Shown: piece after piece, positions 1-64,000 of the stretch
Layout of the letters: every line of letters starts with the position of its first letter
Position numbering within the stretch: the stretch's first letter is position 1
From: an uncultured Bacteroidales bacterium
GTDB lineage: Bacteria > Bacteroidota > Bacteroidia > Bacteroidales > UBA932
Direction of reading: 5' to 3'
DNA length: 64,000 bases
NCBI GenBank assembly: GCA_944323445.1
Contig: CALUSM010000009.1
Span: 1-64,000, forward strand
Position numbers and translations under genes: made by a program
The notes under the pieces: generated by a model
What the model was told of the DNA's origin: nothing
Database searches by the model: none
Seen by the model: the letters and a program-made list of their open reading frames with translations, nothing else

Positions 1-262
1 TCATCCGGAAGGTGCCGGGGCAAACGTCCTTTCTCCGGCACCTTCTCGAATTCGTTATAAGCCGACCTGCCTCGGAGACCTCTCTCGCCGGCCCTGCCCG
101 GGAACCCCATCCGGAAGGTGCCGGGGCAAACGTCCTTTCTCCGGCACCTTCTCGAATTCGTTATAAGCGGACCAGCCTCAGAAGCGTCTCTCGCCGGCCC
201 TGCCCTGGAAACCTATCCGGAAGGTGCAGGCGAAAGTGCCGTTTGCCCGGCACCTTCTCGTT
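1..262. repeat. Tandem 106-bp hairpin-bearing repeats, about 2.5 copies
   Basis: The word ATCCGGAAGGTGC recurs at about 3, 109 and 215, a strict 106-bp period. Units 1 and 2 are identical over their first ~58 nt and then differ at scattered positions; unit 3 keeps only the hairpin part and diverges after about 260. Each unit carries a hairpin with an 11-bp stem (GAAGGTGCCGG at 8-18 with CCGGCACCTTC at 35-45 in unit 1); in unit 3 one stem position is changed but inner bases (GGCGAA / TTTGCC) form additional pairs. 106 is not a multiple of three, so the array does not encode a repeat protein. It may continue left of the window. Function unknown; a REP-like intergenic element is my inference. 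Confidence 0.85.
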
Positions 263-282
263 TTGGTACGTGGAGTCACCTC

Positions 283-301
283 ACTCCTTCGGAAGGAGTG
301 G
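283..301. terminator. Short perfect hairpin downstream of the nitroreductase gene
   Basis: CACTCCTTC and GAAGGAGTG flank a single G, giving a perfect 19-nt inverted repeat. It lies 15 nt past the stop codon of the minus-strand nitroreductase gene, where a terminator is expected, but no T-tract follows on the minus strand, so termination is only a possibility. Confidence 0.4.
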
Positions 302-315
302 AGATGTTTACCCGT

Positions 316-939
316 TTACCTGTAGATAACCTTGTCAGGATCCCATTTGTCCTTGGGTTCCGGATTGTCAGCCGGCCAGCCGATGGGAATGACGCAGAGC
401 GGCACATGGTTCTCATCCATCTCCAGGATGCGGGAGACATCGGCGATGCGGTCCCGGACAGGGTAGACCCCGGTCCATACGGCCCCGAGTCCCATGGCGT
501 GAGCCGCCAGCAGGATGTTCTCGGTAGCGGCGGACACGTCCTGTACCCAGTAGGTCATGCCCTCTCCGGTCAGGAACCGCTCCCGGTCTCCGCAGGGCAC
601 GATGAGCACGGCTGCATCGGCTGCCATCTTGGCGTACGGCAGCACCTCGGCCAGCGACTTCATAAGCTCCCGGTCGCGTACCACGTAGAAAAACCAGGGC
701 TGTGTGTTCATGGCCGTGGGAGCTGCCATGCCGGCCTTGAGCAGGGCCGTTACGGTCTCCTCGTCCACAGGTTCGGAGGTATAGGCACGGATGCTGGTCC
801 GCGTGGCGATATTCTCCAGGACATCGGAGGATGTGCCGCTGCTGCTGTCGCCGTCAGAAGTGCCGACCCACAGGGCCACGGCCAGAATCGCGCAGCTCAG
901 GGCAACGAGTATAAGAGGGATGTAAAGTCTCGATTTCAT
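316..939 (-). CDS. Nitroreductase-family flavoprotein with N-terminal membrane anchor
   Basis: A 207-residue nitroreductase-fold protein, predicted to bind FMN and reduce a substrate with NAD(P)H. The family core is visible as RTSIRAYTSEPV near residue 45, AAPTAMNTQPWFF near 72, and the late segment GLGAVWTGVYP near 150. Unlike the usual cytosolic enzymes it begins with a charged residue pair and a ~22-residue hydrophobic stretch (YIPLILVALSCAILAVALWV), so the catalytic domain probably sits outside the inner membrane. The ALSC tetrad resembles a lipobox, but the hydrophobic run continues past it, so an anchor is as likely. I chose ATG at 939; a GTG at 951 would add four residues. Substrate unknown. 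Confidence 0.85.
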   Translation of the reverse strand: MKSRLYIPLILVALSCAILAVALWVGTSDGDSSSGTSSDVLENIATRTSIRAYTSEPVDEETVTALLKAGMAAPTAMNTQPWFFYVVRDRELMKSLAEVLPYAKMAADAAVLIVPCGDRERFLTGEGMTYWVQDVSAATENILLAAHAMGLGAVWTGVYPVRDRIADVSRILEMDENHVPLCVIPIGWPADNPEPKDKWDPDKVIYR

Positions 940-969
940 GATAACAGTCACTAAGGTGTTAAAGTTAAA

Positions 970-2946
970 TTATTTTCTATCAATGATGATGGCGAATCCT
1001 CCGCCCGGCGCAGCCTCTATGCTGAGTTCCTGTCCCGCAGTCCACACCAGGGTCTCTATCCGGTAGTCCTCTCCGCGTGAAGCGGCATTGACACCGTCGC
1101 GGAATACCCTGAAGGTATAGCTGCCCTCGGGAAGGTCGGGGGTGAAGGTCAGTGTACGGGCCTCAGTGCCGGTGATGCCGCCGATGTACCAGCGGTCACC
1201 CGAGCGGCGCTGAGTGATGATGTATCTGCCGATCTCTCCGGCCAGGACGCGGGTCTCGTCGTAGACCGTGGGAATGGCCGTGATGAACTCTGTGGTCTCC
1301 TGCTCCCGCACGTATGCCGTGGGAGAGTCGCAGAGCATGGTCAGGGGGGAGTCGAAGATGACGTAGAGGGCCACCTGATGCGCCCTGGTGCCCTGACTCA
1401 TGGGGTCGCTGTAGACGGCCGCGAAATTCCTCATCTGAGCATTGCGCAGGGCTCCCTGGGTGTAGTCCACTGGTCCGGCGGCCATGCGGATGTAGGGGAA
1501 AGTCACGTCGTAAGTGAGCATGTCCTCATCCGACCACTTCATCTGCTCGAGGCCCCAGACGCCCTCGTAGTTGAGCAGGTTGGGCCAGGTACGTTTCAGT
1601 CCGGTGGGCTTGTACATGCCGTGCAGGTCCACTACCAGGTGATACCTGGCGGCGGTCTCGAGGATACGGTAGTTCATCTCCACCACCTCCTGGTCGTCGC
1701 GGTCCATGAAGTCCACCTTGAAGCCGGCGATGCCCATCTCCGAATATGTGCTGCAGGCCTCCTCCAGCTTGTCATCCAGAACGTAGGCCACGGCCCAGAG
1801 AATTACGCCCACGCCCCTGGACTTGCCGTAGCGGGCCACTTTCTCCACGTCGAATCCTGGAATCGTCTTCATGATGTCGCCTCCTGTGCGGGGAGACCAG
1901 CCCTCGTCCACCACTACGTAGTGGATACCGCGCTCAGCCGCGAAATCGATCATGTATTTATAGGTGTCGGTGTTGATGCCGGCCTCGAAGTCCACTCCGG
2001 TGAAGCCCCAGTCGTTCCACCATTCCCAGGCGGCCTGTCCCGGACGGATCCACGAGAGATCCTCAATCCGGCTGGGAGAGCCGAGCAGCCATACGAGATC
2101 ATTCACCGGCAGCTCGGTGTCGTCGGAGGCCACGGAGACTATTCTCCAGGGATAGGTCCGTGTACCGGCCGTAATGGCCAGAGTGTCGGAGTTGCGCACG
2201 ATCCTCTCCTGGCATCTGTAGCCGTCCACGTAGGTGGTAGGCCGGCCGGCGAAGGCTCCGCGGAGGGTGCTGCCGCCCTCACTGCCCAGGAACATGCCGG
2301 GATATGACTCCAGGTCGGACTCGGTGATGAGCACCTTCTCGCCCGAGTCCAGGGCGACGAGCAGCGGAGTGATGGACAGCCGTCCGCTCTTAAAACCGCT
2401 CAGGGGCGAGACGGTGTACTGGCTCTCGAAGGAGGTCTGGAACGGGTTCTTGGTATTGGAACTGTAGGGTATGTATGCCTGGTAATCCTTGTCAAAACGG
2501 AATGTGGCCTCCTCGCCGACAACAGTGACGCTGTCTTTCAGGGATGTGGAGAAGCGGTAGGCGATGCCTTCGTCGTAGGCCCTGAACTCGAGGGCAAAAC
2601 CGGCCCGCAGAAACGTTATGGCGAGAGAGTTGTAGCTCTCCTCTATGCGGCTCTGGCGGTAGAGCGGTGTGTCTACGGAGTCCCGTACCGATGCAGTTCT
2701 GAACCGTACGGAGGAAAGATTCTCACGTCCAAGAACTTTTCCGTCAGCTAGAGTCATGGATACAGCTGAGGGAAGGATGAACGTGTGTCCGTCGTATGCG
2801 ATGCTGTAGGCAATGGAGTCGCTGACCTCCACTGTAACGGCAAGTCTGCCGTCCGGGGACTGAAGTGTGTGGGTCTTGGGTGCGGCAAAAAGCACCTGAG
2901 CCGAGACGAGGACTGTCACGGTTGATATAAAAAATCTTATGTTCAT
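970..2946 (-). CDS. Glycoside hydrolase family 97 protein (retaining type likely)
   Basis: A 658-residue secreted GH97 enzyme with a signal peptide ending about residue 22 (LFAAP). Order: N-terminal beta-sandwich (about 25-285), (beta/alpha)8 barrel (about 290-560, starting at RPGQAAWEWWNDWGF), and C-terminal beta domain. The barrel contains VVDEGWSP and GFKVDFMDRDDQ, with Asp412 at the position known as the nucleophile in retaining GH97 alpha-galactosidases; the catalytic-base Glu of inverting SusB-type enzymes appears replaced by Gly in VVDLHGMYKPTG. Glu467 (GLEQ) is the likely acid/base by spacing. It therefore probably acts on alpha-galactosides or related alpha-linkages rather than starch; the substrate is inference. 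No SusC/SusD pair is adjacent. Confidence 0.93.
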   Translation of the reverse strand: MNIRFFISTVTVLVSAQVLFAAPKTHTLQSPDGRLAVTVEVSDSIAYSIAYDGHTFILPSAVSMTLADGKVLGRENLSSVRFRTASVRDSVDTPLYRQSRIEESYNSLAITFLRAGFALEFRAYDEGIAYRFSTSLKDSVTVVGEEATFRFDKDYQAYIPYSSNTKNPFQTSFESQYTVSPLSGFKSGRLSITPLLVALDSGEKVLITESDLESYPGMFLGSEGGSTLRGAFAGRPTTYVDGYRCQERIVRNSDTLAITAGTRTYPWRIVSVASDDTELPVNDLVWLLGSPSRIEDLSWIRPGQAAWEWWNDWGFTGVDFEAGINTDTYKYMIDFAAERGIHYVVVDEGWSPRTGGDIMKTIPGFDVEKVARYGKSRGVGVILWAVAYVLDDKLEEACSTYSEMGIAGFKVDFMDRDDQEVVEMNYRILETAARYHLVVDLHGMYKPTGLKRTWPNLLNYEGVWGLEQMKWSDEDMLTYDVTFPYIRMAAGPVDYTQGALRNAQMRNFAAVYSDPMSQGTRAHQVALYVIFDSPLTMLCDSPTAYVREQETTEFITAIPTVYDETRVLAGEIGRYIITQRRSGDRWYIGGITGTEARTLTFTPDLPEGSYTFRVFRDGVNAASRGEDYRIETLVWTAGQELSIEAAPGGGFAIIIDRK

Positions 2947-2964
2947 GGCTGGGAGTTTAAAGGG

Positions 2965-3040
2965 TGGAGCCTCTCATGGGACTCGAACCCACGACCTGCT
3001 CATTACGAATGAGCTGCTCTACCAGCTGAGCTAAAGAGGC
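2965..3040 (-). tRNA. tRNA-Thr (anticodon CGT)
   Basis: The reverse strand folds as a 76-nt tRNA: acceptor GCCTCTT paired with GAGAGGC, D arm GCTCAGCTGGTAGAGC, anticodon stem GCTCA/TGAGC closing loop TTCGTAA (anticodon CGT, reading ACG threonine codons), T loop TTCGAGT, and an encoded 3' TCCA. It lies between the GH97 gene and a divergent flavoprotein gene. Confidence 0.97.
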
Positions 3041-3054
3041 TTGATTTGAGGACG

Positions 3055-3062
3055 CAAATATA
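3055..3062 (-). promoter_or_regulatory. Bacteroidota -7 element for tRNA-Thr
   Basis: TATATTTG on the minus strand matches TAnnTTTG and ends 15 nt before the tRNA 5' end. No clear TTTG -33 element is visible. Confidence 0.6.
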
Positions 3063-3073
3063 GAAAATAATTC

Positions 3074-3081
3074 TAATTTTG
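3074..3081 (+). promoter_or_regulatory. Bacteroidota -7 element for flavoprotein gene
   Basis: TAATTTTG on the plus strand matches TAnnTTTG, 31 nt upstream of the chosen ATG at 3113. It is back to back with the tRNA promoter. Confidence 0.5.
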
Positions 3082-3112
3082 CGAAAATAAAAATAAGAAC
3101 GGTATGTGTATT

Positions 3113-4345
3113 ATGGAATACGATGTGGTCATAATAGGAGGCGGGGCCGCGGGGATGATGGCGGCGGCACTGGCATCGGAGAGCAGTCTCAGAGTTGCGT
3201 TGATAGAGAAGAACAGTCAGTGCGGTAGAAAATTGCTGCTTACAGGCAAGGGACGCTGCAATATAACCAACACTCGTCCGTGGGATGAGTTCAAGGAGCA
3301 TGTCCATCCCGATTCCGGATTTCTGCGTCCGGCGTTCATGGCGTTTTCCAATGCGGATACTGTGGCATTTTTCCGGAAGCTGGGTCTACCGGTGACGGAG
3401 GAGCGGGGGATGAGGATATTTCCGAGCTCGGGCAAGAGTTCGGACGTGAGGGACGTGCTGGTTTCGCGTATCTCGGCGGCCACCAACGTGGACATCCGCT
3501 GTGACAGCGAAGCGGTCTCTGTACTTCGTTCTTCCTCAAGCCATTTTGTCGTGGAGGTCCTTCATTCGGGAGACAGGATGAATATGCTGGAGCTGGTGAC
3601 GGACTCGGTAATCGTAGCGACAGGCGGCCTTTCCTATCCTGCCACCGGGTCTACCGGAGACGGATACCGGTTCGCGCGGGAGATGGGGCATACCGTTGTT
3701 GACACGTCTCCGTCGCTGACGGCTCTTGTTCCGACGAGGTACAATTTTGCCCTTGCCGGCCTGACGCTCCGTAATGTCAGCCTGCAGCTCCTGGTGGACG
3801 GAGGAGTGGTGCAGGACGAGTTCGGGGAGCTGACTTTCACCAATGACGGACTGGAAGGCGCACTGGGATTCAGGGTCAGCCGCAGGGCGGTGAAGGCTCT
3901 GGATGAGGGCAAGAAGGTGGAGGTGCTCATGGACCTGAAGCCAGCGGTGACCCGGGCTGAGCTTAAGGCAAGGATTGAACGGGAGTACCGTCCGGGACTG
4001 AGCCTGCAGCGTTTTCTTGAAAAATTCCTGCCTGTCCAGGCCGTCAGGCCGTTCATGGACTCCGATCCTTCACTGACTGTGCAGAATCTTCCAGTCAGGC
4101 TCAAGAGCTGGAAATTTCTGATTAAAGGATATGTCGACTACCGGCGGGCTGTCGTTACCGCCGGAGGAGTTTCACTCAGGGAGGTGTCCCGCAAGACGAT
4201 GGAGTCGAAGTTGGTCCCCGGTCTCTATTTTGCCGGGGAAGTGCTGGACCTTGACGCCGATACCGGAGGGTACAACCTCCAGATTGCCTTCTCCACGGCT
4301 GCCGCGGCGGTCCGCAGCATAGTGAGCCGCTCTATCTTACGATGA
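3113..4345 (+). CDS. HI0933/YhiN-type NAD(P)/FAD-dependent oxidoreductase
   Basis: A 410-residue flavoprotein of the HI0933-like (BaiN/aminoacetone oxidase) family. The N-terminal Rossmann dinucleotide site is VVIIGGGAAGMMAA (residues ~5-18), followed by the family hallmark CGRKLLLTGKGRCNITN (~37-53) and a second glycine-rich site VIVATGGLSYPATGSTGDGY near 170. The C-terminus has the family motif LYFAGEVLDLDADTGGYNLQ, which completes FAD binding. Physiological substrate is not settled for this family. ATG at 3104 would add three residues; 3113 gives the canonical MEYDVVIIGGG start. The 3' end overlaps the convergent FAH-like gene by 14 bp. Confidence 0.93.
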   Translation: MEYDVVIIGGGAAGMMAAALASESSLRVALIEKNSQCGRKLLLTGKGRCNITNTRPWDEFKEHVHPDSGFLRPAFMAFSNADTVAFFRKLGLPVTEERGMRIFPSSGKSSDVRDVLVSRISAATNVDIRCDSEAVSVLRSSSSHFVVEVLHSGDRMNMLELVTDSVIVATGGLSYPATGSTGDGYRFAREMGHTVVDTSPSLTALVPTRYNFALAGLTLRNVSLQLLVDGGVVQDEFGELTFTNDGLEGALGFRVSRRAVKALDEGKKVEVLMDLKPAVTRAELKARIEREYRPGLSLQRFLEKFLPVQAVRPFMDSDPSLTVQNLPVRLKSWKFLIKGYVDYRRAVVTAGGVSLREVSRKTMESKLVPGLYFAGEVLDLDADTGGYNLQIAFSTAAAAVRSIVSRSILR

Positions 4346-4904
4346 CGCTGATAAGACCGCTTGTCCCGAACGTGGCGGTAAGATGTTCCCGGCGGCCTGT
4401 CCTGACGGGGGCGGCCAGCTCGAATGCCAGCATGTCCCCGGTCCTTACGGAGCAATACCGGCTCATGGCCGTGAACCGTCCGCATATTTCCCTGAGCGTG
4501 GGACACCGTTCTATACGACAGCGTTCCAGTCCGTTTGTCTTCAGTACAAAAGGTTTGGTCTCAGAGATATATCCTGGGTATCTGTCCAGGGGAATCAGTC
4601 CGTAGGGTATGACAGTCGAGTAGTCGAGGGCATTCTCTACGAAAATGCGGTCAGCCTCAGGAACCGCTTCCGGGACGAGGGACGCCTTGAGCAGTATTCC
4701 GCATGAGAACGGACCGAGATACCGTCCGGCGAACTGTTCCTGTACGGCTTTGCCGGAGCGTTCGGACCTGAAGCACAGTATGGGAACAGCCGCCACTTCC
4801 GAGACATAGTCCGGAATATAGAAATCCGTAAGCGCGCGTATCAGAGTCGAGTCGGAGCGGAAGTAGAAGCTCCCTTCGCTCAGAGGGGAGATCAGGATAT
4901 TCAC
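4332..4904 (-). CDS. Degenerate fumarylacetoacetate hydrolase-fold protein
   Basis: A 190-residue protein that follows the exonuclease gene with a 4-bp ATGA overlap, so the two are probably co-translated. Segments resemble the short FAH-family proteins of Bacteroidota: FYFRSDSTLI / FYIPDY near the start, QFAGRYLGPFSCGI near 58-71, and AMSRYCSVRTGDMLAF near 145-160 (compare family SRY-x-TLKTGDLIFTGTP). The acidic metal ligands of active FAH enzymes (ExE before the QFAxRY segment and Asp in GIDFTARDL) are absent here, replaced by non-acidic residues (VAAVPILCF, GILLKASL). I infer a catalytically dead FAH fold, possibly a binding or structural partner. The family assignment comes from remembered patterns, not a search. 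Confidence 0.65.
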   Translation of the reverse strand: MNILISPLSEGSFYFRSDSTLIRALTDFYIPDYVSEVAAVPILCFRSERSGKAVQEQFAGRYLGPFSCGILLKASLVPEAVPEADRIFVENALDYSTVIPYGLIPLDRYPGYISETKPFVLKTNGLERCRIERCPTLREICGRFTAMSRYCSVRTGDMLAFELAAPVRTGRREHLTATFGTSGLISVIVR

Positions 4905-5668
4905 TTTGAGGATTTTATCTTAATCTCTGTCAGGACTTTCTTGGTGTCGAGGGTGAAGTCTCCATTCATCATCCACGAGTAGTAGCTGGGTTCGCGGCGG
5001 AGGACTTCCTCCACCGGTTTGCCTTTGTGCTTGCCGAAGTTGAACACGGGGACATCCTGGTCGTTGTATATGATGCGGCCGGCATAGTCGGCAAACTTGG
5101 TCTTGGATGAGAAATCGGCCAGAAAGTTGATGTCGTTCTGGAGGGTGTCGGAGTATTTGTCAAGCTGTGCCTGCAGTATCTCATAAGTGGCCACGGTGTC
5201 GGCCTCGGCGGAGTGGGCGTGCTCCAGGTCCTTGTGGCAGTAGAACTTATAGGCTGCTGAGAGAGTCCTCTGCTCCATCTTGTGGAAGATGTTCTGCACG
5301 TCCACCAGTTTCCTCTTGCGGAAGTCGAAGTCCACTCCGGCACGGAGGAACTCCTCGTAGAGGACGGGTATGTCGAACTTGTTGGAGTTGTAGCCGGCTA
5401 TGTCGCAGCCTTCCATCCAGCGGGCCAGGGATTTGGCTATCTGGTTGAAGGTCGGGCAGTCCTTTACGTCTTCGTCATGTATGCCGTGGATGCGGGTGGC
5501 TTCCTCCGAGATGTGTATGGTGGGGTTGATGCGGCGGGTCTTGACTTCAGTGCTGCCGTCCGGCATGACTTTGACCATGGATATCTCCACTATGCGGTCT
5601 GTGGCCACGTTGAGGCCGGTGCTTTCGATGTCGAAGAATATAATCGGATTTTTGAGATTGAGCTTCAT
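4901..5668 (-). CDS. DnaQ-like 3'-5' exonuclease
   Basis: A 255-residue DEDD-superfamily exonuclease related to the DNA polymerase III epsilon subunit. ExoI is FFDIESTGL (Asp13, Glu15), ExoII is AGYNSNKFDIPVL near residue 94, and ExoIII is HAHSAEADTVAT near 150 with the catalytic His and Asp. The C-terminal part (FNFGKHKGKPVEEVLRREP) is the small domain often attached to such proteins. It starts 12 bp after dnaN ends and runs into the FAH-like gene, so it likely acts with the replicative polymerase as a proofreading or repair exonuclease. Confidence 0.92.
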   Translation of the reverse strand: MKLNLKNPIIFFDIESTGLNVATDRIVEISMVKVMPDGSTEVKTRRINPTIHISEEATRIHGIHDEDVKDCPTFNQIAKSLARWMEGCDIAGYNSNKFDIPVLYEEFLRAGVDFDFRKRKLVDVQNIFHKMEQRTLSAAYKFYCHKDLEHAHSAEADTVATYEILQAQLDKYSDTLQNDINFLADFSSKTKFADYAGRIIYNDQDVPVFNFGKHKGKPVEEVLRREPSYYSWMMNGDFTLDTKKVLTEIKIKSSK

Positions 5669-5680
5669 TGCTTGCTGGGG

Positions 5681-6808
5681 TTAGTTGGGGATACGGATGG
5701 GCATAAGCAGGGAGCATATATCCTCGTCCGGATTGTGGTCCTCGGCGGCTACGATGAGGGCGGCGCGGGCGGGGTCGGCCAGTTCGAAGCAGACTTCCTC
5801 GTACGGCAGGTTGGACAGTATCTCTATGAGGAAGGTGGACTTGAAACCGATGTCCATGGGTTCTCCGTCATACTGGCAGGGAAGGGTCTCGTGTGCTGAG
5901 ATGGAGAATCCGGTGTCCTGGGCTGATATGACCAGGGTGTTGAACGACAAGGAGAACTTCATGCTGGAAGTGGCCTGGTTGGAGCAAACTGACACGCGTT
6001 TGGCAGCGTTGAGCAGGGTGGTGCGGCTGATGAACATCTTGTTCTGGTTGTTCTTCGGAATGACAGTCCTGTATGCAGGGTAAGTGCCGTCCACCAGACG
6101 TCCGACGAGCAGGCATCCGTCAAATTCGAAATGGGCGTTCTTTCCGTCGAAAGTCACGGTCACGTCACTGTCCGACTTGGAAAGGAGGCCGCGGAGGATG
6201 GCCGCAGGTTTCTTGGGAAGGATGAATGATGATTTCTGTTCCGAGCGTATGTCGATGCGTGTGTAGCATACCAGCTTGTGGGAGTCGGAGGCCACCAGGG
6301 ATGTGGACTCGGGGGTGAGGTCGAAGAGCACGCCGTTCATCACGGGTCTCAGCACTTCGTCTGCCGTAGCATAGAGCGTGTAGCCCAGGCCGGCGGAAAG
6401 TGTCTCGGCGGGTATGTTCACGGTCACCGCCAGCTCATCCATTGCCGGAAGCTCGGGATAGTAGTCGGCGGGAAAGAAAGGTATCTTCTGCGCTCCTGTG
6501 GACCAGCTGATCTGGAGGGTGCTGTTGTCCTCGAGGGTCTTGAACTCTATTGGCATGTCCGGAAACTCCTTGAGGGAGTCGGTGAGAATCTTGGCGGGTA
6601 CTGCCGCAGCTCCGTCTTCCATCACCTCGTCTACGGGGATGACGGTCCGCAGGGTGGTCTCTGAGTCGGAGGCGGTCACTTCCAGGGAGTTCCCCCTGAG
6701 GACAAAGAGAAAGTTGTCCAGGATGGGGGTTGTGGTCTTGTTTGAAATCACTCTGAGCCCGGAGAGCAGCCCGCGTAGAAGCTCAGTGCTCGATACTGTA
6801 AAATTCAT
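5681..6808 (-). CDS. dnaN: DNA polymerase III subunit beta (sliding clamp)
   Basis: A 375-residue clamp protein of standard length that dimerises around DNA and tethers polymerase III. Family features include the start MNFTVSSTELLRGL, SLEVTASDSETTLRT, LVASDSHKLVCY near 175, FDGCLLVGRLVDGTYPAYRTVIPK near 230, and the C-terminal PMRIPN close to the usual PMR end that contributes to the partner-binding pocket. First gene of a three-gene minus-strand operon. A -7 element (6836-6843) and a DnaA box (6873-6881) lie upstream. It is about 23 kb from dnaA, unlike the dnaA-dnaN pairing common in other phyla. Confidence 0.97.
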   Translation of the reverse strand: MNFTVSSTELLRGLLSGLRVISNKTTTPILDNFLFVLRGNSLEVTASDSETTLRTVIPVDEVMEDGAAAVPAKILTDSLKEFPDMPIEFKTLEDNSTLQISWSTGAQKIPFFPADYYPELPAMDELAVTVNIPAETLSAGLGYTLYATADEVLRPVMNGVLFDLTPESTSLVASDSHKLVCYTRIDIRSEQKSSFILPKKPAAILRGLLSKSDSDVTVTFDGKNAHFEFDGCLLVGRLVDGTYPAYRTVIPKNNQNKMFISRTTLLNAAKRVSVCSNQATSSMKFSLSFNTLVISAQDTGFSISAHETLPCQYDGEPMDIGFKSTFLIEILSNLPYEEVCFELADPARAALIVAAEDHNPDEDICSLLMPIRIPN

Positions 6809-6835
6809 CTTCAGGTATTTTTAGCTTTAGGGTGA

Positions 6836-6843
6836 CAAAAGTA
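6836..6843 (-). promoter_or_regulatory. dnaN -7 promoter element
   Basis: TACTTTTG on the minus strand matches TAnnTTTG, 27 nt upstream of the dnaN start. It predicts a leader of about 20 nt. Confidence 0.55.
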
Positions 6844-6872
6844 CAAAAATTTTGGCATATATTTTGAGTTAT

Positions 6873-6881
6873 TTATCCACA
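6873..6881. promoter_or_regulatory. Perfect DnaA box in the dnaN-htrA intergenic region
   Basis: TTATCCACA is the exact consensus DnaA box. It sits 29 bp upstream of the dnaN -7 element and 14 bp upstream of the htrA start, so DnaA binding could affect either divergent gene. A single box can occur by chance, so the role is inference. Confidence 0.5.
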
Positions 6882-6895
6882 AAACCGAAAAAATA

Positions 6896-8338
6896 ATGAA
6901 TATGAGAAAGAAGACTTGGTTAGTAGTCCTGGCGGCCGTCCTGGCTGGCGGTCTCGCAGGATATCTCACGGTCAGACTGACAGTGGGAAATGACAATGAG
7001 ACTTATGTGTACCGTGACAGTGATTCGGGTGCGGTGGTCCGCAATGTCAGCATATCCGGGGAGTATCCCGACTTCACCTATGCCGCGGAGACATCGGTGA
7101 AGGCGGTGGTATATGTAAAGGTAGTCAAGAGAAGTGAGCAGCCCCAGGGGCCTTCATCCCTCTTCGAGTACTTCTTCGGCTTCGGCAACTCCATTCCCCG
7201 CGAGCAGGTGGGCACCGGCTCCGGAGTGATTATATCGGAGGACGGGTTCATAGTGACGAACAACCATGTCGTCTCCGGCGCCACGGAGATAGAGGTGACG
7301 GTAGGGGACAACAAGACGTTCCAGGCAGATATCGTGGGTACTGATCCCGCTACGGACGTTGCTCTGCTGAAAATAGACGCGAAAGGCCTTCCTACTATCC
7401 CCATGGGAGACTCCGACCAGCTCCGTCTGGGCGAGTGGGTGCTGGCCATCGGCAGCCCCTATGGTCTGACCTCGACCATCACTGCAGGTATAGTCAGCGC
7501 CAAGGGCCGTTCCATGCCCAGCAGCAACCGGGATTTCAAGATCGAGTCCTTCATCCAGACCGATGCGGCGGTCAACCCGGGCAACAGTGGCGGAGCCCTG
7601 GTCAATATCAAGGGTGAGCTTGTGGGTATCAATACGGCAATTATCTCCCAGACAGGTTCTTATGCCGGGTATTCTTTTGCCATCCCCGTGAATATGGTCA
7701 AGAAGATAGCCGCCGATTTCCGGGAGTACGGCTCAGTGCAGAGGGCCATGCTGGGAATAACGATGCTCAATAATTCAGAAGATTTGAAGGAAGAAATGAA
7801 ACTTTCCACCTCCGACGGCGTATATATATCCGAGGTAGTCAAAGGCGGTGCTGCCGAGGCGGCCGGTGTCAAGGAGGGTGATATCCTCCTGGCCATCGAC
7901 GGAACGAAGATATCCAAGGGTACGGCAGTGCAGGAGCTCATCAGTCAGCACAGTCCCGGCGACAAGGTCGAGCTGGAAATCTCCCGCGACGGAAAGATTC
8001 TCAGGCTCAAGACAACGCTGATAGGCGAGGAGACGCAGGCAATGAACGCCTACAACCAGCAGGGTAATGTCAATCTCTTCGGTGCTCAGCTTGTCCCGGC
8101 ACCCCGGGCGGAACTGGAGAAACTGGGACTGAAGGCCGGTGTGAAGGTGGCTTCTGTAGATAAGGGTAAGGTCCGCGACGCAGGCATTAAGGCAGGGTTC
8201 ATAATAACTTATGTCAACAACAATCCTGTCGCATCGCCTCAGGACGTGGCCGCCGAGGTGAAGAAGGCCCGCAGGTCCCTGCTCATCGAAGGCTTCGATC
8301 CGGACGGCAACCTCTATTACTACGGAATAGGTTTATAA
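6896..8338 (+). CDS. htrA: DegP/HtrA-family periplasmic serine protease
   Basis: A 480-residue Do-family protease/chaperone for misfolded envelope proteins. An N-terminal hydrophobic segment ([17 protein letters not shown]) exports or anchors it. The trypsin-like triad is His124 (TNNHVVSG), Asp154 (ATDVALLKI) and Ser231 ([10 protein letters not shown]). Two PDZ domains follow, the first near 275-375 (AMLGITMLN onward) and the second near 390-478 with [22 protein letters not shown]. The ATG at 6902 (MRKK) is an equally plausible start. rpoD begins 8 bp after the stop, so the two may be co-transcribed. Confidence 0.95.
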
Positions 8339-8346
8339 TAGAGATA

Positions 8347-9207
8347 ATGAGACAACTTAAGATTACAAAATCAATCACCAACCGCGAGAGCGCCTCTCTG
8401 GACAAGTACCTTCAGGAGATCGGCAGGGAGGAGCTCATCGGGGTGGATGAGGAAGTGGAATTGGCGCAGAGAATCCGCAAAGGGGACCAGGCGGCCCTCG
8501 AGAAGCTGACCAAAGCCAATCTCCGCTTCGTCGTTTCTGTTGCGAAACAGTACCAGAACCAGGGACTTAGCCTTCCTGACCTTATCAATGAGGGCAACCT
8601 GGGACTTATAAAGGCCGCGGAGAAGTTCGACGAAACCCGTGGGTTCAAGTTCATATCCTACGCCGTGTGGTGGATACGCCAGTCGATTCTTCAGGCCCTG
8701 GCCGAGCAGTCCAGGATAGTGCGCCTGCCACTGAACCAAGTTGGTTCCCTGAACAAGATCAACAAGGCGCTGTCCAAGTTCGAGCAGGACAACGAGAGGA
8801 TGCCCTCTCCCGACGAGCTGGCCGAGATGCTGGACATTCCGCGGGATAAGATCGCGGATACTCTCAGGGTTTCCGGCCGTCATGTGTCCGTGGACGCTCC
8901 TTTTGTGGACGGAGAGGACAACAGCCTCCTCGACGTGCTTGTGAACAATGACTCTCCCAACGCCGACAAGGGACTGGTCAACGAGTCGCTCAACAAGGAG
9001 ATCGAGCGCGCCCTCTCGACCCTTACGGAGAGGGAGAGGGATATCGTCAAGGACTTTTTCGGCATAGGTACCCAGGAGATGACCCTGGAGGAGATAGGCG
9101 AGAAGTTCGGCCTCACCCGCGAGAGAGTGCGCCAGATCAAGGAGAAGGCCATCCGCCGTCTGAGGCACAGCAACCGCAGCAAGCTGCTCAAGAGCTATCT
9201 CGGATAA
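8347..9207 (+). CDS. rpoD: RNA polymerase primary sigma factor, short Bacteroidota type
   Basis: A 286-residue sigma-70 factor. Region 1.2 is [13 protein letters not shown]; regions 2.1-2.4 run from [24 protein letters not shown] to [19 protein letters not shown]; region 3 contains [13 protein letters not shown]; region 4.2 ends with the helix-turn-helix [26 protein letters not shown]. The long region 1.1 and non-conserved insert of proteobacterial RpoD are missing, as is typical for the Bacteroidota primary sigma factor, which recognises TTTG / TAnnTTTG promoters like those seen across this window. Confidence 0.97.
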
Positions 9208-9251
9208 GCCGTACATGACAAAACGGACGACAAACCTTAATTTCACCAGAT

Positions 9252-11354
9252 ATGAGAAAATTTTTAATTTCCACAGTTATCCTGACACTTGCACTTATGA
9301 TGACATCATGTGACAATAAAAAGAATCCGCTTCTGGAAGAGTGGGATACCCCGTTCGGAATCCCTCCTTTCGAAGAGGTGGAGACCGGAGACTATAAGCC
9401 TGCCGTTCTGGCAGCTATCGAGGAGCACAACAGGGAGATAGATGCTATCATCAACAATCCAGAGGTTCCTGATTTCGAGAACACAATCGTGGCACTGGAC
9501 AACTCAGGCAGTCTTTTCAGCCGTGTCTACGGTGTATTCGGCAACGAGACATCCATCAATTCCACTCCGGAACTGATGGCCGTCGAGACCGAGCTTGCCC
9601 CCGTAGTCAGTGCCCACTTCAATGAGATATCCCTCAACGAGAAACTCTACGAGAGGGTGAAGGCTGTCTATGACAAGCGTGAGAGCCTCGGCCTGGAACC
9701 CGACCAGATGAGGCTTCTTACCGAGACGTACAAGGATTACGAGAGGGCAGGAGCTACCCTCCCCGCCGACAAGAAAGAGGAGCTCAAGAAGATAAACTCC
9801 CGCATATCCGAGCTGCAGCTCAAGTTTGAGCAGAACCTGCTCAGGGAGACTGCCGCTTTTACCCTGGTGGTGGACAACAGGGACGGCCTGTCAGGTCTGC
9901 CCCAGGCAGCGGTGGATGCAGCCGCCCGGCGTGCCGAGGAGAAAGGCATGGGAGGCTGGTGGGTGTTCGGCCTGGACAACGCCAGTGTGATGCCCTTCCT
10001 CCAGTTCGCCGACAGCAGGGAGCTCCGCACGAAGCTTCTGGACGGTTACCTCAACCGCGGCAACAACGGCAATGAGAACGACAACAAGGCCATTATCATC
10101 GAGATGGTGAACCTCTACAACCGTAAAGCCAAGATTCTGGGCTGCGACAACTACGCCGAGTTTGTCCTCCAGGACCGCATGGCCAAGACCCCCGAGGCAG
10201 TGTACACCCTCCTCGACCAGCTTTGGACACCTGCCTTGAAGTCCGCAAAACGCGAGCTCGCCGACATGTACCCTATAGCCAAGGCTCAGGGTGTGAGCGA
10301 TGAACTGACAGCCGCCGACTGGAGGTATTACTTCGAGAAGGCCAAGGCTGAGAAATTCAACCTCTCCGAGGACGAGCTGAAGCCCTACTTCCAGTTCGAC
10401 AACGTGCGCGAGGGTATCTTCTACGTGGCCAACCGTCTGTACGGCATAACCTTCACTCCGCTGAGCGGAGTACCCGTGCCCCATCCCGAGGCACAGGCTT
10501 TCGAGTGCAGGGATGCTGACGGCACCACCCTCGGCGTGATATTCATGGACATGTTCGCGCGTCCGGGCTACAAGAGGGGCGGAGCATGGTGCAGCAGTTA
10601 CCGCGAACAGTACTACAAGAACGGGGAGAGGGTAATACCCCTCGTCACCATCGTGGGCAACTTTACCCGCAGTACCGGTGATGCACCGGCCCTGCTGACA
10701 CCCGATGAGACCGAGACTTTCTTCCATGAGTTCGGACATGCGCTCCAGTCCCTCCTCCAGGATGTAAGGTATCAGGGCAATGCCTCCATGACCCGCGACT
10801 TTGTGGAACTGCCCTCCCAGATCAACGAGCACTGGGCATTCGAGCCTGAGGTGCTGAAGGTGTACGCAAAGCATTACAAGACAGGTGAGGTGATTCCTCA
10901 GGAGCTGGTGGACAAGCTCGACCGTTCCGGCAAGTACGGACAGGGCTTCGCCACTACCGAGTATCTGGCGGCATCCCTGCTCGACATGGACTACTTCATC
11001 ATGGACGAGATACCCGCCGACCTGGATGTGAACAAGTTCGAGGCTAAGGTGCTGGGTGACCGCGGACTGCTGTCCCAGATACCTCCCCGCTACCGTTCGA
11101 CCTACTTCTCCCATGTCTTCGGAGGCGGCTATACAGTCGGTTATTACAGCTATATCTGGGCCGAAGTCCTGGATGCCGACGCCTATGAGGCATTCAAGGA
11201 GACCGGAGACATCTTTAACCAGGAGGTGGCCCGCAAGTTCCGCGAGGAAGTCCTCGAGCGTGGCGGTGAGGACGACGCCATGACCCTTTATGTCAACTTC
11301 CGCGGCAAGGAGCCCGGCATCGATCCCCTCCTCGCCAACAGAGGTCTCAAATAG
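9252..11354 (+). CDS. M3-family metallopeptidase (peptidyl-dipeptidase Dcp-like) lipoprotein
   Basis: A 700-residue zinc peptidase. The signal peptide ends in MMTSC, giving a lipidated Cys at residue 20, so it is attached in the periplasm. The zinc site is His492-Glu493-x-x-His496 (FFHEFGHALQS) with third ligand Glu519 (DFVELPSQINEHW, typical of Dcp/oligopeptidase A). The C-terminal half carries the M3 signature SHVFGGGYTVGYYSYIWAEVL. It likely trims short peptides by removing dipeptides from the C-terminus; specificity is inferred from family resemblance. Confidence 0.94.
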   Translation: MRKFLISTVILTLALMMTSCDNKKNPLLEEWDTPFGIPPFEEVETGDYKPAVLAAIEEHNREIDAIINNPEVPDFENTIVALDNSGSLFSRVYGVFGNETSINSTPELMAVETELAPVVSAHFNEISLNEKLYERVKAVYDKRESLGLEPDQMRLLTETYKDYERAGATLPADKKEELKKINSRISELQLKFEQNLLRETAAFTLVVDNRDGLSGLPQAAVDAAARRAEEKGMGGWWVFGLDNASVMPFLQFADSRELRTKLLDGYLNRGNNGNENDNKAIIIEMVNLYNRKAKILGCDNYAEFVLQDRMAKTPEAVYTLLDQLWTPALKSAKRELADMYPIAKAQGVSDELTAADWRYYFEKAKAEKFNLSEDELKPYFQFDNVREGIFYVANRLYGITFTPLSGVPVPHPEAQAFECRDADGTTLGVIFMDMFARPGYKRGGAWCSSYREQYYKNGERVIPLVTIVGNFTRSTGDAPALLTPDETETFFHEFGHALQSLLQDVRYQGNASMTRDFVELPSQINEHWAFEPEVLKVYAKHYKTGEVIPQELVDKLDRSGKYGQGFATTEYLAASLLDMDYFIMDEIPADLDVNKFEAKVLGDRGLLSQIPPRYRSTYFSHVFGGGYTVGYYSYIWAEVLDADAYEAFKETGDIFNQEVARKFREEVLERGGEDDAMTLYVNFRGKEPGIDPLLANRGLK

Positions 11355-11375
11355 TATCCACACTCAAAACCTTAT

Positions 11376-13157
11376 ATGAATCAGGAACAGTTTATTCAAG
11401 ACAAGGTAAAATATGCGCTGGAAGCCCTTTACGGGGCTTCTGGCGTTAATTTGCCCATACAGGTCCAGGCGACCAGAAAAGAGTTCGAGGGCGATGCGAC
11501 CCTCGTCACTTTCCCCTTGCTCAAGATATCCCGCAAGTCTCCCGAGGCCACGGGCCAGGAGATAGGAGAGTGGCTGAAGGCCAATACTCCCGAGATAGAG
11601 AGTTTCAATGTGGTGAAGGGTTTCCTCAATATCAAGTTCGCACCCTCTTTCTGGAAGGAGGTCTACGGCTCCATCGCCGCTGACGGCAGCTTCGGACATC
11701 TGCCCTCCACCGGAAAGACAGTGATGGTCGAGTATTCCTCCCCCAACACGAACAAGCCCCTGCACCTGGGACACATCCGCAACATCCTGCTGGGCTGGTC
11801 TGTATCCCGCCTACTGGAGGAAAACGGCCACAAGGTCATCAAGACCAATATCGTCAATGACCGCGGCATCCACATCTGCAAGTCCATGGTCGCATGGAAG
11901 AAGGCCGGCAACGGCGTGACTCCGGAGTCCTCCGGCAAGAAGGGCGACCATCTGGTAGGAGACTTCTACGTGAAGTTCAATGACCTCTACAAGGCCGAGG
12001 TAGCACAGCTCGAGGCTCAGGGCATGAGCAAGGAGGAGGCCGAGGAGAAGGCTCCCATCCTGCAGGAGGCCCGTCAGATGCTCGTGAAGTGGGAGCAGGG
12101 CGACCCTGAGACAGTGGAGCTCTGGAAGATGATGAACTCCTGGGTCTATGCCGGCTTCGACGAGACCTACGCGGCTCTCGGAGTGGGCTTCGACCGGATT
12201 TACTACGAGTCCCAGACCTACCTGCACGGCAAGTCGCTGGTGGAGGAGGGACTGCGCAAGGGCGTCTTCGAGCGGATGGAGGACGGCTCGGTGTGGTGCG
12301 ACCTGACCGCCGACGGACTGGACCGCAAGCTGCTCCTGAGAAAGGACGGCACCTCGGTGTACATCACCCAGGACCTGGGCACTGCCGTAGAGAGATTTAC
12401 CGAATACAGTCTGGACGAGCACGTCTACGTGGTGGGCAACGAGCAGAACTACCACTTTCAGGTGCTCAAGCTCATACTCAAGAAACTGGGCTTCGCCTGG
12501 GCCGACAGCATCTACCACCTCTCCTACGGTATGGTGGAGCTGCCTGAGGGCAAGATGAAGTCCCGCGAGGGTACGGTAGTCGATGCCGATGATCTGCTGG
12601 AGAAGATGTACAACACCGCCAGGGAGACTTCACTGGAGCTCGGCAAGCTGGCCGACATGAGCGGGGAGGAGCAGGAAGAGCTCTTCCGCACGCTCAGCCT
12701 CGGTGCCCTGAAGTACTTCATCATCAAGGTGGATCCCAAGAAGACCATGCTCTTCGACCCGAAGGAGTCCATAGACTTCAACGGCAACACCGGCCCCTTC
12801 ATCCAGTACACCCACGCCCGTATCCGTTCCATCCTGCGCAAGGCCGCCGGAGCCGGATATACCCCTGTGCTGGCTGAGGACGCTGCCTTCAACGACAAGG
12901 AGATCAGCATCATCAAGCTCCTCAACCAGTATCCCCAGAAGGTGGCCGAGGCCGGAGCTGCCCTGTCCCCGGCCCTCATCGCCAACTACGCCTACGACCT
13001 GGCCAAGGAGTTCAACCAGTACTATCACGACGTTCCGATCCTCAAGGAGGACAGCGCGGCCCTGCGCGATGCCCGCCTGATGCTGTTGGGCACCATCGCG
13101 TCCGTGCTGGTCAAGGCCATGGATATCCTCGGAATCCGTCTGCCCGAGAGGATGTAG
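11376..13157 (+). CDS. argS: Arginyl-tRNA synthetase
   Basis: A 593-residue class I synthetase that charges tRNA-Arg. The N-terminal Add-1 domain is followed by VEYSSPNTNKPLHLGHIRN near residue 115, with HLGH as the HIGH motif. The KMSKS equivalent is degenerate, GKMKSREGT near 391, as often seen in ArgS. The C-terminal DALR anticodon-binding domain includes GNTGPFIQYTHARIRSILRK and ends ILGIRLPERM. It begins 21 bp after the M3 peptidase and ends 3 bp before ygiQ. Confidence 0.97.
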   Translation: MNQEQFIQDKVKYALEALYGASGVNLPIQVQATRKEFEGDATLVTFPLLKISRKSPEATGQEIGEWLKANTPEIESFNVVKGFLNIKFAPSFWKEVYGSIAADGSFGHLPSTGKTVMVEYSSPNTNKPLHLGHIRNILLGWSVSRLLEENGHKVIKTNIVNDRGIHICKSMVAWKKAGNGVTPESSGKKGDHLVGDFYVKFNDLYKAEVAQLEAQGMSKEEAEEKAPILQEARQMLVKWEQGDPETVELWKMMNSWVYAGFDETYAALGVGFDRIYYESQTYLHGKSLVEEGLRKGVFERMEDGSVWCDLTADGLDRKLLLRKDGTSVYITQDLGTAVERFTEYSLDEHVYVVGNEQNYHFQVLKLILKKLGFAWADSIYHLSYGMVELPEGKMKSREGTVVDADDLLEKMYNTARETSLELGKLADMSGEEQEELFRTLSLGALKYFIIKVDPKKTMLFDPKESIDFNGNTGPFIQYTHARIRSILRKAAGAGYTPVLAEDAAFNDKEISIIKLLNQYPQKVAEAGAALSPALIANYAYDLAKEFNQYYHDVPILKEDSAALRDARLMLLGTIASVLVKAMDILGIRLPERM

Positions 13158-13160
13158 GCC

Positions 13161-14894
13161 ATGACGGAGCAGATACAGTCCGCCTATATGTTTCCCACCT
13201 CTGTCAAGGAGGTGGAGAGACTCGGGTGGGACTACATCGACATCATACTGTTTTCAGGCGACGCCTTCATCGACCACCCTTCGTCGGGTACGGCGATGAT
13301 TGCCCGCGTCCTGCAGCGGGAAGGCTGGAGAGTGGCCGTAGTGCCCCAGCCGGACTGGCAGGACGACCTGCGGGACTTCCGGAAACTGGGAGTCCCGCGC
13401 CTGTTCTTCGGGGTCAACTCCGGGGCCATGGACTCCATGGTCAACCACTATACCGCCGCCAAGCGTCTGCGCAGCAACGACGCCTATACCCCCGGCGGCC
13501 AGGCCGGACACCGCCCCGACTATGCAGTTACCGTCTACACCCGTATTCTCAAACGGCTCTTTCCCGATGTGCCGGTGGTCATAGGAGGCATCGAGGCCTC
13601 CCTGCGCCGCCTGACGCACTACGACTATTGGGCGGACCGCCTGTTCCCTTCGGTCCTGGTGGACAGCGGGGCCGACCTCCTCATCTATGGGATGGGGGAG
13701 AGGCCTGTGACAGCCGTCGCCCGTGCCATTGCCGCCGGGGAGGACATGAGAGACATCCCGCAGACCGCATTTTTCTCTGAGGGGCCATGTCCCCGGGCCG
13801 GGGAGGGGATGCTCCTGCTGCACGGCTATGAGCGGGTATGCCGCGACAAGGACGCATTTATCGAGGACTTCAATGTGGAGGAGCGGGAGGCCAACCGCTT
13901 GCATGCCGCCACCCTCATTGAACCATATCCGGGAGGATATGTGCAGGTCAATCCGCCATTTCCCCCGGAAACGACGGAAGAACTTGATTCGTATTACGCC
14001 CTGCCCTTTACCAAGCAGCCGCATCCCCGCTACCGCGGCAAGGACATTCCTGCCTGGGAGATGATCAAGAACTCCCTGACGATTCACCGCGGATGCTTCG
14101 GAGGCTGCTCCTTCTGCACCATTGCCGCCCATCAGGGGAAATTTATCCGCAGCCGCAGTCCTGAATCCATCGTAGGGGAGGTGGAGCGTTTGACGCTCAT
14201 GCCGCATTTTAAAGGGATAATCTCCGATGTGGGGGCGCCGACGGCCAATATGTACGGCCTCCGCGGACGGGATGCCTCGCGCTGTGCCCGCTGCAGCCGG
14301 CCTTCGTGCCTCTTTCCCTCGCGCTGCCCCAACATGGAGCATTCGCACAGGGTGCTGCTGGAGCTTTACAGCCGTATCACGGCCGTTCCGGGGGTTAGGA
14401 AGGCATTTATAGGCAGCGGTATACGCTACGACCTTTTCCTGGACAAGGACGGCTTTCTCGACGAGTATTCGGAGAAATACCTGAGGGAGGTGGTGACCAA
14501 CCACACTTCCGGGTGGTTCAAGGTGGCCCCGGAGCATACGGAGGACCATGTGCTGAGGCTGATGTCCAAGCCGCCGTTCGCCCTTTTCTCCGTGCTGAGG
14601 CGGGAATTTTCGAGGATTGCGGCCAGGGAGCGGCTGCCCTACCGGATTGTCCCTTATTTCATATCCTCGCATCCCGGATGCACCCTGCAGGACATGAAGG
14701 CTCTGGCCAGGAACAAGGAACTCAGGGGGATACAGCTGGAGCAGGTACAGGATTTCACCCCTACGCCCATGACTGCCTCCTCGGTGATGTTCTACACTGG
14801 AAAAGACTTGTCGAAGCATCCTGTTTTCGTGGAACGCAATATCGGGGGAAAGAAAATCCAAAAATCTCTTTTTTTTAGAAAAAATGCATTATAA
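13161..14894 (+). CDS. YgiQ-family radical SAM protein
   Basis: A 577-residue radical S-adenosylmethionine protein. The N-terminal YgiQ domain shows the typical SGDAFIDHPS..GTAMIARVL pattern and GGIEASLRRLTHYDYW. The [4Fe-4S] cluster motif CxxxCxxC is Cys312-Cys316-Cys319 (HRGCFGGCSFCTIAAHQGK). Four more cysteines in CARCSRPSCLFPSRC near 372-386 may hold a second metal centre. The reaction catalysed by this family is unknown; the N-terminal region resembles cobalamin-binding folds only weakly. The gene sits between argS and an acidic protein gene. Confidence 0.93.
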   Translation: MTEQIQSAYMFPTSVKEVERLGWDYIDIILFSGDAFIDHPSSGTAMIARVLQREGWRVAVVPQPDWQDDLRDFRKLGVPRLFFGVNSGAMDSMVNHYTAAKRLRSNDAYTPGGQAGHRPDYAVTVYTRILKRLFPDVPVVIGGIEASLRRLTHYDYWADRLFPSVLVDSGADLLIYGMGERPVTAVARAIAAGEDMRDIPQTAFFSEGPCPRAGEGMLLLHGYERVCRDKDAFIEDFNVEEREANRLHAATLIEPYPGGYVQVNPPFPPETTEELDSYYALPFTKQPHPRYRGKDIPAWEMIKNSLTIHRGCFGGCSFCTIAAHQGKFIRSRSPESIVGEVERLTLMPHFKGIISDVGAPTANMYGLRGRDASRCARCSRPSCLFPSRCPNMEHSHRVLLELYSRITAVPGVRKAFIGSGIRYDLFLDKDGFLDEYSEKYLREVVTNHTSGWFKVAPEHTEDHVLRLMSKPPFALFSVLRREFSRIAARERLPYRIVPYFISSHPGCTLQDMKALARNKELRGIQLEQVQDFTPTPMTASSVMFYTGKDLSKHPVFVERNIGGKKIQKSLFFRKNAL

Positions 14895-14927
14895 TTGCAG
14901 CCGTTTTTGGAAACAAGAAAAATAGAT

Positions 14928-15293
14928 ATGGAACAGAAAGGAAAATCATCTGCGGCTCCCCGCCCCAGGAAGAGAGCCGTTATCAGCTACGACAATATGT
15001 CTCCTGAGCTTCAGGCTGCGTTCAAGGAGAAATACCCCAGAGGCTATGCCGATTATATGGGAGACCTCTTCAAGGTGGACAAGCCTGACGGCTCCAGTTT
15101 CTATGCTGTGGAGGTGGATATTCCGGATGCGGTGTATCTGGTAAAGATTGACGTGGACATCGATGACTATGAGAAGGCTGAGGACGATCTTTTCGACGAT
15201 GAAGTAGATGACGGCGTGTCTGAGATGGATGGTGAGGTGTTCCCTGACAATGGAGACGAGATGCAGGGCGAGGATGACCAGATGGACGATTAG
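14928..15293 (+). CDS. Small acidic hypothetical protein
   Basis: A 121-residue protein with a basic N-terminus (APRPRKRAVISYD), a central segment LQAAFKEKYPRGYADYM followed by a short beta-rich part, and a strongly acidic C-terminal third dominated by Asp and Glu. No catalytic motif is visible. I chose ATG at 14928 because it gives a polar methionine start and lies beyond the ygiQ stop. Its 3' end overlaps the ClC gene by 20 bp, suggesting coupled translation. Function unknown. Confidence 0.75.
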   Translation: MEQKGKSSAAPRPRKRAVISYDNMSPELQAAFKEKYPRGYADYMGDLFKVDKPDGSSFYAVEVDIPDAVYLVKIDVDIDDYEKAEDDLFDDEVDDGVSEMDGEVFPDNGDEMQGEDDQMDD

Positions 15294-17040
15294 GCCGCTG
15301 ATATGGCTCAAGCACCAGCCGGAGCAGAGGATGCTGATGATCCTCGCCGTAGTGGTCGGGCTGGGAAGCGGAGCCGCGGCAGTAGTGCTCAAGACCCTTA
15401 TTGAGTTTATCGGGGAGTTGCTGACAGGGTGGTTCGATGCCTCCTGGAACAACTTCCTGTTGCTTTTGTACCCTGGTGCGGGCATGCTGCTGTCCCTGCT
15501 TTTCGTAAAGTACGTTGTCCGCGACGACATAGGCCACGGGGTTACGAAGGTTCTCTTCGCCATATCCCGCAACAATTCAAGGATCCGGAGCCACAACATG
15601 TGGACCTCCCTACTCTCCAGTTCGGTGACCATAGGGGCCGGAGGCTCTGTCGGAGCCGAGGCTCCAATCGTATATACAGGTGCTGCCATAGGCTCCAACG
15701 TGGCGCGTACGCTGGGACTCTCATACAGGAACATGACTATACTCCTGTGCTGCGGTGCCGCCGGTGCCGTGGCCGGTATCTTCAAGGCCCCGATGGCAGG
15801 TATCCTTTTCTGTCTGGAGATACTGCTGTTCAATATATCGATGTCCTCCATCCTGCCGCTGCTGCTGTCTTCCGTGACTGCGACGACTGTGTCCTATCTG
15901 TTCCTGGGACGGGAGGTGCCTTTCACCAGCACCGTAGATGCTTTCGCCATGGGCAATCTGCCGTACTATGTCCTGCTAGGAGTCTTCTGTGGCCTGGTGT
16001 CGCTGTATTTCCTGCGTACGACGCTTTCGTTGGAGGACCGGATCAAGAAGATAGCCAATCCTTTCAAGCGCTGGGCTTTCTGTGCCGGGATGCTGGGCCT
16101 GCTCATATTCATTTTCCCGCCTCTTTTCGGGGAAGGGTACTCGTCCCTCGGCCACATGCTTCAGGGCAATCCGGACACCATTCTGGACAACTCCCTTTTC
16201 TCCGGGATTTTCGAACACAGGTGGGTGATACCGGTGTATTTTGCGCTTGTGCTGGTATTTAAGGTGTTCGCCATGTCATTTACCAATGCCGGAGGTGGGG
16301 TCGGAGGTACTTTCGGTCCTACGCTGATTGTGGGCGGCATTGCCGGTTTTATCCTGGCGCGGACGATAAACCTCATGGGTTTCCATTCTGTTCCCGAGGC
16401 CAATTTCGCCCTGGTCGGCATGGCGGGACTCATGGCCGGGGTGATGCAGGCGCCGATGACGGCCATTTTCCTCATTGCCGAGATTACGGGAGGCTATGTC
16501 CTGCTGCTGCCGCTCATCATCGTATCGACTATCTCGTTCGCCACCATGAGGGCCTTCGAGCCTTTCTCCATATATTCCAAGCGTCTGGCCAAGAGCGGTG
16601 ACCTGATTACCCACAACAGCGACAGGGCCGTGCTGACCCTCCTGCAGACCTCCGACATGATAGAGACGGACTTCACTTCTGTCCGCCTGGATGACACTCT
16701 GGGCGACCTGGTCAAGGCAGTGGCCCGCTCTACCCGCAATCTCTATCCCGTCCTGGACGATGCCGGCATCTACCGCGGTTACATCGGTCTGGACGATATC
16801 CGCAAGATAATGTTCGACAAGGACAAATATGAGACAACCAAGGTATATACCCTGATGAAGAATGCTCCCGCCACTGTGCTGTCGACCGACCGTATGGACA
16901 GCGTCATGGACAAGTTTGACAAGACCGGGGCCTGGAACCTTCCGGTGGTGGACGAGGACGGGCGGTATGTCGGGTATGTCTCGAAATCCAAGATATTCTC
17001 ATCGTATCGCAAGCGTCTGCAGGACGTCTCCTGCGATTAA
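15274..17040 (+). CDS. ClC-family chloride channel/antiporter with CBS domains
   Basis: A ~588-residue membrane protein. The ClC core is recognised from GAGGSVGAEAPIVYTGAAIGS, equivalent to the GREGP helix and keeping the gating glutamate, and GGVGGTFGPTLIVGG, equivalent to GxFxP. The first selectivity motif GSGIP is replaced by GHGVT, so the selectivity serine is absent and the transported anion is uncertain. Two CBS domains form the C-terminus (about 455-585; LYPVLDDAGIYRGYIG and NLPVVDEDGRYVGYVSK), probably sensing nucleotides. ATG at 15274 gives a short overlap with the upstream gene; upstream in-frame starts at 15208 would lie deeper in it. Confidence 0.9.
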   Translation: MTRWTIRPLIWLKHQPEQRMLMILAVVVGLGSGAAAVVLKTLIEFIGELLTGWFDASWNNFLLLLYPGAGMLLSLLFVKYVVRDDIGHGVTKVLFAISRNNSRIRSHNMWTSLLSSSVTIGAGGSVGAEAPIVYTGAAIGSNVARTLGLSYRNMTILLCCGAAGAVAGIFKAPMAGILFCLEILLFNISMSSILPLLLSSVTATTVSYLFLGREVPFTSTVDAFAMGNLPYYVLLGVFCGLVSLYFLRTTLSLEDRIKKIANPFKRWAFCAGMLGLLIFIFPPLFGEGYSSLGHMLQGNPDTILDNSLFSGIFEHRWVIPVYFALVLVFKVFAMSFTNAGGGVGGTFGPTLIVGGIAGFILARTINLMGFHSVPEANFALVGMAGLMAGVMQAPMTAIFLIAEITGGYVLLLPLIIVSTISFATMRAFEPFSIYSKRLAKSGDLITHNSDRAVLTLLQTSDMIETDFTSVRLDDTLGDLVKAVARSTRNLYPVLDDAGIYRGYIGLDDIRKIMFDKDKYETTKVYTLMKNAPATVLSTDRMDSVMDKFDKTGAWNLPVVDEDGRYVGYVSKSKIFSSYRKRLQDVSCD

Positions 17041-17113
17041 ATATGCATTCTACCCATTCTAACGCATATTTTGGTTCGGGAAAATTTCTTATATTCGTGA
17101 AAATATTGACTGT

Positions 17114-19279
17114 ATGGAAAGTTTGTATGTGAATCATATTGCGGAACTTATGTCCGTGGCGCCCTGGAGGGTGGAGCATTGTATCGAACTGATAGCAGAG
17201 GGGGCGACAGTGCCGTTTATCTCGCGTTACCGCAAGGAGCGCACCGGGGGGCTGGACGAGGCCCAGGTGGCGGAGATCAGGCATTATAATGAGAAGTTCG
17301 AGGAACTGGCCAAGCGCAAGGAGTCGGTGCTGGAAAGCATTGCCTCGCAGGAGAAGCTGACTCCGGAACTGGAGAAGCAGATCCGGGAGTGCCTGGACCC
17401 GGTGGTGCTGGAGGACCTGTACCTGCCTTACCGTCCCAAGCGCCGTACGCGGGCGTCGGTGGCCAAGGAGAAGGGGCTGGAGCCTCTGGCAGAGGCGATA
17501 TTTTCCTGCAAATCCAGGAGTCCTGAGAAGGAAGCCGCTTCGTATGTCTCGGAGCAGGTGCCCGATGCGGAGACTGCGCTGTCCGGAGCCCGGGACATCA
17601 TGGCCGAATGGATATCCGAATCGGTGCCGGTGAGGGAGATGATGCGGCGCTCGTACTCGAAATACGGGCGGCTGACGGCCCGTGTGGCTTCCGGAGTGGA
17701 CGAGGAAAGCGAGGAGGCTTCGAAGTACCGCAATTATTTCAAGTTCTCGGAGGATATCTCCCGTGCGCCTTCCCACAGGGTACTTGCGGTGCTGCGCGGG
17801 GCGCGGGAAGGGGTGCTGAGCGTGAAGGTGGACGTGGACAGGGACCGGACTCTGGACCGGATATATTCGTCGGTGCTGCGTGGCAAACCCTCGCCTTCAG
17901 AGGCGGCTGCTTTGGAAATAGACTATGCCGTGGAGGATTCATTCAAGCGGCTGCTGCATCCGTCGATTGAGAATGAGACGCTGCGTGCGGCCAAGGAGAG
18001 GGCGGACATCGAGTCTATCCGCGTGTTCGGGGACAATCTGCGGCAGCTCCTGATGGCCCCTCCCCTTGGACAGAAGCGGGTGCTGGCCATCGACCCGGGC
18101 TTCCGCACCGGCTGCAAGGTGGTCTGCCTGGATGCTCAGGGCGCACTGCTGCACAATGATACGATTTTTCCTCACCCGCCGCGTAATGAGCGCACCATGG
18201 CGATGAAGAAGATATCCAATATGGTGGAGACCTACAAGATAGAGGTCATCGCTATCGGTAACGGCACTGCCGGCCGCGAGACCGAGGCCTTTATCAAGAA
18301 GATAGCCCTGCCCGAGGGTGTACGTGTGTATTCAGTGAGCGAGGACGGGGCGTCGGTGTATTCGGCTTCGCCGGTCGGTCGGGAAGAGTTTCCCGAGTAC
18401 GATGTGACTGTGCGCGGCGCTGTGTCTATCGGGCGGCGCATCATGGACCCGCTGGCTGAGCTGGTTAAGATAGACCCCAAGTCGATAGGTGTAGGTCAGT
18501 ACCAGCATGATGTGGACCAGGGGCTGCTGAAGGAGCGTCTGGACGAGGTAGTGGAGAACTGCGTCAACAGTGTCGGGGTCAATCTCAATACTGCCTCACG
18601 GCATCTGCTGGCGTATGTCTCGGGTGTCGGTCCGGCCATGGCCCGCAACATAGTGGAGTATCGGGACGAGCACGGGGCCTTCGCCTCCCGACGCGACCTG
18701 CTCCATGTCAAGAGGCTGGGAGAGAAGGCTTTCGAGCAGTGTGCCGGATTCCTGCGTATACCAGGGGCTGCAGATCCTCTGGACAATACAGCAGTGCATC
18801 CCGAGCGCTATCCGCTGGTCGAGAGGATGGCGGCCGATGCCGGGGTGAGCGTGGCCGAGCTTATTGCACGCAAGGACCTGCGTGATGCCGTTGATTTGCA
18901 AGCTTATGTCTCCGACGAGGTGGGTATGCCGACCCTTACCGACATCATGCAGGAACTGGACAAGCCCGGACGTGACCCGCGTGCCTCCTACAAGGTGCTG
19001 GAGTTCGCCGAGGACATCCACACCATCGAGGACCTGCAGGCCGGCATGGAACTGCCCGGAATCGTGACCAATGTGACCGACTTCGGAGCCTTCGTGGATT
19101 TCGGCATCAAGCAGAACGGCCTGATCCACGTCTCCCGCATGGGTGCCGCCGGCCCCGACGGCCGCCGCCGCAGGGTCGCCCGTCCCTCCGATGTCCTCAA
19201 GGTCCACCAGCACGTCCGCGTCCGCGTCATCGAAGTCGACCTGCGCCGCGGCCGCATCGCCCTCGAGCTCATCGGCTGA
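17114..19279 (+). CDS. tex: Tex-family RNA-binding transcription accessory protein
   Basis: A 721-residue Tex protein. Order: N-terminal helical region with RYRKERTGGLDEAQV (~38-52) and YLPYRPKRRTRASVAKEKGL (~103-122); YqgF/RNase H-like domain beginning VLAIDPGFRTGCKVV near 323; helix-hairpin-helix segment NTASRHLLAYVSGVGPAMARNIVEYR near 495-520; and a C-terminal S1 RNA-binding domain GIVTNVTDFGAFVDFGIKQNGLIHVS near 650-676. The family binds nucleic acid and affects transcription in several bacteria. It is preceded by an AT-rich 73-bp gap without a clear TAnnTTTG box. Confidence 0.95.
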   Translation: MESLYVNHIAELMSVAPWRVEHCIELIAEGATVPFISRYRKERTGGLDEAQVAEIRHYNEKFEELAKRKESVLESIASQEKLTPELEKQIRECLDPVVLEDLYLPYRPKRRTRASVAKEKGLEPLAEAIFSCKSRSPEKEAASYVSEQVPDAETALSGARDIMAEWISESVPVREMMRRSYSKYGRLTARVASGVDEESEEASKYRNYFKFSEDISRAPSHRVLAVLRGAREGVLSVKVDVDRDRTLDRIYSSVLRGKPSPSEAAALEIDYAVEDSFKRLLHPSIENETLRAAKERADIESIRVFGDNLRQLLMAPPLGQKRVLAIDPGFRTGCKVVCLDAQGALLHNDTIFPHPPRNERTMAMKKISNMVETYKIEVIAIGNGTAGRETEAFIKKIALPEGVRVYSVSEDGASVYSASPVGREEFPEYDVTVRGAVSIGRRIMDPLAELVKIDPKSIGVGQYQHDVDQGLLKERLDEVVENCVNSVGVNLNTASRHLLAYVSGVGPAMARNIVEYRDEHGAFASRRDLLHVKRLGEKAFEQCAGFLRIPGAADPLDNTAVHPERYPLVERMAADAGVSVAELIARKDLRDAVDLQAYVSDEVGMPTLTDIMQELDKPGRDPRASYKVLEFAEDIHTIEDLQAGMELPGIVTNVTDFGAFVDFGIKQNGLIHVSRMGAAGPDGRRRRVARPSDVLKVHQHVRVRVIEVDLRRGRIALELIG

Positions 19280-19313
19280 CCTGTTTCGTTCTGCCTTTCG
19301 TCCCGTTTCGCCT

Positions 19314-19418
19314 TTACTTTCGGTAGGCGGGGTTGTTGAAAGAGCGGTGCCTGGAATGCTCTATCAGTGCGATGTTCTTCAGCATTTTTGAAAATTCCCT
19401 GCTGTATTCGTCGGCCAT
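19314..19418 (-). CDS. Candidate 34-residue small protein
   Basis: In the 235-bp gap between tex and a lipoprotein gene, the minus strand has an ATG-to-TAA frame of 34 codons: MADEYSREFSKMLK, then NIALIEHSRHRSF, ending NNPAYRK. An in-frame TAA lies three codons upstream, so it cannot be a longer frame. The peptide is hydrophilic, with a likely amphipathic helix over residues 3-20, and uses codons like those of neighbouring genes, whereas surrounding bases become AT-rich. No TAnnTTTG element was seen upstream. I do not recognise it; coding status is uncertain. Confidence 0.4.
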   Translation of the reverse strand: MADEYSREFSKMLKNIALIEHSRHRSFNNPAYRK

Positions 19419-19514
19419 GTAGAAAATTTAAATAATTTTGCCATCTGTAATCATAACGGTGCTTATATTTAACTTTATTTCGAACTCACGTTAAATTAAT
19501 TTTATTTAAGAGAT

Positions 19515-20999
19515 ATGAAAAAGCTATCCCTTTTGTTTATTCCCGTGGCGGCTGCGTTCTCAGCCGCACTGTTTGTTTCCTCATGCGTAGAGCCGGTTGA
19601 CAATGGCAATAATGAAGAGGAAGAGATAGAGATTGAGAAGACCAGGCTTCCCGCTCCTGTGCTTGAGGTGACGGACATGACGCCCGGTTCCTTTACAGTG
19701 TCATGGACAGCGGTCGAAGGTGCCGATTCCTATGATTATCAGTGTGGCTGGCAGGACGGAGAAATCCTGTCCACCGTCGGTACAGAGCTGACTTTCGACG
19801 GTCTTGAGGTTGGTGCCGAATATTCCCTTTTCGTGAAATCCATGCCTTCCGACACCATGGTGTTCTCCGAGTCGGATTGGGCGGAGGTGTCGGTCACCAT
19901 CGGGAATATGTACAGCGACGAGAATATGTTCTCGATAGATATGGTCGATATGGCGGATGTGAGGACAGTGGTCTACAAGATTACTCCAAAGGAGCCGGAG
20001 ATGCTCTTTTTCAGAGAGGCTTTCGAAGACATAGCCTGGGAAGAGCTCGGTGCTGAGCCCGAAGCCGTGTGGACTGCTGCCTTGGAAAACTATAAGAATA
20101 TCTTCGGATCGTCTACCCTTGATATGATTGCGGAGAAAGGTGTGGTCGAGTCCCAGTTTGAATATGTCTACAACCAGCACACCTATATTCTGGTGGCCGG
20201 CATTGACGAGGAACTCAACAGGATCACCAGCGTGGTGGACACTGTATTTTATTCAGGGGAGGTACCCCCTTCAGACATCACTTTCACCGTGGAGGTCCCG
20301 GAGATCGGAACCTCCAGCGCCGTGGTCAAGGTCATTCCTTCCAACAACGATCCCTACTCGATGCTGTTGATGGAGAGCAGCGCTCTGGAGGACTATACGA
20401 TGGAGGAGATAGAGGAATATGTCATCAAGCAGAGCTACGGAGAATATATCAATAGCGGTCATGTCTACAACGGTGAGCTGACGATGACCTATCATGAGGG
20501 CCAGCTCGACCCCGACACCGAGTACACGATTCTTGTGTTCGGTTGGAATACTACCCTCAATACGGACGTCACCGTCGAGACCTTCAGGACCGAGGATGCA
20601 ACCAGCAGCAGCGGTCTGACATTCGAATGGCTGGTAGAGATACTTGGTCCCACCCAGCTCCATGTGGTGGTGACGCCTTCCGATCCCGATGCCCTCTACA
20701 TTGTCATTCCCATGCCTGAGTATGACTACGTAGAGTTTGTGGATGAGAACGGAGTCGTGGCCATCGACGAGTATATCGACTATGTCTGCATGGGCATGAT
20801 CAGTCCTGTGGAGTATGCTATGATGTTTGCCAAGACCGGTGTAACCGACAGAATATTCGATGACTGGAACGACGGCCTGTATCCCGGAGAGTCCTACATG
20901 CTGATGGCTGTGGGAGTTGATCTGGACGAGACCGCCTGGACGGTGGAATTCTACGACGCTCAGCTCTATGAGGAGATGATCACAATGCCCGAAGAGTAG
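19515..20999 (+). CDS. Lipoprotein with an Fn3 domain and three internal repeats
   Basis: A 494-residue exported protein with lipobox FVSSC (Cys24) and an acidic linker (NNEEEEIEIE) typical of surface-exposed lipoproteins in this phylum. A fibronectin type III-like domain spans about 48-130 (APVLEVTDMTPGSFTVSWTA). Three segments follow that look related: about 138-250 (FSIDMVDMADVRTVVYKITP), 255-360 (FTVEVPEIGTSSAVVKVIPS) and 368-485 (FEWLVEILGPTQLHVVVTPS). Each has a beta strand pair, a helical insert and a closing strand ending in a Y-I-L/M-V-A/F-G pattern. No enzyme motif is seen; binding or surface display is a guess. Confidence 0.8.
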   Translation: MKKLSLLFIPVAAAFSAALFVSSCVEPVDNGNNEEEEIEIEKTRLPAPVLEVTDMTPGSFTVSWTAVEGADSYDYQCGWQDGEILSTVGTELTFDGLEVGAEYSLFVKSMPSDTMVFSESDWAEVSVTIGNMYSDENMFSIDMVDMADVRTVVYKITPKEPEMLFFREAFEDIAWEELGAEPEAVWTAALENYKNIFGSSTLDMIAEKGVVESQFEYVYNQHTYILVAGIDEELNRITSVVDTVFYSGEVPPSDITFTVEVPEIGTSSAVVKVIPSNNDPYSMLLMESSALEDYTMEEIEEYVIKQSYGEYINSGHVYNGELTMTYHEGQLDPDTEYTILVFGWNTTLNTDVTVETFRTEDATSSSGLTFEWLVEILGPTQLHVVVTPSDPDALYIVIPMPEYDYVEFVDENGVVAIDEYIDYVCMGMISPVEYAMMFAKTGVTDRIFDDWNDGLYPGESYMLMAVGVDLDETAWTVEFYDAQLYEEMITMPEE

Positions 21000-21030
21000 A
21001 AGGTACGCTGTACAACGACGCAGGACTCTG

Positions 21031-21882
21031 TTACAGCAGTGCGCGCATCCGGGAGGCCATCTCAGAGGCATTGGCAGCTGCCGCGGAAGCGAAGTCCTCT
21101 CCTGAAGAGGCATAGATGATGCCGCGGGAGGAGTTGACCAGCAAGCCGCAGCGGGAGTTGAGGCCGCAGCGGGCCACTTCGGTCAGAGAGCCTCCCTGGG
21201 CGCCTACTCCGGGTACGAGCAGGAAGTGGTCGGGGCAGTACCGGCGTATCTCCGCGAGTTTTTCGGGACGTGTGGCTCCGACAACGAACATCAGACGGTC
21301 GCGGGAGTCTCCGAACTCGGTATCGACGCTGCGTACGGTGTCGCGGATTACGCGTTCGTAGAGAGGCATTGAGCCGGCAACAGCATTGTCGCTGACAGTC
21401 AGGGTCTCGAACTCCTCTGCCGATTTGTTGGATGTCATGGCCAGTACTATCCCCCAGCGTCCTTCACGTTTCAGGAACGGCCGGATGGAGTCGCTGCCCA
21501 TGTAGGGCGCGAGGGTCACCGCATCGAAATCCATGGTCTCGAAGAAGGCCCTGGCATAGCGGTCGGCGGTGTTGCCGATGTCTCCGCGCTTGGCGTCGGC
21601 GATGATTAGGATACCGGGGTAGTTCGAGCGTATGTAGCGGACGGTCTCGGTGAGCTGCTGCCAGCCGGAGACACCCTCTGCCTCGTAGAAGGCGATATTG
21701 GGTTTGAAGGCCACGGCGTAAGGAGCCGTAGCATCGATTATGGCCTTGTTGAATGCCAGCATGGAAGCGTCTCCATGACGCTCTCGGACACATGCCGGTA
21801 TTTTTTCCGGGTCCGTGTCCAGTCCGACGCAGAGGAATGAGCCTTTGCGGCGGATATTCTCGTAAAGTTCAGTGTAGTTCAT
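21031..21882 (-). CDS. pyrF: Orotidine 5'-phosphate decarboxylase, type 2
   Basis: A 283-residue enzyme for the last step of UMP synthesis, OMP to UMP. Type 2 features include FLCVGLDTDPEKIP near residue 13, VAFKPNIAFYEAEG near 56, the catalytic IIADAKRGDIGNTADRYA near 91-108 (Lys and Asp residues of the DxKxxD motif), and VVGATRPEKLAEIRR near 205. ATG at 21882 (MNYTELYENI) was chosen because longer in-frame starts extend through the 21902-21941 hairpin. It is downstream of an M20 peptidase on the same strand and convergent with the repeat lipoprotein. Confidence 0.95.
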   Translation of the reverse strand: MNYTELYENIRRKGSFLCVGLDTDPEKIPACVRERHGDASMLAFNKAIIDATAPYAVAFKPNIAFYEAEGVSGWQQLTETVRYIRSNYPGILIIADAKRGDIGNTADRYARAFFETMDFDAVTLAPYMGSDSIRPFLKREGRWGIVLAMTSNKSAEEFETLTVSDNAVAGSMPLYERVIRDTVRSVDTEFGDSRDRLMFVVGATRPEKLAEIRRYCPDHFLLVPGVGAQGGSLTEVARCGLNSRCGLLVNSSRGIIYASSGEDFASAAAANASEMASRMRALL

Positions 21883-21901
21883 ATCCTGATATGGTATTAA
21901 G

Positions 21902-21941
21902 GACGGGTGCCGGAAGTCCCTTGAACTCTCCGGCACCCGTC
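21902..21941. terminator. Strong 13-bp hairpin between M20 peptidase and pyrF
   Basis: GACGGGTGCCGGA (21902-21914) pairs perfectly with TCCGGCACCCGTC (21929-21941) around a 14-nt loop. It lies just past the M20 peptidase stop on the minus strand and may terminate or protect that transcript. There is no T-tract on the minus side, though TTTT follows on the plus side. Its arms contain GGTGCCGG/CCGGCACC, the same as the hairpins at 1-262. Confidence 0.55.
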
Positions 21942-21958
21942 GCCGTTTTCAATAGTCT

Positions 21959-23305
21959 TTAGAAATATTTGTAGAACAGGGCTATTGACTCCATTCCTTT
22001 CTCAAATTGCGACAGCAGGTAGCTCTCGTTGGGCGAATGGATCGTGTCCCTCTCCAGTCCGAAGCCAATCAGCAGGGGATCTGCCTTGAGTATCTGCTGC
22101 ATCTCGGCAAGGATGGGTATCGAGCCGCCGCCGCGGCTGGGCACGGGTTCTATTCCGTACACCTCGTAGATGGCCCTGGAAGCAGCCTGGTAGGCAGGGG
22201 AGGAGATGGGAATCAGGAATCCGTTGCCGCCGTGGTGGGTTGTAACCTTCACGCGCACACCCTTGGGTACGTGGCTCTCGATGTGCTTGGCGAAGAGCTC
22301 AGCGATACGTCTCCAGTCCTGATTGGGCACCAGGCGCATGGATATCTTGGCGTGAGCGGTGGTAGCGATGACGGTCTTGGCACCCTCTCCGGTGAAGCCG
22401 CCCCAGATGCCGTTGACGTCCAGGCAGGGACGGATGCCGGTGCGCTCGGGAGTGGTGTAGCCCTTCTCTCCGTCCACCTCGGGGATGTCCAGGAACCGCT
22501 TGTATTCGTCCAGGTCGAAGGGTGCGCGTCCCAGCAGCTCGCGGTCAGCCTTGGAAAGCTCTACCACGTCGTCATAGAAGCCGTCGATGGTGATGCGTCC
22601 GTCGGCGTCGATGAGGCCGTCCACTATCTTGCAGAGAGCGTTGAGCGGGTTGACCACAGCTCCGCCGTAGTGGCCCGAGTGCAGGTCCTTGTTCGGGCCT
22701 GTCACCTCTATCTCCATGTAGGTCAGGCCGCGCATACCGCAGTTGATGGAAGGCACGTCCTCACCGATCATCGTGGTGTCGGATACGAGCATGATGTCGC
22801 AGGCGAGCAGGTCCTTGTGCTCCTCGGCCCATGATGCCAGGGAAGGAGATCCGATCTCCTCCTCACCTTCGAGGATGAACTTGATGTTGTGCCTCTGGAG
22901 TCCGTTGCGCACCAGATACTCGAATGCCTTGATGTGCATGAAGGACTGGCCCTTGTCATCGTTGGCACCGCGGGCGTAGATGGCACCGTCGCGGATTTCG
23001 GGCTCGAAGGGTGCGGACTTCCACAGCTCGATCGGATCCACAGGCTGCACGTCGTAGTGGCCGTAGACCAGAATCGTCTTCAGGGACGGGTCGATGATCT
23101 TCTCGGCGTAGACTACGGGATGTCCGGTAGTCTCATATACCTCGGCCCTGTCCGCTCCGGCCTCCTTCAGCAGGGAGGTGAGCTTGCGGGCGCAGGCGTA
23201 CATATCGTCCTTGTGTGCGGGGTCGGAGCTGATGGAGGGTATCCTCAGCAGCTCGAACAGCTCGGAGAGAAATCTCTCGCGGTTGGCTTGGTAGTAATTT
23301 TTCAT
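21959..23305 (-). CDS. M20-family dipeptidase
   Basis: A 448-residue zinc aminopeptidase/dipeptidase of the carnosinase-like branch. The metal site is built from VYGHYDVQPVDP near residue 80 (His and Asp), ARGANDDKGQ near 111 (bridging Asp), and FILEGEEEIGSP near 143 (catalytic Glu and metal Glu). The C-terminal SRGGGSIPILAEM near 385 and DTIHSPNE near 428 (last His ligand) complete it. A lid/dimerisation domain lies between. No signal peptide, so cytosolic. The strongest neighbour link is a short gap to psd upstream on the same strand. Confidence 0.93.
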   Translation of the reverse strand: MKNYYQANRERFLSELFELLRIPSISSDPAHKDDMYACARKLTSLLKEAGADRAEVYETTGHPVVYAEKIIDPSLKTILVYGHYDVQPVDPIELWKSAPFEPEIRDGAIYARGANDDKGQSFMHIKAFEYLVRNGLQRHNIKFILEGEEEIGSPSLASWAEEHKDLLACDIMLVSDTTMIGEDVPSINCGMRGLTYMEIEVTGPNKDLHSGHYGGAVVNPLNALCKIVDGLIDADGRITIDGFYDDVVELSKADRELLGRAPFDLDEYKRFLDIPEVDGEKGYTTPERTGIRPCLDVNGIWGGFTGEGAKTVIATTAHAKISMRLVPNQDWRRIAELFAKHIESHVPKGVRVKVTTHHGGNGFLIPISSPAYQAASRAIYEVYGIEPVPSRGGGSIPILAEMQQILKADPLLIGFGLERDTIHSPNESYLLSQFEKGMESIALFYKYF

Positions 23306-23317
23306 GGGCTTATGATG

Positions 23318-24022
23318 TTATTTGTTGATATTCTTGTCCTTGTCCGGACCGACCGCGGTGTCAGGGGCATTCAGCTCGGCTATTACAGTTTCGGCTCCGG
23401 TAACCTTGTCTCCCACGGATACATTGACCTTGGTCCCGAGGGGCAGGAAGACATCGGCCCTGGAGCCGAACTTGATGAATCCTATCTGCTGTCCGGCCTT
23501 GAACGGCTTGTCGTATTCGGCGTAGCAGACCACCCTGCGGGCGAAGAGCCCGGCTATCTGGCGGCAGAGCACCTCTGTCCCGTCCTCGTTCCTGAAGACT
23601 ATGGTCGTCCTTTCATTCTTGGTGGAGGACTTGGAATGCCAGGCGGCCAGGTATGAGCCGCGGTGATAACGGTAGAAGGATACGGTGCCCGAGACCGGGG
23701 CCCAGTTGATGTGGACGTCGAAAAATGACATGAAGACCGAAATCTGGAGCCGTCGGCCGTGGAAGTACTCCGGCTCCTCGACTTCCTGAACGATGACCAC
23801 CGTGCCGTCTGCAGGAGCTGTAATCCTGCGGCCGTCTCCGGTCGGTCTGCGTTTCGGCTCCCTGAAAAAACAGATGAAGAACACGGCAAATCCCATGGGA
23901 ATGCTGAAAAGTATCCAGTACAGGACCGCCGGGGCTCCGAAATACCAGGATGATCCGCCCAGAAGTACGGCGAAGACAAGTGCCATAAGTATCGTTACCG
24001 CTCCTTCCTTGTGTATCTTCAT
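23318..24022 (-). CDS. psd: Phosphatidylserine decarboxylase, short type
   Basis: A 234-residue membrane-associated proenzyme that makes phosphatidylethanolamine. Two N-terminal hydrophobic segments cover about 8-50. The conserved MSFFDVHINWAPVSG (~95-109) is followed by the self-cleavage site FIKFGSRADVFLP, where Gly-Ser near residue 185 would be processed to leave the pyruvoyl group on the C-terminal fragment. It lies 13 bp downstream of cdsA, which supplies the CDP-diacylglycerol for the same phospholipid pathway. No phosphatidylserine synthase gene is visible in the window. Confidence 0.94.
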   Translation of the reverse strand: MKIHKEGAVTILMALVFAVLLGGSSWYFGAPAVLYWILFSIPMGFAVFFICFFREPKRRPTGDGRRITAPADGTVVIVQEVEEPEYFHGRRLQISVFMSFFDVHINWAPVSGTVSFYRYHRGSYLAAWHSKSSTKNERTTIVFRNEDGTEVLCRQIAGLFARRVVCYAEYDKPFKAGQQIGFIKFGSRADVFLPLGTKVNVSVGDKVTGAETVIAELNAPDTAVGPDKDKNINK

Positions 24023-24035
24023 GACAAATTAAGTT

Positions 24036-24863
24036 TTACAATCCGAACAGCTCAATGTACAGGACAGTCACCGGAAATGCCAGCAGCGCCCCGTCGAATC
24101 TGTCCAGCAGTCCTCCGTGCCCGGGCATGATGCGTCCGGCGTCCTTGACCCCAAAGTTACGCTTTAATTGGGACTCCGCCAAATCTCCGACGGTAGATGT
24201 CACGTTTATCAGCACAGCCAGGACCAGGCAGTGGTACCAGGGAAAGTTCACCAGGGAGAAATATCCGATGCACCATCCGGCGGCCAGGGCCAGGATCAGC
24301 CCTCCGAAATAGCCCTCCCAGCTCTTTTTCGGGGAGATGGAGGGAAATAGCCTGTGCCCGTTTTTCTGCCCGAAGGCCATGCCGGAGAGATAGGCTCCCA
24401 CATCGGAGCTCCAGATGATGATCATCACGGCCAGCAGCACCCTTCCGTCAAAGTCTCCTTCGGGGGAGAACACGATGAGGTTGGTCAGTGCGAAAGGCAA
24501 GGCAATGTACAGCAGGGAGGTCAGTATGAAAGGAGTGGTGCGGTAGGCGTCCCCCTCACGGGTGTACAGCACGGCTACGAATATCAGGGAAACCAGCACG
24601 GGCAGCACCAGCAGCCATTTCCAGTCCAGACCGAACCCGGAGCACAGGTAGAACAGCAGGAAGGTCAGGATGCCGGTGACAGTGGCGATGACCCTGGCTG
24701 CCTCTTCGTGCGGACCCACTGTAATCCTGAGGTATTCGGTCATCATGATGAGCACTGCCGCGATGAACAGCACTGCGTAGGCAGCGGGGTGCCATAGCAG
24801 GGCTGTCAGGAACAGGACCAGGAAAACGGCCCCGCTAAGCGTTCTGGTCAGCAGGTTTTTCAT
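24036..24863 (-). CDS. cdsA: Phosphatidate cytidylyltransferase
   Basis: A 275-residue integral membrane enzyme making CDP-diacylglycerol from phosphatidate and CTP. About seven or eight hydrophobic segments are visible. The C-terminal signature SPKKSWEGYFGG followed by SQLKRNFGVKDAGRIMPGHGGLLDRFDG is diagnostic of CdsA. Its start overlaps the end of ftsH by 29 bp, suggesting translational coupling, and psd follows. Confidence 0.95.
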   Translation of the reverse strand: MKNLLTRTLSGAVFLVLFLTALLWHPAAYAVLFIAAVLIMMTEYLRITVGPHEEAARVIATVTGILTFLLFYLCSGFGLDWKWLLVLPVLVSLIFVAVLYTREGDAYRTTPFILTSLLYIALPFALTNLIVFSPEGDFDGRVLLAVMIIIWSSDVGAYLSGMAFGQKNGHRLFPSISPKKSWEGYFGGLILALAAGWCIGYFSLVNFPWYHCLVLAVLINVTSTVGDLAESQLKRNFGVKDAGRIMPGHGGLLDRFDGALLAFPVTVLYIELFGL

Positions 24864-26889
24864 GGGACTCTGCGATATCTGCTGTGGAGGATGTGGCGGA
24901 CTCGTCGGCTGCTGCTATGCTCTGCGGCTTCTGTCCGCCCGGGCGCTCTCCGAATATCCTGACCAGGTCATCGGTGAAGATGACCTCGCGCTCGAGCAGC
25001 ATCTCGGCCAGCTTGACGAAGCCGTCCATGTGCTCGCGCAGTACTTTCAGTGCAGTGGTGTGGGCCGAGTCGATGAAGCCCTTGGCCTCGGCGTCGATGA
25101 GCTCGGCGGTCTTCTCGCTGTAGGGCTTGCTCAGGTTGTAGCCGGAGTTGCCCGATGAGTCGTAGAAGGAGATGTTGCCGACCTTGTCGCTCATGCCGAA
25201 GTAGGTGACCATGGCGTAGGCCTGCTTGGTGACTTTCTCGAGGTCGTTCATGGCTCCGGTGGAGATCTTGCCGTTGATGATCTCCTCTGCGGCGCGGCCT
25301 CCGAGGGTGGCGGCCATCTCATCCATCATCTGCTCGGTGGTGGTTATCTGCCTCTCCTCGGGCAGGTACCACGCGGCGCCGAGGGCGTTGCCGCGGGGGA
25401 TGATGGTGACTTTCAGCAGAGGATTGGCGTTGGGCAGCCACCAGCTTACTGTGGCGTGGCCGGCCTCGTGGTATGCTATGGTCCGCTTCTCGGCGGGCGA
25501 AATGATCTTGCTGCGGCGCTCCAGACCTCCAACGATGCGGTCGATGGCGTCGAGGAAGTCCTGACGGTCCACGGCTTTCTTGTTCTTGCGGGCGGCTATC
25601 AGCGCGGCCTCGTTGCAGACGTTGGCAATGTCGGCTCCGGAGAAGCCGGGGGTCTGTTTGGCCAGGAACTCCATGTCGAAGTCAGGCACGAGCTTGACCT
25701 TGCGCAGGTGTACCTTGAATATCTCCAGGCGCTCGTTCTGCTCGGGCAGGTCCACATGTATCTGACGGTCGAAGCGGCCGGCACGCATGAGGGCCTTGTC
25801 GAGGATGTCGGCGCGGTTGGTGGCGGCGAGGATGATGACTCCGGAGTTGGTGCCGAAGCCGTCCATTTCGGTGAGCAGCTGGTTGAGGGTGTTCTCGCGC
25901 TCGTCATTGGAGGAGAAGCCCACGTTCTTGCTCCTGGCCCGGCCTACGGCGTCTATCTCGTCGATGAAGACGATGCAGGGGGCCTTCTCCTTGGCCTGAC
26001 GGAAGAGGTCGCGTACGCGGGAGGCTCCCACGCCGACGAACATCTCCACGAAGTCGGAGCCGCTGATGGAAAAGAAGGGTACGTTGGCCTCGCCTGCGAC
26101 GGCCTTGGCCAGCAGGGTCTTGCCGGTGCCCGGAGGGCCTACCAGCAGTGCGCCCTTGGGTATCTTGCCTCCCAGGGCGGTATATTTCTGGGGATTCTTC
26201 AGGAAGTCGACTATCTCCATCACCTCGACCTTGGCCTCCTCGAGACCGGCGACGTCCTTGAACGTCACCTTGACATTGTTCTCCTTCTCATAGAGCTTGG
26301 CCTGGGACTTGCCGACGTTGAAGATGCCGCCGCCGGGCCCTCCGCCCATATTTTTCTGCATCGGCCGGAACATGATGAACCACAGCAGTCCGAAGAGCAG
26401 CAGGGGGAAGATGATCCAGTCGAAGATCTGGCCGAAGTAGTTGTTGCGCTCCTCAGTGGAGATGGTGAAGCGCTGGGCTGCGGGAAGCTCCTGACGGGCC
26501 TCCTCGAAATTCTCCTCGGCGTTGAAGTTGGAGGATACTATGAAATAGAAATGGGGACCGGCCGCGGGGGTCTGTCCTCCGAAGTAGCGGTTGACGTACT
26601 TCGAAAGGGAGTCCTTGCGGATGTAGACCTCGGCCCGGTGCAGGTTGGTGACGTAGGTGATCTTCTCCACGTCTCCGTGCGGGATCATGGATTCCTTGAC
26701 GGTGAGCCATTCGGTCTTGACGGGGTCGGAGCCGGAGTAGTTCCTCACTATCCAGATCATCGCAACTCCGAAGATGACGTACAGGGCCCACATCAGTCCG
26801 CGCATGGGGCGGACTGGCCCGGGAGCGCCTCCCGGCCTGCGGTTGTTGTTGCCTGTATTGTTGGTGTTCTTGTTCTGAGGGGTGTCCAT
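24835..26889 (-). CDS. ftsH: ATP-dependent zinc metalloprotease FtsH
   Basis: A 684-residue membrane AAA+ protease. After an Asn-rich tail, a first membrane segment ([18 protein letters not shown]) and a second near 170-190 ([15 protein letters not shown]) flank a periplasmic domain. Walker A is GPPGTGKT near residue 250, Walker B is [12 protein letters not shown], and the second region of homology is [21 protein letters not shown]. The zinc site is HEAGH near 472. ATG at 26889 (MDTPQNKN) is chosen over longer frames that would run into rsfS, which ends 8 bp upstream. Confidence 0.97.
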
Positions 26890-26896
26890 ATTGTCT

Positions 26897-27244
26897 TTAC
26901 TGTTCGTCCTTATAGTCTTTTCGGTCCGCATCGGCCCAGAGGTCCTCCAGGCGGTAGAAGTTGCGGTATTCTGTCTGGAACACATGCACAACTATATTGA
27001 GATAGTCGAGGATTACCCAGAAGCCGTTCTCCTTGCCCTGGGCCCGGACGACCTTGCGTCCGCATTTCTCGATCATTCTCTCTTCGATATTGTCGGCGAT
27101 TGCCGCCACCTGGGTGGTGGAGTCGGCGTTGCAGATTACGAACCAGTCAGTGATGGCTGTTCCTATCTTCTTCAGGTCGAGGGCGCACACATTCTTGGCC
27201 TTCTTCTCCAGCATGGCCTCGGCGATGATGTCTGTTTCTATCAT
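26897..27244 (-). CDS. rsfS: Ribosome silencing factor RsfS
   Basis: A 115-residue protein of the RsfS/Iojap/YbeB family, which binds ribosomal protein L14 and blocks subunit joining in slow growth. Family patterns are ALDLKKIGTAITDWFVICNA near 22-41, STTQVAAIADNI near 42, and FWVILDYLNIVVHVFQTEYRNFYRLEDLW near 74-102. First gene of the minus-strand rsfS-ftsH-cdsA-psd run, a common arrangement for the first three in Bacteroidales. Confidence 0.95.
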   Translation of the reverse strand: MIETDIIAEAMLEKKAKNVCALDLKKIGTAITDWFVICNADSTTQVAAIADNIEERMIEKCGRKVVRAQGKENGFWVILDYLNIVVHVFQTEYRNFYRLEDLWADADRKDYKDEQ

Positions 27245-27253
27245 AAATTGTTT

Positions 27254-27261
27254 TAAATTTG
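27254..27261 (+). promoter_or_regulatory. Candidate birA -7 element
   Basis: TAAATTTG on the plus strand matches TAnnTTTG, 45 nt upstream of the birA ATG. It lies only 5 bp from the divergent rsfS element, so the two promoters should interfere. Confidence 0.45.
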
Positions 27262-27266
27262 CAGTG

Positions 27267-27274
27267 CAAATATA
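27267..27274 (-). promoter_or_regulatory. rsfS operon -7 element
   Basis: TATATTTG on the minus strand matches TAnnTTTG and ends 22 nt before the rsfS start, predicting a leader near 15 nt. Confidence 0.6.
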
Positions 27275-27306
27275 GTGATTCTATTTACTATTATAAAAAT
27301 TGTGCC

Positions 27307-28083
27307 ATGAACATTCATTGGAAAAAAACAACGGATTCCACGAACCTCGATGCATGGCGGGAGAAGGATGCCGCGGAGGACTGTACGGTGTGGTGCGCGG
27401 ACTACCAGACGGCCGGACGCGGGCAGAGGGGTAGCCGCTGGGAGAGTTCTCCGGGCGAGAACCTGATGTTCTCAGTTCTCTTCAAGCCCCTGGGTCTCAG
27501 AGCAGCGGATCAGTTTGTCCTCTCACAGGCCTGTGCAGTGGGTATCGCCCGCTATCTGCGCGGAAAGGGCGTTGGCGGAGTCATGATAAAATGGCCCAAT
27601 GACATTTATATCCGCGGCCGCAAGGTATGCGGCATGCTTCTGGAGAATACCCTTAAAGGTGACATATTGGCAGTGTGCATAGCCGGAATCGGCCTCAATA
27701 TCAGCCAGAGGACCTTCCCGTCTGAGCTGCCGAATCCCACTTCGCTGCTTCTCGCACTGGAGGAGGCTGCGGGAGGAAGGCCTGTCCCGCCGCCCGATCC
27801 CCGTGCCGAGCTGCCGCAGGTGCTGGAAGAGATATTCTCCCTTTACAGGAGGATAGGGGAGGACGGCCGGGTTCCCGGACTTGACGGGGAGTATGAGGCC
27901 CTGCTCTACCGCAGGGGAGAACTTTCGGAGTTCGAGGAGACGGAATATTTTACGCACGGGGCACCCGTACGCTTCCGCGGGACTATTCTGGGGGTGGACA
28001 GAAAAACCGCCCGCCTCATTGTTAAGCATGAGGACGGGCGGGTGGCTAAGTATTATTTTAAGGAAATTAGGTTCGTGTTATAG
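27307..28083 (+). CDS. birA: Biotin--[acetyl-CoA-carboxylase] ligase, catalytic-only type
   Basis: A 258-residue biotin protein ligase that activates biotin to biotinyl-AMP and attaches it to carboxylase carrier domains. The biotin-binding glycine loop is AGRGQRGSRW near residue 37-46, the catalytic KWPNDIYI near 97-104, followed by GRKVCGMLLE. It has no N-terminal helix-turn-helix, so unlike E. coli BirA it is not a repressor. ATG at 27307 gives MNIHWKKTTDSTN, the usual family beginning. Its stop overlaps the convergent rpe stop. Confidence 0.94.
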   Translation: MNIHWKKTTDSTNLDAWREKDAAEDCTVWCADYQTAGRGQRGSRWESSPGENLMFSVLFKPLGLRAADQFVLSQACAVGIARYLRGKGVGGVMIKWPNDIYIRGRKVCGMLLENTLKGDILAVCIAGIGLNISQRTFPSELPNPTSLLLALEEAAGGRPVPPPDPRAELPQVLEEIFSLYRRIGEDGRVPGLDGEYEALLYRRGELSEFEETEYFTHGAPVRFRGTILGVDRKTARLIVKHEDGRVAKYYFKEIRFVL

Positions 28084-28740
28084 GGACTTGAACAGTTCGA
28101 TGGTCGCCGCGGGGTCTTCCGAGGCGAATACTGCGTTGCCGGTGACCACCACGTCGGCTCCGGCGTCACGCAGAGTCCTGGCATTGGTCAGATTGACGCC
28201 GCCGTCTATCTCTATGAGGGCGTGCGAGCCGATGCGGAGCAGCAGCTCCTTGGTCTCGGCGACCTTGCGGTAGGTGCTTTCAATGAAGGACTGGCCTCCG
28301 AATCCGGGATTGACCGACATCAGTACCACCATGTCGCAGAACTCGGCGATGTATTCCAGGGACGAGACCGGAGTGTGGGGATTGAGCACCACGCCGGCCT
28401 TCATGCCGTTGGCCCGGATGTTCTGGAGGCTGCGGTGCAGGTGGGTGCAGGCCTCGTAGTGGACGGTGACGTACTCGGGGGCGGCGTCGCGCAGCGCTCC
28501 GATGTAGCGGTCGGGGTCGACTATCATCAGGTGGACGTCCAGGGGCTTGGCGGTCTTCTTCGCGATGTTGCGGATGACTGGGAATCCGAAGGATATGTTG
28601 GGTACGAAGACTCCGTCCATCACGTCCAGGTGGATGTAGTCGCATTGGGAAGAGTTCAGCATCTCCAGTGTCCCGCCCAGACAGGTGAAGTCCGAGGTGA
28701 GGATGGAGGGGGCTATCTGCAGATGACGTTTTCCGTTCAT
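28078..28740 (-). CDS. rpe: Ribulose-phosphate 3-epimerase
   Basis: A 220-residue TIM-barrel enzyme interconverting ribulose 5-phosphate and xylulose 5-phosphate. Signatures are IAPSILTSDF near the start, YIHLDVMDGVFVPNISFG near 35-52 (metal ligands His and Asp), PLDVHLMI near 65, VLMSVNPGFGGQSFI near 138, and IEIDGGVN near 175. It starts 3 bp after pepD ends, in the probable dnaA-pepD-rpe run. Confidence 0.97.
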   Translation of the reverse strand: MNGKRHLQIAPSILTSDFTCLGGTLEMLNSSQCDYIHLDVMDGVFVPNISFGFPVIRNIAKKTAKPLDVHLMIVDPDRYIGALRDAAPEYVTVHYEACTHLHRSLQNIRANGMKAGVVLNPHTPVSSLEYIAEFCDMVVLMSVNPGFGGQSFIESTYRKVAETKELLLRIGSHALIEIDGGVNLTNARTLRDAGADVVVTGNAVFASEDPAATIELFKSL

Positions 28741-28743
28741 GTC

Positions 28744-30183
28744 TTATTTGCATTCTTTGATTACATCCTCGAGCAGCAGGACGAAACGGTCCAGGCTGGC
28801 CAGGTCGAGCCTCTCGCCGGGAGCGTGCACTCCGCGGAGGGTCGGTCCGAAGGATATCATATCCAGATGGGGATATTTGTCCAGAAAGAGTCCGCATTCC
28901 AGTCCGGCGTGGATGGCCCGCACTATGGGGTCCTTGCCGAAGAGGCGGCGGTAGGATGCCTTGCAGACCTCGAGGATATGGGACTTGAGGCTGGGCTTCC
29001 AGCCGGGATACTCGGATTCGTGGGTGACTTCGGCTCCGGCAACGGTGAACGCTGCCTCAATGCGGGATGCAGCGTTGCGACGGGCAGAGTTGGTCGAGCT
29101 GCGCTGGCTGGTGCCTATGCGTATGATGTTGTCCTCCTGCATCTTTACGGATGCCAGGTTGGAGGATGTCTCCACCAGGCCCTTTACCTCAGCACTCATG
29201 GCCATCACTCCGTGGGGTACGGAGTGCAGGGCGCAGATGAGGTTGAAGGCAGTCCTTTCGTCTATGGCGTGTGCGGGTGCCGTGACGTTTTCTTCCCATA
29301 CAGCTGCAATATCCGGGTCTGTGACCGAGTATTCGTCCCGCAGCTCAGCAAGTACTTCCTGCTGTATGTTCTTGACGGTGAGTGCATCACCGGGAGCAAC
29401 AGCTATTATGGCCGAGGCCTCGCGGGCAATGGCGTTGCGCTTGTTGCCTCCGTCTATTGAGCAGAGGGTGGCGGATGTCACGTCCCATACGCGGAAGAGC
29501 AGTCTTGCGAGGGACTGTACTGCGTTGGAGCGGCCCTTGTCGATGTCGTCTCCGCTGTGGCCTCCGATGCCGCCGCAGAATCCGACTTTGAGGCAGACTT
29601 TCCCTGCGGGTACTGGCACAGGGTCATATCGGAATTTAGCCGTGGTGTCGATGCCTCCGGCGCAGCCGATAAACAGCTCGCCCTCGTCCTCGGAGTCGAG
29701 GTTGAGCAGGATGCTGCCGGTGAGGAAGTCGGGCTTGAGGGCAAAGGCTCCGTCGAGTCCGGTCTCTTCCGAGGTGGTGAAGAGGCACTCTATCTTACCG
29801 TGAGGCAGGTCCTTGTCCTCCAGTACAGCCAGCTGGGCGGCTATACCTATGCCGCAGTCGGCGCCCAGGGTGGTATCCTTAGCTATCAGCCACCCGTCCT
29901 CAATCACTGCCTTGATGGGGTCCTTGGAAAAATCATGCTCCACACCGCTGTTCTTCTCACAGACCATGTCCGAGTGGCTCTGGAGGATGACGGTGGGAGC
30001 GTTCTCGCGGCCGGGTGTGGCCGGGATGGTGATAAGGACATTGCCGGCCTCGTCGGTCCTGCAGTCCATGCCCCTGTCGGCGGCGAATTTCTGAAGCCAG
30101 GCGATGATGTGCTCCTCATGGCCCGATTCACGCGGAATAGTCAGTATTTCGCGGAAGTAGGAGAGAACTTGTGCTGAAGTCAT
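28744..30183 (-). CDS. pepD: Aminoacyl-histidine dipeptidase (PepD)
   Basis: A 479-residue M20-family cytosolic dipeptidase with broad specificity for Xaa-His and other dipeptides. The metal site appears in ILQSHSDMVCEKN near residue 77, TLGADCGIGIA near 115 (bridging Asp), and FTTSEETGLDGA near 145 (catalytic Glu-Glu). The late HAGLECGLF near 436 and SFGPTLRGVHAPGE supply further conserved residues. The 479-residue length matches the PepD branch rather than the shorter peptidase T. It follows dnaA by 12 bp. Confidence 0.95.
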   Translation of the reverse strand: MTSAQVLSYFREILTIPRESGHEEHIIAWLQKFAADRGMDCRTDEAGNVLITIPATPGRENAPTVILQSHSDMVCEKNSGVEHDFSKDPIKAVIEDGWLIAKDTTLGADCGIGIAAQLAVLEDKDLPHGKIECLFTTSEETGLDGAFALKPDFLTGSILLNLDSEDEGELFIGCAGGIDTTAKFRYDPVPVPAGKVCLKVGFCGGIGGHSGDDIDKGRSNAVQSLARLLFRVWDVTSATLCSIDGGNKRNAIAREASAIIAVAPGDALTVKNIQQEVLAELRDEYSVTDPDIAAVWEENVTAPAHAIDERTAFNLICALHSVPHGVMAMSAEVKGLVETSSNLASVKMQEDNIIRIGTSQRSSTNSARRNAASRIEAAFTVAGAEVTHESEYPGWKPSLKSHILEVCKASYRRLFGKDPIVRAIHAGLECGLFLDKYPHLDMISFGPTLRGVHAPGERLDLASLDRFVLLLEDVIKECK

Positions 30184-30195
30184 GGCGTATTATGT

Positions 30196-31605
30196 TTAGA
30201 TGTTGGATTTGAGTCGTTTCTCAATGTCTGTCACGTACTGCCTGAAAGTGCGGTCGGTGGCCATCAAGTCGTTTACGGTCTCGCAGGCATGCAGCACTGT
30301 GGCGTGGTTCTTTCCGCCGAGTTCGGCCCCGATGGTGGTGAGGGACTTTCCGGTCATGCTGCGGCACAGGTACATGGCTATCTGGCGGGCCTGGACTATC
30401 TCCCTCTTGCGGGTGTTGGACAGCATCAGCTCGTTGGATATGCCGAAGTATCCGCTTACAGTGTTACGTATCTTGGTGATGGACACTTCGTTGTGGTTGA
30501 CAGTGACTATTTTCTCCAGGACTTCCTGAGCCAGCTGGAGGGTTATCTTCTTCTTAGTCAGGGTGGCATGCGCCATCAGTGACGCCAGGGTGCCTTCCAG
30601 CTCGCGGACGTTGTCTGTGACCTTGGATGCTATGTAGCGGATGATGTCGTCATCCAGGAGGATGCCCTCCTTGAAGCTCTTGGCCTTGAGTATGGCCGTC
30701 CTGGTCACCATGTCGGGAGGCAGCAGTTCCGTGGTCAGTCCCCACTTGAAGCGGGACAAGAGTCTCTGCTCAAGCCCCTGCAGGTCTACCGGCGCTCTGT
30801 CGGAGGTGAAGATGAGCTGCTTTCCGAGCTGGTGCAGGTAGTTGAATATCTGGAAGAATGCATTCTGGGTGCCGGGCTTGTCGGCAAACTCCTGCACGTC
30901 ATCTATGACAAGCACATCCATCGACTGGTAGAAATGCAGGAAATCGGTGACGGCGTTCTTGATGACGGCGTCCATGTAGTGGGTCTGGAAATGGTTGGCT
31001 GTTACGTACAGCACCACTTTGTCGGGGAATTTCTCCTTGATGTCGATTCCGATGGCCTGGGCGAGGTGGGTTTTGCCTAGGCCGGGGCCTCCGTATACAA
31101 AAAAAGGATTGTAGGCAGTATTGCCGGGGTTCTCTGCTATGGCCATGCCGGCGGCGCGGCCGAGGCGGTTGCAGTCACCCTCGACGAGGTTCTCGAAGGA
31201 GTAATTGGGATTCAGGTTGGGATTGACAGTGATGCCCTTGATGCCGGGGATAATGTAGGGGTCCTCGATTTTCTGGATTTTCTCCTTGGGGAGGGAAATG
31301 TCCGGATTGCTGATTCCGGATGCCGGCTTGGCGGCGGGATATCTCACTGTGGCGTCTTTTACGACAGGTACCTCGTATACCAGCTTGGCGTCTGGTCCGA
31401 AGACTCTCTTAAGGGTCTTGCTGAGGATGTCGATGAAGTGGGCTTCGATGTATTCTGGGAAATAGCCGGAAGGAACTTGTATAGTGAGTGTACTGCCCTC
31501 CATCTTGACCGGCCTTATGGGCTCGAACCAAGTCCTGAAACTGCTCTCTGGAATGTTGTCCTTTATGATTTCCAGGCAGTTATCCCATGCTTCACTATAA
31601 CTCAT
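30196..31605 (-). CDS. dnaA: Chromosomal replication initiator protein DnaA
   Basis: A 469-residue AAA+ initiator. Domain I is at 1-85 (WDNCLEIIKDNIPESSFRTW), a linker covers ~90-130, the ATPase has Walker A GGPGLGKTHLAQAIG near residue 168 and Walker B VLVIDDVQEF near 230, and the C-terminal domain IV has the box-binding signature GKSLTTIGAELGGKNHATVLHA near 424-445. It is followed by pepD and rpe rather than dnaN. No canonical DnaA box is present in the 183-bp gap upstream. Confidence 0.97.
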   Translation of the reverse strand: MSYSEAWDNCLEIIKDNIPESSFRTWFEPIRPVKMEGSTLTIQVPSGYFPEYIEAHFIDILSKTLKRVFGPDAKLVYEVPVVKDATVRYPAAKPASGISNPDISLPKEKIQKIEDPYIIPGIKGITVNPNLNPNYSFENLVEGDCNRLGRAAGMAIAENPGNTAYNPFFVYGGPGLGKTHLAQAIGIDIKEKFPDKVVLYVTANHFQTHYMDAVIKNAVTDFLHFYQSMDVLVIDDVQEFADKPGTQNAFFQIFNYLHQLGKQLIFTSDRAPVDLQGLEQRLLSRFKWGLTTELLPPDMVTRTAILKAKSFKEGILLDDDIIRYIASKVTDNVRELEGTLASLMAHATLTKKKITLQLAQEVLEKIVTVNHNEVSITKIRNTVSGYFGISNELMLSNTRKREIVQARQIAMYLCRSMTGKSLTTIGAELGGKNHATVLHACETVNDLMATDRTFRQYVTDIEKRLKSNI

Positions 31606-31646
31606 TCCTTGAAAAGTGTAAATTGATAATGGTTAATTTTAGTACT

Positions 31647-31666
31647 CTTTCCCGTTTTCGGGAAGG
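31647..31666. promoter_or_regulatory. Small tetraloop hairpin in the dnaA 5' region
   Basis: CTTTCCCG (31647-31654) and CGGGAAGG (31659-31666) flank TTTT, giving an 8-bp stem with one wobble about 42 nt upstream of the dnaA start. It could sit in the dnaA leader. Role unknown. Confidence 0.35.
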
Positions 31667-31722
31667 CAAAAGTGAGTAAAAAAATCGAATAAAAAAAATA
31701 AAAATTCCTGCAGAAATTTAAA

Positions 31723-31741
31723 CATCTTGTTTATCAAGATG
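31723..31741 (-). terminator. Possible terminator of the MCE-amidase operon
   Basis: CATCTTG and CAAGATG form a perfect 7-bp stem around a 5-nt loop, followed on the minus strand by the T-rich TTTAAATTT. It lies about 50 nt after the MCE protein stop and about 120 nt before dnaA, the expected place for a terminator. The surrounding 31680-31810 is extremely AT-rich, so a weak hairpin could arise by chance. Confidence 0.4.
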
Positions 31742-31788
31742 AAAAAATTTAAAAAATTTTCAATATCAAAATTTGTTAAATTTTTATT

Positions 31789-32694
31789 TCAAAATACAGA
31801 AATTTTTATGTATTTTTTAGGGTCTTTTTTTATTCCGCGCACCAGTGAGTCCAGATCATTGGACAGCCGTGTAAGAGAGTTGTATAGCGAGTCACTGGTG
31901 ATCAGCATGCCTATGCTGCCGCGCGGATCCTGCAGTTTCTCGACGAGGCTCCGTATGGAGTCGACAGCGGCGCCCGGCTCCGCGTCCAGGAGCGAGGCTG
32001 TGACGGCCTCTGTGTTACGGACGGTGCCGACTGCGGCTGCGGCTGCCGAGTCAAGGCTGGCGGAGACAGAGTGAAGGCGGGTGATGATTCCGCTGATCTC
32101 GGGCCCCCTGTCCTCGACTGCCTCGGCCACTTCCTCAAGGCCTCCGGCCGCTGCGTCGAGCTTGTCCAGGATGGATGCAATACGGCTGCGGTTGGTCTCA
32201 TCCAGGATGAGGTTGACTGATGCAACTGTCCGATTGAGGTTCAGGATCAAAGAGTCCAGATTCTCCGCCATAGGCCCGATGCTGCCGGCCAGGGATGATA
32301 GCATGTCCGCCTCAATCCTGCCTTCGAGAGTGTCCCCTGGTGCAGCCATTACACTGGAGGTGCCGGCGGTCACCCTTATCTTCTTTGTGCCCATGATATC
32401 GGAGCTGTACACCTCCATCCGGCTGTCCTCAGGTATGAGGAAGTCCCGGGAAACAGACACCGCTACAGTGTAGTCCATGGTTCCGGGATTGTACGTTATC
32501 TCCGACACCCGGCCCGCGCCGTAGCCTCCGACGGTGACGGCGGTGGATACTTCTACACCGTCCACTGCCGGATAGTTTATATAATAGGTGGATGTCTTCG
32601 AGAAAACGTCCTTGCCTTTCAGGTACTCAACTGTAAAGAGTGCGGCGGCCAGCACTATGACTGCGAACAGACCTGTTTTGATTTCCTTTTTCAT
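31789..32694 (-). CDS. MCE-domain lipid-transport protein (MlaD-like)
   Basis: A 301-residue protein with one N-terminal membrane anchor (TGLFAVIVLAAALFTVEYL) and an MCE domain at about 38-115 (YYINYPAVDGVEVSTAVTVGGYGAGRVSEI). The C-terminal ~180 residues are predicted helical and rich in Leu, Ala and Ser heptads. MCE proteins form periplasmic rings or tubes that carry phospholipids between membranes. No ABC ATPase or permease partner is adjacent here. The gene follows the amidase by 2 bp in the same operon. Confidence 0.88.
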   Translation of the reverse strand: MKKEIKTGLFAVIVLAAALFTVEYLKGKDVFSKTSTYYINYPAVDGVEVSTAVTVGGYGAGRVSEITYNPGTMDYTVAVSVSRDFLIPEDSRMEVYSSDIMGTKKIRVTAGTSSVMAAPGDTLEGRIEADMLSSLAGSIGPMAENLDSLILNLNRTVASVNLILDETNRSRIASILDKLDAAAGGLEEVAEAVEDRGPEISGIITRLHSVSASLDSAAAAAVGTVRNTEAVTASLLDAEPGAAVDSIRSLVEKLQDPRGSIGMLITSDSLYNSLTRLSNDLDSLVRGIKKDPKKYIKISVF

Positions 32695-32696
32695 GT

Positions 32697-33776
32697 CTAT
32701 TGTCCTGTCTTGATTATGAAGGCTTCCGGAAAGCTGTTCCGGACTCTAGGGAGGTCTTTGAGGGCCTCTTCCCGTGTATTGTAACGGCCGACATAGTATT
32801 TGTAGTTCCTGCCGGACCTGATGTACCTGCAGCTCCATCCCCTGAACTCCTTTGCGTCTGCCGGGAGAAGATGCTGCGATGCCATGATCTGGATGCCGAA
32901 CTTGCCCGGTCCGGAAGGTGACGCGGCCGGTTCCGGAGCCGTGCTGCCATGGCTGCTCTGCTCAGATGAGGCGGAAGGCAGGTAGATGTCCGTGTCGTAG
33001 CTCTTTTTATAGGACTGGAATGCCTTGAATATGTTGGATGCTATGCGCTGCTGGCTGTTCTTGTCGGTGAGGGTACGCATGTCGCTTGAGTTGGAGAGAA
33101 ATCCCAGCTCGATGAGGACGGCGGGCATCGTGCATTTCCACAGGACAATGAAGTTGGCCTGCTTTACGCCCCTGTTGTTGGGGATGGGGCCGGCATCGGC
33201 GTGCTGCTGCACGAGGGTGGCGAAATCCAGGCTCTGCTCCAGATGGGCGTTCTGCAGCAGGGAGAAGATGATGTAGGATTCGGGATTGCCGGGATCAAAG
33301 CCCTGATAATTGGAGGTGTAGTCATCCTCCAGTACGATTACGCTGTTCTCCAGCTGACAGATTTCCAGATTCTCGCTGTTCTTGTCCTGACCCATGACAA
33401 ATGTTTCGTGACCGCGGGCGGACCGGTCTCCGGCCGAGTTGACGTGGATGGAGATGAACAGGTCGGCGTTGTTCTTGTTGGCTATCTCGGCACGGCGGTA
33501 GAGCTCCACGAAGCTGTCATCATCGCGGGTGTAAATGACTTTTACAGACGGATAGTTGCGCTTTATGAGGTCTCCCAGGCGTTTTGCGACGGAGAGGGTA
33601 ATGTTTTTCTCGTATGTTCTGCCGTTGACCGCTCCGGGATCCTCTCCGCCGTGTCCGGCATCGATAACGACAGTTTTCAGCTCTACAACTTGTTTGTTCT
33701 GAGCATGTAACCATGAACCGGACATCAGGACCGGCAGCACGGCCGACAGTATGACTATTATGACTGAAGCTCTCAT
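32697..33776 (-). CDS. N-acetylmuramoyl-L-alanine amidase (AmiC-type) with SPOR-like tail
   Basis: A 359-residue secreted zinc amidase that cleaves the peptide from peptidoglycan during cell separation. The signal peptide is followed by the Amidase_3 domain: TVVIDAGHGGEDPGA (zinc His), a Glu in the FVELYRRAEIAN segment, ISIHVNSAGD (zinc His) and VLIELGFLSN (catalytic Glu). The last ~80 residues (KFGIQIMASQHLLP, YKYYVGRYNTREEAL) resemble a SPOR peptidoglycan-binding domain. ATG at 33776 is preferred over the frame start at 33827, which would place the coding start upstream of the TACCTTTG promoter box at 33786-33793. Confidence 0.92.
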   Translation of the reverse strand: MRASVIIVILSAVLPVLMSGSWLHAQNKQVVELKTVVIDAGHGGEDPGAVNGRTYEKNITLSVAKRLGDLIKRNYPSVKVIYTRDDDSFVELYRRAEIANKNNADLFISIHVNSAGDRSARGHETFVMGQDKNSENLEICQLENSVIVLEDDYTSNYQGFDPGNPESYIIFSLLQNAHLEQSLDFATLVQQHADAGPIPNNRGVKQANFIVLWKCTMPAVLIELGFLSNSSDMRTLTDKNSQQRIASNIFKAFQSYKKSYDTDIYLPSASSEQSSHGSTAPEPAASPSGPGKFGIQIMASQHLLPADAKEFRGWSCRYIRSGRNYKYYVGRYNTREEALKDLPRVRNSFPEAFIIKTGQ

Positions 33777-33785
33777 TTCTGAAAG

Positions 33786-33793
33786 CAAAGGTA
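33786..33793 (-). promoter_or_regulatory. Candidate -7 element for amidase-MCE operon
   Basis: TACCTTTG on the minus strand matches TAnnTTTG and ends only 9 nt before the chosen ATG at 33776, predicting a very short leader. No good TTTG -33 is seen. Confidence 0.45.
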
Positions 33794-33811
33794 ATAAAAG
33801 TTTGGAATGAG

Positions 33812-33843
33812 TTTTGCTGTAATTCAAAAAAAGCCTATATTTG
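33812..33843 (+). promoter_or_regulatory. Promoter for lptD
   Basis: TTTTG (33812-33816), 19 nt, then TATATTTG (33836-33843) match both elements of the Bacteroidota consensus with correct spacing. The lptD ATG is 47 nt downstream. Confidence 0.7.
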
Positions 33844-33890
33844 TCGGCGATTATTACTCTAAAATTTAATCCGAATCCTCATTATTTTTA

Positions 33891-36749
33891 ATGAAGTCCC
33901 ATAAATTAACGATGAAACTCCTGGTAGTGCTGGTGGCGGTCATATTTACAGTATGGCAGGCCGTTTCCGTGAGCGCCCGTGATGTGCGTCCGGAGCCGGC
34001 CGGGATTCCTGGGGCTGCGGATACTCTCCGCGGCAGGACGCTCAGGGGAGCTGCTGCCGGTGCCTCGGCGTTCGTAAGGGACTCTGTACCTGCCGTGCCT
34101 GTATTCGGAGATACGGTGGCCCTCACTGTGCCGGATACACCGATGGCGATGGATACGCTTGCGGCTCCGGATTCCCTCATGGCTCCGGATTCGCTTGCAG
34201 TCACCGACAGTCTTGCGGCGGTGGATACGGTACGGGGGATGCTGGACATGCCCGCTTTCTCGACAGCTGTGGACTCGGTGATAGAGGATTTCTCGTCAGG
34301 GCGCAAGATGATATACTATTACGGTGATGTCAGCGTGACCTACGGCGACATGGTCCTGAAGGCGGAGTACATGGAGTATGACCTGGACCGCCAGGTGGTA
34401 TACGCGGCAGGAGTGGCCGATACGGCAGGATTCATAACCGGCAAGCCTGAGATGACCCAGGGCGGCAAGACCTATGCGATGGACAATGTGTTCTACAATT
34501 TCAAGACCAGCAAGGCACGTATCAAGAACATGGTGACGCAGGAGGAGGACGGAATACTCCGCGGAGACAATCTCAACATGATGCCCGACCGCTCCGTGAA
34601 TATATCGGGCGGCAAGTATTCGGTCTGCGACCTGGAGCATCCGCATTTCTATCTTAGGATGACCAAGGCCAAGATCGAGACTGAGCCGAAGCAGAAGACA
34701 GTGTTCGGCCCGGCCTACCTGGTGTTGGGCGATGTTCCGCTGTATCCGCTGATGCTGCCTTTCGGATTTGTACCCAAGCGTCCGGAGAGGGCCAGCGGCC
34801 TGCTCTTCCCGTCTTTCGGAGAAGAAGCGTCCAGGGGTCTGTTCATGAAGGACGGAGGTTTCTATATTGTGCTGGGAGATTATTTTGATGTGGCCCTGAC
34901 CGGAAGTCTCTACTCCAAGGGCTCATGGAGCGCCAACATGTCCACGCGGTACAAGCTGCGCTACAAGTTCAGCGGCAACCTCGACATCTCCTATTCCAAC
35001 GACCAGACCGGAGAGCGCGGAAGCACCGACTTCTTCCAGACCCGCAACTTCAGTGTCAAGTGGAGCCACGCGCAGGATCCGAAGGCGCGTCCCGGAACAT
35101 CGTTCAGGGCATCCGTCAATTTCTCCAGCCCCTCGAACAACCAGTACAACTACCAGAACATCAACGACGCCCTGCAGAATCAGGTCTCCTCGTCCATTTC
35201 CTATTCCAAGACCTGGAGCGCTCTAAGCATATCGGTGAACGCCCTGCACAGCCAGAACTCGAGGGACAGCTCATACGCCATAACCCTGCCTAACATAACC
35301 CTGAACGTCAACCGTTTCTACCCGTTCCGCCGCAAGAACAGGGTGGGATCCGAGAAATGGTACGAACAGTTTGCACTCAGCTACAGCACCACGCTCCAGA
35401 ACAAAATCAATTTCAAGGCCAGCGAGGTGCGCGACCCGGACTTCTGGGACAAGATGCAGACGGGCATGACCCACAACTTCTCCATAGGACTGCCTACATT
35501 TACTATCCTAAAATATTTTACGCTGTCGCCGTCGGTGTCATACGGCATGAACTGGTTCTTCAGCTCGCAGAACCAGTATTATAATCCGGAGACGGATAAG
35601 GTGGAGACCACCCGGACCGGCCTGTTCGAGGATTTCGGCGCCACGCATGATTTCTCGGCCAGCGCCTCGCTCAGCACCCGTCTATACGGTATGTTCAACT
35701 TCAAGCGGGGCAAGCTGCGGGCCGTGCGCCACATGGTGTCCCCCTCGCTGTCCGTGTCCTATGCGCCCGAGATGGGTACCGCTCTCAACGGTTACAGGGT
35801 CTACAACTACACCGACGTACATGGAGTGCCGCATACTCTGGAATACAACAAGTGGTCGGGAGGCCTGTACTCCCCTCCGTCACCCGGAGAGACTGCCTCC
35901 CTCAGTTTTCAGATAGGCAATAACCTGGAAGCCAAGGTTGAGGACCGTAAGGACACCACCGGTACAGGACTCAAGAAGATCAAGCTTATCGACAACCTCA
36001 ACCTGTCCGGCAGCTACAACTTTCTGGCCGACTCCATGAAACTCTCCAATATCAATGTCAGCATGACGACCAATGTCCTGGAGAAGGTTAGCATATCCGC
36101 CGGCATGACCTTGGACCCGTATGCGGTGAACAATGAGGGACGGCGTTACAACCGCTACAACGTTACCGCCGTGCCCGGCTTCCGTCTGGTCCGTCTCACG
36201 AATGCCAATATATCCTTGGGATTCAGCCTGTCTGGAGAAGGCAAGGGTAAGGGAAACGACGGCTCGTCCGTTACCGGAGGAGGCGGTGGGGGAGGAGTGA
36301 AGATGACGGGAGAGTCACCGGCCTACACGAGGGTATACTATCATCCGGTGACGGGTGAGTATATACCCGGAGGCTGGATTTATTACCTCAATCCGGAGGT
36401 ACCGTGGTCCGTCTCGTTCAACTACTCCTACAACTTCTCAAGATCGTACCAGAGCAGCAACGGCCAGCTCATCGTAAGGAACAACCATACGCAGACACTC
36501 AATATCAACGGTCAGGTGCGCATTACCAAGGCCCTGAACCTCAACCTCACCACTGGATTTGACATCACCCAGCTCCGTCTCACGACGACACAGGTGAGCG
36601 CCACCTACGACCTGCACTGCTTCCAGATATCCTTCTCGTGGGTGCCTGTGGGACAGTGGAAACAGTGGAGTTTCCGCATCAATGCCAAGGCAGCGGCCCT
36701 GGCGGACCTGCTGTCGTACCGCAAGGGTACCTCGCAATGGGATAATTAA
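33891..36749 (+). CDS. lptD: Putative LPS-assembly protein LptD
   Basis: A 952-residue outer-membrane protein with a signal peptide (WQAVSVSARD near 30). An OstA/LptA-like jellyroll segment at about 125-260 (GDVSVTYGDMVLKAEYMEYD) precedes a long region of alternating aromatic strands forming a beta-barrel (LYSKGSWSANMSTRYKLRYKFSG). A run of seven glycines near residue 796-802 (TGGGGGGGVK) marks a probable flexible loop. It is divergent from the amidase-MCE genes and followed by ridA and rho, a neighbourhood typical of Bacteroidales LptD. It inserts LPS into the outer leaflet. Confidence 0.88.
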   Translation: MKSHKLTMKLLVVLVAVIFTVWQAVSVSARDVRPEPAGIPGAADTLRGRTLRGAAAGASAFVRDSVPAVPVFGDTVALTVPDTPMAMDTLAAPDSLMAPDSLAVTDSLAAVDTVRGMLDMPAFSTAVDSVIEDFSSGRKMIYYYGDVSVTYGDMVLKAEYMEYDLDRQVVYAAGVADTAGFITGKPEMTQGGKTYAMDNVFYNFKTSKARIKNMVTQEEDGILRGDNLNMMPDRSVNISGGKYSVCDLEHPHFYLRMTKAKIETEPKQKTVFGPAYLVLGDVPLYPLMLPFGFVPKRPERASGLLFPSFGEEASRGLFMKDGGFYIVLGDYFDVALTGSLYSKGSWSANMSTRYKLRYKFSGNLDISYSNDQTGERGSTDFFQTRNFSVKWSHAQDPKARPGTSFRASVNFSSPSNNQYNYQNINDALQNQVSSSISYSKTWSALSISVNALHSQNSRDSSYAITLPNITLNVNRFYPFRRKNRVGSEKWYEQFALSYSTTLQNKINFKASEVRDPDFWDKMQTGMTHNFSIGLPTFTILKYFTLSPSVSYGMNWFFSSQNQYYNPETDKVETTRTGLFEDFGATHDFSASASLSTRLYGMFNFKRGKLRAVRHMVSPSLSVSYAPEMGTALNGYRVYNYTDVHGVPHTLEYNKWSGGLYSPPSPGETASLSFQIGNNLEAKVEDRKDTTGTGLKKIKLIDNLNLSGSYNFLADSMKLSNINVSMTTNVLEKVSISAGMTLDPYAVNNEGRRYNRYNVTAVPGFRLVRLTNANISLGFSLSGEGKGKGNDGSSVTGGGGGGGVKMTGESPAYTRVYYHPVTGEYIPGGWIYYLNPEVPWSVSFNYSYNFSRSYQSSNGQLIVRNNHTQTLNINGQVRITKALNLNLTTGFDITQLRLTTTQVSATYDLHCFQISFSWVPVGQWKQWSFRINAKAAALADLLSYRKGTSQWDN

Positions 36750-36775
36750 TTTATTAACTAAATATTTTATACACA

Positions 36776-37153
36776 ATGAAAAAAGTAATCGCATCTCCTC
36801 TCGCTCCTGCAGCGGTAGGACCTTACAGCCAGGCAATCGAGGCTAACGGAACACTTTATGTATCGGGTCAGCTTCCTATCGACGCCGCTACCGGGAAGTT
36901 CCCCGAGGGCGGAGTGAAGGAACAGCTCCATCAGGTATTCAAGAATATCGGCTATGTGCTCTCTGAAGCCGGATACGGCTTCCAGGATGTAGTGAAGACT
37001 ACAGTCTATCTGCAGGACATGGCTGATTTCGGCACTCTTAACGAAGTGTATGCCCAGTACTTCAGTGAACCTTTCCCTGCACGTGTCGCTTATCAGGTGG
37101 CGGCTCTTCCCAAGGGAGCACTTGCGGAGGCTGAAGTAATCGCTATAAAGTAG
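36776..37153 (+). CDS. ridA: RidA-family enamine/imine deaminase
   Basis: A 125-residue trimeric YjgF/YER057c/UK114 protein that hydrolyses reactive 2-aminoacrylate-type imines. Diagnostic patterns are [25 protein letters not shown] near 10-34, [20 protein letters not shown] near 61-80, and the active-site arginine in [16 protein letters not shown] near 98-113. It ends 7 bp before rho. Confidence 0.95.
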
Positions 37154-37160
37154 CCGGCCG

Positions 37161-38975
37161 ATGTATACTCTCGCAGAATTGGAGAATAAGACGTTCGAGG
37201 AGCTTGTGGAGCTGTCCAGGGAGCTCGGAATCCGCAAGGCCGAGTCTATGGACAAGAACGACCTCAAGTACAGGATACTCGACGAACAGGCCCAGCAGAG
37301 CAAGGAGAGTCCTGCGAAGCTCAGGCGCCGCCGCCGCGTAACCGCAGCGCCTGAGAGTCAGGAGCAGCAGGGAGCAGCAGAGGGAACAGCGGCCCAGGAG
37401 GCTCCGAAGGAACAGTCCGCACCGGCGGAAGTGCCCCCGAAACGCAAGCGAGGACGTCCCAAGAAAAATCCGGTGGCTTCTCCCAAGGCGGAGGCAGCCC
37501 CGTCCGCATCTCTTTTCCCTGCCGGGGAGGACGGCCTGCAGGCAGCGCCGGCAGGTGAAGAAAAGCCTTCCGCGACCCAGGAACAGCAGACCCGTCCGGA
37601 GGAGACTTCTTCGGAGCCCCGTCAGAGTGCCGGCAGGCGCGGACGCAAGCGTGTGAGGGTGCCGGTGCAGTCTCAGGATGCGTCGGCAGTGCAGAAACCC
37701 GAGGATGCCGGTGAGCCCGTACAGCAGGAGAACCCGGTTTCAGAGCCTGCGGCCCAGGAGCAGCCCCGTCATCCAGTCCAGCAGCATCCCAGGCATCAGC
37801 ACCAGACACAGTCCCAGACTCCTGCAATTGCGGAGCAGTCCCGCCCTGTCGAGTACGAGGGCATAGTGGAGGCGCAGGGAGTGCTGGAGATAATGCCGGA
37901 CGGCTATGGGTTCCTCCGCTCATCGGACTACAACTACCTCAATTCCCCGGATGATATCTATGTCTCTCAGAATCAGATTAAGACGTATGCGCTCAAGACC
38001 GGTGACACAATCATAGGAGAGATTCGACCTCCCCGTGAAGGAGACAAGTATTTCCCTCTGGTCAAGATACATACAGTCAACGGAAGGACTCCAGAGTACA
38101 TCCGCGACAGGGTGCCGTTCGATTTCCTGACTCCTCTTTTCCCGGATGAGAAGTTTACCCTCACCGGCAACGGACATAATGATCTGTCGTGCCGTGTAGT
38201 AGACCTTTTCACTCCGATAGGAAAGGGACAGAGGGGACTCATAGTAGCTCAGCCTAAGACAGGTAAGACCATACTGCTCAAGAATATAGCCAATGCTATC
38301 GCAGACAATCACCCCGAGGTGTACATGATCGTCCTCCTCATCGACGAGCGTCCCGAGGAAGTGACCGACATGGCCCGCAGCGTCAAGGCGGAGGTTGTGG
38401 CCTCCACTTTCGACGAGCCTGCGGAGAGGCATGTCAAGGTGGCAAGTATCGTTCTTGAAAAGGCCAAGCGTCTGGTGGAGTGCGGTCATGACGTGGTCAT
38501 CTTCCTTGATTCCATCACCCGTCTGGCCAGGGCGTTCAATACGGTGCAGCCGGCATCCGGCAAGGTGCTCTCAGGCGGTGTGGACGCCAACGCCCTGCAT
38601 AAGCCCAAGCGTTTCTTCGGAGCTGCCCGCAACATTGAGAACGGAGGCTCCCTCACCATACTGGCCACAGCACTGACAGACACCGGCTCCAAGATGGACG
38701 ATGTGATCTTCGAGGAGTTCAAGGGTACCGGCAACATGGAGCTTCAGCTTGACCGCAAGCTGGCCAACAAGAGGATATTCCCGGCGGTGGACGTGACTCT
38801 CAGCAGCACCCGCCGCGATGACCTGCTTCTGGACAAGGACAAGATCAACCGTCTCTGGGTTCTCCGCAACTTCCTGGCCGACATGACCAGTGTAGAGGCG
38901 ATGGAGTTCCTCAAGAAGAGGATGGAGGGGACGAGGAGCAATGAGGAGTTCCTCATCTCCATGAACGGAGAATAA
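37161..38975 (+). CDS. rho: Transcription termination factor Rho with disordered N-terminal insert
   Basis: A 604-residue hexameric RNA helicase terminating transcription. It is longer than the ~420-residue E. coli protein because about 190 residues rich in Gln, Pro, Glu and Ala sit between the first helical domain (1-45) and the RNA-binding fold (from about 235, [15 protein letters not shown]). This insert has an AT-hook-like [11 protein letters not shown] near 94-104 and RRGRKRVRV near 155-163. The motor has Walker [12 protein letters not shown] near 365 and Walker [16 protein letters not shown] near 445. Long Rho inserts are known in Bacteroides and have been linked to phase separation and colonisation. 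Followed by a bidirectional terminator. Confidence 0.96.
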
Positions 38976-38990
38976 AGCGTACGCTTTATT
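38971..38990. repeat. Perfect 20-bp palindrome over the rho stop codon
   Basis: AATAAAGCGT followed directly by ACGCTTTATT is a perfect self-complementary 20-mer that includes the rho TAA stop. As RNA it would form only a tight hairpin; as DNA it looks like a dimeric-protein site. Function unknown. Confidence 0.5.
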
Positions 38991-39000
38991 ACAAATAAAA

Positions 39001-39033
39001 AAGGGGCCTCCGGAATGAGGTCCCTTCTTTTTT
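39001..39033. terminator. Bidirectional intrinsic terminator between rho and ferredoxin
   Basis: AAGGGGCCTC (39001-39010) pairs with GAGGTCCCTT (39017-39026), a 10-bp stem with one wobble and 6-nt loop. T-runs follow on both strands: CTTTTTT on the plus strand and TTTTTT on the minus strand. It separates the convergent rho and ferredoxin genes. Confidence 0.85.
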
Positions 39034-39049
39034 ATCTTTGTTTAAAAGG

Positions 39050-39220
39050 TTATGCCGGTGAGATGGCTCCGTTGGGACAAGCGTCAACACATGTACCGCA
39101 ATCGGCGCAAGTATCAGGATCAATCGAATAAACATCTCCGGCGGAGATTGCTCCAAGAGGACATTCGTCAATGCAGGAGCCGCATGCTACGCAAGCATCA
39201 GGATCAATTTTGTGTGCCAT
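39050..39220 (-). CDS. 2[4Fe-4S] ferredoxin
   Basis: A 56-residue clostridial-type ferredoxin with two clusters bound by [12 protein letters not shown] and [12 protein letters not shown] (both CxxCxxCxxxCP). The ATG at 39220 (MAHKIDPD) is the usual start; the longer frame adds an unrelated hydrophobic stretch. It is a low-potential electron carrier and a plausible partner for the 2-oxoacid oxidoreductase encoded at 57.5-60.2 kb. A TATATTTG promoter lies at 39253-39260. Confidence 0.95.
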
Positions 39221-39252
39221 AAATAATGTAGTTGTGTTGTTAAAATATTCGG

Positions 39253-39260
39253 CAAATATA
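39253..39260 (-). promoter_or_regulatory. Ferredoxin -7 element
   Basis: TATATTTG on the minus strand matches TAnnTTTG, 32 nt upstream of the ferredoxin ATG. Confidence 0.6.
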
Positions 39261-39281
39261 GTCAATTTTTTCTGAAAAGAT

Positions 39282-39289
39282 TATCTTTG
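39282..39289 (+). promoter_or_regulatory. -7 element for DUF1573 gene
   Basis: TATCTTTG on the plus strand matches TAnnTTTG, 35 nt upstream of the chosen ATG at 39325, and supports that start over the frame opening at 39289. Confidence 0.6.
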
Positions 39290-39324
39290 TGCTGTCAAAA
39301 CATAAAACCCTTAGCCGAAGTAGA

Positions 39325-40419
39325 ATGAATAGATTGATTCTCAGTGTGATGCTTTTGCTGTGCGTGAGTATTGCCGGGAATGTCCCGATGCGTGCGCAGA
39401 ATGTTTTCGAGCATACGGTGTCGTTTGACAGGACAGTCCATGATTTCGGGGACATAATGCTCTCCGACGGTCCCCAGACCTGCGTGTTCAAGATGAAGAA
39501 TGTGAGTGACAGGCCGGTGGTGATTCACCGGGTGGTCACTTCCTGCGGCTGCACCGAGCCTGCCTGGACCGAGGCTCCGGTACGTCCGGGAGAGACCGGT
39601 GAGATAAAAGTGGTCTTCTCCAATGACCAGGGGCCCTATCCTTTCAGCAAGTCTGTTACAGTCTATGTCTCGGGGCTGAGCAAACCTGTGGTGCTCAAGC
39701 TGCGCGGAGTGGTGCATGACAGGAAAAAGGGCCTGTCGGAGCTTTTCCCGATAGCTGCCGGCCCTCTTGGGTTCCGCGAGGCGTCGGTGTCCCTGGGACA
39801 GATAGAGCAGGGACTTGCCCGCAGTATCGAGGTGGAGGTGGCCAATACCTCCGGCAGGGATGTCGGGGTCCGGTTCACCGACATGACTCCCGGTCTGACC
39901 GTATCCATGTCCGGCACTGTCATTCCGGCCAAGTCTAAGGTCAGGATAACCTGCATGATAGACACCCGTCTCACGGACGGAGAAAAATGGGGAAAGACTC
40001 CATTTACTTTCTCGGCTGTGGTTGACGGCAGGAGATATGAGAAGGTCCTGACGGTGGAGGCCCTCATCAAGGAGAATTTCACATCCTTGACTGAGAACCA
40101 GAAGAGGGCGGGAGCGCTGCCGCAGTTCGAGACATCGTCCCTGGAGCTGGGCGTGGTGGAGGAGGGTAGTGTGCTCAGCGGCGAGTTCACGGTCAAGAAC
40201 ATCGGCAAGGCCGATTTCAGGATATACAAGGCGGATGCCAGCGAGAGCGGGGTGAGCGTGGAGATTCCCTCTCCGGTGCCTTTCGGGGAGAAAGGTACCC
40301 TGCGTGTCAAGGCCGATACCCGCGGGCAGAGCGGTGAGGTGCTCAATATCCTGACTCTCATCACCAACTCTCCCACGCGTCCTATCATCAATCTGTTTTT
40401 AATATACACGGTAAAGTAA
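39325..40419 (+). CDS. DUF1573-domain exported protein
   Basis: A 364-residue secreted protein with signal peptide ending about PMRAQ. The N-terminal DUF1573 domain reads FDRTVHDFGDIMLSDGPQTCVFKMKNVS followed by VTSCGCTEPAW, the usual strand pattern with the SCGC motif. A second Ig-like/ASPM-type domain follows (about 145-250) and a third, LGVVEEGSVLSGEFTVKNIGKADFRIY, near 275-300. The role of DUF1573 proteins is unknown; they are abundant in Bacteroidota envelopes. meaB starts 13 bp after its stop. Confidence 0.88.
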   Translation: MNRLILSVMLLLCVSIAGNVPMRAQNVFEHTVSFDRTVHDFGDIMLSDGPQTCVFKMKNVSDRPVVIHRVVTSCGCTEPAWTEAPVRPGETGEIKVVFSNDQGPYPFSKSVTVYVSGLSKPVVLKLRGVVHDRKKGLSELFPIAAGPLGFREASVSLGQIEQGLARSIEVEVANTSGRDVGVRFTDMTPGLTVSMSGTVIPAKSKVRITCMIDTRLTDGEKWGKTPFTFSAVVDGRRYEKVLTVEALIKENFTSLTENQKRAGALPQFETSSLELGVVEEGSVLSGEFTVKNIGKADFRIYKADASESGVSVEIPSPVPFGEKGTLRVKADTRGQSGEVLNILTLITNSPTRPIINLFLIYTVK

Positions 40420-40432
40420 ATAGAATCAAGCC

Positions 40433-41554
40433 ATGAACAATAAATCAGACAGACAAGGAGACTTTTTCGACGAGTACCGTCATGACGACTCGGCCCTGGT
40501 GATGAACGACGGGGTGGAGCAGCCCCCTATAGTGAATCCCTATCTCGGCAATATGGTCCGGCGCAGGCGCGCTTCCATGACCGTGGATGACTACATGAAA
40601 GGAATCCTGGAGGGCAACACCATCATACTCAGTCAGGCCATCACTCTGGTCGAGAGTTCCCTGCCGGAGCACCGCGACATGGCGCACGAGCTGATAGTGC
40701 GCTGCCTGGAGCATTCCAAGCGCAAGGAGTCCATGCGTATAGGCATTACCGGAGTGCCCGGGGCCGGCAAGAGTACTTTCATCGAGGCTTTCGGCAATCT
40801 GGTCACGGCCAAGGGCCACCGTCTGGCTGTCCTGGCCATCGATCCCAGCAGTGAGAAGACCAAGGGCAGCATCCTCGGAGACAAGACCCGCATGGAGACC
40901 CTCTGCAACAATCCCATGGCCTTTATCCGTCCCAGTCCGTCCGCAGGCTCTCTCGGAGGAGTGGCCCGAAAGACCCGTGAGACCATCCTGCTGTGCGAGG
41001 CAGCCGGCTACGACGTGGTATTCATAGAGACCGTGGGAGTAGGGCAGTCCGAGACGGCGGTGCACTCCATGAGCGACTTTTTCCTGCTGATTCTGATTTC
41101 CGGTGCGGGAGACGACCTCCAGGGTATCAAGCGGGGTGTTATGGAGATGTCCGACCTGATTACCGTGAACAAGGCCGACGGCAACAACATCGACAAGGCC
41201 AACATGGCCCGTGCCCTCTATTCCAACGCCCTGCATCTTTTCCCTCCCACGGAGTCAGGCTGGGCTCCCACCGCCCTTACCGCCTCATCGGTGGAGAAGA
41301 CCGGTCTGGATGACATCTGGGCCATGATGGAGAAGTACTTCAGACTGGTCAAGGGCAACGGCTACTACTGGAAGAGACGCCTGGAGCAGGACCGCTACTG
41401 GATGTACGAGACAATCAACAACTCCCTCCGCGACATGTTCTACGAGGACAAGGCCGTTGCCGCTGCGCTTCCGGATTACGAGAGGGCGGTGCTGGACGGT
41501 AAGATAGACTCCTTCTCTGCCGCAGGCGAGCTTCTCAAACTCTACAGCAGGTAA
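40433..41554 (+). CDS. meaB: Methylmalonyl-CoA mutase-associated GTPase MeaB
   Basis: A 373-residue G3E-family GTPase that loads and protects the adenosylcobalamin cofactor of methylmalonyl-CoA mutase. Walker A is GITGVPGAGKSTFIEAFG near residue 104, the Mg/switch segment is VFIETVGVGQSE near 198, and the guanine-specificity motif is VNKADG near 244. The typical LAIDPSSEKTKGSILGDKTRM follows Walker A. The mutase genes are not in this window; the pathway (succinate-propionate) is common in Bacteroidales. Confidence 0.95.
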   Translation: MNNKSDRQGDFFDEYRHDDSALVMNDGVEQPPIVNPYLGNMVRRRRASMTVDDYMKGILEGNTIILSQAITLVESSLPEHRDMAHELIVRCLEHSKRKESMRIGITGVPGAGKSTFIEAFGNLVTAKGHRLAVLAIDPSSEKTKGSILGDKTRMETLCNNPMAFIRPSPSAGSLGGVARKTRETILLCEAAGYDVVFIETVGVGQSETAVHSMSDFFLLILISGAGDDLQGIKRGVMEMSDLITVNKADGNNIDKANMARALYSNALHLFPPTESGWAPTALTASSVEKTGLDDIWAMMEKYFRLVKGNGYYWKRRLEQDRYWMYETINNSLRDMFYEDKAVAAALPDYERAVLDGKIDSFSAAGELLKLYSR

Positions 41555-41557
41555 CGG

Positions 41558-42646
41558 ATGTTCTGGCATATCGTCAAGGATGTAGTGCTCAATGCCTGGT
41601 TCATCACCTCCCTGGTGATGGTGATGATGATCATGATCGAGTATGTCAATGTGGCCTCCGCCGGACGCTGGTTCGGCAGGCTGAGCGGCTCGCCTGTGCG
41701 TCAGGTGGCGGCCGGAGCCCTTCTCGGCCTGATTCCAGGATGCATAGGCGGTTTTGCGGCCGTGTCGCTGTACTCTCACGGCATCATAAGCATGGGAGCA
41801 CTGGTAGCAGCGATGATAGCCTCTTCCGGTGACGAGTCGTTCGTAATGCTGGCCATGATTCCAAGGCAGGCACTCGTGCTGTTCGCGGTGCTGGCCGTAC
41901 TGGCTTTCGTCTGCGGACTTGTTACCGATGCGGTATTCCGCAGGCATCCTGTCCGCGTGAGCTGTGATCCGGGTTTTGAGATACATGATTCCAACAAAGG
42001 GGAGTTCCCCAGGATATTCCGTCTTTCCTCCTACCGGGGCATGCGCAGTGCCGGTTGGGAGAGGCTGGTGCTGATAGCCGCCATCCTCCTGTTTGCCGTT
42101 GCGGTATTCACCGGCCTGCTGGAGCATGAGCATCCCGGAGACGGGGGCGCTCCGGTGTCAGGAGTGTCTCTCAGTTTTCTGAACGAGAGGTGGATGAACA
42201 TCCTGTTCGCCGTCCTGAGTATTTTCGTTGCCCTGCAGGTGGCCGCTTCTTCGGAGCATTTTGTGAAGGAACATCTGTGGCGTCATGTAGTGTGCAGGCA
42301 TGCGGTCAGGACATTCCTGTGGACAGCCGGGGCACTGGCGGTCATAACGGTAGGCATGCACTATGTGGATATGGGCAACTGGCTGCGGGACAATACATAT
42401 TACCTTCTGATTCTGGCAGCTCTGATCGGCATGATACCGGAGTCCGGTCCGCACATGGTCTTTATCTCCCTCTTTGCCGGTGGCTATGTCCCGTTCTCGG
42501 TTCTGCTCACCAGCTCCATGTCGCAGGACGGCCACACTTCCCTGCCCCTGCTGGCTTCCAGCACCCGCAGCTTCTTGGTGGCCAAGGTCGTCAATGCTGT
42601 TTTCGCCATACTGATCGGTTCAGTGTTCTATCTGTTCGGTTTATAG
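41558..42646 (+). CDS. Putative metal exporter, ArsP_2/10-TM family
   Basis: A 362-residue protein with about ten hydrophobic segments. Two pseudo-symmetric hairpin motifs are visible: ALLGLIPGCIGGFAAVSLYSHG near residue 52-73 and ALIGMIPESGPHMVFISLFAGG near 289-310, typical of this family of predicted heavy-metal or manganese transporters. The sequence between them contains His-rich loops (LLEHEHPGD, SEHFVKEHLWRHVVCRH). It starts 3 bp after meaB, but a metabolic link with MeaB is not obvious. Substrate assignment is family-based and unproven. Confidence 0.75.
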   Translation: MFWHIVKDVVLNAWFITSLVMVMMIMIEYVNVASAGRWFGRLSGSPVRQVAAGALLGLIPGCIGGFAAVSLYSHGIISMGALVAAMIASSGDESFVMLAMIPRQALVLFAVLAVLAFVCGLVTDAVFRRHPVRVSCDPGFEIHDSNKGEFPRIFRLSSYRGMRSAGWERLVLIAAILLFAVAVFTGLLEHEHPGDGGAPVSGVSLSFLNERWMNILFAVLSIFVALQVAASSEHFVKEHLWRHVVCRHAVRTFLWTAGALAVITVGMHYVDMGNWLRDNTYYLLILAALIGMIPESGPHMVFISLFAGGYVPFSVLLTSSMSQDGHTSLPLLASSTRSFLVAKVVNAVFAILIGSVFYLFGL

Positions 42647-42680
42647 AGAGCCTGAAAGACATAGAAACACTGGAGTTGAC

Positions 42681-42700
42681 CGAAGATATCTGCCTCTTCG
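42681..42700. terminator. Short hairpin after the metal exporter gene
   Basis: CGAAGA and TCTTCG form a 6-bp stem with 8-nt loop 34 nt past the exporter stop. There is no T-tract, so a terminator role is weakly supported. Confidence 0.25.
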
Positions 42701-42734
42701 CAGGTGTACCGAAATGTGGGGAGAATCAGTTAAA

Positions 42735-42839
42735 TGATTATCCGCAAAGTGCTCCTAAGTGCAGTCTATGCGAAGGTATGCACTTTGGAGGACTGCTGGC
42801 GGTGTAAATAGAGCTACTGATAAATTTTGCGGATAATCA
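42735..42839. repeat. Nested inverted-repeat element, 105 bp
   Basis: TGATTATCCGCAAA (42735-42748) and its exact complement TTTGCGGATAATCA (42826-42839) bound the segment. Inside, 42748-42763 pairs with 42779-42794 (AGT, CTCC and AAGTGCA with ACT, GGAG and TGCACTT, broken by two symmetric single mismatches) around a 15-nt loop. The innermost base A42748 is shared by both helices. No convincing ORF lies within it. It ends 21 bp before the IS element. It may be a small non-autonomous mobile element, a structured RNA or a protein-binding site; I cannot decide. Confidence 0.6.
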
Positions 42840-42860
42840 CACTTTTAACTTGAAAGAATG

Positions 42861-43737
42861 TAAGAAGCTGTTTAAAATTTATTCAAAAATAATTTTATGG
42901 CAGCGATATGCAGCATGGCTTCGTGCGTGTCAGCCCTGTATTCATAATCAATGGTCAGTCTCCTGAAGTTTTCAAGCCAGGAGAAAGTGCGCTCGACAAT
43001 CCATCTTTTTGGCATGGGAAGAAATCTGTCCGTCTGTTTGTCAGACCTGAGTACGACATCCAGGTCACAACGCAGCAGTCTCTTGACCGTGTTCCTGACT
43101 GCCTCGCCTCTGTAGCCTCCGTCCGCCAGAATCCGTTTCAGTCCGGGGAATTTGTATCTCATGGATTCGAACACATCTTCCGCTCCGACACTGTCATGGA
43201 CGTTAGCCGGATGGACTCTAATTGACATGGGCAGCCCCAGGGTGTCAACCACTATGTGCTCCTTCCTTCCCTTTATCTTTTTGTTGCCGTCTATCCCCCT
43301 CTGACCGTCAATGTGATGGGAGGTCTTGACACTCCTTGAATCTATGATTCCAAGGCTGGGACTCTCGGTCCGGCCCGAAAGACGTCGCACTATGCCGCGG
43401 AGGGTGTCGAAGATCTCTTCAAGCAAGCCCTCGTTCTTCCACTTGCTGAAATAGTAATACACTGTCTGCCACGGAGCGAAATCCGAGGGAAGCATTCTCC
43501 ACTGCACGCCGGTCTTCACGATGTACAGGATGCCGTCAAAAACTGAACGCAGCGAATATTTTCTGAATCTTTCTTTGGGGTCCAGCATATTTTTTATAAC
43601 TTGCCACTGTTTATCAGTCAGGTTGGTTGGGTATTTGTGCATAACATTAATGTCTTGACAACCTTAAAGTTACGAAAAATATTCCGATTAACCTACTGAT
43701 TTACAATTAATTATAAATAAATTTAAACAACTTCTTA
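42861..43737 (-). mobile_element. IS5-family insertion sequence (877 bp)
   Basis: One transposase gene is bounded by imperfect terminal inverted repeats: TAAGAAGCTGTTTAAAATTT at the left end (42861 on) and, on the opposite strand at the right end, TAAGAAGTTGTTTAAATTTA (ending 43737). GAAT occurs at 42856-42859 and 43738-43741, a possible target duplication, but it is offset by one base on the left, so the exact boundaries are uncertain. The single intact ORF and conserved catalytic residues suggest a recent, possibly active copy. Confidence 0.88.
42872..43642 (-). CDS. IS5-family transposase (DDE)
   Basis: A 256-residue transposase. The N-terminal DUF4096-like DNA-binding part reads YPTNLTDKQWQVIKNML and GVQWRMLPSDFAPWQTVYYYFSKW. 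The catalytic triad is Asp101 (GIIDSRSVKTS), Asp174 (ILADGGYRG) and Glu217 (WIVERTFSWLENFRRL). The last motif is the Y2/C1-type signature common in IS5-like elements. The reading frame is intact with no frameshift. It lies between the terminal repeats given above and points toward the nested palindrome. Confidence 0.95.
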   Translation of the reverse strand: MHKYPTNLTDKQWQVIKNMLDPKERFRKYSLRSVFDGILYIVKTGVQWRMLPSDFAPWQTVYYYFSKWKNEGLLEEIFDTLRGIVRRLSGRTESPSLGIIDSRSVKTSHHIDGQRGIDGNKKIKGRKEHIVVDTLGLPMSIRVHPANVHDSVGAEDVFESMRYKFPGLKRILADGGYRGEAVRNTVKRLLRCDLDVVLRSDKQTDRFLPMPKRWIVERTFSWLENFRRLTIDYEYRADTHEAMLHIAAIKLFLNKF

Positions 43738-43765
43738 GAATAATAACAAATATTAAATAATAATT

Positions 43766-44599
43766 ATGAAAAAGGATTTGTTATACACAATTTTCAGTTT
43801 TGTGCTGTCTGTCTTCCTGATGTCGTGCCAAAAGTCAGAAGCACCTGTGCCGGGAGTCGGCGTGGAGAGGCAGAATTTTATAACACATTATTTCATGCCC
43901 GATACCCTTAAAGTGGATCCGGGAGTCCTTGATGAGGATGACCCCGCCTATCCTTATTCCAAGTACGAATATTTTGTTCGTCTTGTCTGTCTTAATTATA
44001 TCCCTGGAGACGACACTGTTATGATGAGCAAATATTCAGACACGGCTTTTTGCGGGAGGTTCTGGACATCTGTGCCTGCCTTAGGCAAAGTTATAACGGA
44101 TGTGACGCTTACTGCCATAGACGATTATAATGCCAATTATCCGGCCGGCTCCTGTCTGGATGACATAGCCTACGTCAGCTACTGTTCGTATTATCCTTAT
44201 ATCAGCAGGGGATATGTCAAGTATCCGAATCTATATGTCAACGGATATGAAGACTCCGCCAGAGCCTGCGACGTAGTGCCGGGACAGACTGGAGATGAGT
44301 TATATGACATGATTAACCGGAACGGCTTGCCTGGTGTAGGAAGTGTTTTTTACTGGGATATCCGTGTGTCTGAGCTGCAGGATGTACCGTTGGCTTATCC
44401 GTTGCCATGGTCCAGGACATTTTTCTATAGCGGGGAGCATGATCCCGATAATCTGTTTCCGGATACGTACCGTGGTCTGGATGCGACAGTGGCGATGTTG
44501 AGATTTTCGGAGAAGCCGTCGTCAGAGAATGTGAAGGTAGAGGTCACCATGACATTTGATGACGGTACATCCCTGAGCTGCGTGTTGGTACATGCATGA
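43766..44599 (+). CDS. Hypothetical lipoprotein
   Basis: A 277-residue exported protein with signal peptide and lipobox VFLMSC (Cys21). The rest is rich in Tyr, Asp and Pro, with a Cys-containing centre (YCSYYPYISRGYVKYPN) and a C-terminal beta-rich part ending TMTFDDGTSLSCVLVHA. I do not recognise the family. It starts only 28 bp from the right end of the IS element, so its native upstream region has been displaced or replaced. No TAnnTTTG element is visible between the IS end and the start codon. Confidence 0.75.
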   Translation: MKKDLLYTIFSFVLSVFLMSCQKSEAPVPGVGVERQNFITHYFMPDTLKVDPGVLDEDDPAYPYSKYEYFVRLVCLNYIPGDDTVMMSKYSDTAFCGRFWTSVPALGKVITDVTLTAIDDYNANYPAGSCLDDIAYVSYCSYYPYISRGYVKYPNLYVNGYEDSARACDVVPGQTGDELYDMINRNGLPGVGSVFYWDIRVSELQDVPLAYPLPWSRTFFYSGEHDPDNLFPDTYRGLDATVAMLRFSEKPSSENVKVEVTMTFDDGTSLSCVLVHA

Positions 44600-44636
44600 T
44601 CACACAGCGGCTCTTAAGTACTGGAAACAGAAATTG

Positions 44637-46016
44637 CTATTGAAGTCGGCGGAAAAGCAGGCGGGACGGGCGGCGCTCCTGGGTGAGCCGTCCGTCTTTT
44701 ACTGTATGCGCTCCGTTGACGAAGGTGTCGGTGACGGCCCAGTCGAAGCTCACTCCTTCGAGAGGAGACCAACCGCAGCGGTAGGCGATGTTGTCCTTGG
44801 ATACGGTCCATCTGCGTCGGCGTACCATGACCAGGTCCGCCCAGTATCCTTCGCGGATGTAGCCGCGTCTGTCTATGCGGAACAGGTCGGCCGGAGAGTG
44901 GGACATCATCCTGACAACCTGCTCTATGGGGAAGCAGCCGCGGTCAGCGAGCTGGAGCATCATCACCAGGGAGTGCTGTACGGTAGGCAGACCGGAGGGG
45001 GCGTGCAGGTAGTCCTGCATTTTTTCGGGGTACAGGTGGGGTGCGTGATCGGTGGCGACAGCCTGTACCCGGCCATCGCGGACTGCTGCGGTGATGGCCT
45101 CCCGGTCTGCAGCGGTCTTTATGGCGGGGTTGCACTTGATCCGGGAACCGCAGCGGTCATAGTCTCTCTCGTCGAACCACATGTAGTGTACGCATACTTC
45201 GGCGCTTATGCCTGGGTGTGTCTTACGGGCCTCAGATACCATGTCCAGCTCGTCTGACGTGCTGACGTGAAGGATGTGCAGTCTGGTACCGTGTCTTTCG
45301 GCCATTTCTACGGCCTTGGAGGATGAGAGGATGCAGGCCTCGCGGCTGCGTATCATGGGATGGGCGCTGAAAGGGATGCTGTCGTCGCCGTATCGGGTGC
45401 GGGCGGCTGCCAGGTTGCTACGTATTGTGGCCTCGTCCTCGCAGTGGACAGCTATGATTCTGTCTTTAAGCGAGAATATCTTTTCGAGAGTTTCCTGCGA
45501 GTCTACGAGCATGTTTCCGGTGGAGGAACCCATGAATACCTTGATGCCGCAGATGCGGCTTGGATCGGTGCTGCGCAGTTCTTCTATATTGTCATTGGTG
45601 GCTCCTATATAGAAAGAGTAGTTGGCGAGGGAGTCCCTGGCAGCGGTGGTGTATTTCTCCTCGAGGGCGGAGAGGGTGGTGGCCGGAGGGGTGTTGTTGG
45701 GCATGTCCATAAATGAGGTGGTGCCTCCCAGGACTGCTGCCGCACTCTCGGATGCGATGCTTCCCTTGGCGGTGGCACCCGGCTCGCGGAAATGCACCTG
45801 GTCATCGATGACGCCCGGGAGGAGAAGAGCATCCTGACCTCCGTCGATGATCTCTTCTGCGGACAGCGCGGCATCCCGCACAGCCGTATCGTATCCGGAT
45901 TCCCGGTGTATCATTACTTTGGATATGAGACCATTCCGTATCAGGACACTGCCTTCTATGGTGTGTCCTTCGTTGACTATGTGTATGTCCCTGATGAGTA
46001 CCGATCCTGGTGTCAT
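44637..46016 (-). CDS. pyrC: Dihydroorotase
   Basis: A 459-residue amidohydrolase closing carbamoyl-aspartate to dihydroorotate. Metal ligands are in LPGVIDDQVHFREPG near residue 65-79, where the usual HxH appears as DQVHF with Asp in place of the first His. Further features are TTSFMDMPNN near 98, IAVHCEDE near 192, LHILHVSTSDE near 248 and VATDHAPH near 308. The first metal His replacement is seen in other Bacteroidota class I dihydroorotases but deserves checking. Its start overlaps the upstream glycosyltransferase stop by 4 bp (ATGA). Confidence 0.9.
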   Translation of the reverse strand: MTPGSVLIRDIHIVNEGHTIEGSVLIRNGLISKVMIHRESGYDTAVRDAALSAEEIIDGGQDALLLPGVIDDQVHFREPGATAKGSIASESAAAVLGGTTSFMDMPNNTPPATTLSALEEKYTTAARDSLANYSFYIGATNDNIEELRSTDPSRICGIKVFMGSSTGNMLVDSQETLEKIFSLKDRIIAVHCEDEATIRSNLAAARTRYGDDSIPFSAHPMIRSREACILSSSKAVEMAERHGTRLHILHVSTSDELDMVSEARKTHPGISAEVCVHYMWFDERDYDRCGSRIKCNPAIKTAADREAITAAVRDGRVQAVATDHAPHLYPEKMQDYLHAPSGLPTVQHSLVMMLQLADRGCFPIEQVVRMMSHSPADLFRIDRRGYIREGYWADLVMVRRRRWTVSKDNIAYRCGWSPLEGVSFDWAVTDTFVNGAHTVKDGRLTQERRPSRLLFRRLQ

Positions 46017-46759
46017 GACCTTCTGTCTGTTTCAGGTGCGGGGGTTATTTTTCTGAACCGGAGTGCGATGACTCCGCGGAACGCCTCTCCGAATATGGAA
46101 CTGCTCATTTTGGACTTTCCTTCCTTGCGGTCAGTGAAGATGATGGGGACCTCGGTGATCTTGAATCCGAGCTTCCAGGCATTGTACTTCATCTCGATCT
46201 GGAATCCGTAGCCTTTCATCTCTATCCTGTCCAGATCGATGGTCCTGAGAACCTTGCTGCTGTAGCAGACAAACCCGGCCGTGGAGTCGTAGACCCGCAT
46301 GCCGAGCACCGACCTCACGTAGAATGAGGCGCCGTAGGAGATGAGGATGCGGCTCAGGGGCCAGTCGCGCACGGCGATGCCCTTGACGTAGCGGGAACCG
46401 ATTGAGAGGTCGGCACCGTCCTGTGCGCAGGCGTTGTAGAGACGGATGAGGTCGTCCGGGTTATGGGAGAAGTCGGCGTCCATCTCGAAGATGTAGTCGT
46501 AGCCGTGGTCGAGGCACCAGCGGAAGCCGGCCTTGTAGGCTGTGCCGAGGCCCTGCTTGCCGGAGCGCTCGATGATGAAGAGCGAATCCGGGAATGAGGC
46601 CTGCAGTCCCTTGACTATGGCTCCCGTGCCGTCCGGAGACCCGTCGTCGACCACCAGTATGTGGAAGTCTCCGTCCAGAGAGCGGACTTTGCGTATCATC
46701 TTCTCAATGTTCTCCTTTTCGTTGTAAGTAGGTATGATTACTATCTTGCGGTGTTCCAT
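46013..46759 (-). CDS. Polyprenol-phosphate mannosyltransferase-like GT2 glycosyltransferase
   Basis: A 248-residue GT-A enzyme of the DPM1 type, transferring a sugar from a nucleotide donor to polyprenyl phosphate at the membrane. Conserved parts are IVIIPTYNEKENIEKMI near the start, LVVDDGSPDGTGAIV near 36, the metal-binding EMDADFSHNPDDL near 92, and SRYVKGIAVRDWPLSRI near 122. The C-terminal VPIIFTDRKEGKSKMS is typical. No membrane segments, as in the short DPM1 branch. It precedes pyrC with overlapping start and stop. Confidence 0.92.
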   Translation of the reverse strand: MEHRKIVIIPTYNEKENIEKMIRKVRSLDGDFHILVVDDGSPDGTGAIVKGLQASFPDSLFIIERSGKQGLGTAYKAGFRWCLDHGYDYIFEMDADFSHNPDDLIRLYNACAQDGADLSIGSRYVKGIAVRDWPLSRILISYGASFYVRSVLGMRVYDSTAGFVCYSSKVLRTIDLDRIEMKGYGFQIEMKYNAWKLGFKITEVPIIFTDRKEGKSKMSSSIFGEAFRGVIALRFRKITPAPETDRRS

Positions 46760-46782
46760 CGTACATTTTGATTACATCCCTA

Positions 46783-46817
46783 CAAAGATAAAAAAATATT
46801 AGTATCTTCGGCCAAAA
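46783..46817 (-). promoter_or_regulatory. Promoter for the GT2-pyrC operon
   Basis: On the minus strand TTTTG (46813-46817) precedes TATCTTTG (46783-46790) by 22 nt, a match to both Bacteroidota elements. The GT2 start is 23 nt downstream. Confidence 0.65.
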
Positions 46818-46842
46818 TTCCTGAATCCACATTGTAAAATAT

Positions 46843-48018
46843 ATGAAACGTATCAAAATATCGCTACTGCTGAAGATTGTGATTGCGATTCTGCTGGGCA
46901 TAGGCTGCTCCTATTTCTTCCCTGAGGCGCTTGTCCGCGTATTTGTGACCGTAAACTCACTCTTCGGCAACTTTCTCAACTTCATCATTCCACTGCTCAT
47001 CCTCGGACTCGTGGCGCCGGGCATAGCGGAGCTGGGCCGCGGGGCAGGCCGTATGCTTGGAGTGACTGCCCTGCTGGCTTATTGCTCCACAGTGCTGTCC
47101 GGCTATTTCTCCTACGGGGTATGCAGCCTGGTCTATCCGCGGATTCTGGAGCGCGGCTCGTTTTCCTCCGATGAGACCCTTGCCGCTGCCCAGAGCCTGG
47201 AGCCGTACTTCGTCATAGACATGCCGCCGCTCTTCGGCGTGATGTCGGCCCTGATTCTCTCGTTTGTCCTCGGACTGGCCCTGGCTTCGGTCAAGGGCAG
47301 TGCCTTCCGCACGGTGTTGGGCGAGTTCAGGGAGGTGATCATGTTGGTAATCAGGCGGGTCATCATCCCGCTGCTGCCTCTTTATATTTTCGGTATTTTC
47401 CTCAAAATGGGTGCCGAGGGTACGGTGATGACGATTGTGGGGCTTTTCATAAAGGTAATACTCGTGATTTTCATACTTCATGTGGTCCTGCTCCTGCTGC
47501 AGTTCTGCATAGCAGGAGCCGTGGCGGGGAAGAATCCTCTGCGCAGTCTCAGGAATATGCTTCCGGCCTATATGACGGCCCTGGGCACCCAGTCCTCTGC
47601 CGCCACTATCCCAGTGACTCTGGCCCAGGCCAAGAAGAACGGGGTGAGGGCCGAGGTGGCCGACTTCGTGATACCACTCTGCGGCACCATCCATCTTTCC
47701 GGAAGCACCCTGAAAATAGTGGCCTGCACCCTGGCCATCGCGTATATGACCGGCATGCCTGCTGATATAGGAACCTATACAGAGTTTATCTTCATGCTGG
47801 GCATAGCGATGGTGGCTGCGCCGGGAGTGCCTGGAGGCGCGATCATGGCCTCTGTCGGCATCATAGGCTCCATTCTGGGGTTCGACGAGGACATGCAGGG
47901 ACTCATGATTGCACTGTATATCGCCATGGACAGCTTCGGTACGGCCTGCAATGTAACGGGTGACGGAGCTATAGCGCTGATTGTAGACCGCATATTCAGA
48001 AAATCTCCCGCACTATGA
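46843..48018 (+). CDS. Dicarboxylate/amino acid:cation symporter (DAACS family)
   Basis: A 391-residue membrane transporter with about eight hydrophobic spans and two re-entrant hairpins. The first hairpin region carries TALGTQSSAATIPVTL near 245-260 (the serine-rich motif), and the next span has LCGTIHLSGSTLKIVACTL near 284. The second hairpin is AAPGVPGGAIMASVG near 325-340, and the substrate site continues in MDSFGTACNVTGDGAIALI near 363-381. It likely imports an acidic or neutral amino acid with sodium or protons. A nitrilase-type amidase overlaps its stop by 4 bp. Confidence 0.93.
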   Translation: MKRIKISLLLKIVIAILLGIGCSYFFPEALVRVFVTVNSLFGNFLNFIIPLLILGLVAPGIAELGRGAGRMLGVTALLAYCSTVLSGYFSYGVCSLVYPRILERGSFSSDETLAAAQSLEPYFVIDMPPLFGVMSALILSFVLGLALASVKGSAFRTVLGEFREVIMLVIRRVIIPLLPLYIFGIFLKMGAEGTVMTIVGLFIKVILVIFILHVVLLLLQFCIAGAVAGKNPLRSLRNMLPAYMTALGTQSSAATIPVTLAQAKKNGVRAEVADFVIPLCGTIHLSGSTLKIVACTLAIAYMTGMPADIGTYTEFIFMLGIAMVAAPGVPGGAIMASVGIIGSILGFDEDMQGLMIALYIAMDSFGTACNVTGDGAIALIVDRIFRKSPAL

Positions 48019-48827
48019 AGGATCTCCTCAATGTAACCGTATGCCAGTGCGGGGTGATCTGGGAGTCTCCGGACAGGAACATGAGCCGTTTGGACGGCTT
48101 TATCAGCGGCTATCTGGACAGGTGCCGTGAGGGCGTGCGTCCGGACCTGATAGTCCTGCCCGAGTTCTTTGCTGTCGGTTTTACTTCCAACACTGCCCTG
48201 GCTGAGGAGGAAGACGGACCCACCCTGCGGTGGATGCGCGCCCTGGCAGCGTCCTCCGGTGCGGCGGTAACGGGCTCTGTTCCGACCGCTGTCTCGGGAA
48301 AGGTGTTCAACCGTATGTATTTCGTCTGTCCCGACGGGAGGACCGGAATCTATGACAAGCGGCATTTGTTCCGTATGAGCGGGGAGAATGAAGTGTTCGC
48401 TCCGGGAGATTCGCATACAGTGACAGAGTATCTCGGATGGAGGATAGGGCTGAACGTGTGCTACGACCTGCGTTTTCCGGTGTGGAGCCGCCGTACTGCC
48501 GGCAATGACTACGACCTGATGCTCAATGTGGCGTCGTGGCCGTCTTCCCGCATGGAGGCGGCCTCGGTACTGGCCCGTGCGAGGGCGGTGGAGAACCAGT
48601 GCTGGTTCGTCTTCTGCAACAGGACGGGAGAGAGTCCGGAGGGGAGCTATAGCGGAGGGTCCATGATTGTCGACTACAAGGGACATCCCGTAGGGGACTT
48701 CTGTCCTGACGGCGGGACCGGTCCTGACGGAGGATTCCTGAGTGCGTCGCTGGATATCAAGGAGCTGCACCGGTTCAGGGAGAAGTTCCCGGCGTGGATG
48801 GATGCGGATAATTTTTTACTTATTTAA
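48015..48827 (+). CDS. Nitrilase-superfamily amidase (omega-amidase-like)
   Basis: A 270-residue C-N hydrolase. The catalytic triad is Glu in VLPEFFAVGF near residue 50, Lys in GIYDKRHLFRM near 117, and Cys in LNVCYDLRFPVWSRR near 152. These contexts match the omega-amidase/NIT2-like branch that removes the amide of 2-oxoglutaramate or 2-oxosuccinamate. The ATGA overlap with the amino acid symporter suggests they act on the same nitrogen compounds, which is inference. Confidence 0.88.
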   Translation: MKDLLNVTVCQCGVIWESPDRNMSRLDGFISGYLDRCREGVRPDLIVLPEFFAVGFTSNTALAEEEDGPTLRWMRALAASSGAAVTGSVPTAVSGKVFNRMYFVCPDGRTGIYDKRHLFRMSGENEVFAPGDSHTVTEYLGWRIGLNVCYDLRFPVWSRRTAGNDYDLMLNVASWPSSRMEAASVLARARAVENQCWFVFCNRTGESPEGSYSGGSMIVDYKGHPVGDFCPDGGTGPDGGFLSASLDIKELHRFREKFPAWMDADNFLLI

Positions 48828-48831
48828 TATT

Positions 48832-50457
48832 ATGGACAGAAACATCATTTTATCACTGTTCGCGGCCGTTTTGTGCCTGCTGCCCGTCTCTTGCGGGGAG
48901 GAGGAGACGGTGCGCGTGGAGATAGCCGCTACCAATGATACCCACGGCGCTCTTTTCCCTCGGGGGTATACTGAGGATGCCCCCGAGCGCTCTTCCCTGG
49001 CATCTGTCTGCGCCTATGTCGACAGCCTCCGCGGAGCTGTCGGCGGAGATCGGGTGATACTGCTCGACTGCGGAGACCATCTGCAGGGGGACAATGCGGT
49101 CTATTATTTCAATTATGTGGACTCAGCCGGGAAGGGCCACCTGGTGAGCCGTATTTTCAACTTCATGGATTATGACGCCGTGGTGGTGGGAAATCACGAC
49201 CTGGAGGCCGGACATTCGGTGTATGACCGTATTGCGGAAGAGCTGGACTGTCCGTATCTTGCGGCCAATGCCGTGAGGCTTGCGGACCGCGAGGCCTATT
49301 TCGACAGGTATGCGGTGATAGAGCGGGGAGGGCTGCGCGTGGCGGTGGTAGGCTTTACCAATCCCAATGTAAAGTCGTGGATATCCCCTGACAAGTATGA
49401 GGGACTGGATTTTGTGCCGGTGGACTCGATGGCTGCCCGGCTTGTCACTGAGGTGAGGCGGCGGGAGAAGCCGGATGTGGTGATACTGGCGGTGCACTGC
49501 GGGCTGGGAGAGGTGGATGTGCCGGGCCTTGAGAACAATGCGCTGTATCTGGCGGCCCATGTTCCCGGTATCGATGCGGTGATATCCTCGCATGACCACA
49601 AGCGTGCGGCTGTCAAGGTCGCGGGGGCAGACGGGGACAGCGTCTGCGTGGTCGAGTCCGGTTCCAGGGCGGAGGCTGTCTCCCGTCTGAGCATCACGGC
49701 AGTCAGGAGAGGCGGCAGGACAGTGTCGGTCGACATCACCCCGTCCGTGGCGGATGTATCGCATCTGGAGCCCTCGGAGCGCTACATGGAGGAGTTCCGG
49801 GATGACTGGCAGACTGTCTACGACTTTTCCAACAGGGTGATAGGCAGGCTGGCGTCTCCTCTGGATCTGAGCTGGAAACCGGACCGCCGTTCGGATTATC
49901 TTGCGCTGATACATTACGTGCAGCTGTCGTGTCCCGGGGTGGAGATTTCGTTCACAGCCCCGCTGGTGTCGGAGGGCGTGATGCCGGCCGGAGACTTGAG
50001 ATTCAACGACCTGTTTACCCTCTACCGTTTCGAGAACCTGCTCTATGTCGTGGAGATGACCGGACAGGAAGTGCTCGATTACCTCGAAGGGGCATACGAC
50101 AAGCGTATTACCGGCTCGGATTACCTCTACAACTACGATTCTGCGGGAGGACTGATATATACCGTGGACCCTTATGCGGATAAAGGGTCGCGCATCAGTA
50201 TCATTTCGATGTGGGACGGGAAGCCGTTCGTCCTTACGCGCAGGTATCGCGTAGCCATGACCTCCTACAGGGCCAGCGGGGCCGGAGGACTGCTCGCCGA
50301 GGCAGGACTGGACAGGGAGGAAATGGCATCACGCATAGTGGAGATACATCCTGAAATACGCATGATGCTGCGTGATTTTATTGAAAATCAGGGAAATATA
50401 GATCCGCGTGAAATTGCCCGCTCGAAAAAAACGGGGACATGGCGTTTTATTGAATAA
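48832..50457 (+). CDS. 5'-nucleotidase/2',3'-cyclic phosphodiesterase-family lipoprotein
   Basis: A 541-residue exported metallophosphoesterase. The lipobox is LPVSC (Cys21). Metal-binding motifs are AATNDTHGA near 34-42, LLDCGDHLQGDN near 81, VVVGNHDLEAG near 117, LAVHCGLGE near 220 and SSHDHKRA near 251. The C-terminal 5'-nucleotidase domain spans about 330-520 and contains FTLYRFENLLYVVEMTGQE, with the usual substrate-stacking aromatic region. ATG at 48832 follows the amidase stop by 4 bp and gives a clean signal peptide; the longer frame opens inside the upstream gene. It likely recovers nucleosides from extracellular nucleotides. Confidence 0.92.
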   Translation: MDRNIILSLFAAVLCLLPVSCGEEETVRVEIAATNDTHGALFPRGYTEDAPERSSLASVCAYVDSLRGAVGGDRVILLDCGDHLQGDNAVYYFNYVDSAGKGHLVSRIFNFMDYDAVVVGNHDLEAGHSVYDRIAEELDCPYLAANAVRLADREAYFDRYAVIERGGLRVAVVGFTNPNVKSWISPDKYEGLDFVPVDSMAARLVTEVRRREKPDVVILAVHCGLGEVDVPGLENNALYLAAHVPGIDAVISSHDHKRAAVKVAGADGDSVCVVESGSRAEAVSRLSITAVRRGGRTVSVDITPSVADVSHLEPSERYMEEFRDDWQTVYDFSNRVIGRLASPLDLSWKPDRRSDYLALIHYVQLSCPGVEISFTAPLVSEGVMPAGDLRFNDLFTLYRFENLLYVVEMTGQEVLDYLEGAYDKRITGSDYLYNYDSAGGLIYTVDPYADKGSRISIISMWDGKPFVLTRRYRVAMTSYRASGAGGLLAEAGLDREEMASRIVEIHPEIRMMLRDFIENQGNIDPREIARSKKTGTWRFIE

Positions 50458-50463
50458 TTTTTG

Positions 50464-50471
50464 TAACTTTG
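50464..50471 (+). promoter_or_regulatory. -7 element upstream of the coiled-coil/zapA genes
   Basis: TAACTTTG matches TAnnTTTG, 22 nt before the start at 50494. No well-spaced TTTG is seen upstream. Confidence 0.55.
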
Positions 50472-50493
50472 TGCCCGCTGCACGCTTTTATTT

Positions 50494-50808
50494 ATGGACG
50501 AAAGTTACAAGATAGTACTCGATGCTCATAAAAAGAAAATAGAGCTTCTGATTTCCAGGTACGAGACACTCCTTGTCAGGAACAGGGAACTGGCAGAGGC
50601 TCTGGGGCAGAAAGATGCTGAGATAGAGGTCTGCAGACAGAATTTGGACAACAGTAACGAAAAGATTAAGGAACTAGAACAGAAGATAGACAGACTGCAG
50701 GTGGCCGGAGCCTTCGAGGCCTCGGCGGCTGATGTGAAAGAAGCAAGGCAGAATATCGCCAGACTGGTGCGGGAGATAGACAAATGTATCACATTGCTGA
50801 ACGACTGA
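50494..50808 (+). CDS. Coiled-coil protein preceding ZapA
   Basis: A 104-residue protein that is almost wholly predicted coiled coil over residues 8-75 (heptads through LLISRYETLLVRNRELAEAL and IKELEQKIDRLQ). It starts 1 bp before zapA in effect (stop at 50808, zapA ATG at 50810). Its size, coiled coil and position suggest a division protein working with ZapA, comparable in general form to ZapB, but no sequence match is claimed. Confidence 0.75.
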   Translation: MDESYKIVLDAHKKKIELLISRYETLLVRNRELAEALGQKDAEIEVCRQNLDNSNEKIKELEQKIDRLQVAGAFEASAADVKEARQNIARLVREIDKCITLLND

Positions 50809-50809
50809 T

Positions 50810-51109
50810 ATGGACGACGGAAAGTTTTTGTGCAATTTTACGATATTGGACCGGAAGTTCACCTACAGGGTGTCTCCGGATGAGGAGAGCATGATGCGCA
50901 ATGCCGTGAAGAATATATCTGACAAGCTCGCCGAGCTCAAGCAGAGACACAGCATGAGGGATAATCAGGAGGCACTCACAGTAGTGCTGATACAGTTCGC
51001 GGTGTTGCTCGAGAAGATGAGGATGGAGGATGTGCCGGGGCGGATGATAAAAGATATTCAGCAGCTGGACAGACAGTTGGACGAGTACATTGAAAATGAT
51101 GTAAAATAG
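50810..51109 (+). CDS. zapA: Cell division protein ZapA
   Basis: A 99-residue FtsZ-ring-associated protein. The N-terminal beta part (NFTILDRKFTYRVSPDEESMM) and the following long helix with IQFAVLLEKM are typical of the family, which bundles FtsZ filaments. The 6S RNA gene begins 7 bp after its stop, the same zapA-ssrS neighbourhood as in many bacteria. Confidence 0.88.
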   Translation: MDDGKFLCNFTILDRKFTYRVSPDEESMMRNAVKNISDKLAELKQRHSMRDNQEALTVVLIQFAVLLEKMRMEDVPGRMIKDIQQLDRQLDEYIENDVK

Positions 51110-51116
51110 CTTGTTA

Positions 51117-51300
51117 GCCGTTAGATCGCTCTTTGCGAAAATCAACATTTTTAACAATACTGAGCCAACTCGATGGATGAAGACAGGCCTGGGTGACCCG
51201 CAAGGGGATTCGGTTTTTACCGGACGTTGGAAGTCTGAGTCCGTAATCGGAGCTCAAATCCTATATTTTTAGGTTTTTTGATAAACAGTGTTCTAACGGC
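51117..51300 (+). ncRNA. ssrS: 6S RNA (candidate)
   Basis: The zapA-rny gap holds no ORF but has long-range pairing: GCCGTTAGA at 51117-51125 pairs with TCTAACGGC at 51292-51300, followed at once by TTTTTTC, as at the end of a terminated small RNA. The enclosed ~184 nt is the size of 6S RNA, with GC-rich internal pairing (GGCCTGGGTGACCC; ACCGGACGTTGG) and unpaired A/T-rich flanks compatible with the open-complex-like bubble. The zapA-rny location is where 6S RNA is found in other Bacteroidales. 6S RNA binds the sigma-70 holoenzyme in stationary phase. Confidence 0.75.
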
Positions 51301-51376
51301 TTTTTTCTTATATCTTCATGTTGCAGTTCTTTATATGATTGGGATAATTTAAACTCAATATATAAACAGACACGAT

Positions 51377-52921
51377 ATGATGAACATTATTCTAGCAGTT
51401 ATCTTAATGGTCGCCGTAGCCGTAGTGGCTGTGGTTGCGACGGTTCTGGTCGTGAACGCAGCTCGCAGGAAGCAGGCGGACAAGATCATAAAAGACGCCG
51501 AAATCGAAGGAGAGAACATCAAGAAAGAAAAAATCTTCCAGGCGAAGGAGAAGTTCCTCCAGCTCAAGGGTGAGCACGAACGTTATATCAACGAAAAGAA
51601 TCAGCAGATTCAGCAGACAGAGAACAAGCTGAAGCAGAGAGAAATGCAGATGAAACAGCAGTTTTCCGAACTTCAGCGCAGGCAGGCTGAGAACGAGACT
51701 GTCCGGGAAAACCTCAAAGCCCAGACCGATGTGCTTAACCGCAAGGCCGAGGAGTACGACAAGCTGCACAAGGAGGCTGTCGAGAAAATAGAGAGCATCG
51801 CAGGCATGTCTGCCGCGGAGGCGAAGGACATGCTGATAGAGACCATGAAGGAGGAAGCCAAGACTCAGGCTATGTCCTATATCAACGACGTGATGGACGA
51901 AGCCCGCATGAATGCCAGCAAGGAAGCCAAGAGGATTGTCATCAATACTATCCAGCGCATTGCGCCCGAGACTGCCATCGAGAATGCGGTCACTGTCTTC
52001 AACATCGAGAACGATGAGATGAAGGGACGTATCATCGGACGTGAGGGCCGCAATATCCGTGCTCTGGAGGCTGCCACCGGGGTCGAGATTGTGGTGGACG
52101 ATACTCCCGAGGCCATTCTCCTCTCGGCCTTCGATCCCGTGCGCAGGGAGGTGGCACGTCTCGCCCTGCATCAGCTGGTGACCGACGGCCGTATCCATCC
52201 TGCCCGTATCGAGGAGGTGGTGGAGAAGGTTCGCAAGCAGCTGGACGATGAGATCATGGAGACAGGAAAGCGTACCTGCATCGACCTGGGCATTCACGGA
52301 CTGCATGCCGAGCTGGTCAAGCTGGTCGGCAGGATGAAGTACCGCTCGTCTTATGGACAGAATCTGCTGCAGCACTCCCGCGAGGTGGCCAATATCTGCG
52401 CCACCATGGCTGCCGAGCTGGGACTCAATCCCAAGCTGGCCAAGCGTGCAGGTCTGCTGCATGACATCGGCAAGGTGTCCGAGGAGGACTCTGAGCTGCC
52501 CCACGCTATCCTGGGTATGAAACTCGCTGAAAAGTATAAGGAGAAACCCGAGGTGTGCAACGCTATCGGAGCGCATCACGAGGAGGTGGAGATGCTCTCG
52601 CTCATCTCTCCCATCGTACTGGTCGGAGACGCTATTTCCGGTGCCCGTCCCGGTGCCCGCCGCGAAGTCATCGAGTCATATATCAAGAGGCTGAAGGATA
52701 TGGAGGCCATAGCCCTGTCCTATCCCGGCGTGACCAAGACCTACGCCATACAGGCCGGCCGTGAGCTGAGAGTCATCGTAGGTGCGGACCAGGTGTCCGA
52801 TGCCGAGTCGGAGATGCTTTCCAACGAGATAGCCAGGAAGATTCAGAATGAGATGGTCTATCCCGGTCAGGTCAAGATTACAGTCATCCGCGAGACCCGT
52901 TCGGTGGCCTTCGCCAAATAA
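51377..52921 (+). CDS. rny: Ribonuclease Y
   Basis: A 514-residue membrane-anchored endoribonuclease initiating mRNA decay. The N-terminal transmembrane helix ([22 protein letters not shown]) is followed by a long coiled coil to about 190, a KH domain with [26 protein letters not shown] near 215-240, and an HD domain with [23 protein letters not shown] and GLLHDIGKV near 357-365. An adjacent second methionine at 51380 is equally possible as the start. Confidence 0.96.
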
Positions 52922-52931
52922 GTTTCCGGCC

Positions 52932-53417
52932 GTGAGAGTGTCCGCATTGCTGCCGGTCTTTCTGTTCCTGCTCTCCTCCTGCGCCTCGTCGTGGAGGGGG
53001 GACGGCCCTCCGGAGATTCTTTCCGGAACGGCCTGGACCGGTACCAATCAGGCCAGGGGAGAGGTTCTAGACATGTTCTTCGGCCTGTCGGGGGACTGCT
53101 TCATGGAGGAGTATGAAGACGGATCTACTTTCGAGACGGGGGATATGCGGATGATTTTCTCGTATCCTGCGGAGGAAGGCAGCGCTCTGCGGGACTCGAT
53201 GCTGTACACAGGTACTTATACGTACTCCCGTACGCCGACCGGTGTCCTGCACGATGTATTTCACGGCAACGTGAGTTTTTATCTTGTCAATGTGGATACA
53301 GGAGACAGTGTCCACAACGGGATGAGCTATCACAATCAGAGATTCTACACTGTATTCGGAGACACTTCCTATCCTACCGACCCGGCGGAGGATTCGTGGA
53401 TCAACAGTGTACGGTGA
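52932..53417 (+). CDS. Small hypothetical lipoprotein with GTG start
   Basis: A 161-residue exported protein. The signal peptide beginning VRVSALLPVFLFLLSSC (initiator GTG at 52932) has a good lipobox at LSSC. An ATG in the same frame exists only inside rny (52848), which would destroy the signal peptide, so I prefer GTG. The mature part is rich in aromatic and acidic residues with likely beta strands (GTYTYSRTPTGVLHDVFHG). Family not recognised. Its last 17 bp overlap the convergent umuC gene. Confidence 0.65.
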   Translation: MRVSALLPVFLFLLSSCASSWRGDGPPEILSGTAWTGTNQARGEVLDMFFGLSGDCFMEEYEDGSTFETGDMRMIFSYPAEEGSALRDSMLYTGTYTYSRTPTGVLHDVFHGNVSFYLVNVDTGDSVHNGMSYHNQRFYTVFGDTSYPTDPAEDSWINSVR

Positions 53418-54669
53418 TAATATCGTTCCAGTCAGTAGTGTAACAGGGAGACAGGTGCTCCCTGTTCATTTTTATACCCTCCAGGGACTGGGAGGCTACT
53501 CCTATGGTGTTGCGTCCTTCCTTCCGGTTGATACTGTCCATGACGCTCATCAGGCGGGAGTGCCGCTCGCGGTCCACGCTGTCGAAGAAGGAGAGCTGGA
53601 CCTTGCCTGCGGGGATGATGTCTCCCAGCATGACTCCTGCCCGTTTGTAGCCGTATCCCTCCCTGTACATTTCCCGTGTGGTGCGCATGACGGCAGTATT
53701 GATTTCCAGAGTGCTGTCGGTCTCTGTGGGAAATTGGACGATGCGGCTTTCGAACTGTTCGCGCCCGCTGTCGCGGTGGAAGCGGTTGGTCATGATGAAT
53801 ACGGTGACGTTGCCGCAGCAGGAATTCTGTTTCCGCAGTTTTTCCACGGCCATGGAGCAGAACATGGATACCTGGGCGGAGAGTTCGTCCAGGTCTGTAA
53901 TCTCCTTGGCGAATGTCCTGGAGATCATTATCTGTTTTTTCGCCTGGGCGGTGTCCTCGAAGCTGATGCAGGGTATGCCGTGGAGTTCCTGCCATGTCCT
54001 GACTCCGCCGATGCCCATCTCGGCATTGACCCATGACTCGTCCCGGGTGTAGAAGTCCCAGGCGGTGCTCATCCCGAAGTAGCCCTTGAACCGCTTGGTG
54101 TAGCGGCGGCCGATGCCCCAGATGTCCTCTATCGGGAATTTTTTCAGGACCTTCTCTACATCCTGCTGCCGGTGCATCCAGCATCCGCCTCTTGTGGCCG
54201 GGTATTGTTTGCAGAGCTTCGAGGCTATCTTCGCCAGGGTCTTGGTGGGGGAGACGCCTACGCTTACGGGGATTCCGGTACAGCGGCGGCATTCCCTTGA
54301 TACGGTCTTGGCCCATAGGTCGAAGTCTGTGTCCGGACTCAGGCCGGTCAGGTCGATGAAGGACTCGTCTATGGAGTAGACCTCGATGGCCGGGGCGAAG
54401 CGGGAGAGGGTCTGCTGGACGCGGCGGGACATGTCGCCGTAGAGGGCGAAGTTGGAGGAAAATACGGTAACGGCTCCGGACTCTATGAGGGGGCGGAACT
54501 CGAACATCGGCTGGCCCATCTTGATGCCGAGGCGCTTGGCTTCGTTGGAGCGGGCTATGGCGCAGCCGTCGTTGTTGGAGAGTACGACTACGGGCCTGCC
54601 TTCGAGGTCGGGCCGGAAGACCCGCTCGCAGCTGACGAAGAAGTTGTTGCAGTCGGCCAGGGCGTACAT
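53401..54669 (-). CDS. umuC: Y-family DNA polymerase UmuC
   Basis: A 422-residue translesion polymerase. Palm motifs are YALADCNNFFVSCERVF near residue 2-18 (first catalytic Asp) and EVYSIDESFIDLTG near 96-109 (Asp and Glu). The thumb region has PVSVGVSPTKTLAKIASKLCK near 135-155, and the C-terminal little-finger domain holds the clamp-binding LSFFD near 372-376, typical for UmuC. It lies 5 bp after umuD in the SOS-type mutasome operon. Confidence 0.95.
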   Translation of the reverse strand: MYALADCNNFFVSCERVFRPDLEGRPVVVLSNNDGCAIARSNEAKRLGIKMGQPMFEFRPLIESGAVTVFSSNFALYGDMSRRVQQTLSRFAPAIEVYSIDESFIDLTGLSPDTDFDLWAKTVSRECRRCTGIPVSVGVSPTKTLAKIASKLCKQYPATRGGCWMHRQQDVEKVLKKFPIEDIWGIGRRYTKRFKGYFGMSTAWDFYTRDESWVNAEMGIGGVRTWQELHGIPCISFEDTAQAKKQIMISRTFAKEITDLDELSAQVSMFCSMAVEKLRKQNSCCGNVTVFIMTNRFHRDSGREQFESRIVQFPTETDSTLEINTAVMRTTREMYREGYGYKRAGVMLGDIIPAGKVQLSFFDSVDRERHSRLMSVMDSINRKEGRNTIGVASQSLEGIKMNREHLSPCYTTDWNDIITVHC

Positions 54670-54674
54670 GGCCG

Positions 54675-55070
54675 TCAGACTTTCTTGATGACGTACCGGA
54701 CTATCCCCCAGACTGTCAGGTCGTCACCCTCGCGGATGGTGATGGCCCGGTATTTAGGGTTGGAGGGCAGCAGGGTGACGCTTCCGTCGTCATGGATGGA
54801 GAGCCGCTTGACGGTAAATTCTCCGTTGATGAAGCATACGGCGATGGCTCCGTCGCGCGGCTCCTCCGATTTGTCGATGACCAGGATGTCCCCGTCCCGG
54901 ATGCCGTCGCCCTCCATGCTGTCTCCGCTGACGCGGGCAAAGAAGGTCGAGGCCGGGTTCTTGACGACCAGCCTGTTGATGTCCAGGGCCGTGCCGGGAA
55001 TGTCCTCCGCTGGGGAGGGGAAGCCGGCGTGGATGGACTCGAAGAGCTTGATTTCCGGCTTATTGTCCAT
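54675..55070 (-). CDS. umuD: UmuD-like S24 peptidase
   Basis: A 131-residue LexA-fold protein that self-cleaves to UmuD', the accessory subunit of the translesion polymerase. The predicted cleavage site is Ala15-Gly16 (IHAGFPSPAED). The catalytic pair is Ser51 (VSGDSMEGDGI) and Lys88 (EFTVKRLSI). It has no N-terminal DNA-binding domain. Its ATG overlaps the stop of the thioesterase gene by one base. Confidence 0.95.
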   Translation of the reverse strand: MDNKPEIKLFESIHAGFPSPAEDIPGTALDINRLVVKNPASTFFARVSGDSMEGDGIRDGDILVIDKSEEPRDGAIAVCFINGEFTVKRLSIHDDGSVTLLPSNPKYRAITIREGDDLTVWGIVRYVIKKV

Positions 55071-55456
55071 TATTGGAGTTTGGCCAGAAACTTGTCCACC
55101 TTGATGATGAAGCGCTCGTGGGTGCCGTTCGCTATCTCGCCCTTGGAGTCCCGGGCGGTCACGTCGAAGACCAGACGGCGGCCGTCGATCTCCTTGAGTG
55201 TGGCTGTTGCGGTGATGGTCTCTCCTATGGGGGATGCCTTGATGTGGGCGATGTCAATCCTGGTGCCTACGGTAGAGAGTCCCTCTTCGAGCAGCCCGTT
55301 GACCGCATAGCAGGCGGCCATCTCCATGTAGGCCACTACTGCCGGTGTTGCGAATACGTCCAGTGCGCCCGAACCCATGAGGGAGGCGCAGTTCTCCTTG
55401 CAGACCTTGGTGGTCGATGTCGCGGAAATTCCTACTTTGATATCTTCTGTTGCCAT
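55070..55456 (-). CDS. FlK-type hot-dog thioesterase
   Basis: A 128-residue hot-dog-fold protein of the fluoroacetyl-CoA thioesterase-like group. Characteristic are VFATPAVVAYMEMAACYAV near 34-52, where the active-site region lies, STVGTRIDIAHIKASPIGETI near 61-81, and TARDSKGEIANGTHERFIIK near 100-118 with the conserved His. Such small proteins hydrolyse short or toxic acyl-CoAs; the substrate here is unknown. It is the first gene ahead of umuDC with tight coupling, so it may be co-expressed with the mutasome. Confidence 0.85.
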   Translation of the reverse strand: MATEDIKVGISATSTTKVCKENCASLMGSGALDVFATPAVVAYMEMAACYAVNGLLEEGLSTVGTRIDIAHIKASPIGETITATATLKEIDGRRLVFDVTARDSKGEIANGTHERFIIKVDKFLAKLQ

Positions 55457-55480
55457 ATACGTTTAATTTTAAAGTGTGCG

Positions 55481-55488
55481 CAAATTTA
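55481..55488 (-). promoter_or_regulatory. -7 element for thioesterase-umuDC operon
   Basis: TAAATTTG on the minus strand matches TAnnTTTG and ends 24 nt before the thioesterase start. No palindromic LexA-like operator is evident beside it. Confidence 0.6.
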
Positions 55489-55510
55489 TAAAAAAACATC
55501 ACCCCCGATA

Positions 55511-55655
55511 CCACAACGGCAGCAAAACCCGTGATTCCCTGCCGTTGCGGAAAGGAGGTAGAAGGGCAATGCCTCCCAGAGGACCTATAGACAGGGTGCA
55601 GCATAGACGGTGGTGCCACAACGGCACCTAATCGCGGAAAACACTGCCGTTGTGG
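55511..55655. repeat. Two 40-nt palindromic units spaced 105 bp
   Basis: CCACAACGGCAG at 55511-55522 faces CTGCCGTTGCGG at 55539-55550; CCACAACGGCAC at 55616-55627 faces CTGCCGTTGTGG at 55644-55655. Each pair forms a 40-nt unit with ~11-12 bp stem and 16-nt loop, and the two starts are exactly 105 bp apart. The four 12-mers are one sequence in alternating orientation with one change each at most. Stems differ but stay paired almost throughout. The rest of the 257-bp gap (55457-55713) has no ORF. A REP/BIME-like element or protein-binding array is inferred. Confidence 0.7.
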
Positions 55656-55713
55656 AAAAAGAAAGATGCCGATAGAGCGAGATGTCCGGAGAGAGAGTTC
55701 CGTCAGCTTGCTA

Positions 55714-56793
55714 TCAGAAGAGACGGAAGCGCAGAATGGAGAGGCGCGTCATATCGCTGTCAAGAGTGGTGGCGTATATGATACCTGGAGCCGCACTGCA
55801 GCTGATTTCTGAATATGAGGTGAGGCCGGCAGGTCTGAATGCCTTGATGAGATTGCCGTCCCAGTCCAGGACAAGCAGGAGAAGATTTTTGGACTCAGCA
55901 TCGGGAACTGATGAGGTCATGCTGCCGTTGCTCCTGCGGATTTCTGTATTGTCATCAGGTATGCCGCTGTAAAGCAGGTAGATATATTCATCATTCGCGC
56001 AGCATGACTGGTAGGAAACCGCAGGAGGTATGTCTGCGAACATAATTTGGTTGTAGAACACTTTGTATTCGGGCATGAATTTGTCCGGTCCGCTCACAGA
56101 ATGGAGCAGGCTAAGGTCGGATGCGTCATAAATTTCAATGAGAGGATACTGGTCCTCTACATATGCTATCCTGCCTGCCCTGGAACTGAAGAGCAGATCT
56201 CCCTGGACTGTGTTGTACGAGCAAGGCTTGCTGTCGTCGTATGGCTTCTGATCTCCGTCGGAGAAGAACAGTTTCGGCTCTCCGTTGCTGATTCTCATTT
56301 TCCTGTTTTCGAACCAGTAGGGGTTTAAGGCCACGAAACCATCCCCGAAAGGAATTGTCCTGGCAGATGTAAATCCGTATGACAGTTCCTGTATCTCAAT
56401 ATTTCCGTTCATGGCTCCAGCGCACGGTATTACATACATTTCAGGTTTCAGAAACTCATTGACCAGTACATTGCCATTTACGATGTTCACCCTTGGATGC
56501 AGCACTTCCTGAGGGCCGTTGCCGTAATGCAGAAACCTTGAGACCGGCGTCAATGTCTGAGTATCGTAAACTGTCAGCGAGAACGATCTCCGGTCATCCA
56601 TGTGTAGTAAGGCATATCTGTCATCAAGCATCCAGGCCGTCGTGCTGAGGACTGAGTCAGGGAATGTACACACTGTTTCAGGAATGATTTCGACAGCATA
56701 ATTTCTGATATTGTCATCAATTTTCTTCCCAATGGCAAAGGAACTGCTGATGTAAAAAAAGCATGTGAGCGCTGTTGAAAATCTGATAATCAT
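55714..56793 (-). CDS. BF3164-like / 6-bladed beta-propeller exported protein
   Basis: A 359-residue secreted protein with a signal peptide (TALTCFFYISSSFA). The motif RFLHYGNGPQEVLHPR near 87-102 is typical of the 6-bladed propeller families common in Bacteroidota (compare GxGPGEF), followed by repeated strands of about 45 residues each ending in aromatic-acidic pairs. A lipobox is not obvious; Cys11 lies too early and is within the hydrophobic core. Ligand unknown. A TAAATTTG promoter box lies just upstream. Confidence 0.7.
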   Translation of the reverse strand: MIIRFSTALTCFFYISSSFAIGKKIDDNIRNYAVEIIPETVCTFPDSVLSTTAWMLDDRYALLHMDDRRSFSLTVYDTQTLTPVSRFLHYGNGPQEVLHPRVNIVNGNVLVNEFLKPEMYVIPCAGAMNGNIEIQELSYGFTSARTIPFGDGFVALNPYWFENRKMRISNGEPKLFFSDGDQKPYDDSKPCSYNTVQGDLLFSSRAGRIAYVEDQYPLIEIYDASDLSLLHSVSGPDKFMPEYKVFYNQIMFADIPPAVSYQSCCANDEYIYLLYSGIPDDNTEIRRSNGSMTSSVPDAESKNLLLLVLDWDGNLIKAFRPAGLTSYSEISCSAAPGIIYATTLDSDMTRLSILRFRLF

Positions 56794-56815
56794 GGTTCTA
56801 ACTATAGTTTTTATG

Positions 56816-56823
56816 CAAATTTA
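56816..56823 (-). promoter_or_regulatory. -7 element for beta-propeller gene
   Basis: TAAATTTG on the minus strand matches TAnnTTTG, ending 22 nt before the start codon. Confidence 0.55.
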
Positions 56824-56898
56824 AAAAAATATAAAATATAGAAACATGTAAAAGTTGTGGTGAAGTTTTAATTTTCCCAGATAATATAGTAAAGGAGA

Positions 56899-56906
56899 TA
56901 AATTTG
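56899..56906 (+). promoter_or_regulatory. -7 element for ORF6N gene
   Basis: TAAATTTG on the plus strand matches TAnnTTTG, 17 nt before the ATG at 56924, predicting a leader near 10 nt. Confidence 0.55.
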
Positions 56907-56923
56907 CGGTAAAATCAAAAGAT

Positions 56924-57475
56924 ATGGGAATACTGGAACAGCAGTCGGTGAAAGACAAGATTATTAGTCTGAGAGGACAGGATGTTATTCTGGACTTCGC
57001 AGTGGCGGAGATTTACGGAGTGGAAACAAAAGAAATCAATCAGGCGGTCAGAAACAATCCTAAGAAATTTCCTGAAGGATATTTACTGCAACTTGATATT
57101 GGTGAAAAGCAGGAGGTGGTCAAAATTTTTGACCACCTTGAAAGATTAAAATATTCACCCGTACAGCCGAAGGCATTTACAGAGAAAGGCTTGTATATGT
57201 TGGCCACTATTTTGAAGGGAGAACGGGCCGTGCAGGCGACAATCGCTATTATTGAAGCATTTGCAAAATTGAGGGAACTGTCGAGGACAATCGGTGAACT
57301 TTCGGCAAATCCCGATAAGTATGCGCAGAAGTCTTTGATGCAGAAAAGCGGGGACATCATGGCAGACCTGTTCGGTGAGGAATTGCATACCAGCGGGACT
57401 GAGACAGAGATAGAACTGAATTTTGCGGTGCTGAAACTGAGGCACTCGGTCAAAAGAGAGCGCGGTGAGAAATGA
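56924..57475 (+). CDS. ORF6N-domain protein
   Basis: A 183-residue protein with an ORF6N DNA-binding domain at about 10-95: IISLRGQDVILDFAVAEIYGVETKEINQAVRNN and FPEGYLLQL. This domain is frequent in phage antirepressors and mobile DNA and is also found as lone chromosomal genes in Bacteroidota. The C-terminal part is helical, with an acidic-polar end. No phage genes flank it; it sits between a propeller protein and the catabolic operon, with AT-rich DNA upstream, so it may be a remnant of transferred DNA. Confidence 0.9.
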   Translation: MGILEQQSVKDKIISLRGQDVILDFAVAEIYGVETKEINQAVRNNPKKFPEGYLLQLDIGEKQEVVKIFDHLERLKYSPVQPKAFTEKGLYMLATILKGERAVQATIAIIEAFAKLRELSRTIGELSANPDKYAQKSLMQKSGDIMADLFGEELHTSGTETEIELNFAVLKLRHSVKRERGEK

Positions 57476-57477
57476 AA

Positions 57478-57509
57478 AATCCGGCGGAGAGCGGTGTCTC
57501 TGCCGGATT
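57478..57509 (-). terminator. Intrinsic terminator of the vor operon
   Basis: AATCCGGCGGAGA (57478-57490) pairs with TCTCTGCCGGATT (57497-57509), a 13-bp stem with one wobble and a 6-nt loop. On the minus strand it is followed by TTTTTCATTTC. It lies 26 nt past the gamma-subunit stop. The plus side also abuts the ORF6N stop, so it may serve both genes. Confidence 0.85.
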
Positions 57510-57534
57510 CTTCAATGTTTGCGCGGGAGGGCGG

Positions 57535-58080
57535 TTAGCGGACCTTAACGGCGGCTTCCATGCCGACCTTGATGGCCTGCTCGTTCATCGGGATGAGGTT
57601 GTGGTGACGGGGAGGAAGGGACTTTTTCAGTCCGGCTGTCACGTTCTCCATCTTGACGATGGGCTTAACCTTCAGGAAGGCTCCGAGGACGATCATGTTG
57701 TAGGCCTTGGCGTTGCCCATCTTGGCGGCCTCGTCGGCAGCGTCGATCCTGTAGATCTGGATGTCGGTACGGGTCGGGTGGTGGGTGATGCCGTTGGGGT
57801 CATAGACGAGCAGTCCGCCGGGCTTGATGCGCGACTCGAACTTGTCGAGGGACTGCTGGTTGAGGATGATGGCGGTGTCGAACTTGCTCAGGATAGGAGA
57901 GCTGATCTTCTTGTCGCTGAGGATGACGCTCACGTTGCAGGTACCGCCTCGCATTTCAGGGCCGTAGGAGGGCATCCATGCCACTTCCTGATCCTGCATG
58001 ATACCGGAGTAGGCCAGAATCTTGCCCATGGAGAGGACTCCCTGTCCTCCGAATCCTGCTATGATGATTTCTTCTTTCAT
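57535..58080 (-). CDS. 2-oxoacid:ferredoxin oxidoreductase, gamma subunit
   Basis: A 181-residue subunit with the family start IIIAGFGGQGVLSMGKILAYSG and YGPEMRGGTCNVSVILSD near 39-56. In these enzymes the gamma domain binds the CoA used to release the acyl group. Last gene of the operon, after the beta subunit by 27 bp. Confidence 0.92.
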   Translation of the reverse strand: MKEEIIIAGFGGQGVLSMGKILAYSGIMQDQEVAWMPSYGPEMRGGTCNVSVILSDKKISSPILSKFDTAIILNQQSLDKFESRIKPGGLLVYDPNGITHHPTRTDIQIYRIDAADEAAKMGNAKAYNMIVLGAFLKVKPIVKMENVTAGLKKSLPPRHHNLIPMNEQAIKVGMEAAVKVR

Positions 58081-58107
58081 ATTTCTGTCTAAATATTTAA
58101 TCGATTA

Positions 58108-58872
58108 TTACCTGTCTTTCATGTCGCCGAGCGGGTAGAACGGGAACATATTCTCCTCCATCCACTTATTGGCCTGAACGGGAGTAACCTTCCAACCGGA
58201 GTTGCAGGTGCTGACCACCTCTACGAAGGAGGTTCCCTTCTTCATCATGGAGTTCTCGAATGCCTTGCGGATGGCCTTCTTGGTCTTGCGCACTGCGGCG
58301 GGGTTCTGTACGGACTGACGGGTCACGTAGCAGGTACCTTCGAGCTGGGCGATGAGCTCGGTGATCTTGAGGGGATAACCGTTGAGCTCAGCCTTACGTC
58401 CGTAAGGAGTGGTGGCTGTTACCTGTCCGAGGAGGGTGGTGGGGGCCATCTGGCCTCCGGTCATACCGTAGATAGCGTTGTTGATGAAGATGATGACGAT
58501 GTTCTCACCGCGGTTGCAGGCGTGCATTACCTCGGCTGTACCGATGGATGCGAGGTCGCCGTCACCCTGGTATGTGAAGACATATTTGTCGGGCATCAGC
58601 CTCTTGGTGGCTGTGGCGAGGGCGGGAGCACGTCCGTGGGCTGCCTGCTGCCAGTCGATGTCCAGATAGTTGTATGCGAATACGGAGCATCCTACAGGGG
58701 AGATACCGATGGTCTTGTCCTGGATGCCCATCTCCTCGATGACCTCGGCGATGATCTTGTGGACTACACCGTGGGAGCAGCCGGGGCAGTAATGGAGGAT
58801 GTTGTCTTTGAGTATGGGGGTTTTCCCGTAAACCTTGTTCTCAGGTTTGATTATTTCGTTAATATCCATCAT
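58108..58872 (-). CDS. 2-oxoacid:ferredoxin oxidoreductase, beta subunit (TPP-binding)
   Basis: A 254-residue subunit with thiamine diphosphate motif GDGDLASIGTAEVMHA near residue 89, ending with the NN of FINNAIYGMTGGQMAPTT near 119-137. Cysteines in HYCPGCSHGVVH near 27 and a later TCNSGWKVTP near 222 match those coordinating the catalytic-subunit [4Fe-4S] cluster. It decarboxylates the 2-oxoacid and passes electrons to the ferredoxin subunit. Confidence 0.94.
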   Translation of the reverse strand: MMDINEIIKPENKVYGKTPILKDNILHYCPGCSHGVVHKIIAEVIEEMGIQDKTIGISPVGCSVFAYNYLDIDWQQAAHGRAPALATATKRLMPDKYVFTYQGDGDLASIGTAEVMHACNRGENIVIIFINNAIYGMTGGQMAPTTLLGQVTATTPYGRKAELNGYPLKITELIAQLEGTCYVTRQSVQNPAAVRKTKKAIRKAFENSMMKKGTSFVEVVSTCNSGWKVTPVQANKWMEENMFPFYPLGDMKDR

Positions 58873-58884
58873 GATTGCCTTTTG

Positions 58885-59958
58885 TTACATAGTTTTTTTG
58901 AAGACTTCCAGGATCTCCTCGGGGTCAGGAATCATACCGCCCTGACGGCCGTAGAAGTTGACGGGTATGCGTCCGTTGACGATGAGTCTGATGTCCTCCA
59001 CCATCTGGCCTGCGTTGAGCTCGAGGGAGAGGATGTTCTTGAGCTGGGGTACCAGGGCGTCGATCTCCTTCTTGGGGAAGGGATAGAGGGTGATGGGACG
59101 CAGCAGGCCGAGCCTGATGCCTTCCTCGCGTGCCAGCTCGACTACCTTCTCGCCGATACGGGACATACAGCCGAATGCTACGATGAGGTACTCGGCGTCA
59201 TCGGTCATGTAGGTCGAGTAGCGGACCTCGTTGGCCTCGATCTCGGCGTACTTCTTCTGGAGCTTGATGTTGAAGTTCTCCTGTACCTGAGGGTCGAGGG
59301 CGAGGGATGTGATGGTGTTGCCGTGACGGCCCTTGTTGCCGATGGTTGCCCAGGAATCGCACAGGGCGCGGATCTCCTCCTCGGTGCGGCGGGGCTTGGC
59401 GGGACGCAGCTCCACTTTCTCCATCATCTGTCCGATGACACCGTCGCCGAGAATCATGGCAGGGTTGCGGTACTTGAACGCGAGCTCGAAGGCCTCGCCT
59501 ACGAAGTCGTACATGTCCTGAGCCGATGCGGGAGCGAGTACGATGGGATGATAGTCACCGTGTCCGCCGCCCTTCACTGCCTGGAAGTAGTCTCCCTGGC
59601 TGGGCTGGATGGTTCCGAGTCCCGGACCGCCGCGCATTACGTTCACTACCACGCAGGGCAGCTCGGCGCCGGCGATGTAGCTGAGTCCCTCGCACATGAG
59701 GCTGATACCGGGGCTGGAGGAGGAGGTCATGACCTTCTTTCCGCAGCAGGCACCGCCGTATACCATGTTGATGGATGATGTTTCACTCTCGGCCTGGAGC
59801 ACTACCATGCCGGTGGTCTCCCAGGGCTGTACTTTCATCAGGGTTTCCATCACCTCGGACTGAGGGGTGATAGGGTATCCGAAGTATCCGTCGCAGCCGC
59901 AGTCGATGGCTCCGTATGCGATGGCCTCGTTACCTTTCATAAGAATCTTTTCTGCCAT
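58885..59958 (-). CDS. vorB: 2-oxoacid:ferredoxin oxidoreductase, alpha subunit (VorB-type)
   Basis: A 357-residue subunit covering the pyrimidine-binding domain (GCDGYFGYPITPQSEVMETL near 18-37; GKKVMTSSSSPGISLMCEGLSYIAG near 67-91) and the C-terminal domain II (MSRIGEKVVELAREEGIRLGLLRPITLYPFP near 265-295). The pattern RGGPGLGTIQPSQGDYFQAV near 106 is typical of the 2-oxoisovalerate/2-oxoglutarate class. Annotations of close homologues vary between VorB and KorA, so the preferred 2-oxoacid is unresolved. Confidence 0.92.
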   Translation of the reverse strand: MAEKILMKGNEAIAYGAIDCGCDGYFGYPITPQSEVMETLMKVQPWETTGMVVLQAESETSSINMVYGGACCGKKVMTSSSSPGISLMCEGLSYIAGAELPCVVVNVMRGGPGLGTIQPSQGDYFQAVKGGGHGDYHPIVLAPASAQDMYDFVGEAFELAFKYRNPAMILGDGVIGQMMEKVELRPAKPRRTEEEIRALCDSWATIGNKGRHGNTITSLALDPQVQENFNIKLQKKYAEIEANEVRYSTYMTDDAEYLIVAFGCMSRIGEKVVELAREEGIRLGLLRPITLYPFPKKEIDALVPQLKNILSLELNAGQMVEDIRLIVNGRIPVNFYGRQGGMIPDPEEILEVFKKTM

Positions 59959-59969
59959 ATTCTCAAAAT

Positions 59970-60191
59970 TTAGATTTTAACACGATAAACAGTAATAACT
60001 GAATCAGGACATACGGTCGCGCAGTTGGCGCAGCCGATGCATTTCTCGGGATTGACCAGAGAAAGGAAGTTGTAACCCTTGCCGTTGACCTCGTGGGACA
60101 GGGCAATGGCTTCGGTGGGGCAGTTTACGACGCATACGCCGCAACCCTTGCACCTTTCTTTGTCTACTACAATAGCTCCTTGTGTTGCCAT
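59970..60191 (-). CDS. 4Fe-4S ferredoxin subunit of the 2-oxoacid oxidoreductase
   Basis: A 73-residue delta subunit with two cluster motifs, CKGCGVCVVNCP and CIGCANCATVCP, for two [4Fe-4S] centres. It shuttles electrons from the beta subunit to external ferredoxin. Located 11 bp upstream of the alpha subunit and 14 bp after the small membrane protein gene. Confidence 0.95.
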   Translation of the reverse strand: MATQGAIVVDKERCKGCGVCVVNCPTEAIALSHEVNGKGYNFLSLVNPEKCIGCANCATVCPDSVITVYRVKI

Positions 60192-60205
60192 AAAATTAGT
60201 GTTTG

Positions 60206-60373
60206 TTATTGGTTGAAGTTTAAAAATCCGAATGCAGCGACCACCTCCTTGCTGATATAGTCCCAGCGGATGATGATGCCGATGATGAGCAGCAGCCCTA
60301 TCCAGATGAATCCCTTGGTGGTGGGAGTCTGTTCTGAATACCAGTTTCTGAGTTTTCTGAAGGGATTGTCCAT
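60206..60373 (-). CDS. Small single-pass membrane protein (55 aa)
   Basis: Translating the minus strand from the ATG at 60373 gives 55 codons ending TAA at 60206. The peptide begins MDNPFRKLRNWYSEQ, has one clear membrane span (FIWIGLLLIIGIIIRW, about 22-37) and ends VVAAFGFLNFNQ. The basic N-terminus before the span predicts the N-terminus inside. Spacing is 20 bp after the acyl-CoA synthetase stop and 14 bp before the ferredoxin-subunit start, matching an operon gene. Too small for usual gene-finders; family not recognised. Confidence 0.65.
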   Translation of the reverse strand: MDNPFRKLRNWYSEQTPTTKGFIWIGLLLIIGIIIRWDYISKEVVAAFGFLNFNQ

Positions 60374-60393
60374 CGCTGTCTCAGGAGTTCCTG

Positions 60394-62460
60394 TTATTTT
60401 GCTGCGTCAGCTTTTTCTATCCTTATGCGGGCGTCCACTGCCGTTATGGACTTGGAGTTGCCCAACAGAGGGTTGATGTCCATCTCGTAGATTTCCGGGG
60501 CTGCGGCGCAAAGGGCCGACACACGGCGGATGACTTCGTTGAAGAGGACCAGGTTGACCCCCTCCTTGCCGCGGACTCCCTCAAGCAGCTTGATGGCTCT
60601 CAGTCCGTGAATCATCTCGTCTGCCTCGATCTTCGAGACAGGGGAGAGGGAGTAGTTGATGTCGTGGAGGGCCTCCACATAGATGCCTCCCAGACCGCAG
60701 AGGATCAGGTGGCCGAACTTCTCCTCCCTCTTGGCGCCTACGAACACCTCGGTGCCGCTGAGCATGGGCTGCAGCAGGACCCCTGTGGCATCCTTGATGC
60801 GCATCATGCGGTAAAATTCGGAGGACAGGGTGGTGTCATCCGTGATGTTGAGCGACACTCCTCCTACATCGGACTTGTGGATGGGGCCTACAACTTTCAT
60901 CACCACGGGATATTTTATTTCCTTGGCGGCCTCGAGGGCGTCACCGAGCTCGCTTACCACATACTCCCTGGAACGGTTGATGCCGGCGGCGTCAAGCAGC
61001 AGCTGCACTTGGTCGGGAGCCAGGTATCCGTTGCCGTTGGACTCGATCACCTCGCGGATCATCTTCTTGTCCACGGGAGGCAGGGTGCTGTCCTCGATAG
61101 GACGGGGGCGGTTCATTATCTTGACTATGGCTGAGCCGAGGGCCACTTCGTCGGGGAAGCTGATGCCTCCCTTGTCGTGGAAGGCCTGTATCTCGTCATG
61201 GGCGTTTACCACTGAGGGAAGGACGGGGTAGATGGGTTTGCTGGAAGTCTTGATTTTCTCGTTGATGAGGTCGTAGACATCGTATACTGTCGTCAGTCCG
61301 GGATTGCCGAATATGATGGTGATGGCATCCACGTCAAAGTCGTTCTCGCAGGCGTCCAGGATATAGCCCAGTTGCTCGGCGGTGCCGGTTGCCAGGAAGT
61401 CTATCGGGTTGGCCGTGGACGAGCCGATGTAGAGCTTCTTGAGCAGTTCCTCGGCCTTGGGGCCTGAGAGACGGGGTATCTCGATGCCGTTGGACGAGAG
61501 GATGTCGGTCTGCATGACGGCAGGACCGCCGGCATGGGTGACGATACCGACCTTGCGTCCCTTGGGCTCGGGACACATCATGGCGGCCGCTACGGTTACC
61601 AGCTCGTTTCGGCTGTAACACCTGATGATGCCGGTCTTGCGGAAGAGCGCGCTGACGGCCTTGTCGGGGGATGCGAGGGCACCGGTGTGGGATGAGGCGG
61701 CGCGGCTGCCAGCCTCGCTGTATCCGGCCTTGATGGCGGCAATCTTGGCTCCTTTTGCTATCAGGGAACGGGCATGTCTGGCCAGTTTGGCGGGATTGTT
61801 CATGCTTTCGATGTATAGCATGATTACAGGGGAACTCTTGCCGTGCACGTAGTTCTCGTCCATGTATTCGAGCGCGTCCTCCACTCCTATCTGGGCGCAG
61901 TTGCCCACTGAGAATACCTGACTGAAGTGCAGGCCGAGCTGCATGGCGGCCTCAAGGATGAATACGATGGTGGCTCCGGAACCGGAGATGAGGGTGGCTC
62001 CCAGAGGATTGATCTTGGGCACGGGTTGGATGAAGGCTCCGATATAGTGATGGGTCATCACTCCTACGCAGTTGGGGCCGATGAGCGCGGTGTTGGTGGA
62101 GTTGCAGACTTCGGTGATCTTTCTTTCCCACTCAGCGCCCTCCTTGCTGTCCTCCTTGAATCCTGCGGAGAGGATGATGATGGCCTTGCAGGCTTTCTTG
62201 TTGCAGAGGGTCTCGACGGTGGACAGACACATCTTCGCCGGGATGGCGAGAATAGCGCAGTCTACGGAGGGAAGCAGCTCTATGTCCCTGTAGGACTTGA
62301 CTCCCTGGGCTGTGTCGCACTTGGGGTTGACGACGTACAGTTCTCCGGAATAGTGAGTGTTCAGAAGATTCTTGAGGGTGGCTCCACCCGGTTTGTGGAC
62401 ATCGTCCGAACCCCCGACGACCACGATGCTCTTAGGTGTGATTAACTCTTTTGTTATCAT
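60394..62460 (-). CDS. Acyl-CoA synthetase (ADP-forming), fused alpha-beta
   Basis: A 688-residue acetate--CoA ligase (ADP-forming)-type enzyme converting acyl-CoA, ADP and phosphate to acid, CoA and ATP. Order: CoA-binding Rossmann domain (SIVVVGGSDDVHKPGGATLKNLL near 9-31), succinyl-CoA-ligase-like domains with the phosphohistidine segment ASSHTGALASPDKAV near 253-267, and a C-terminal ATP-grasp domain (from ~470, YPVVMKVVGPIHKSDVGGVSL near 520-540). ATG at 62460 gives MITKELITPKS; longer frames add a hydrophobic stretch in AT-rich DNA. It heads the operon with the 2-oxoacid oxidoreductase. Confidence 0.93.
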   Translation of the reverse strand: MITKELITPKSIVVVGGSDDVHKPGGATLKNLLNTHYSGELYVVNPKCDTAQGVKSYRDIELLPSVDCAILAIPAKMCLSTVETLCNKKACKAIIILSAGFKEDSKEGAEWERKITEVCNSTNTALIGPNCVGVMTHHYIGAFIQPVPKINPLGATLISGSGATIVFILEAAMQLGLHFSQVFSVGNCAQIGVEDALEYMDENYVHGKSSPVIMLYIESMNNPAKLARHARSLIAKGAKIAAIKAGYSEAGSRAASSHTGALASPDKAVSALFRKTGIIRCYSRNELVTVAAAMMCPEPKGRKVGIVTHAGGPAVMQTDILSSNGIEIPRLSGPKAEELLKKLYIGSSTANPIDFLATGTAEQLGYILDACENDFDVDAITIIFGNPGLTTVYDVYDLINEKIKTSSKPIYPVLPSVVNAHDEIQAFHDKGGISFPDEVALGSAIVKIMNRPRPIEDSTLPPVDKKMIREVIESNGNGYLAPDQVQLLLDAAGINRSREYVVSELGDALEAAKEIKYPVVMKVVGPIHKSDVGGVSLNITDDTTLSSEFYRMMRIKDATGVLLQPMLSGTEVFVGAKREEKFGHLILCGLGGIYVEALHDINYSLSPVSKIEADEMIHGLRAIKLLEGVRGKEGVNLVLFNEVIRRVSALCAAAPEIYEMDINPLLGNSKSITAVDARIRIEKADAAK

Positions 62461-62487
62461 TGCTCCAGATTTTCTACATATATTCTG

Positions 62488-62521
62488 CAAATATACGAAA
62501 TATATACTAAAAATATCCAAA
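62488..62521 (-). promoter_or_regulatory. Promoter of the acyl-CoA synthetase-vor operon
   Basis: On the minus strand TTTG (62518-62521), 22 nt, then TATATTTG (62488-62495) match the Bacteroidota two-part consensus. The start codon is 27 nt beyond. Confidence 0.7.
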
Positions 62522-62607
62522 CGGCTTATAATTTTAATTAACAATGCCGCAGTTTCTTAAAGTTTTAAATTCTTTACAAAAAATTCCGTATTTCCGCCGC
62601 TTATTCC

Positions 62608-62615
62608 TATATTTG
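62608..62615 (+). promoter_or_regulatory. -7 element abutting the amidohydrolase start
   Basis: TATATTTG ends 6 nt before the ATG at 62622. If used, transcription would begin at or near the start codon, giving a leaderless message. No well-spaced -33 is visible. Confidence 0.4.
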
Positions 62616-62621
62616 CTTTTT

Positions 62622-63893
62622 ATGAACCGTGATCTTCTAATCCGGAATGTCCTTCTTGAAGGCCGTTCCTGCGATATTTATATAAAGAAAGGAGTGATAT
62701 CCGGCATAGGTTCCGCACCGCAGTGCAGGGACGGTGTCCGGACACTCGACGGCCGCGGCATGAATGTGCTGCCGGCCTTTGTCAATATGCACACCCATGC
62801 CGGCATGACCCTGTTCCGCGGCATCTGCGAGGACATGCCCCTGAAGTCCTGGCTCGATGCGGTCTGGAAGGCCGAGACAGCCCTGGATGACGATCTGGTC
62901 TACTGGGGCACCAGGCTGGCCTGTCTGGAGATGATCCGCACTGGCACTGCGGTGTTCAACGATATGTACTGGCGGATTGACCGGGCTGCCCGTGCGGTGG
63001 AGGACAGTGGAATGAGGGCTCATCTGACCTACTGCTTCCTTGACGGCGGTGATCCGGAAAAACAGCGCCGTCAGAGGGATGAATGCAGGGCCATGTACGA
63101 GGCGTCCCGCAACTGGTCTCCCAATGTACACTTCGGAGTATCCATCCACGCCCATTATACGGTCTGTGACGACAATATGCTATGGGCCGTTGAGTTTGCC
63201 CACAGCCACAATCTTCTGCTGCATACGCATCTCTCCGAGACGCAGTCTGAGAATGAGGACCACGGGGCCCGCTACGGCATCTCCCCGACCCGCCGCTTGG
63301 CGGACATGGGGCTGCTCGGCCGCGACCTGACCGCAGCCCACACTCTCTGGCTCAGCGACGAGGATGTCCGTCTGCTGGGGGAGTCCGGTACTACGGTGGT
63401 GCACAACATCAATTCCAACCTCAAGCTGGCTTCAGGCTGCCGGTTCAGGTACAATGAACTGAGGGATGCCGGAGCGAACGTGACCATGGGTACGGACGGG
63501 GCAGGCTCGTCTAACAATCTGGATCTGCGCGAGGCCCTCAAGACCGCCGCTCTGACGCAGAAGGCGTGGAGGAAGGACCCGGCGGCCCTGCCGTTGGACG
63601 AGCTGCTTGCGGCAGGTACTGTCAACGGTGCACGCGCTCTTGGCCTGAATTCCGGAAGGGTGGAGGAGGGAGCCCTCGCGGACCTGATTCTGGTGGACAC
63701 GGATTCGCCCTTCTTCGTCCCGGCACACAATTTTAAGGCCAATTTCATCTATTCGGCCAATTCCTCCTGCATCGATACCCTCATCTGCGGCGGCCGCATC
63801 CTGATGCAGGGCGGCAGGGTGGATGGACAGGAGGAGGTCCTTGCCCGGGCCAGAGAGGAGATTGCAAGATTTTTAAGAAAAATAAACGCATAA
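62622..63893 (+). CDS. mtaD: MtaD-like 5-methylthioadenosine/S-adenosylhomocysteine deaminase
   Basis: A 423-residue amidohydrolase of the TRZ/ATZ group. The metal site is PAFVNMHTHAGMTLFRG near 51-67 (HxH), FGVSIHAHYTVCDDN near 170-184, LLHTHLSETQSENE near 201-214, and the metal Asp in MGTDGAGSSNNLDLREA near 288-304. The surrounding residues fit adenosine-type deaminases that convert MTA, SAH or adenosine to the inosine form. ATG at 62622 was chosen as the extra N-terminus of the longer frame is AT-rich and unlike the family. A purine phosphorylase gene follows within 5 bp. Confidence 0.88.
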   Translation: MNRDLLIRNVLLEGRSCDIYIKKGVISGIGSAPQCRDGVRTLDGRGMNVLPAFVNMHTHAGMTLFRGICEDMPLKSWLDAVWKAETALDDDLVYWGTRLACLEMIRTGTAVFNDMYWRIDRAARAVEDSGMRAHLTYCFLDGGDPEKQRRQRDECRAMYEASRNWSPNVHFGVSIHAHYTVCDDNMLWAVEFAHSHNLLLHTHLSETQSENEDHGARYGISPTRRLADMGLLGRDLTAAHTLWLSDEDVRLLGESGTTVVHNINSNLKLASGCRFRYNELRDAGANVTMGTDGAGSSNNLDLREALKTAALTQKAWRKDPAALPLDELLAAGTVNGARALGLNSGRVEEGALADLILVDTDSPFFVPAHNFKANFIYSANSSCIDTLICGGRILMQGGRVDGQEEVLARAREEIARFLRKINA

Positions 63894-63898
63894 ATGAT

Positions 63899-64000
63899 AT
63901 GGATAATAGAATGACAGCAATAACGGAGGCTGCGCAGTACCTCGAAAGCCGCCTCGGAGGCCTGAAGCCTCAGGTCGGCATCATCCTGGGCAGCGGTCTG
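63899..64000 (+). CDS. Purine-nucleoside phosphorylase, N-terminal fragment
   Basis: An open frame from ATG at 63899 to the window edge encodes 34 residues, MDNRMTAITEAAQYLES followed by LKPQVGIILGSGL. The phosphate-binding GIILGSGL pattern is typical of trimeric (type I) purine-nucleoside phosphorylases, which cleave inosine and guanosine. The following part is outside the window. A nearby ATG at 63894 is blocked by TGA after six codons. Confidence 0.8.
   Translation, partial: MDNRMTAITEAAQYLESRLGGLKPQVGIILGSGL

Follow-up and report, generated by a model that had tools for sequence, protein, structure and literature searches.

What is the 105-bp nested inverted repeat that lies between a heavy-metal exporter gene and an insertion sequence in the genome of an uncultured Bacteroidales bacterium? 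The window, that is the whole 64,000-nt stretch of DNA that was analysed, comes from a genome of the genus Candidatus Coprenecus. The original prediction had left the nature of the repeat open between, a miniature inverted-repeat element, a structured RNA, an attachment site and a regulator of the exporter transcript. Our analysis strongly favors the first of these, and we consider the element most likely to be a MITE, a short transposon that does not encode its own transposase, of IS1595 type. This reading is based on dispersed copies that form inverted pairs, 8-bp target duplications, empty sites and IS1595 loci with the same ends.

Both repeats were located as predicted (Table 1). The outer arms, 14 nt long and 100% complementary, enclose an imperfect hairpin with arms of 16 nt (42748-42763 and 42779-42794, 88% complementary), and base 42748 is common to both. 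The DNA fold of positions 42720-42860 had a z-score of -6.45. Folded as RNA, the whole element gave z = -5.44 on the plus and -5.77 on the minus strand and the inner hairpin alone z = -4.92, with 0 of 200 shuffles as good in each case. Within the 64-kb window the 14-mer was found with up to two mismatches at two places only, namely the two arms (0.35 expected; two or more in 5 of 100 shuffles). This number is only mildly unusual; what stands out is the perfect inverted pairing together with the fold. In agreement with the original prediction, no ORF was found inside the 105 bp; one mechanical ORF (42190-42807) extends from the exporter gene, in a different reading frame, into the element. The window copy is thus short (105 bp), without a transposase gene and bounded by perfect 14-bp terminal inverted repeats, as is expected of a MITE. 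The adjoining IS5-family element starts 21 bp after it and carries a transposase gene (42872-43642) with the domains DDE_Tnp_1 and DUF4096; its terminal repeats (42861-42879 and 43719-43737) are indeed unlike the 14-mer.

Table 1. Features of the 105-bp element and its surroundings (positions in the window).
Feature	Position	Strand	Basis and remarks
Left terminal repeat	42735..42748	+	TGATTATCCGCAAA; inverted-repeat search, exact genome copies, consensus of ends
Right terminal repeat, same 14-mer on minus strand	42826..42839	-	Inverted-repeat search, exact genome copies
Stretch like the end of a recurrent Coprenecus MITE class	42735..42781	+	74-81% identity
Inner imperfect hairpin, apparently private to the window copy	42748..42794	+	Repeat search, fold; aligned class copies without counterpart
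Position of left 8-bp target copy	42725..42732	.	ATCAGTTA; geometry from family pairs; mismatches the right one
Position of right 8-bp target copy	42842..42849	.	CTTTTAAC; geometry from family pairs; no duplication of the left one
17 bases; the DNA that follows the exporter gene shares 16 of them in two relatives and 14 in another	42815..42831	+	Ends inside right arm at TTTGCG
Neighbouring ArsP_2 heavy-metal exporter gene	41558..42646	+	Stop 88 bp before the element
Neighbouring IS5-family insertion sequence, ends unrelated to the 14-mer	42861..43737	-	Domain matches, terminal repeats

A search for other copies in inverted pairs, which the original prediction had proposed as a check, returned many, contrary to the absence of other copies that would have spoken against the prediction. 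The own genome (2.29 Mb in 59 contigs, 89% complete) contains 18 exact copies of the 14-mer and 48 copies with up to two mismatches, compared to 6 for a reversed control pattern. The interior of the window copy is unique in this genome, unlike its ends with their many dispersed copies. Our survey of the 14-mer covered 59 genomes including the own one, 19 of the genus and 40 from outside. Within the genus, 85 exact copies were found in 15 of the 19 genomes (own included); outside, five of 40 genomes had the 14-mer in one copy each, and these single copies may not all be MITE ends. A scan of named contigs with TGATTATCCGCAAANNTNCCC revealed at least 113 stretches with a match, and among the matches listed are Coprenecus, Merdivivens, Cryptobacteroides, Muribaculaceae, Symbiothrix, a Chitinophagaceae MAG, Algoriphagus and others, while viral contigs searched with TGATTATCCGCAAANNTNCCC gave no match. 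The spread of the motif is patchy, since in an even sample of the order only one of 392 genomes, the own genome, was positive. In Algoriphagus alkaliphilus (the genome of L119; L228-L255) the 14-mer occurs 51 times with at most one mismatch. Many of these copies take the form TGATTATCCGCAAT, share a flank and have a near-inverted counterpart at a distance of 59 bp; they have the appearance of a further hairpin repeat that is related to the ends.

The consensus of 84 distinct ends (up to one mismatch, loci L001-L098) reads A-TGATTATCCGCAAA-GATACCCCT, and the flank outside it is rich in A+T. The terminal repeat can be written as about (W)ATGATTATCCGCAAA-N-ATACCCC, and the 14-bp arms of the window copy are its outer part. 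Ends pair head to head at distances of 42-987 bp in 48 distinct pairs, defined by distinct flanks, a nearest opposite end within 30-1400 bp, up to two mismatches in each end and at least one exact end; the same insertion in related genomes is counted separately here, and some pairs join wrong partners, as in the case of L064, which was paired to sequence within its own element. The terminal repeat is common to many elements that have no transposase gene and differ in their interiors, and no transposase gene was seen in the MITE interiors inspected. The interiors do contain recurrent modules that have their own inverted repeats, e.g. CACGTTACTTTTTAGTT..AACTAAAAAGTAACGTG. This module of about 180 bp (CACGTTACTTTTTAGTT / AACTAAAAAGTAACGTG), a second inverted-repeat unit, sits inside several MITEs at different places (L004:1532-1708, L002:637-815, L010:1529-1709) and may represent a separate MITE family. 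The shortest pairs, L147:395-436 (42 bp) and L135:3771-3841 (71 bp), are near-pure palindromes of two ends. At three loci (L006, L167 and L181) one and the same gene (protein start MEFLYIGIIIFLFCLAISDIIVG), which resembles that of a phosphate permease, comes after the MITE end, and the end beside it is perhaps an old shared insertion. Furthermore, TAnnTTTG is present in the outward direction at 127 of the 170 distinct exact ends, and this sequence resembles the -7 box of Bacteroidota. We considered an outward promoter as a selected function and rejected it: among 115 ends with a predicted gene (crude ORFs) within 400 bp, a gene start was faced by 38 of the 84 ends with the box but by 23 of the 31 ends that lack it, contrary to what a promoter role would predict.

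Insertion of the family into host DNA is indicated by an 8-bp direct repeat that begins two bases outside the 14-mer in the 48 pairs. The repeat is perfect in 14 pairs and identical at seven or more of the eight positions in 18, whereas in 500 shuffled pairings the latter threshold was reached by 0.88 pairs on average and by 4 at most; the other 30 pairs are without clear duplication. Identity reached 58-69% within the eight positions against 27-40% in the two positions on either side (shuffled control 29-41%). Empty sites, also proposed as a check, were found for an 883-bp copy of a relative (L081 in G017), the flanks of which meet in two other genomes (L072 in G013 and L063 in G015) with an overlap of 9-10 bases. 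By sequence comparison L072 and L063 read as empty sites of L081 with one copy of the duplicated stretch, which is of low complexity and does not by itself give the exact length of the duplication. Enzymes of another type, the REP-associated tyrosine transposases, act on hairpins as single strands and are not known to make a target duplication. A REP/BIME-like repeat moved by such an enzyme would account for hairpins in many copies, and a gene beside an exact MITE end of the own genome (L003, 266-1204, minus strand) weakly matches NF047646, REP-associated tyrosine transposase (29 bits, cut-off 80). However, the family has 8-bp duplications, the L003 gene has no Pfam match, and tblastn with it returned only itself and one weak match among the loci then collected. 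The combination that marks a REP/BIME with its transposase, a linked transposase gene and no target duplication, was not what we found, and we regard this explanation as extremely unlikely.

Our search for a source of mobility instead led to IS1595 transposases. In two genomes chosen for the motif, elements with ends AATGATTATCCGCATA.. surround broken IS1595 transposase genes. The IS1595 domain PF12762 is present in three of the 19 genomes of the genus and in five of 12 genomes reached through named loci, and the transposase of L257 as query had matches in 18 of 149 genomes of the family. When inverted repeats were sought around three IS1595 genes of the genus, only L257 showed related ends (AATGAATACTAAATTC.. 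and AATGATTACTAAATG..); its end differs from TGATTATCCG, and L257 served as identity reference and is counted apart from the 21 related loci. The comparison of ends covered 36 of 40 loci, as L260 had no match and L298, L304 and L306 were removed as duplicates. Among the 21 loci that are 43-80% identical to L257, TGATTATCCG was exact at one or both ends in 11, which stem from seven genomes, while two had it with one mismatch and eight had none within one mismatch (in several of these the contig stops at the gene); for some motif-bearing loci the source genomes had been picked for carrying the motif. Out of 14 distant IS1595 loci (22-30% identity) none carried an exact TGATTATCCG and three had a match with two mismatches. 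Among the loci compared, the 15 that stem from an independent protein search of the family include five with exact TGATTATCCG and two more with one mismatch. The left end of L286, AATGATTATCCGCAAAAGTACCCAT, is the MITE end at 14 of 14 positions of the full 14-mer, and its transposase of 312 aa matches PF12762, PF12760 and NF033547. Its right end was not found, and no intact IS1595 element with the 14-mer at both ends was found among the loci examined. An autonomous element was also sought via recurrent ORFs between ends (194 distinct ends, 706 ORFs), with no transposase among the clusters listed; this search ignored ORF pairs with 99% or higher identity and could miss very recent copies. A transposase that fits the ends is missing from most genomes examined, and the own genome encodes only a distant, broken IS1595-type gene (L258, C22:17102-17332; 25% identity to L257).

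As far as the consulted part of PMC8101967 goes, IS1595 elements usually make 8-bp duplications, and relatives are described with GG at their tips (Merlin). The family follows the first of these features and the window copy does not, and the tips of the MITE-family ends carry no GG, unlike the described relatives. We suggest that an IS1595 transposase supplied in trans would bind both ends and would move whatever lies between them, and that each insertion would leave an 8-bp target duplication.

The state of the window copy has to be considered separately from that of the family. The resemblance of its first 47 bp to one recurrent MITE class (best E 5.6e-5, others weaker) extends beyond the 14-mer with an agreement that was matched by 0 of 5000 shuffles. 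For its right interior and subterminal sequence no other end matched better than shuffles, and the inner hairpin had no counterpart in the aligned copies of the related class. A target duplication is absent, with ATCAGTTA and CTTTTAAC at the expected places. Because there is no duplication and only the left 47 bp resemble a known class, the window copy is probably an old, immobile member of a Bacteroidota IS1595-type MITE family. Such a relic would have kept two perfect 14-mers and lost its duplication and most of the subterminal ATACCCC, and the inner hairpin would be a private later change. A match of 24-25 nt between about 42778-42802 and a coding gene in four genomes (E 0.015-0.017) was taken as chance.

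The missing duplication would also fit a rearrangement junction, in which a MITE left end is followed by a second MITE end that joins the host DNA behind the exporter at TTTGCG. The right interior is unlike other ends, yet it has 14-17 bases in common with exporter-downstream DNA in G003, G014 and G007, ending TTTTGCG. In these three genomes TGATAAATTTTGCG is found behind the exporter and before secA, and it recurs in the window, where it extends to the point at which the right arm begins. The genes for the exporter and secA adjoin in all three and lie on different contigs in the own genome. However, the bases in common form only a short stretch (in the three comparisons 0, 3 and 0 of 500 shuffles were as good), which was spotted by eye before testing, and the own secA locus contains no MITE end within three mismatches in 3,360 bp. 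We therefore treat the junction as a tentative and rather unlikely history, under which the window copy would still be made of IS1595-type MITE ends.

No support was obtained for the proposed attachment site, nor for a structured RNA or a terminator or other regulator of the exporter transcript. The strong fold on both strands and the short distance to the exporter stop would be in keeping with a role in the exporter transcript. The sole Rfam match up to E = 5 in 41500-44800 lies outside the element at 44491-44578 and falls below the curated score, though, and no terminator-like site was found in 42600-43000. Another 16 genomes of the genus lack the 14-mer (up to two mismatches) downstream of their exporter gene, where 1500 bp were examined in most and 395 bp in one, and copies occur at many unrelated places. 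Nothing was found in favor of a role in exporter regulation, which as primary explanation appears very unlikely; the hairpin may have a secondary effect on the transcript. Behind the exporter gene in two relatives (L041 and L042; G003:C19 and G014:C4) we observed an intergenic element of another kind. Its bounds, CTGAAAAG..CTTTTCAG, are part of a longer inverted repeat, and by eye it has opposite orientations in G003 and G014, as if the segment had been inverted.

The IS1595-type MITE is a known kind of element. A description of the present Coprenecus/Bacteroidota family was not found in the literature searched by title and start of abstract, nor was the 14-mer found on either strand in the papers searched. 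Table 4 of PMC3852290 includes an IS1595-family MITE of Haloquadratum walsbyi, related to ISHwa6, that is non-coding and 165 bp long with 25-bp inverted repeats and 8-bp direct repeats. Judged from that entry, the two are alike in being short and non-coding, with inverted repeats and 8-bp direct repeats under IS1595. The Haloquadratum element is archaeal and is likened here by description, not by terminal sequence, whereas the present family spans 42-987 bp with differing interiors. The IS1595 insertion sequences L286, L301, L268 and others have ends of the form (A/T)ATGATTATCCG, the same kind of terminal repeat as the MITEs; they differ in having a gene, intact or as a remnant, for a transposase of about 300-320 aa, whereas the window element encodes nothing. 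Within Bacteroidota, BrickBuilt, MITEPgRS and other MITEs of Porphyromonas gingivalis likewise show nested repeats and shared ends around differing interiors, but in the consulted part of that source they have ends such as GAGACCTTTGCA, are tied to IS5-family elements and have variable duplications (PMC4596501).

An even chance may be given to a broader reading, a MITE superfamily across much of Bacteroidota (Coprenecus, Merdivivens, Cryptobacteroides, Muribaculaceae, a Chitinophagaceae MAG and others). Conservation would be limited to roughly the outer 22 bp and interiors would be exchanged freely, so that an IS1595 transposase could move intergenic DNA of any kind. If so, its range would extend to the 42-bp element, which is little more than two ends. 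The window copy is an ordinary relic, and the interest lies in the family with its constant ends, exchangeable interiors and a fitting transposase that is mostly missing. The IS1595-type MITE reading would explain why a repeat is so abundant in a gut genus that has received little study, and the 14-mer together with the 8-bp duplication rule may serve to annotate such elements in other Bacteroidota genomes.
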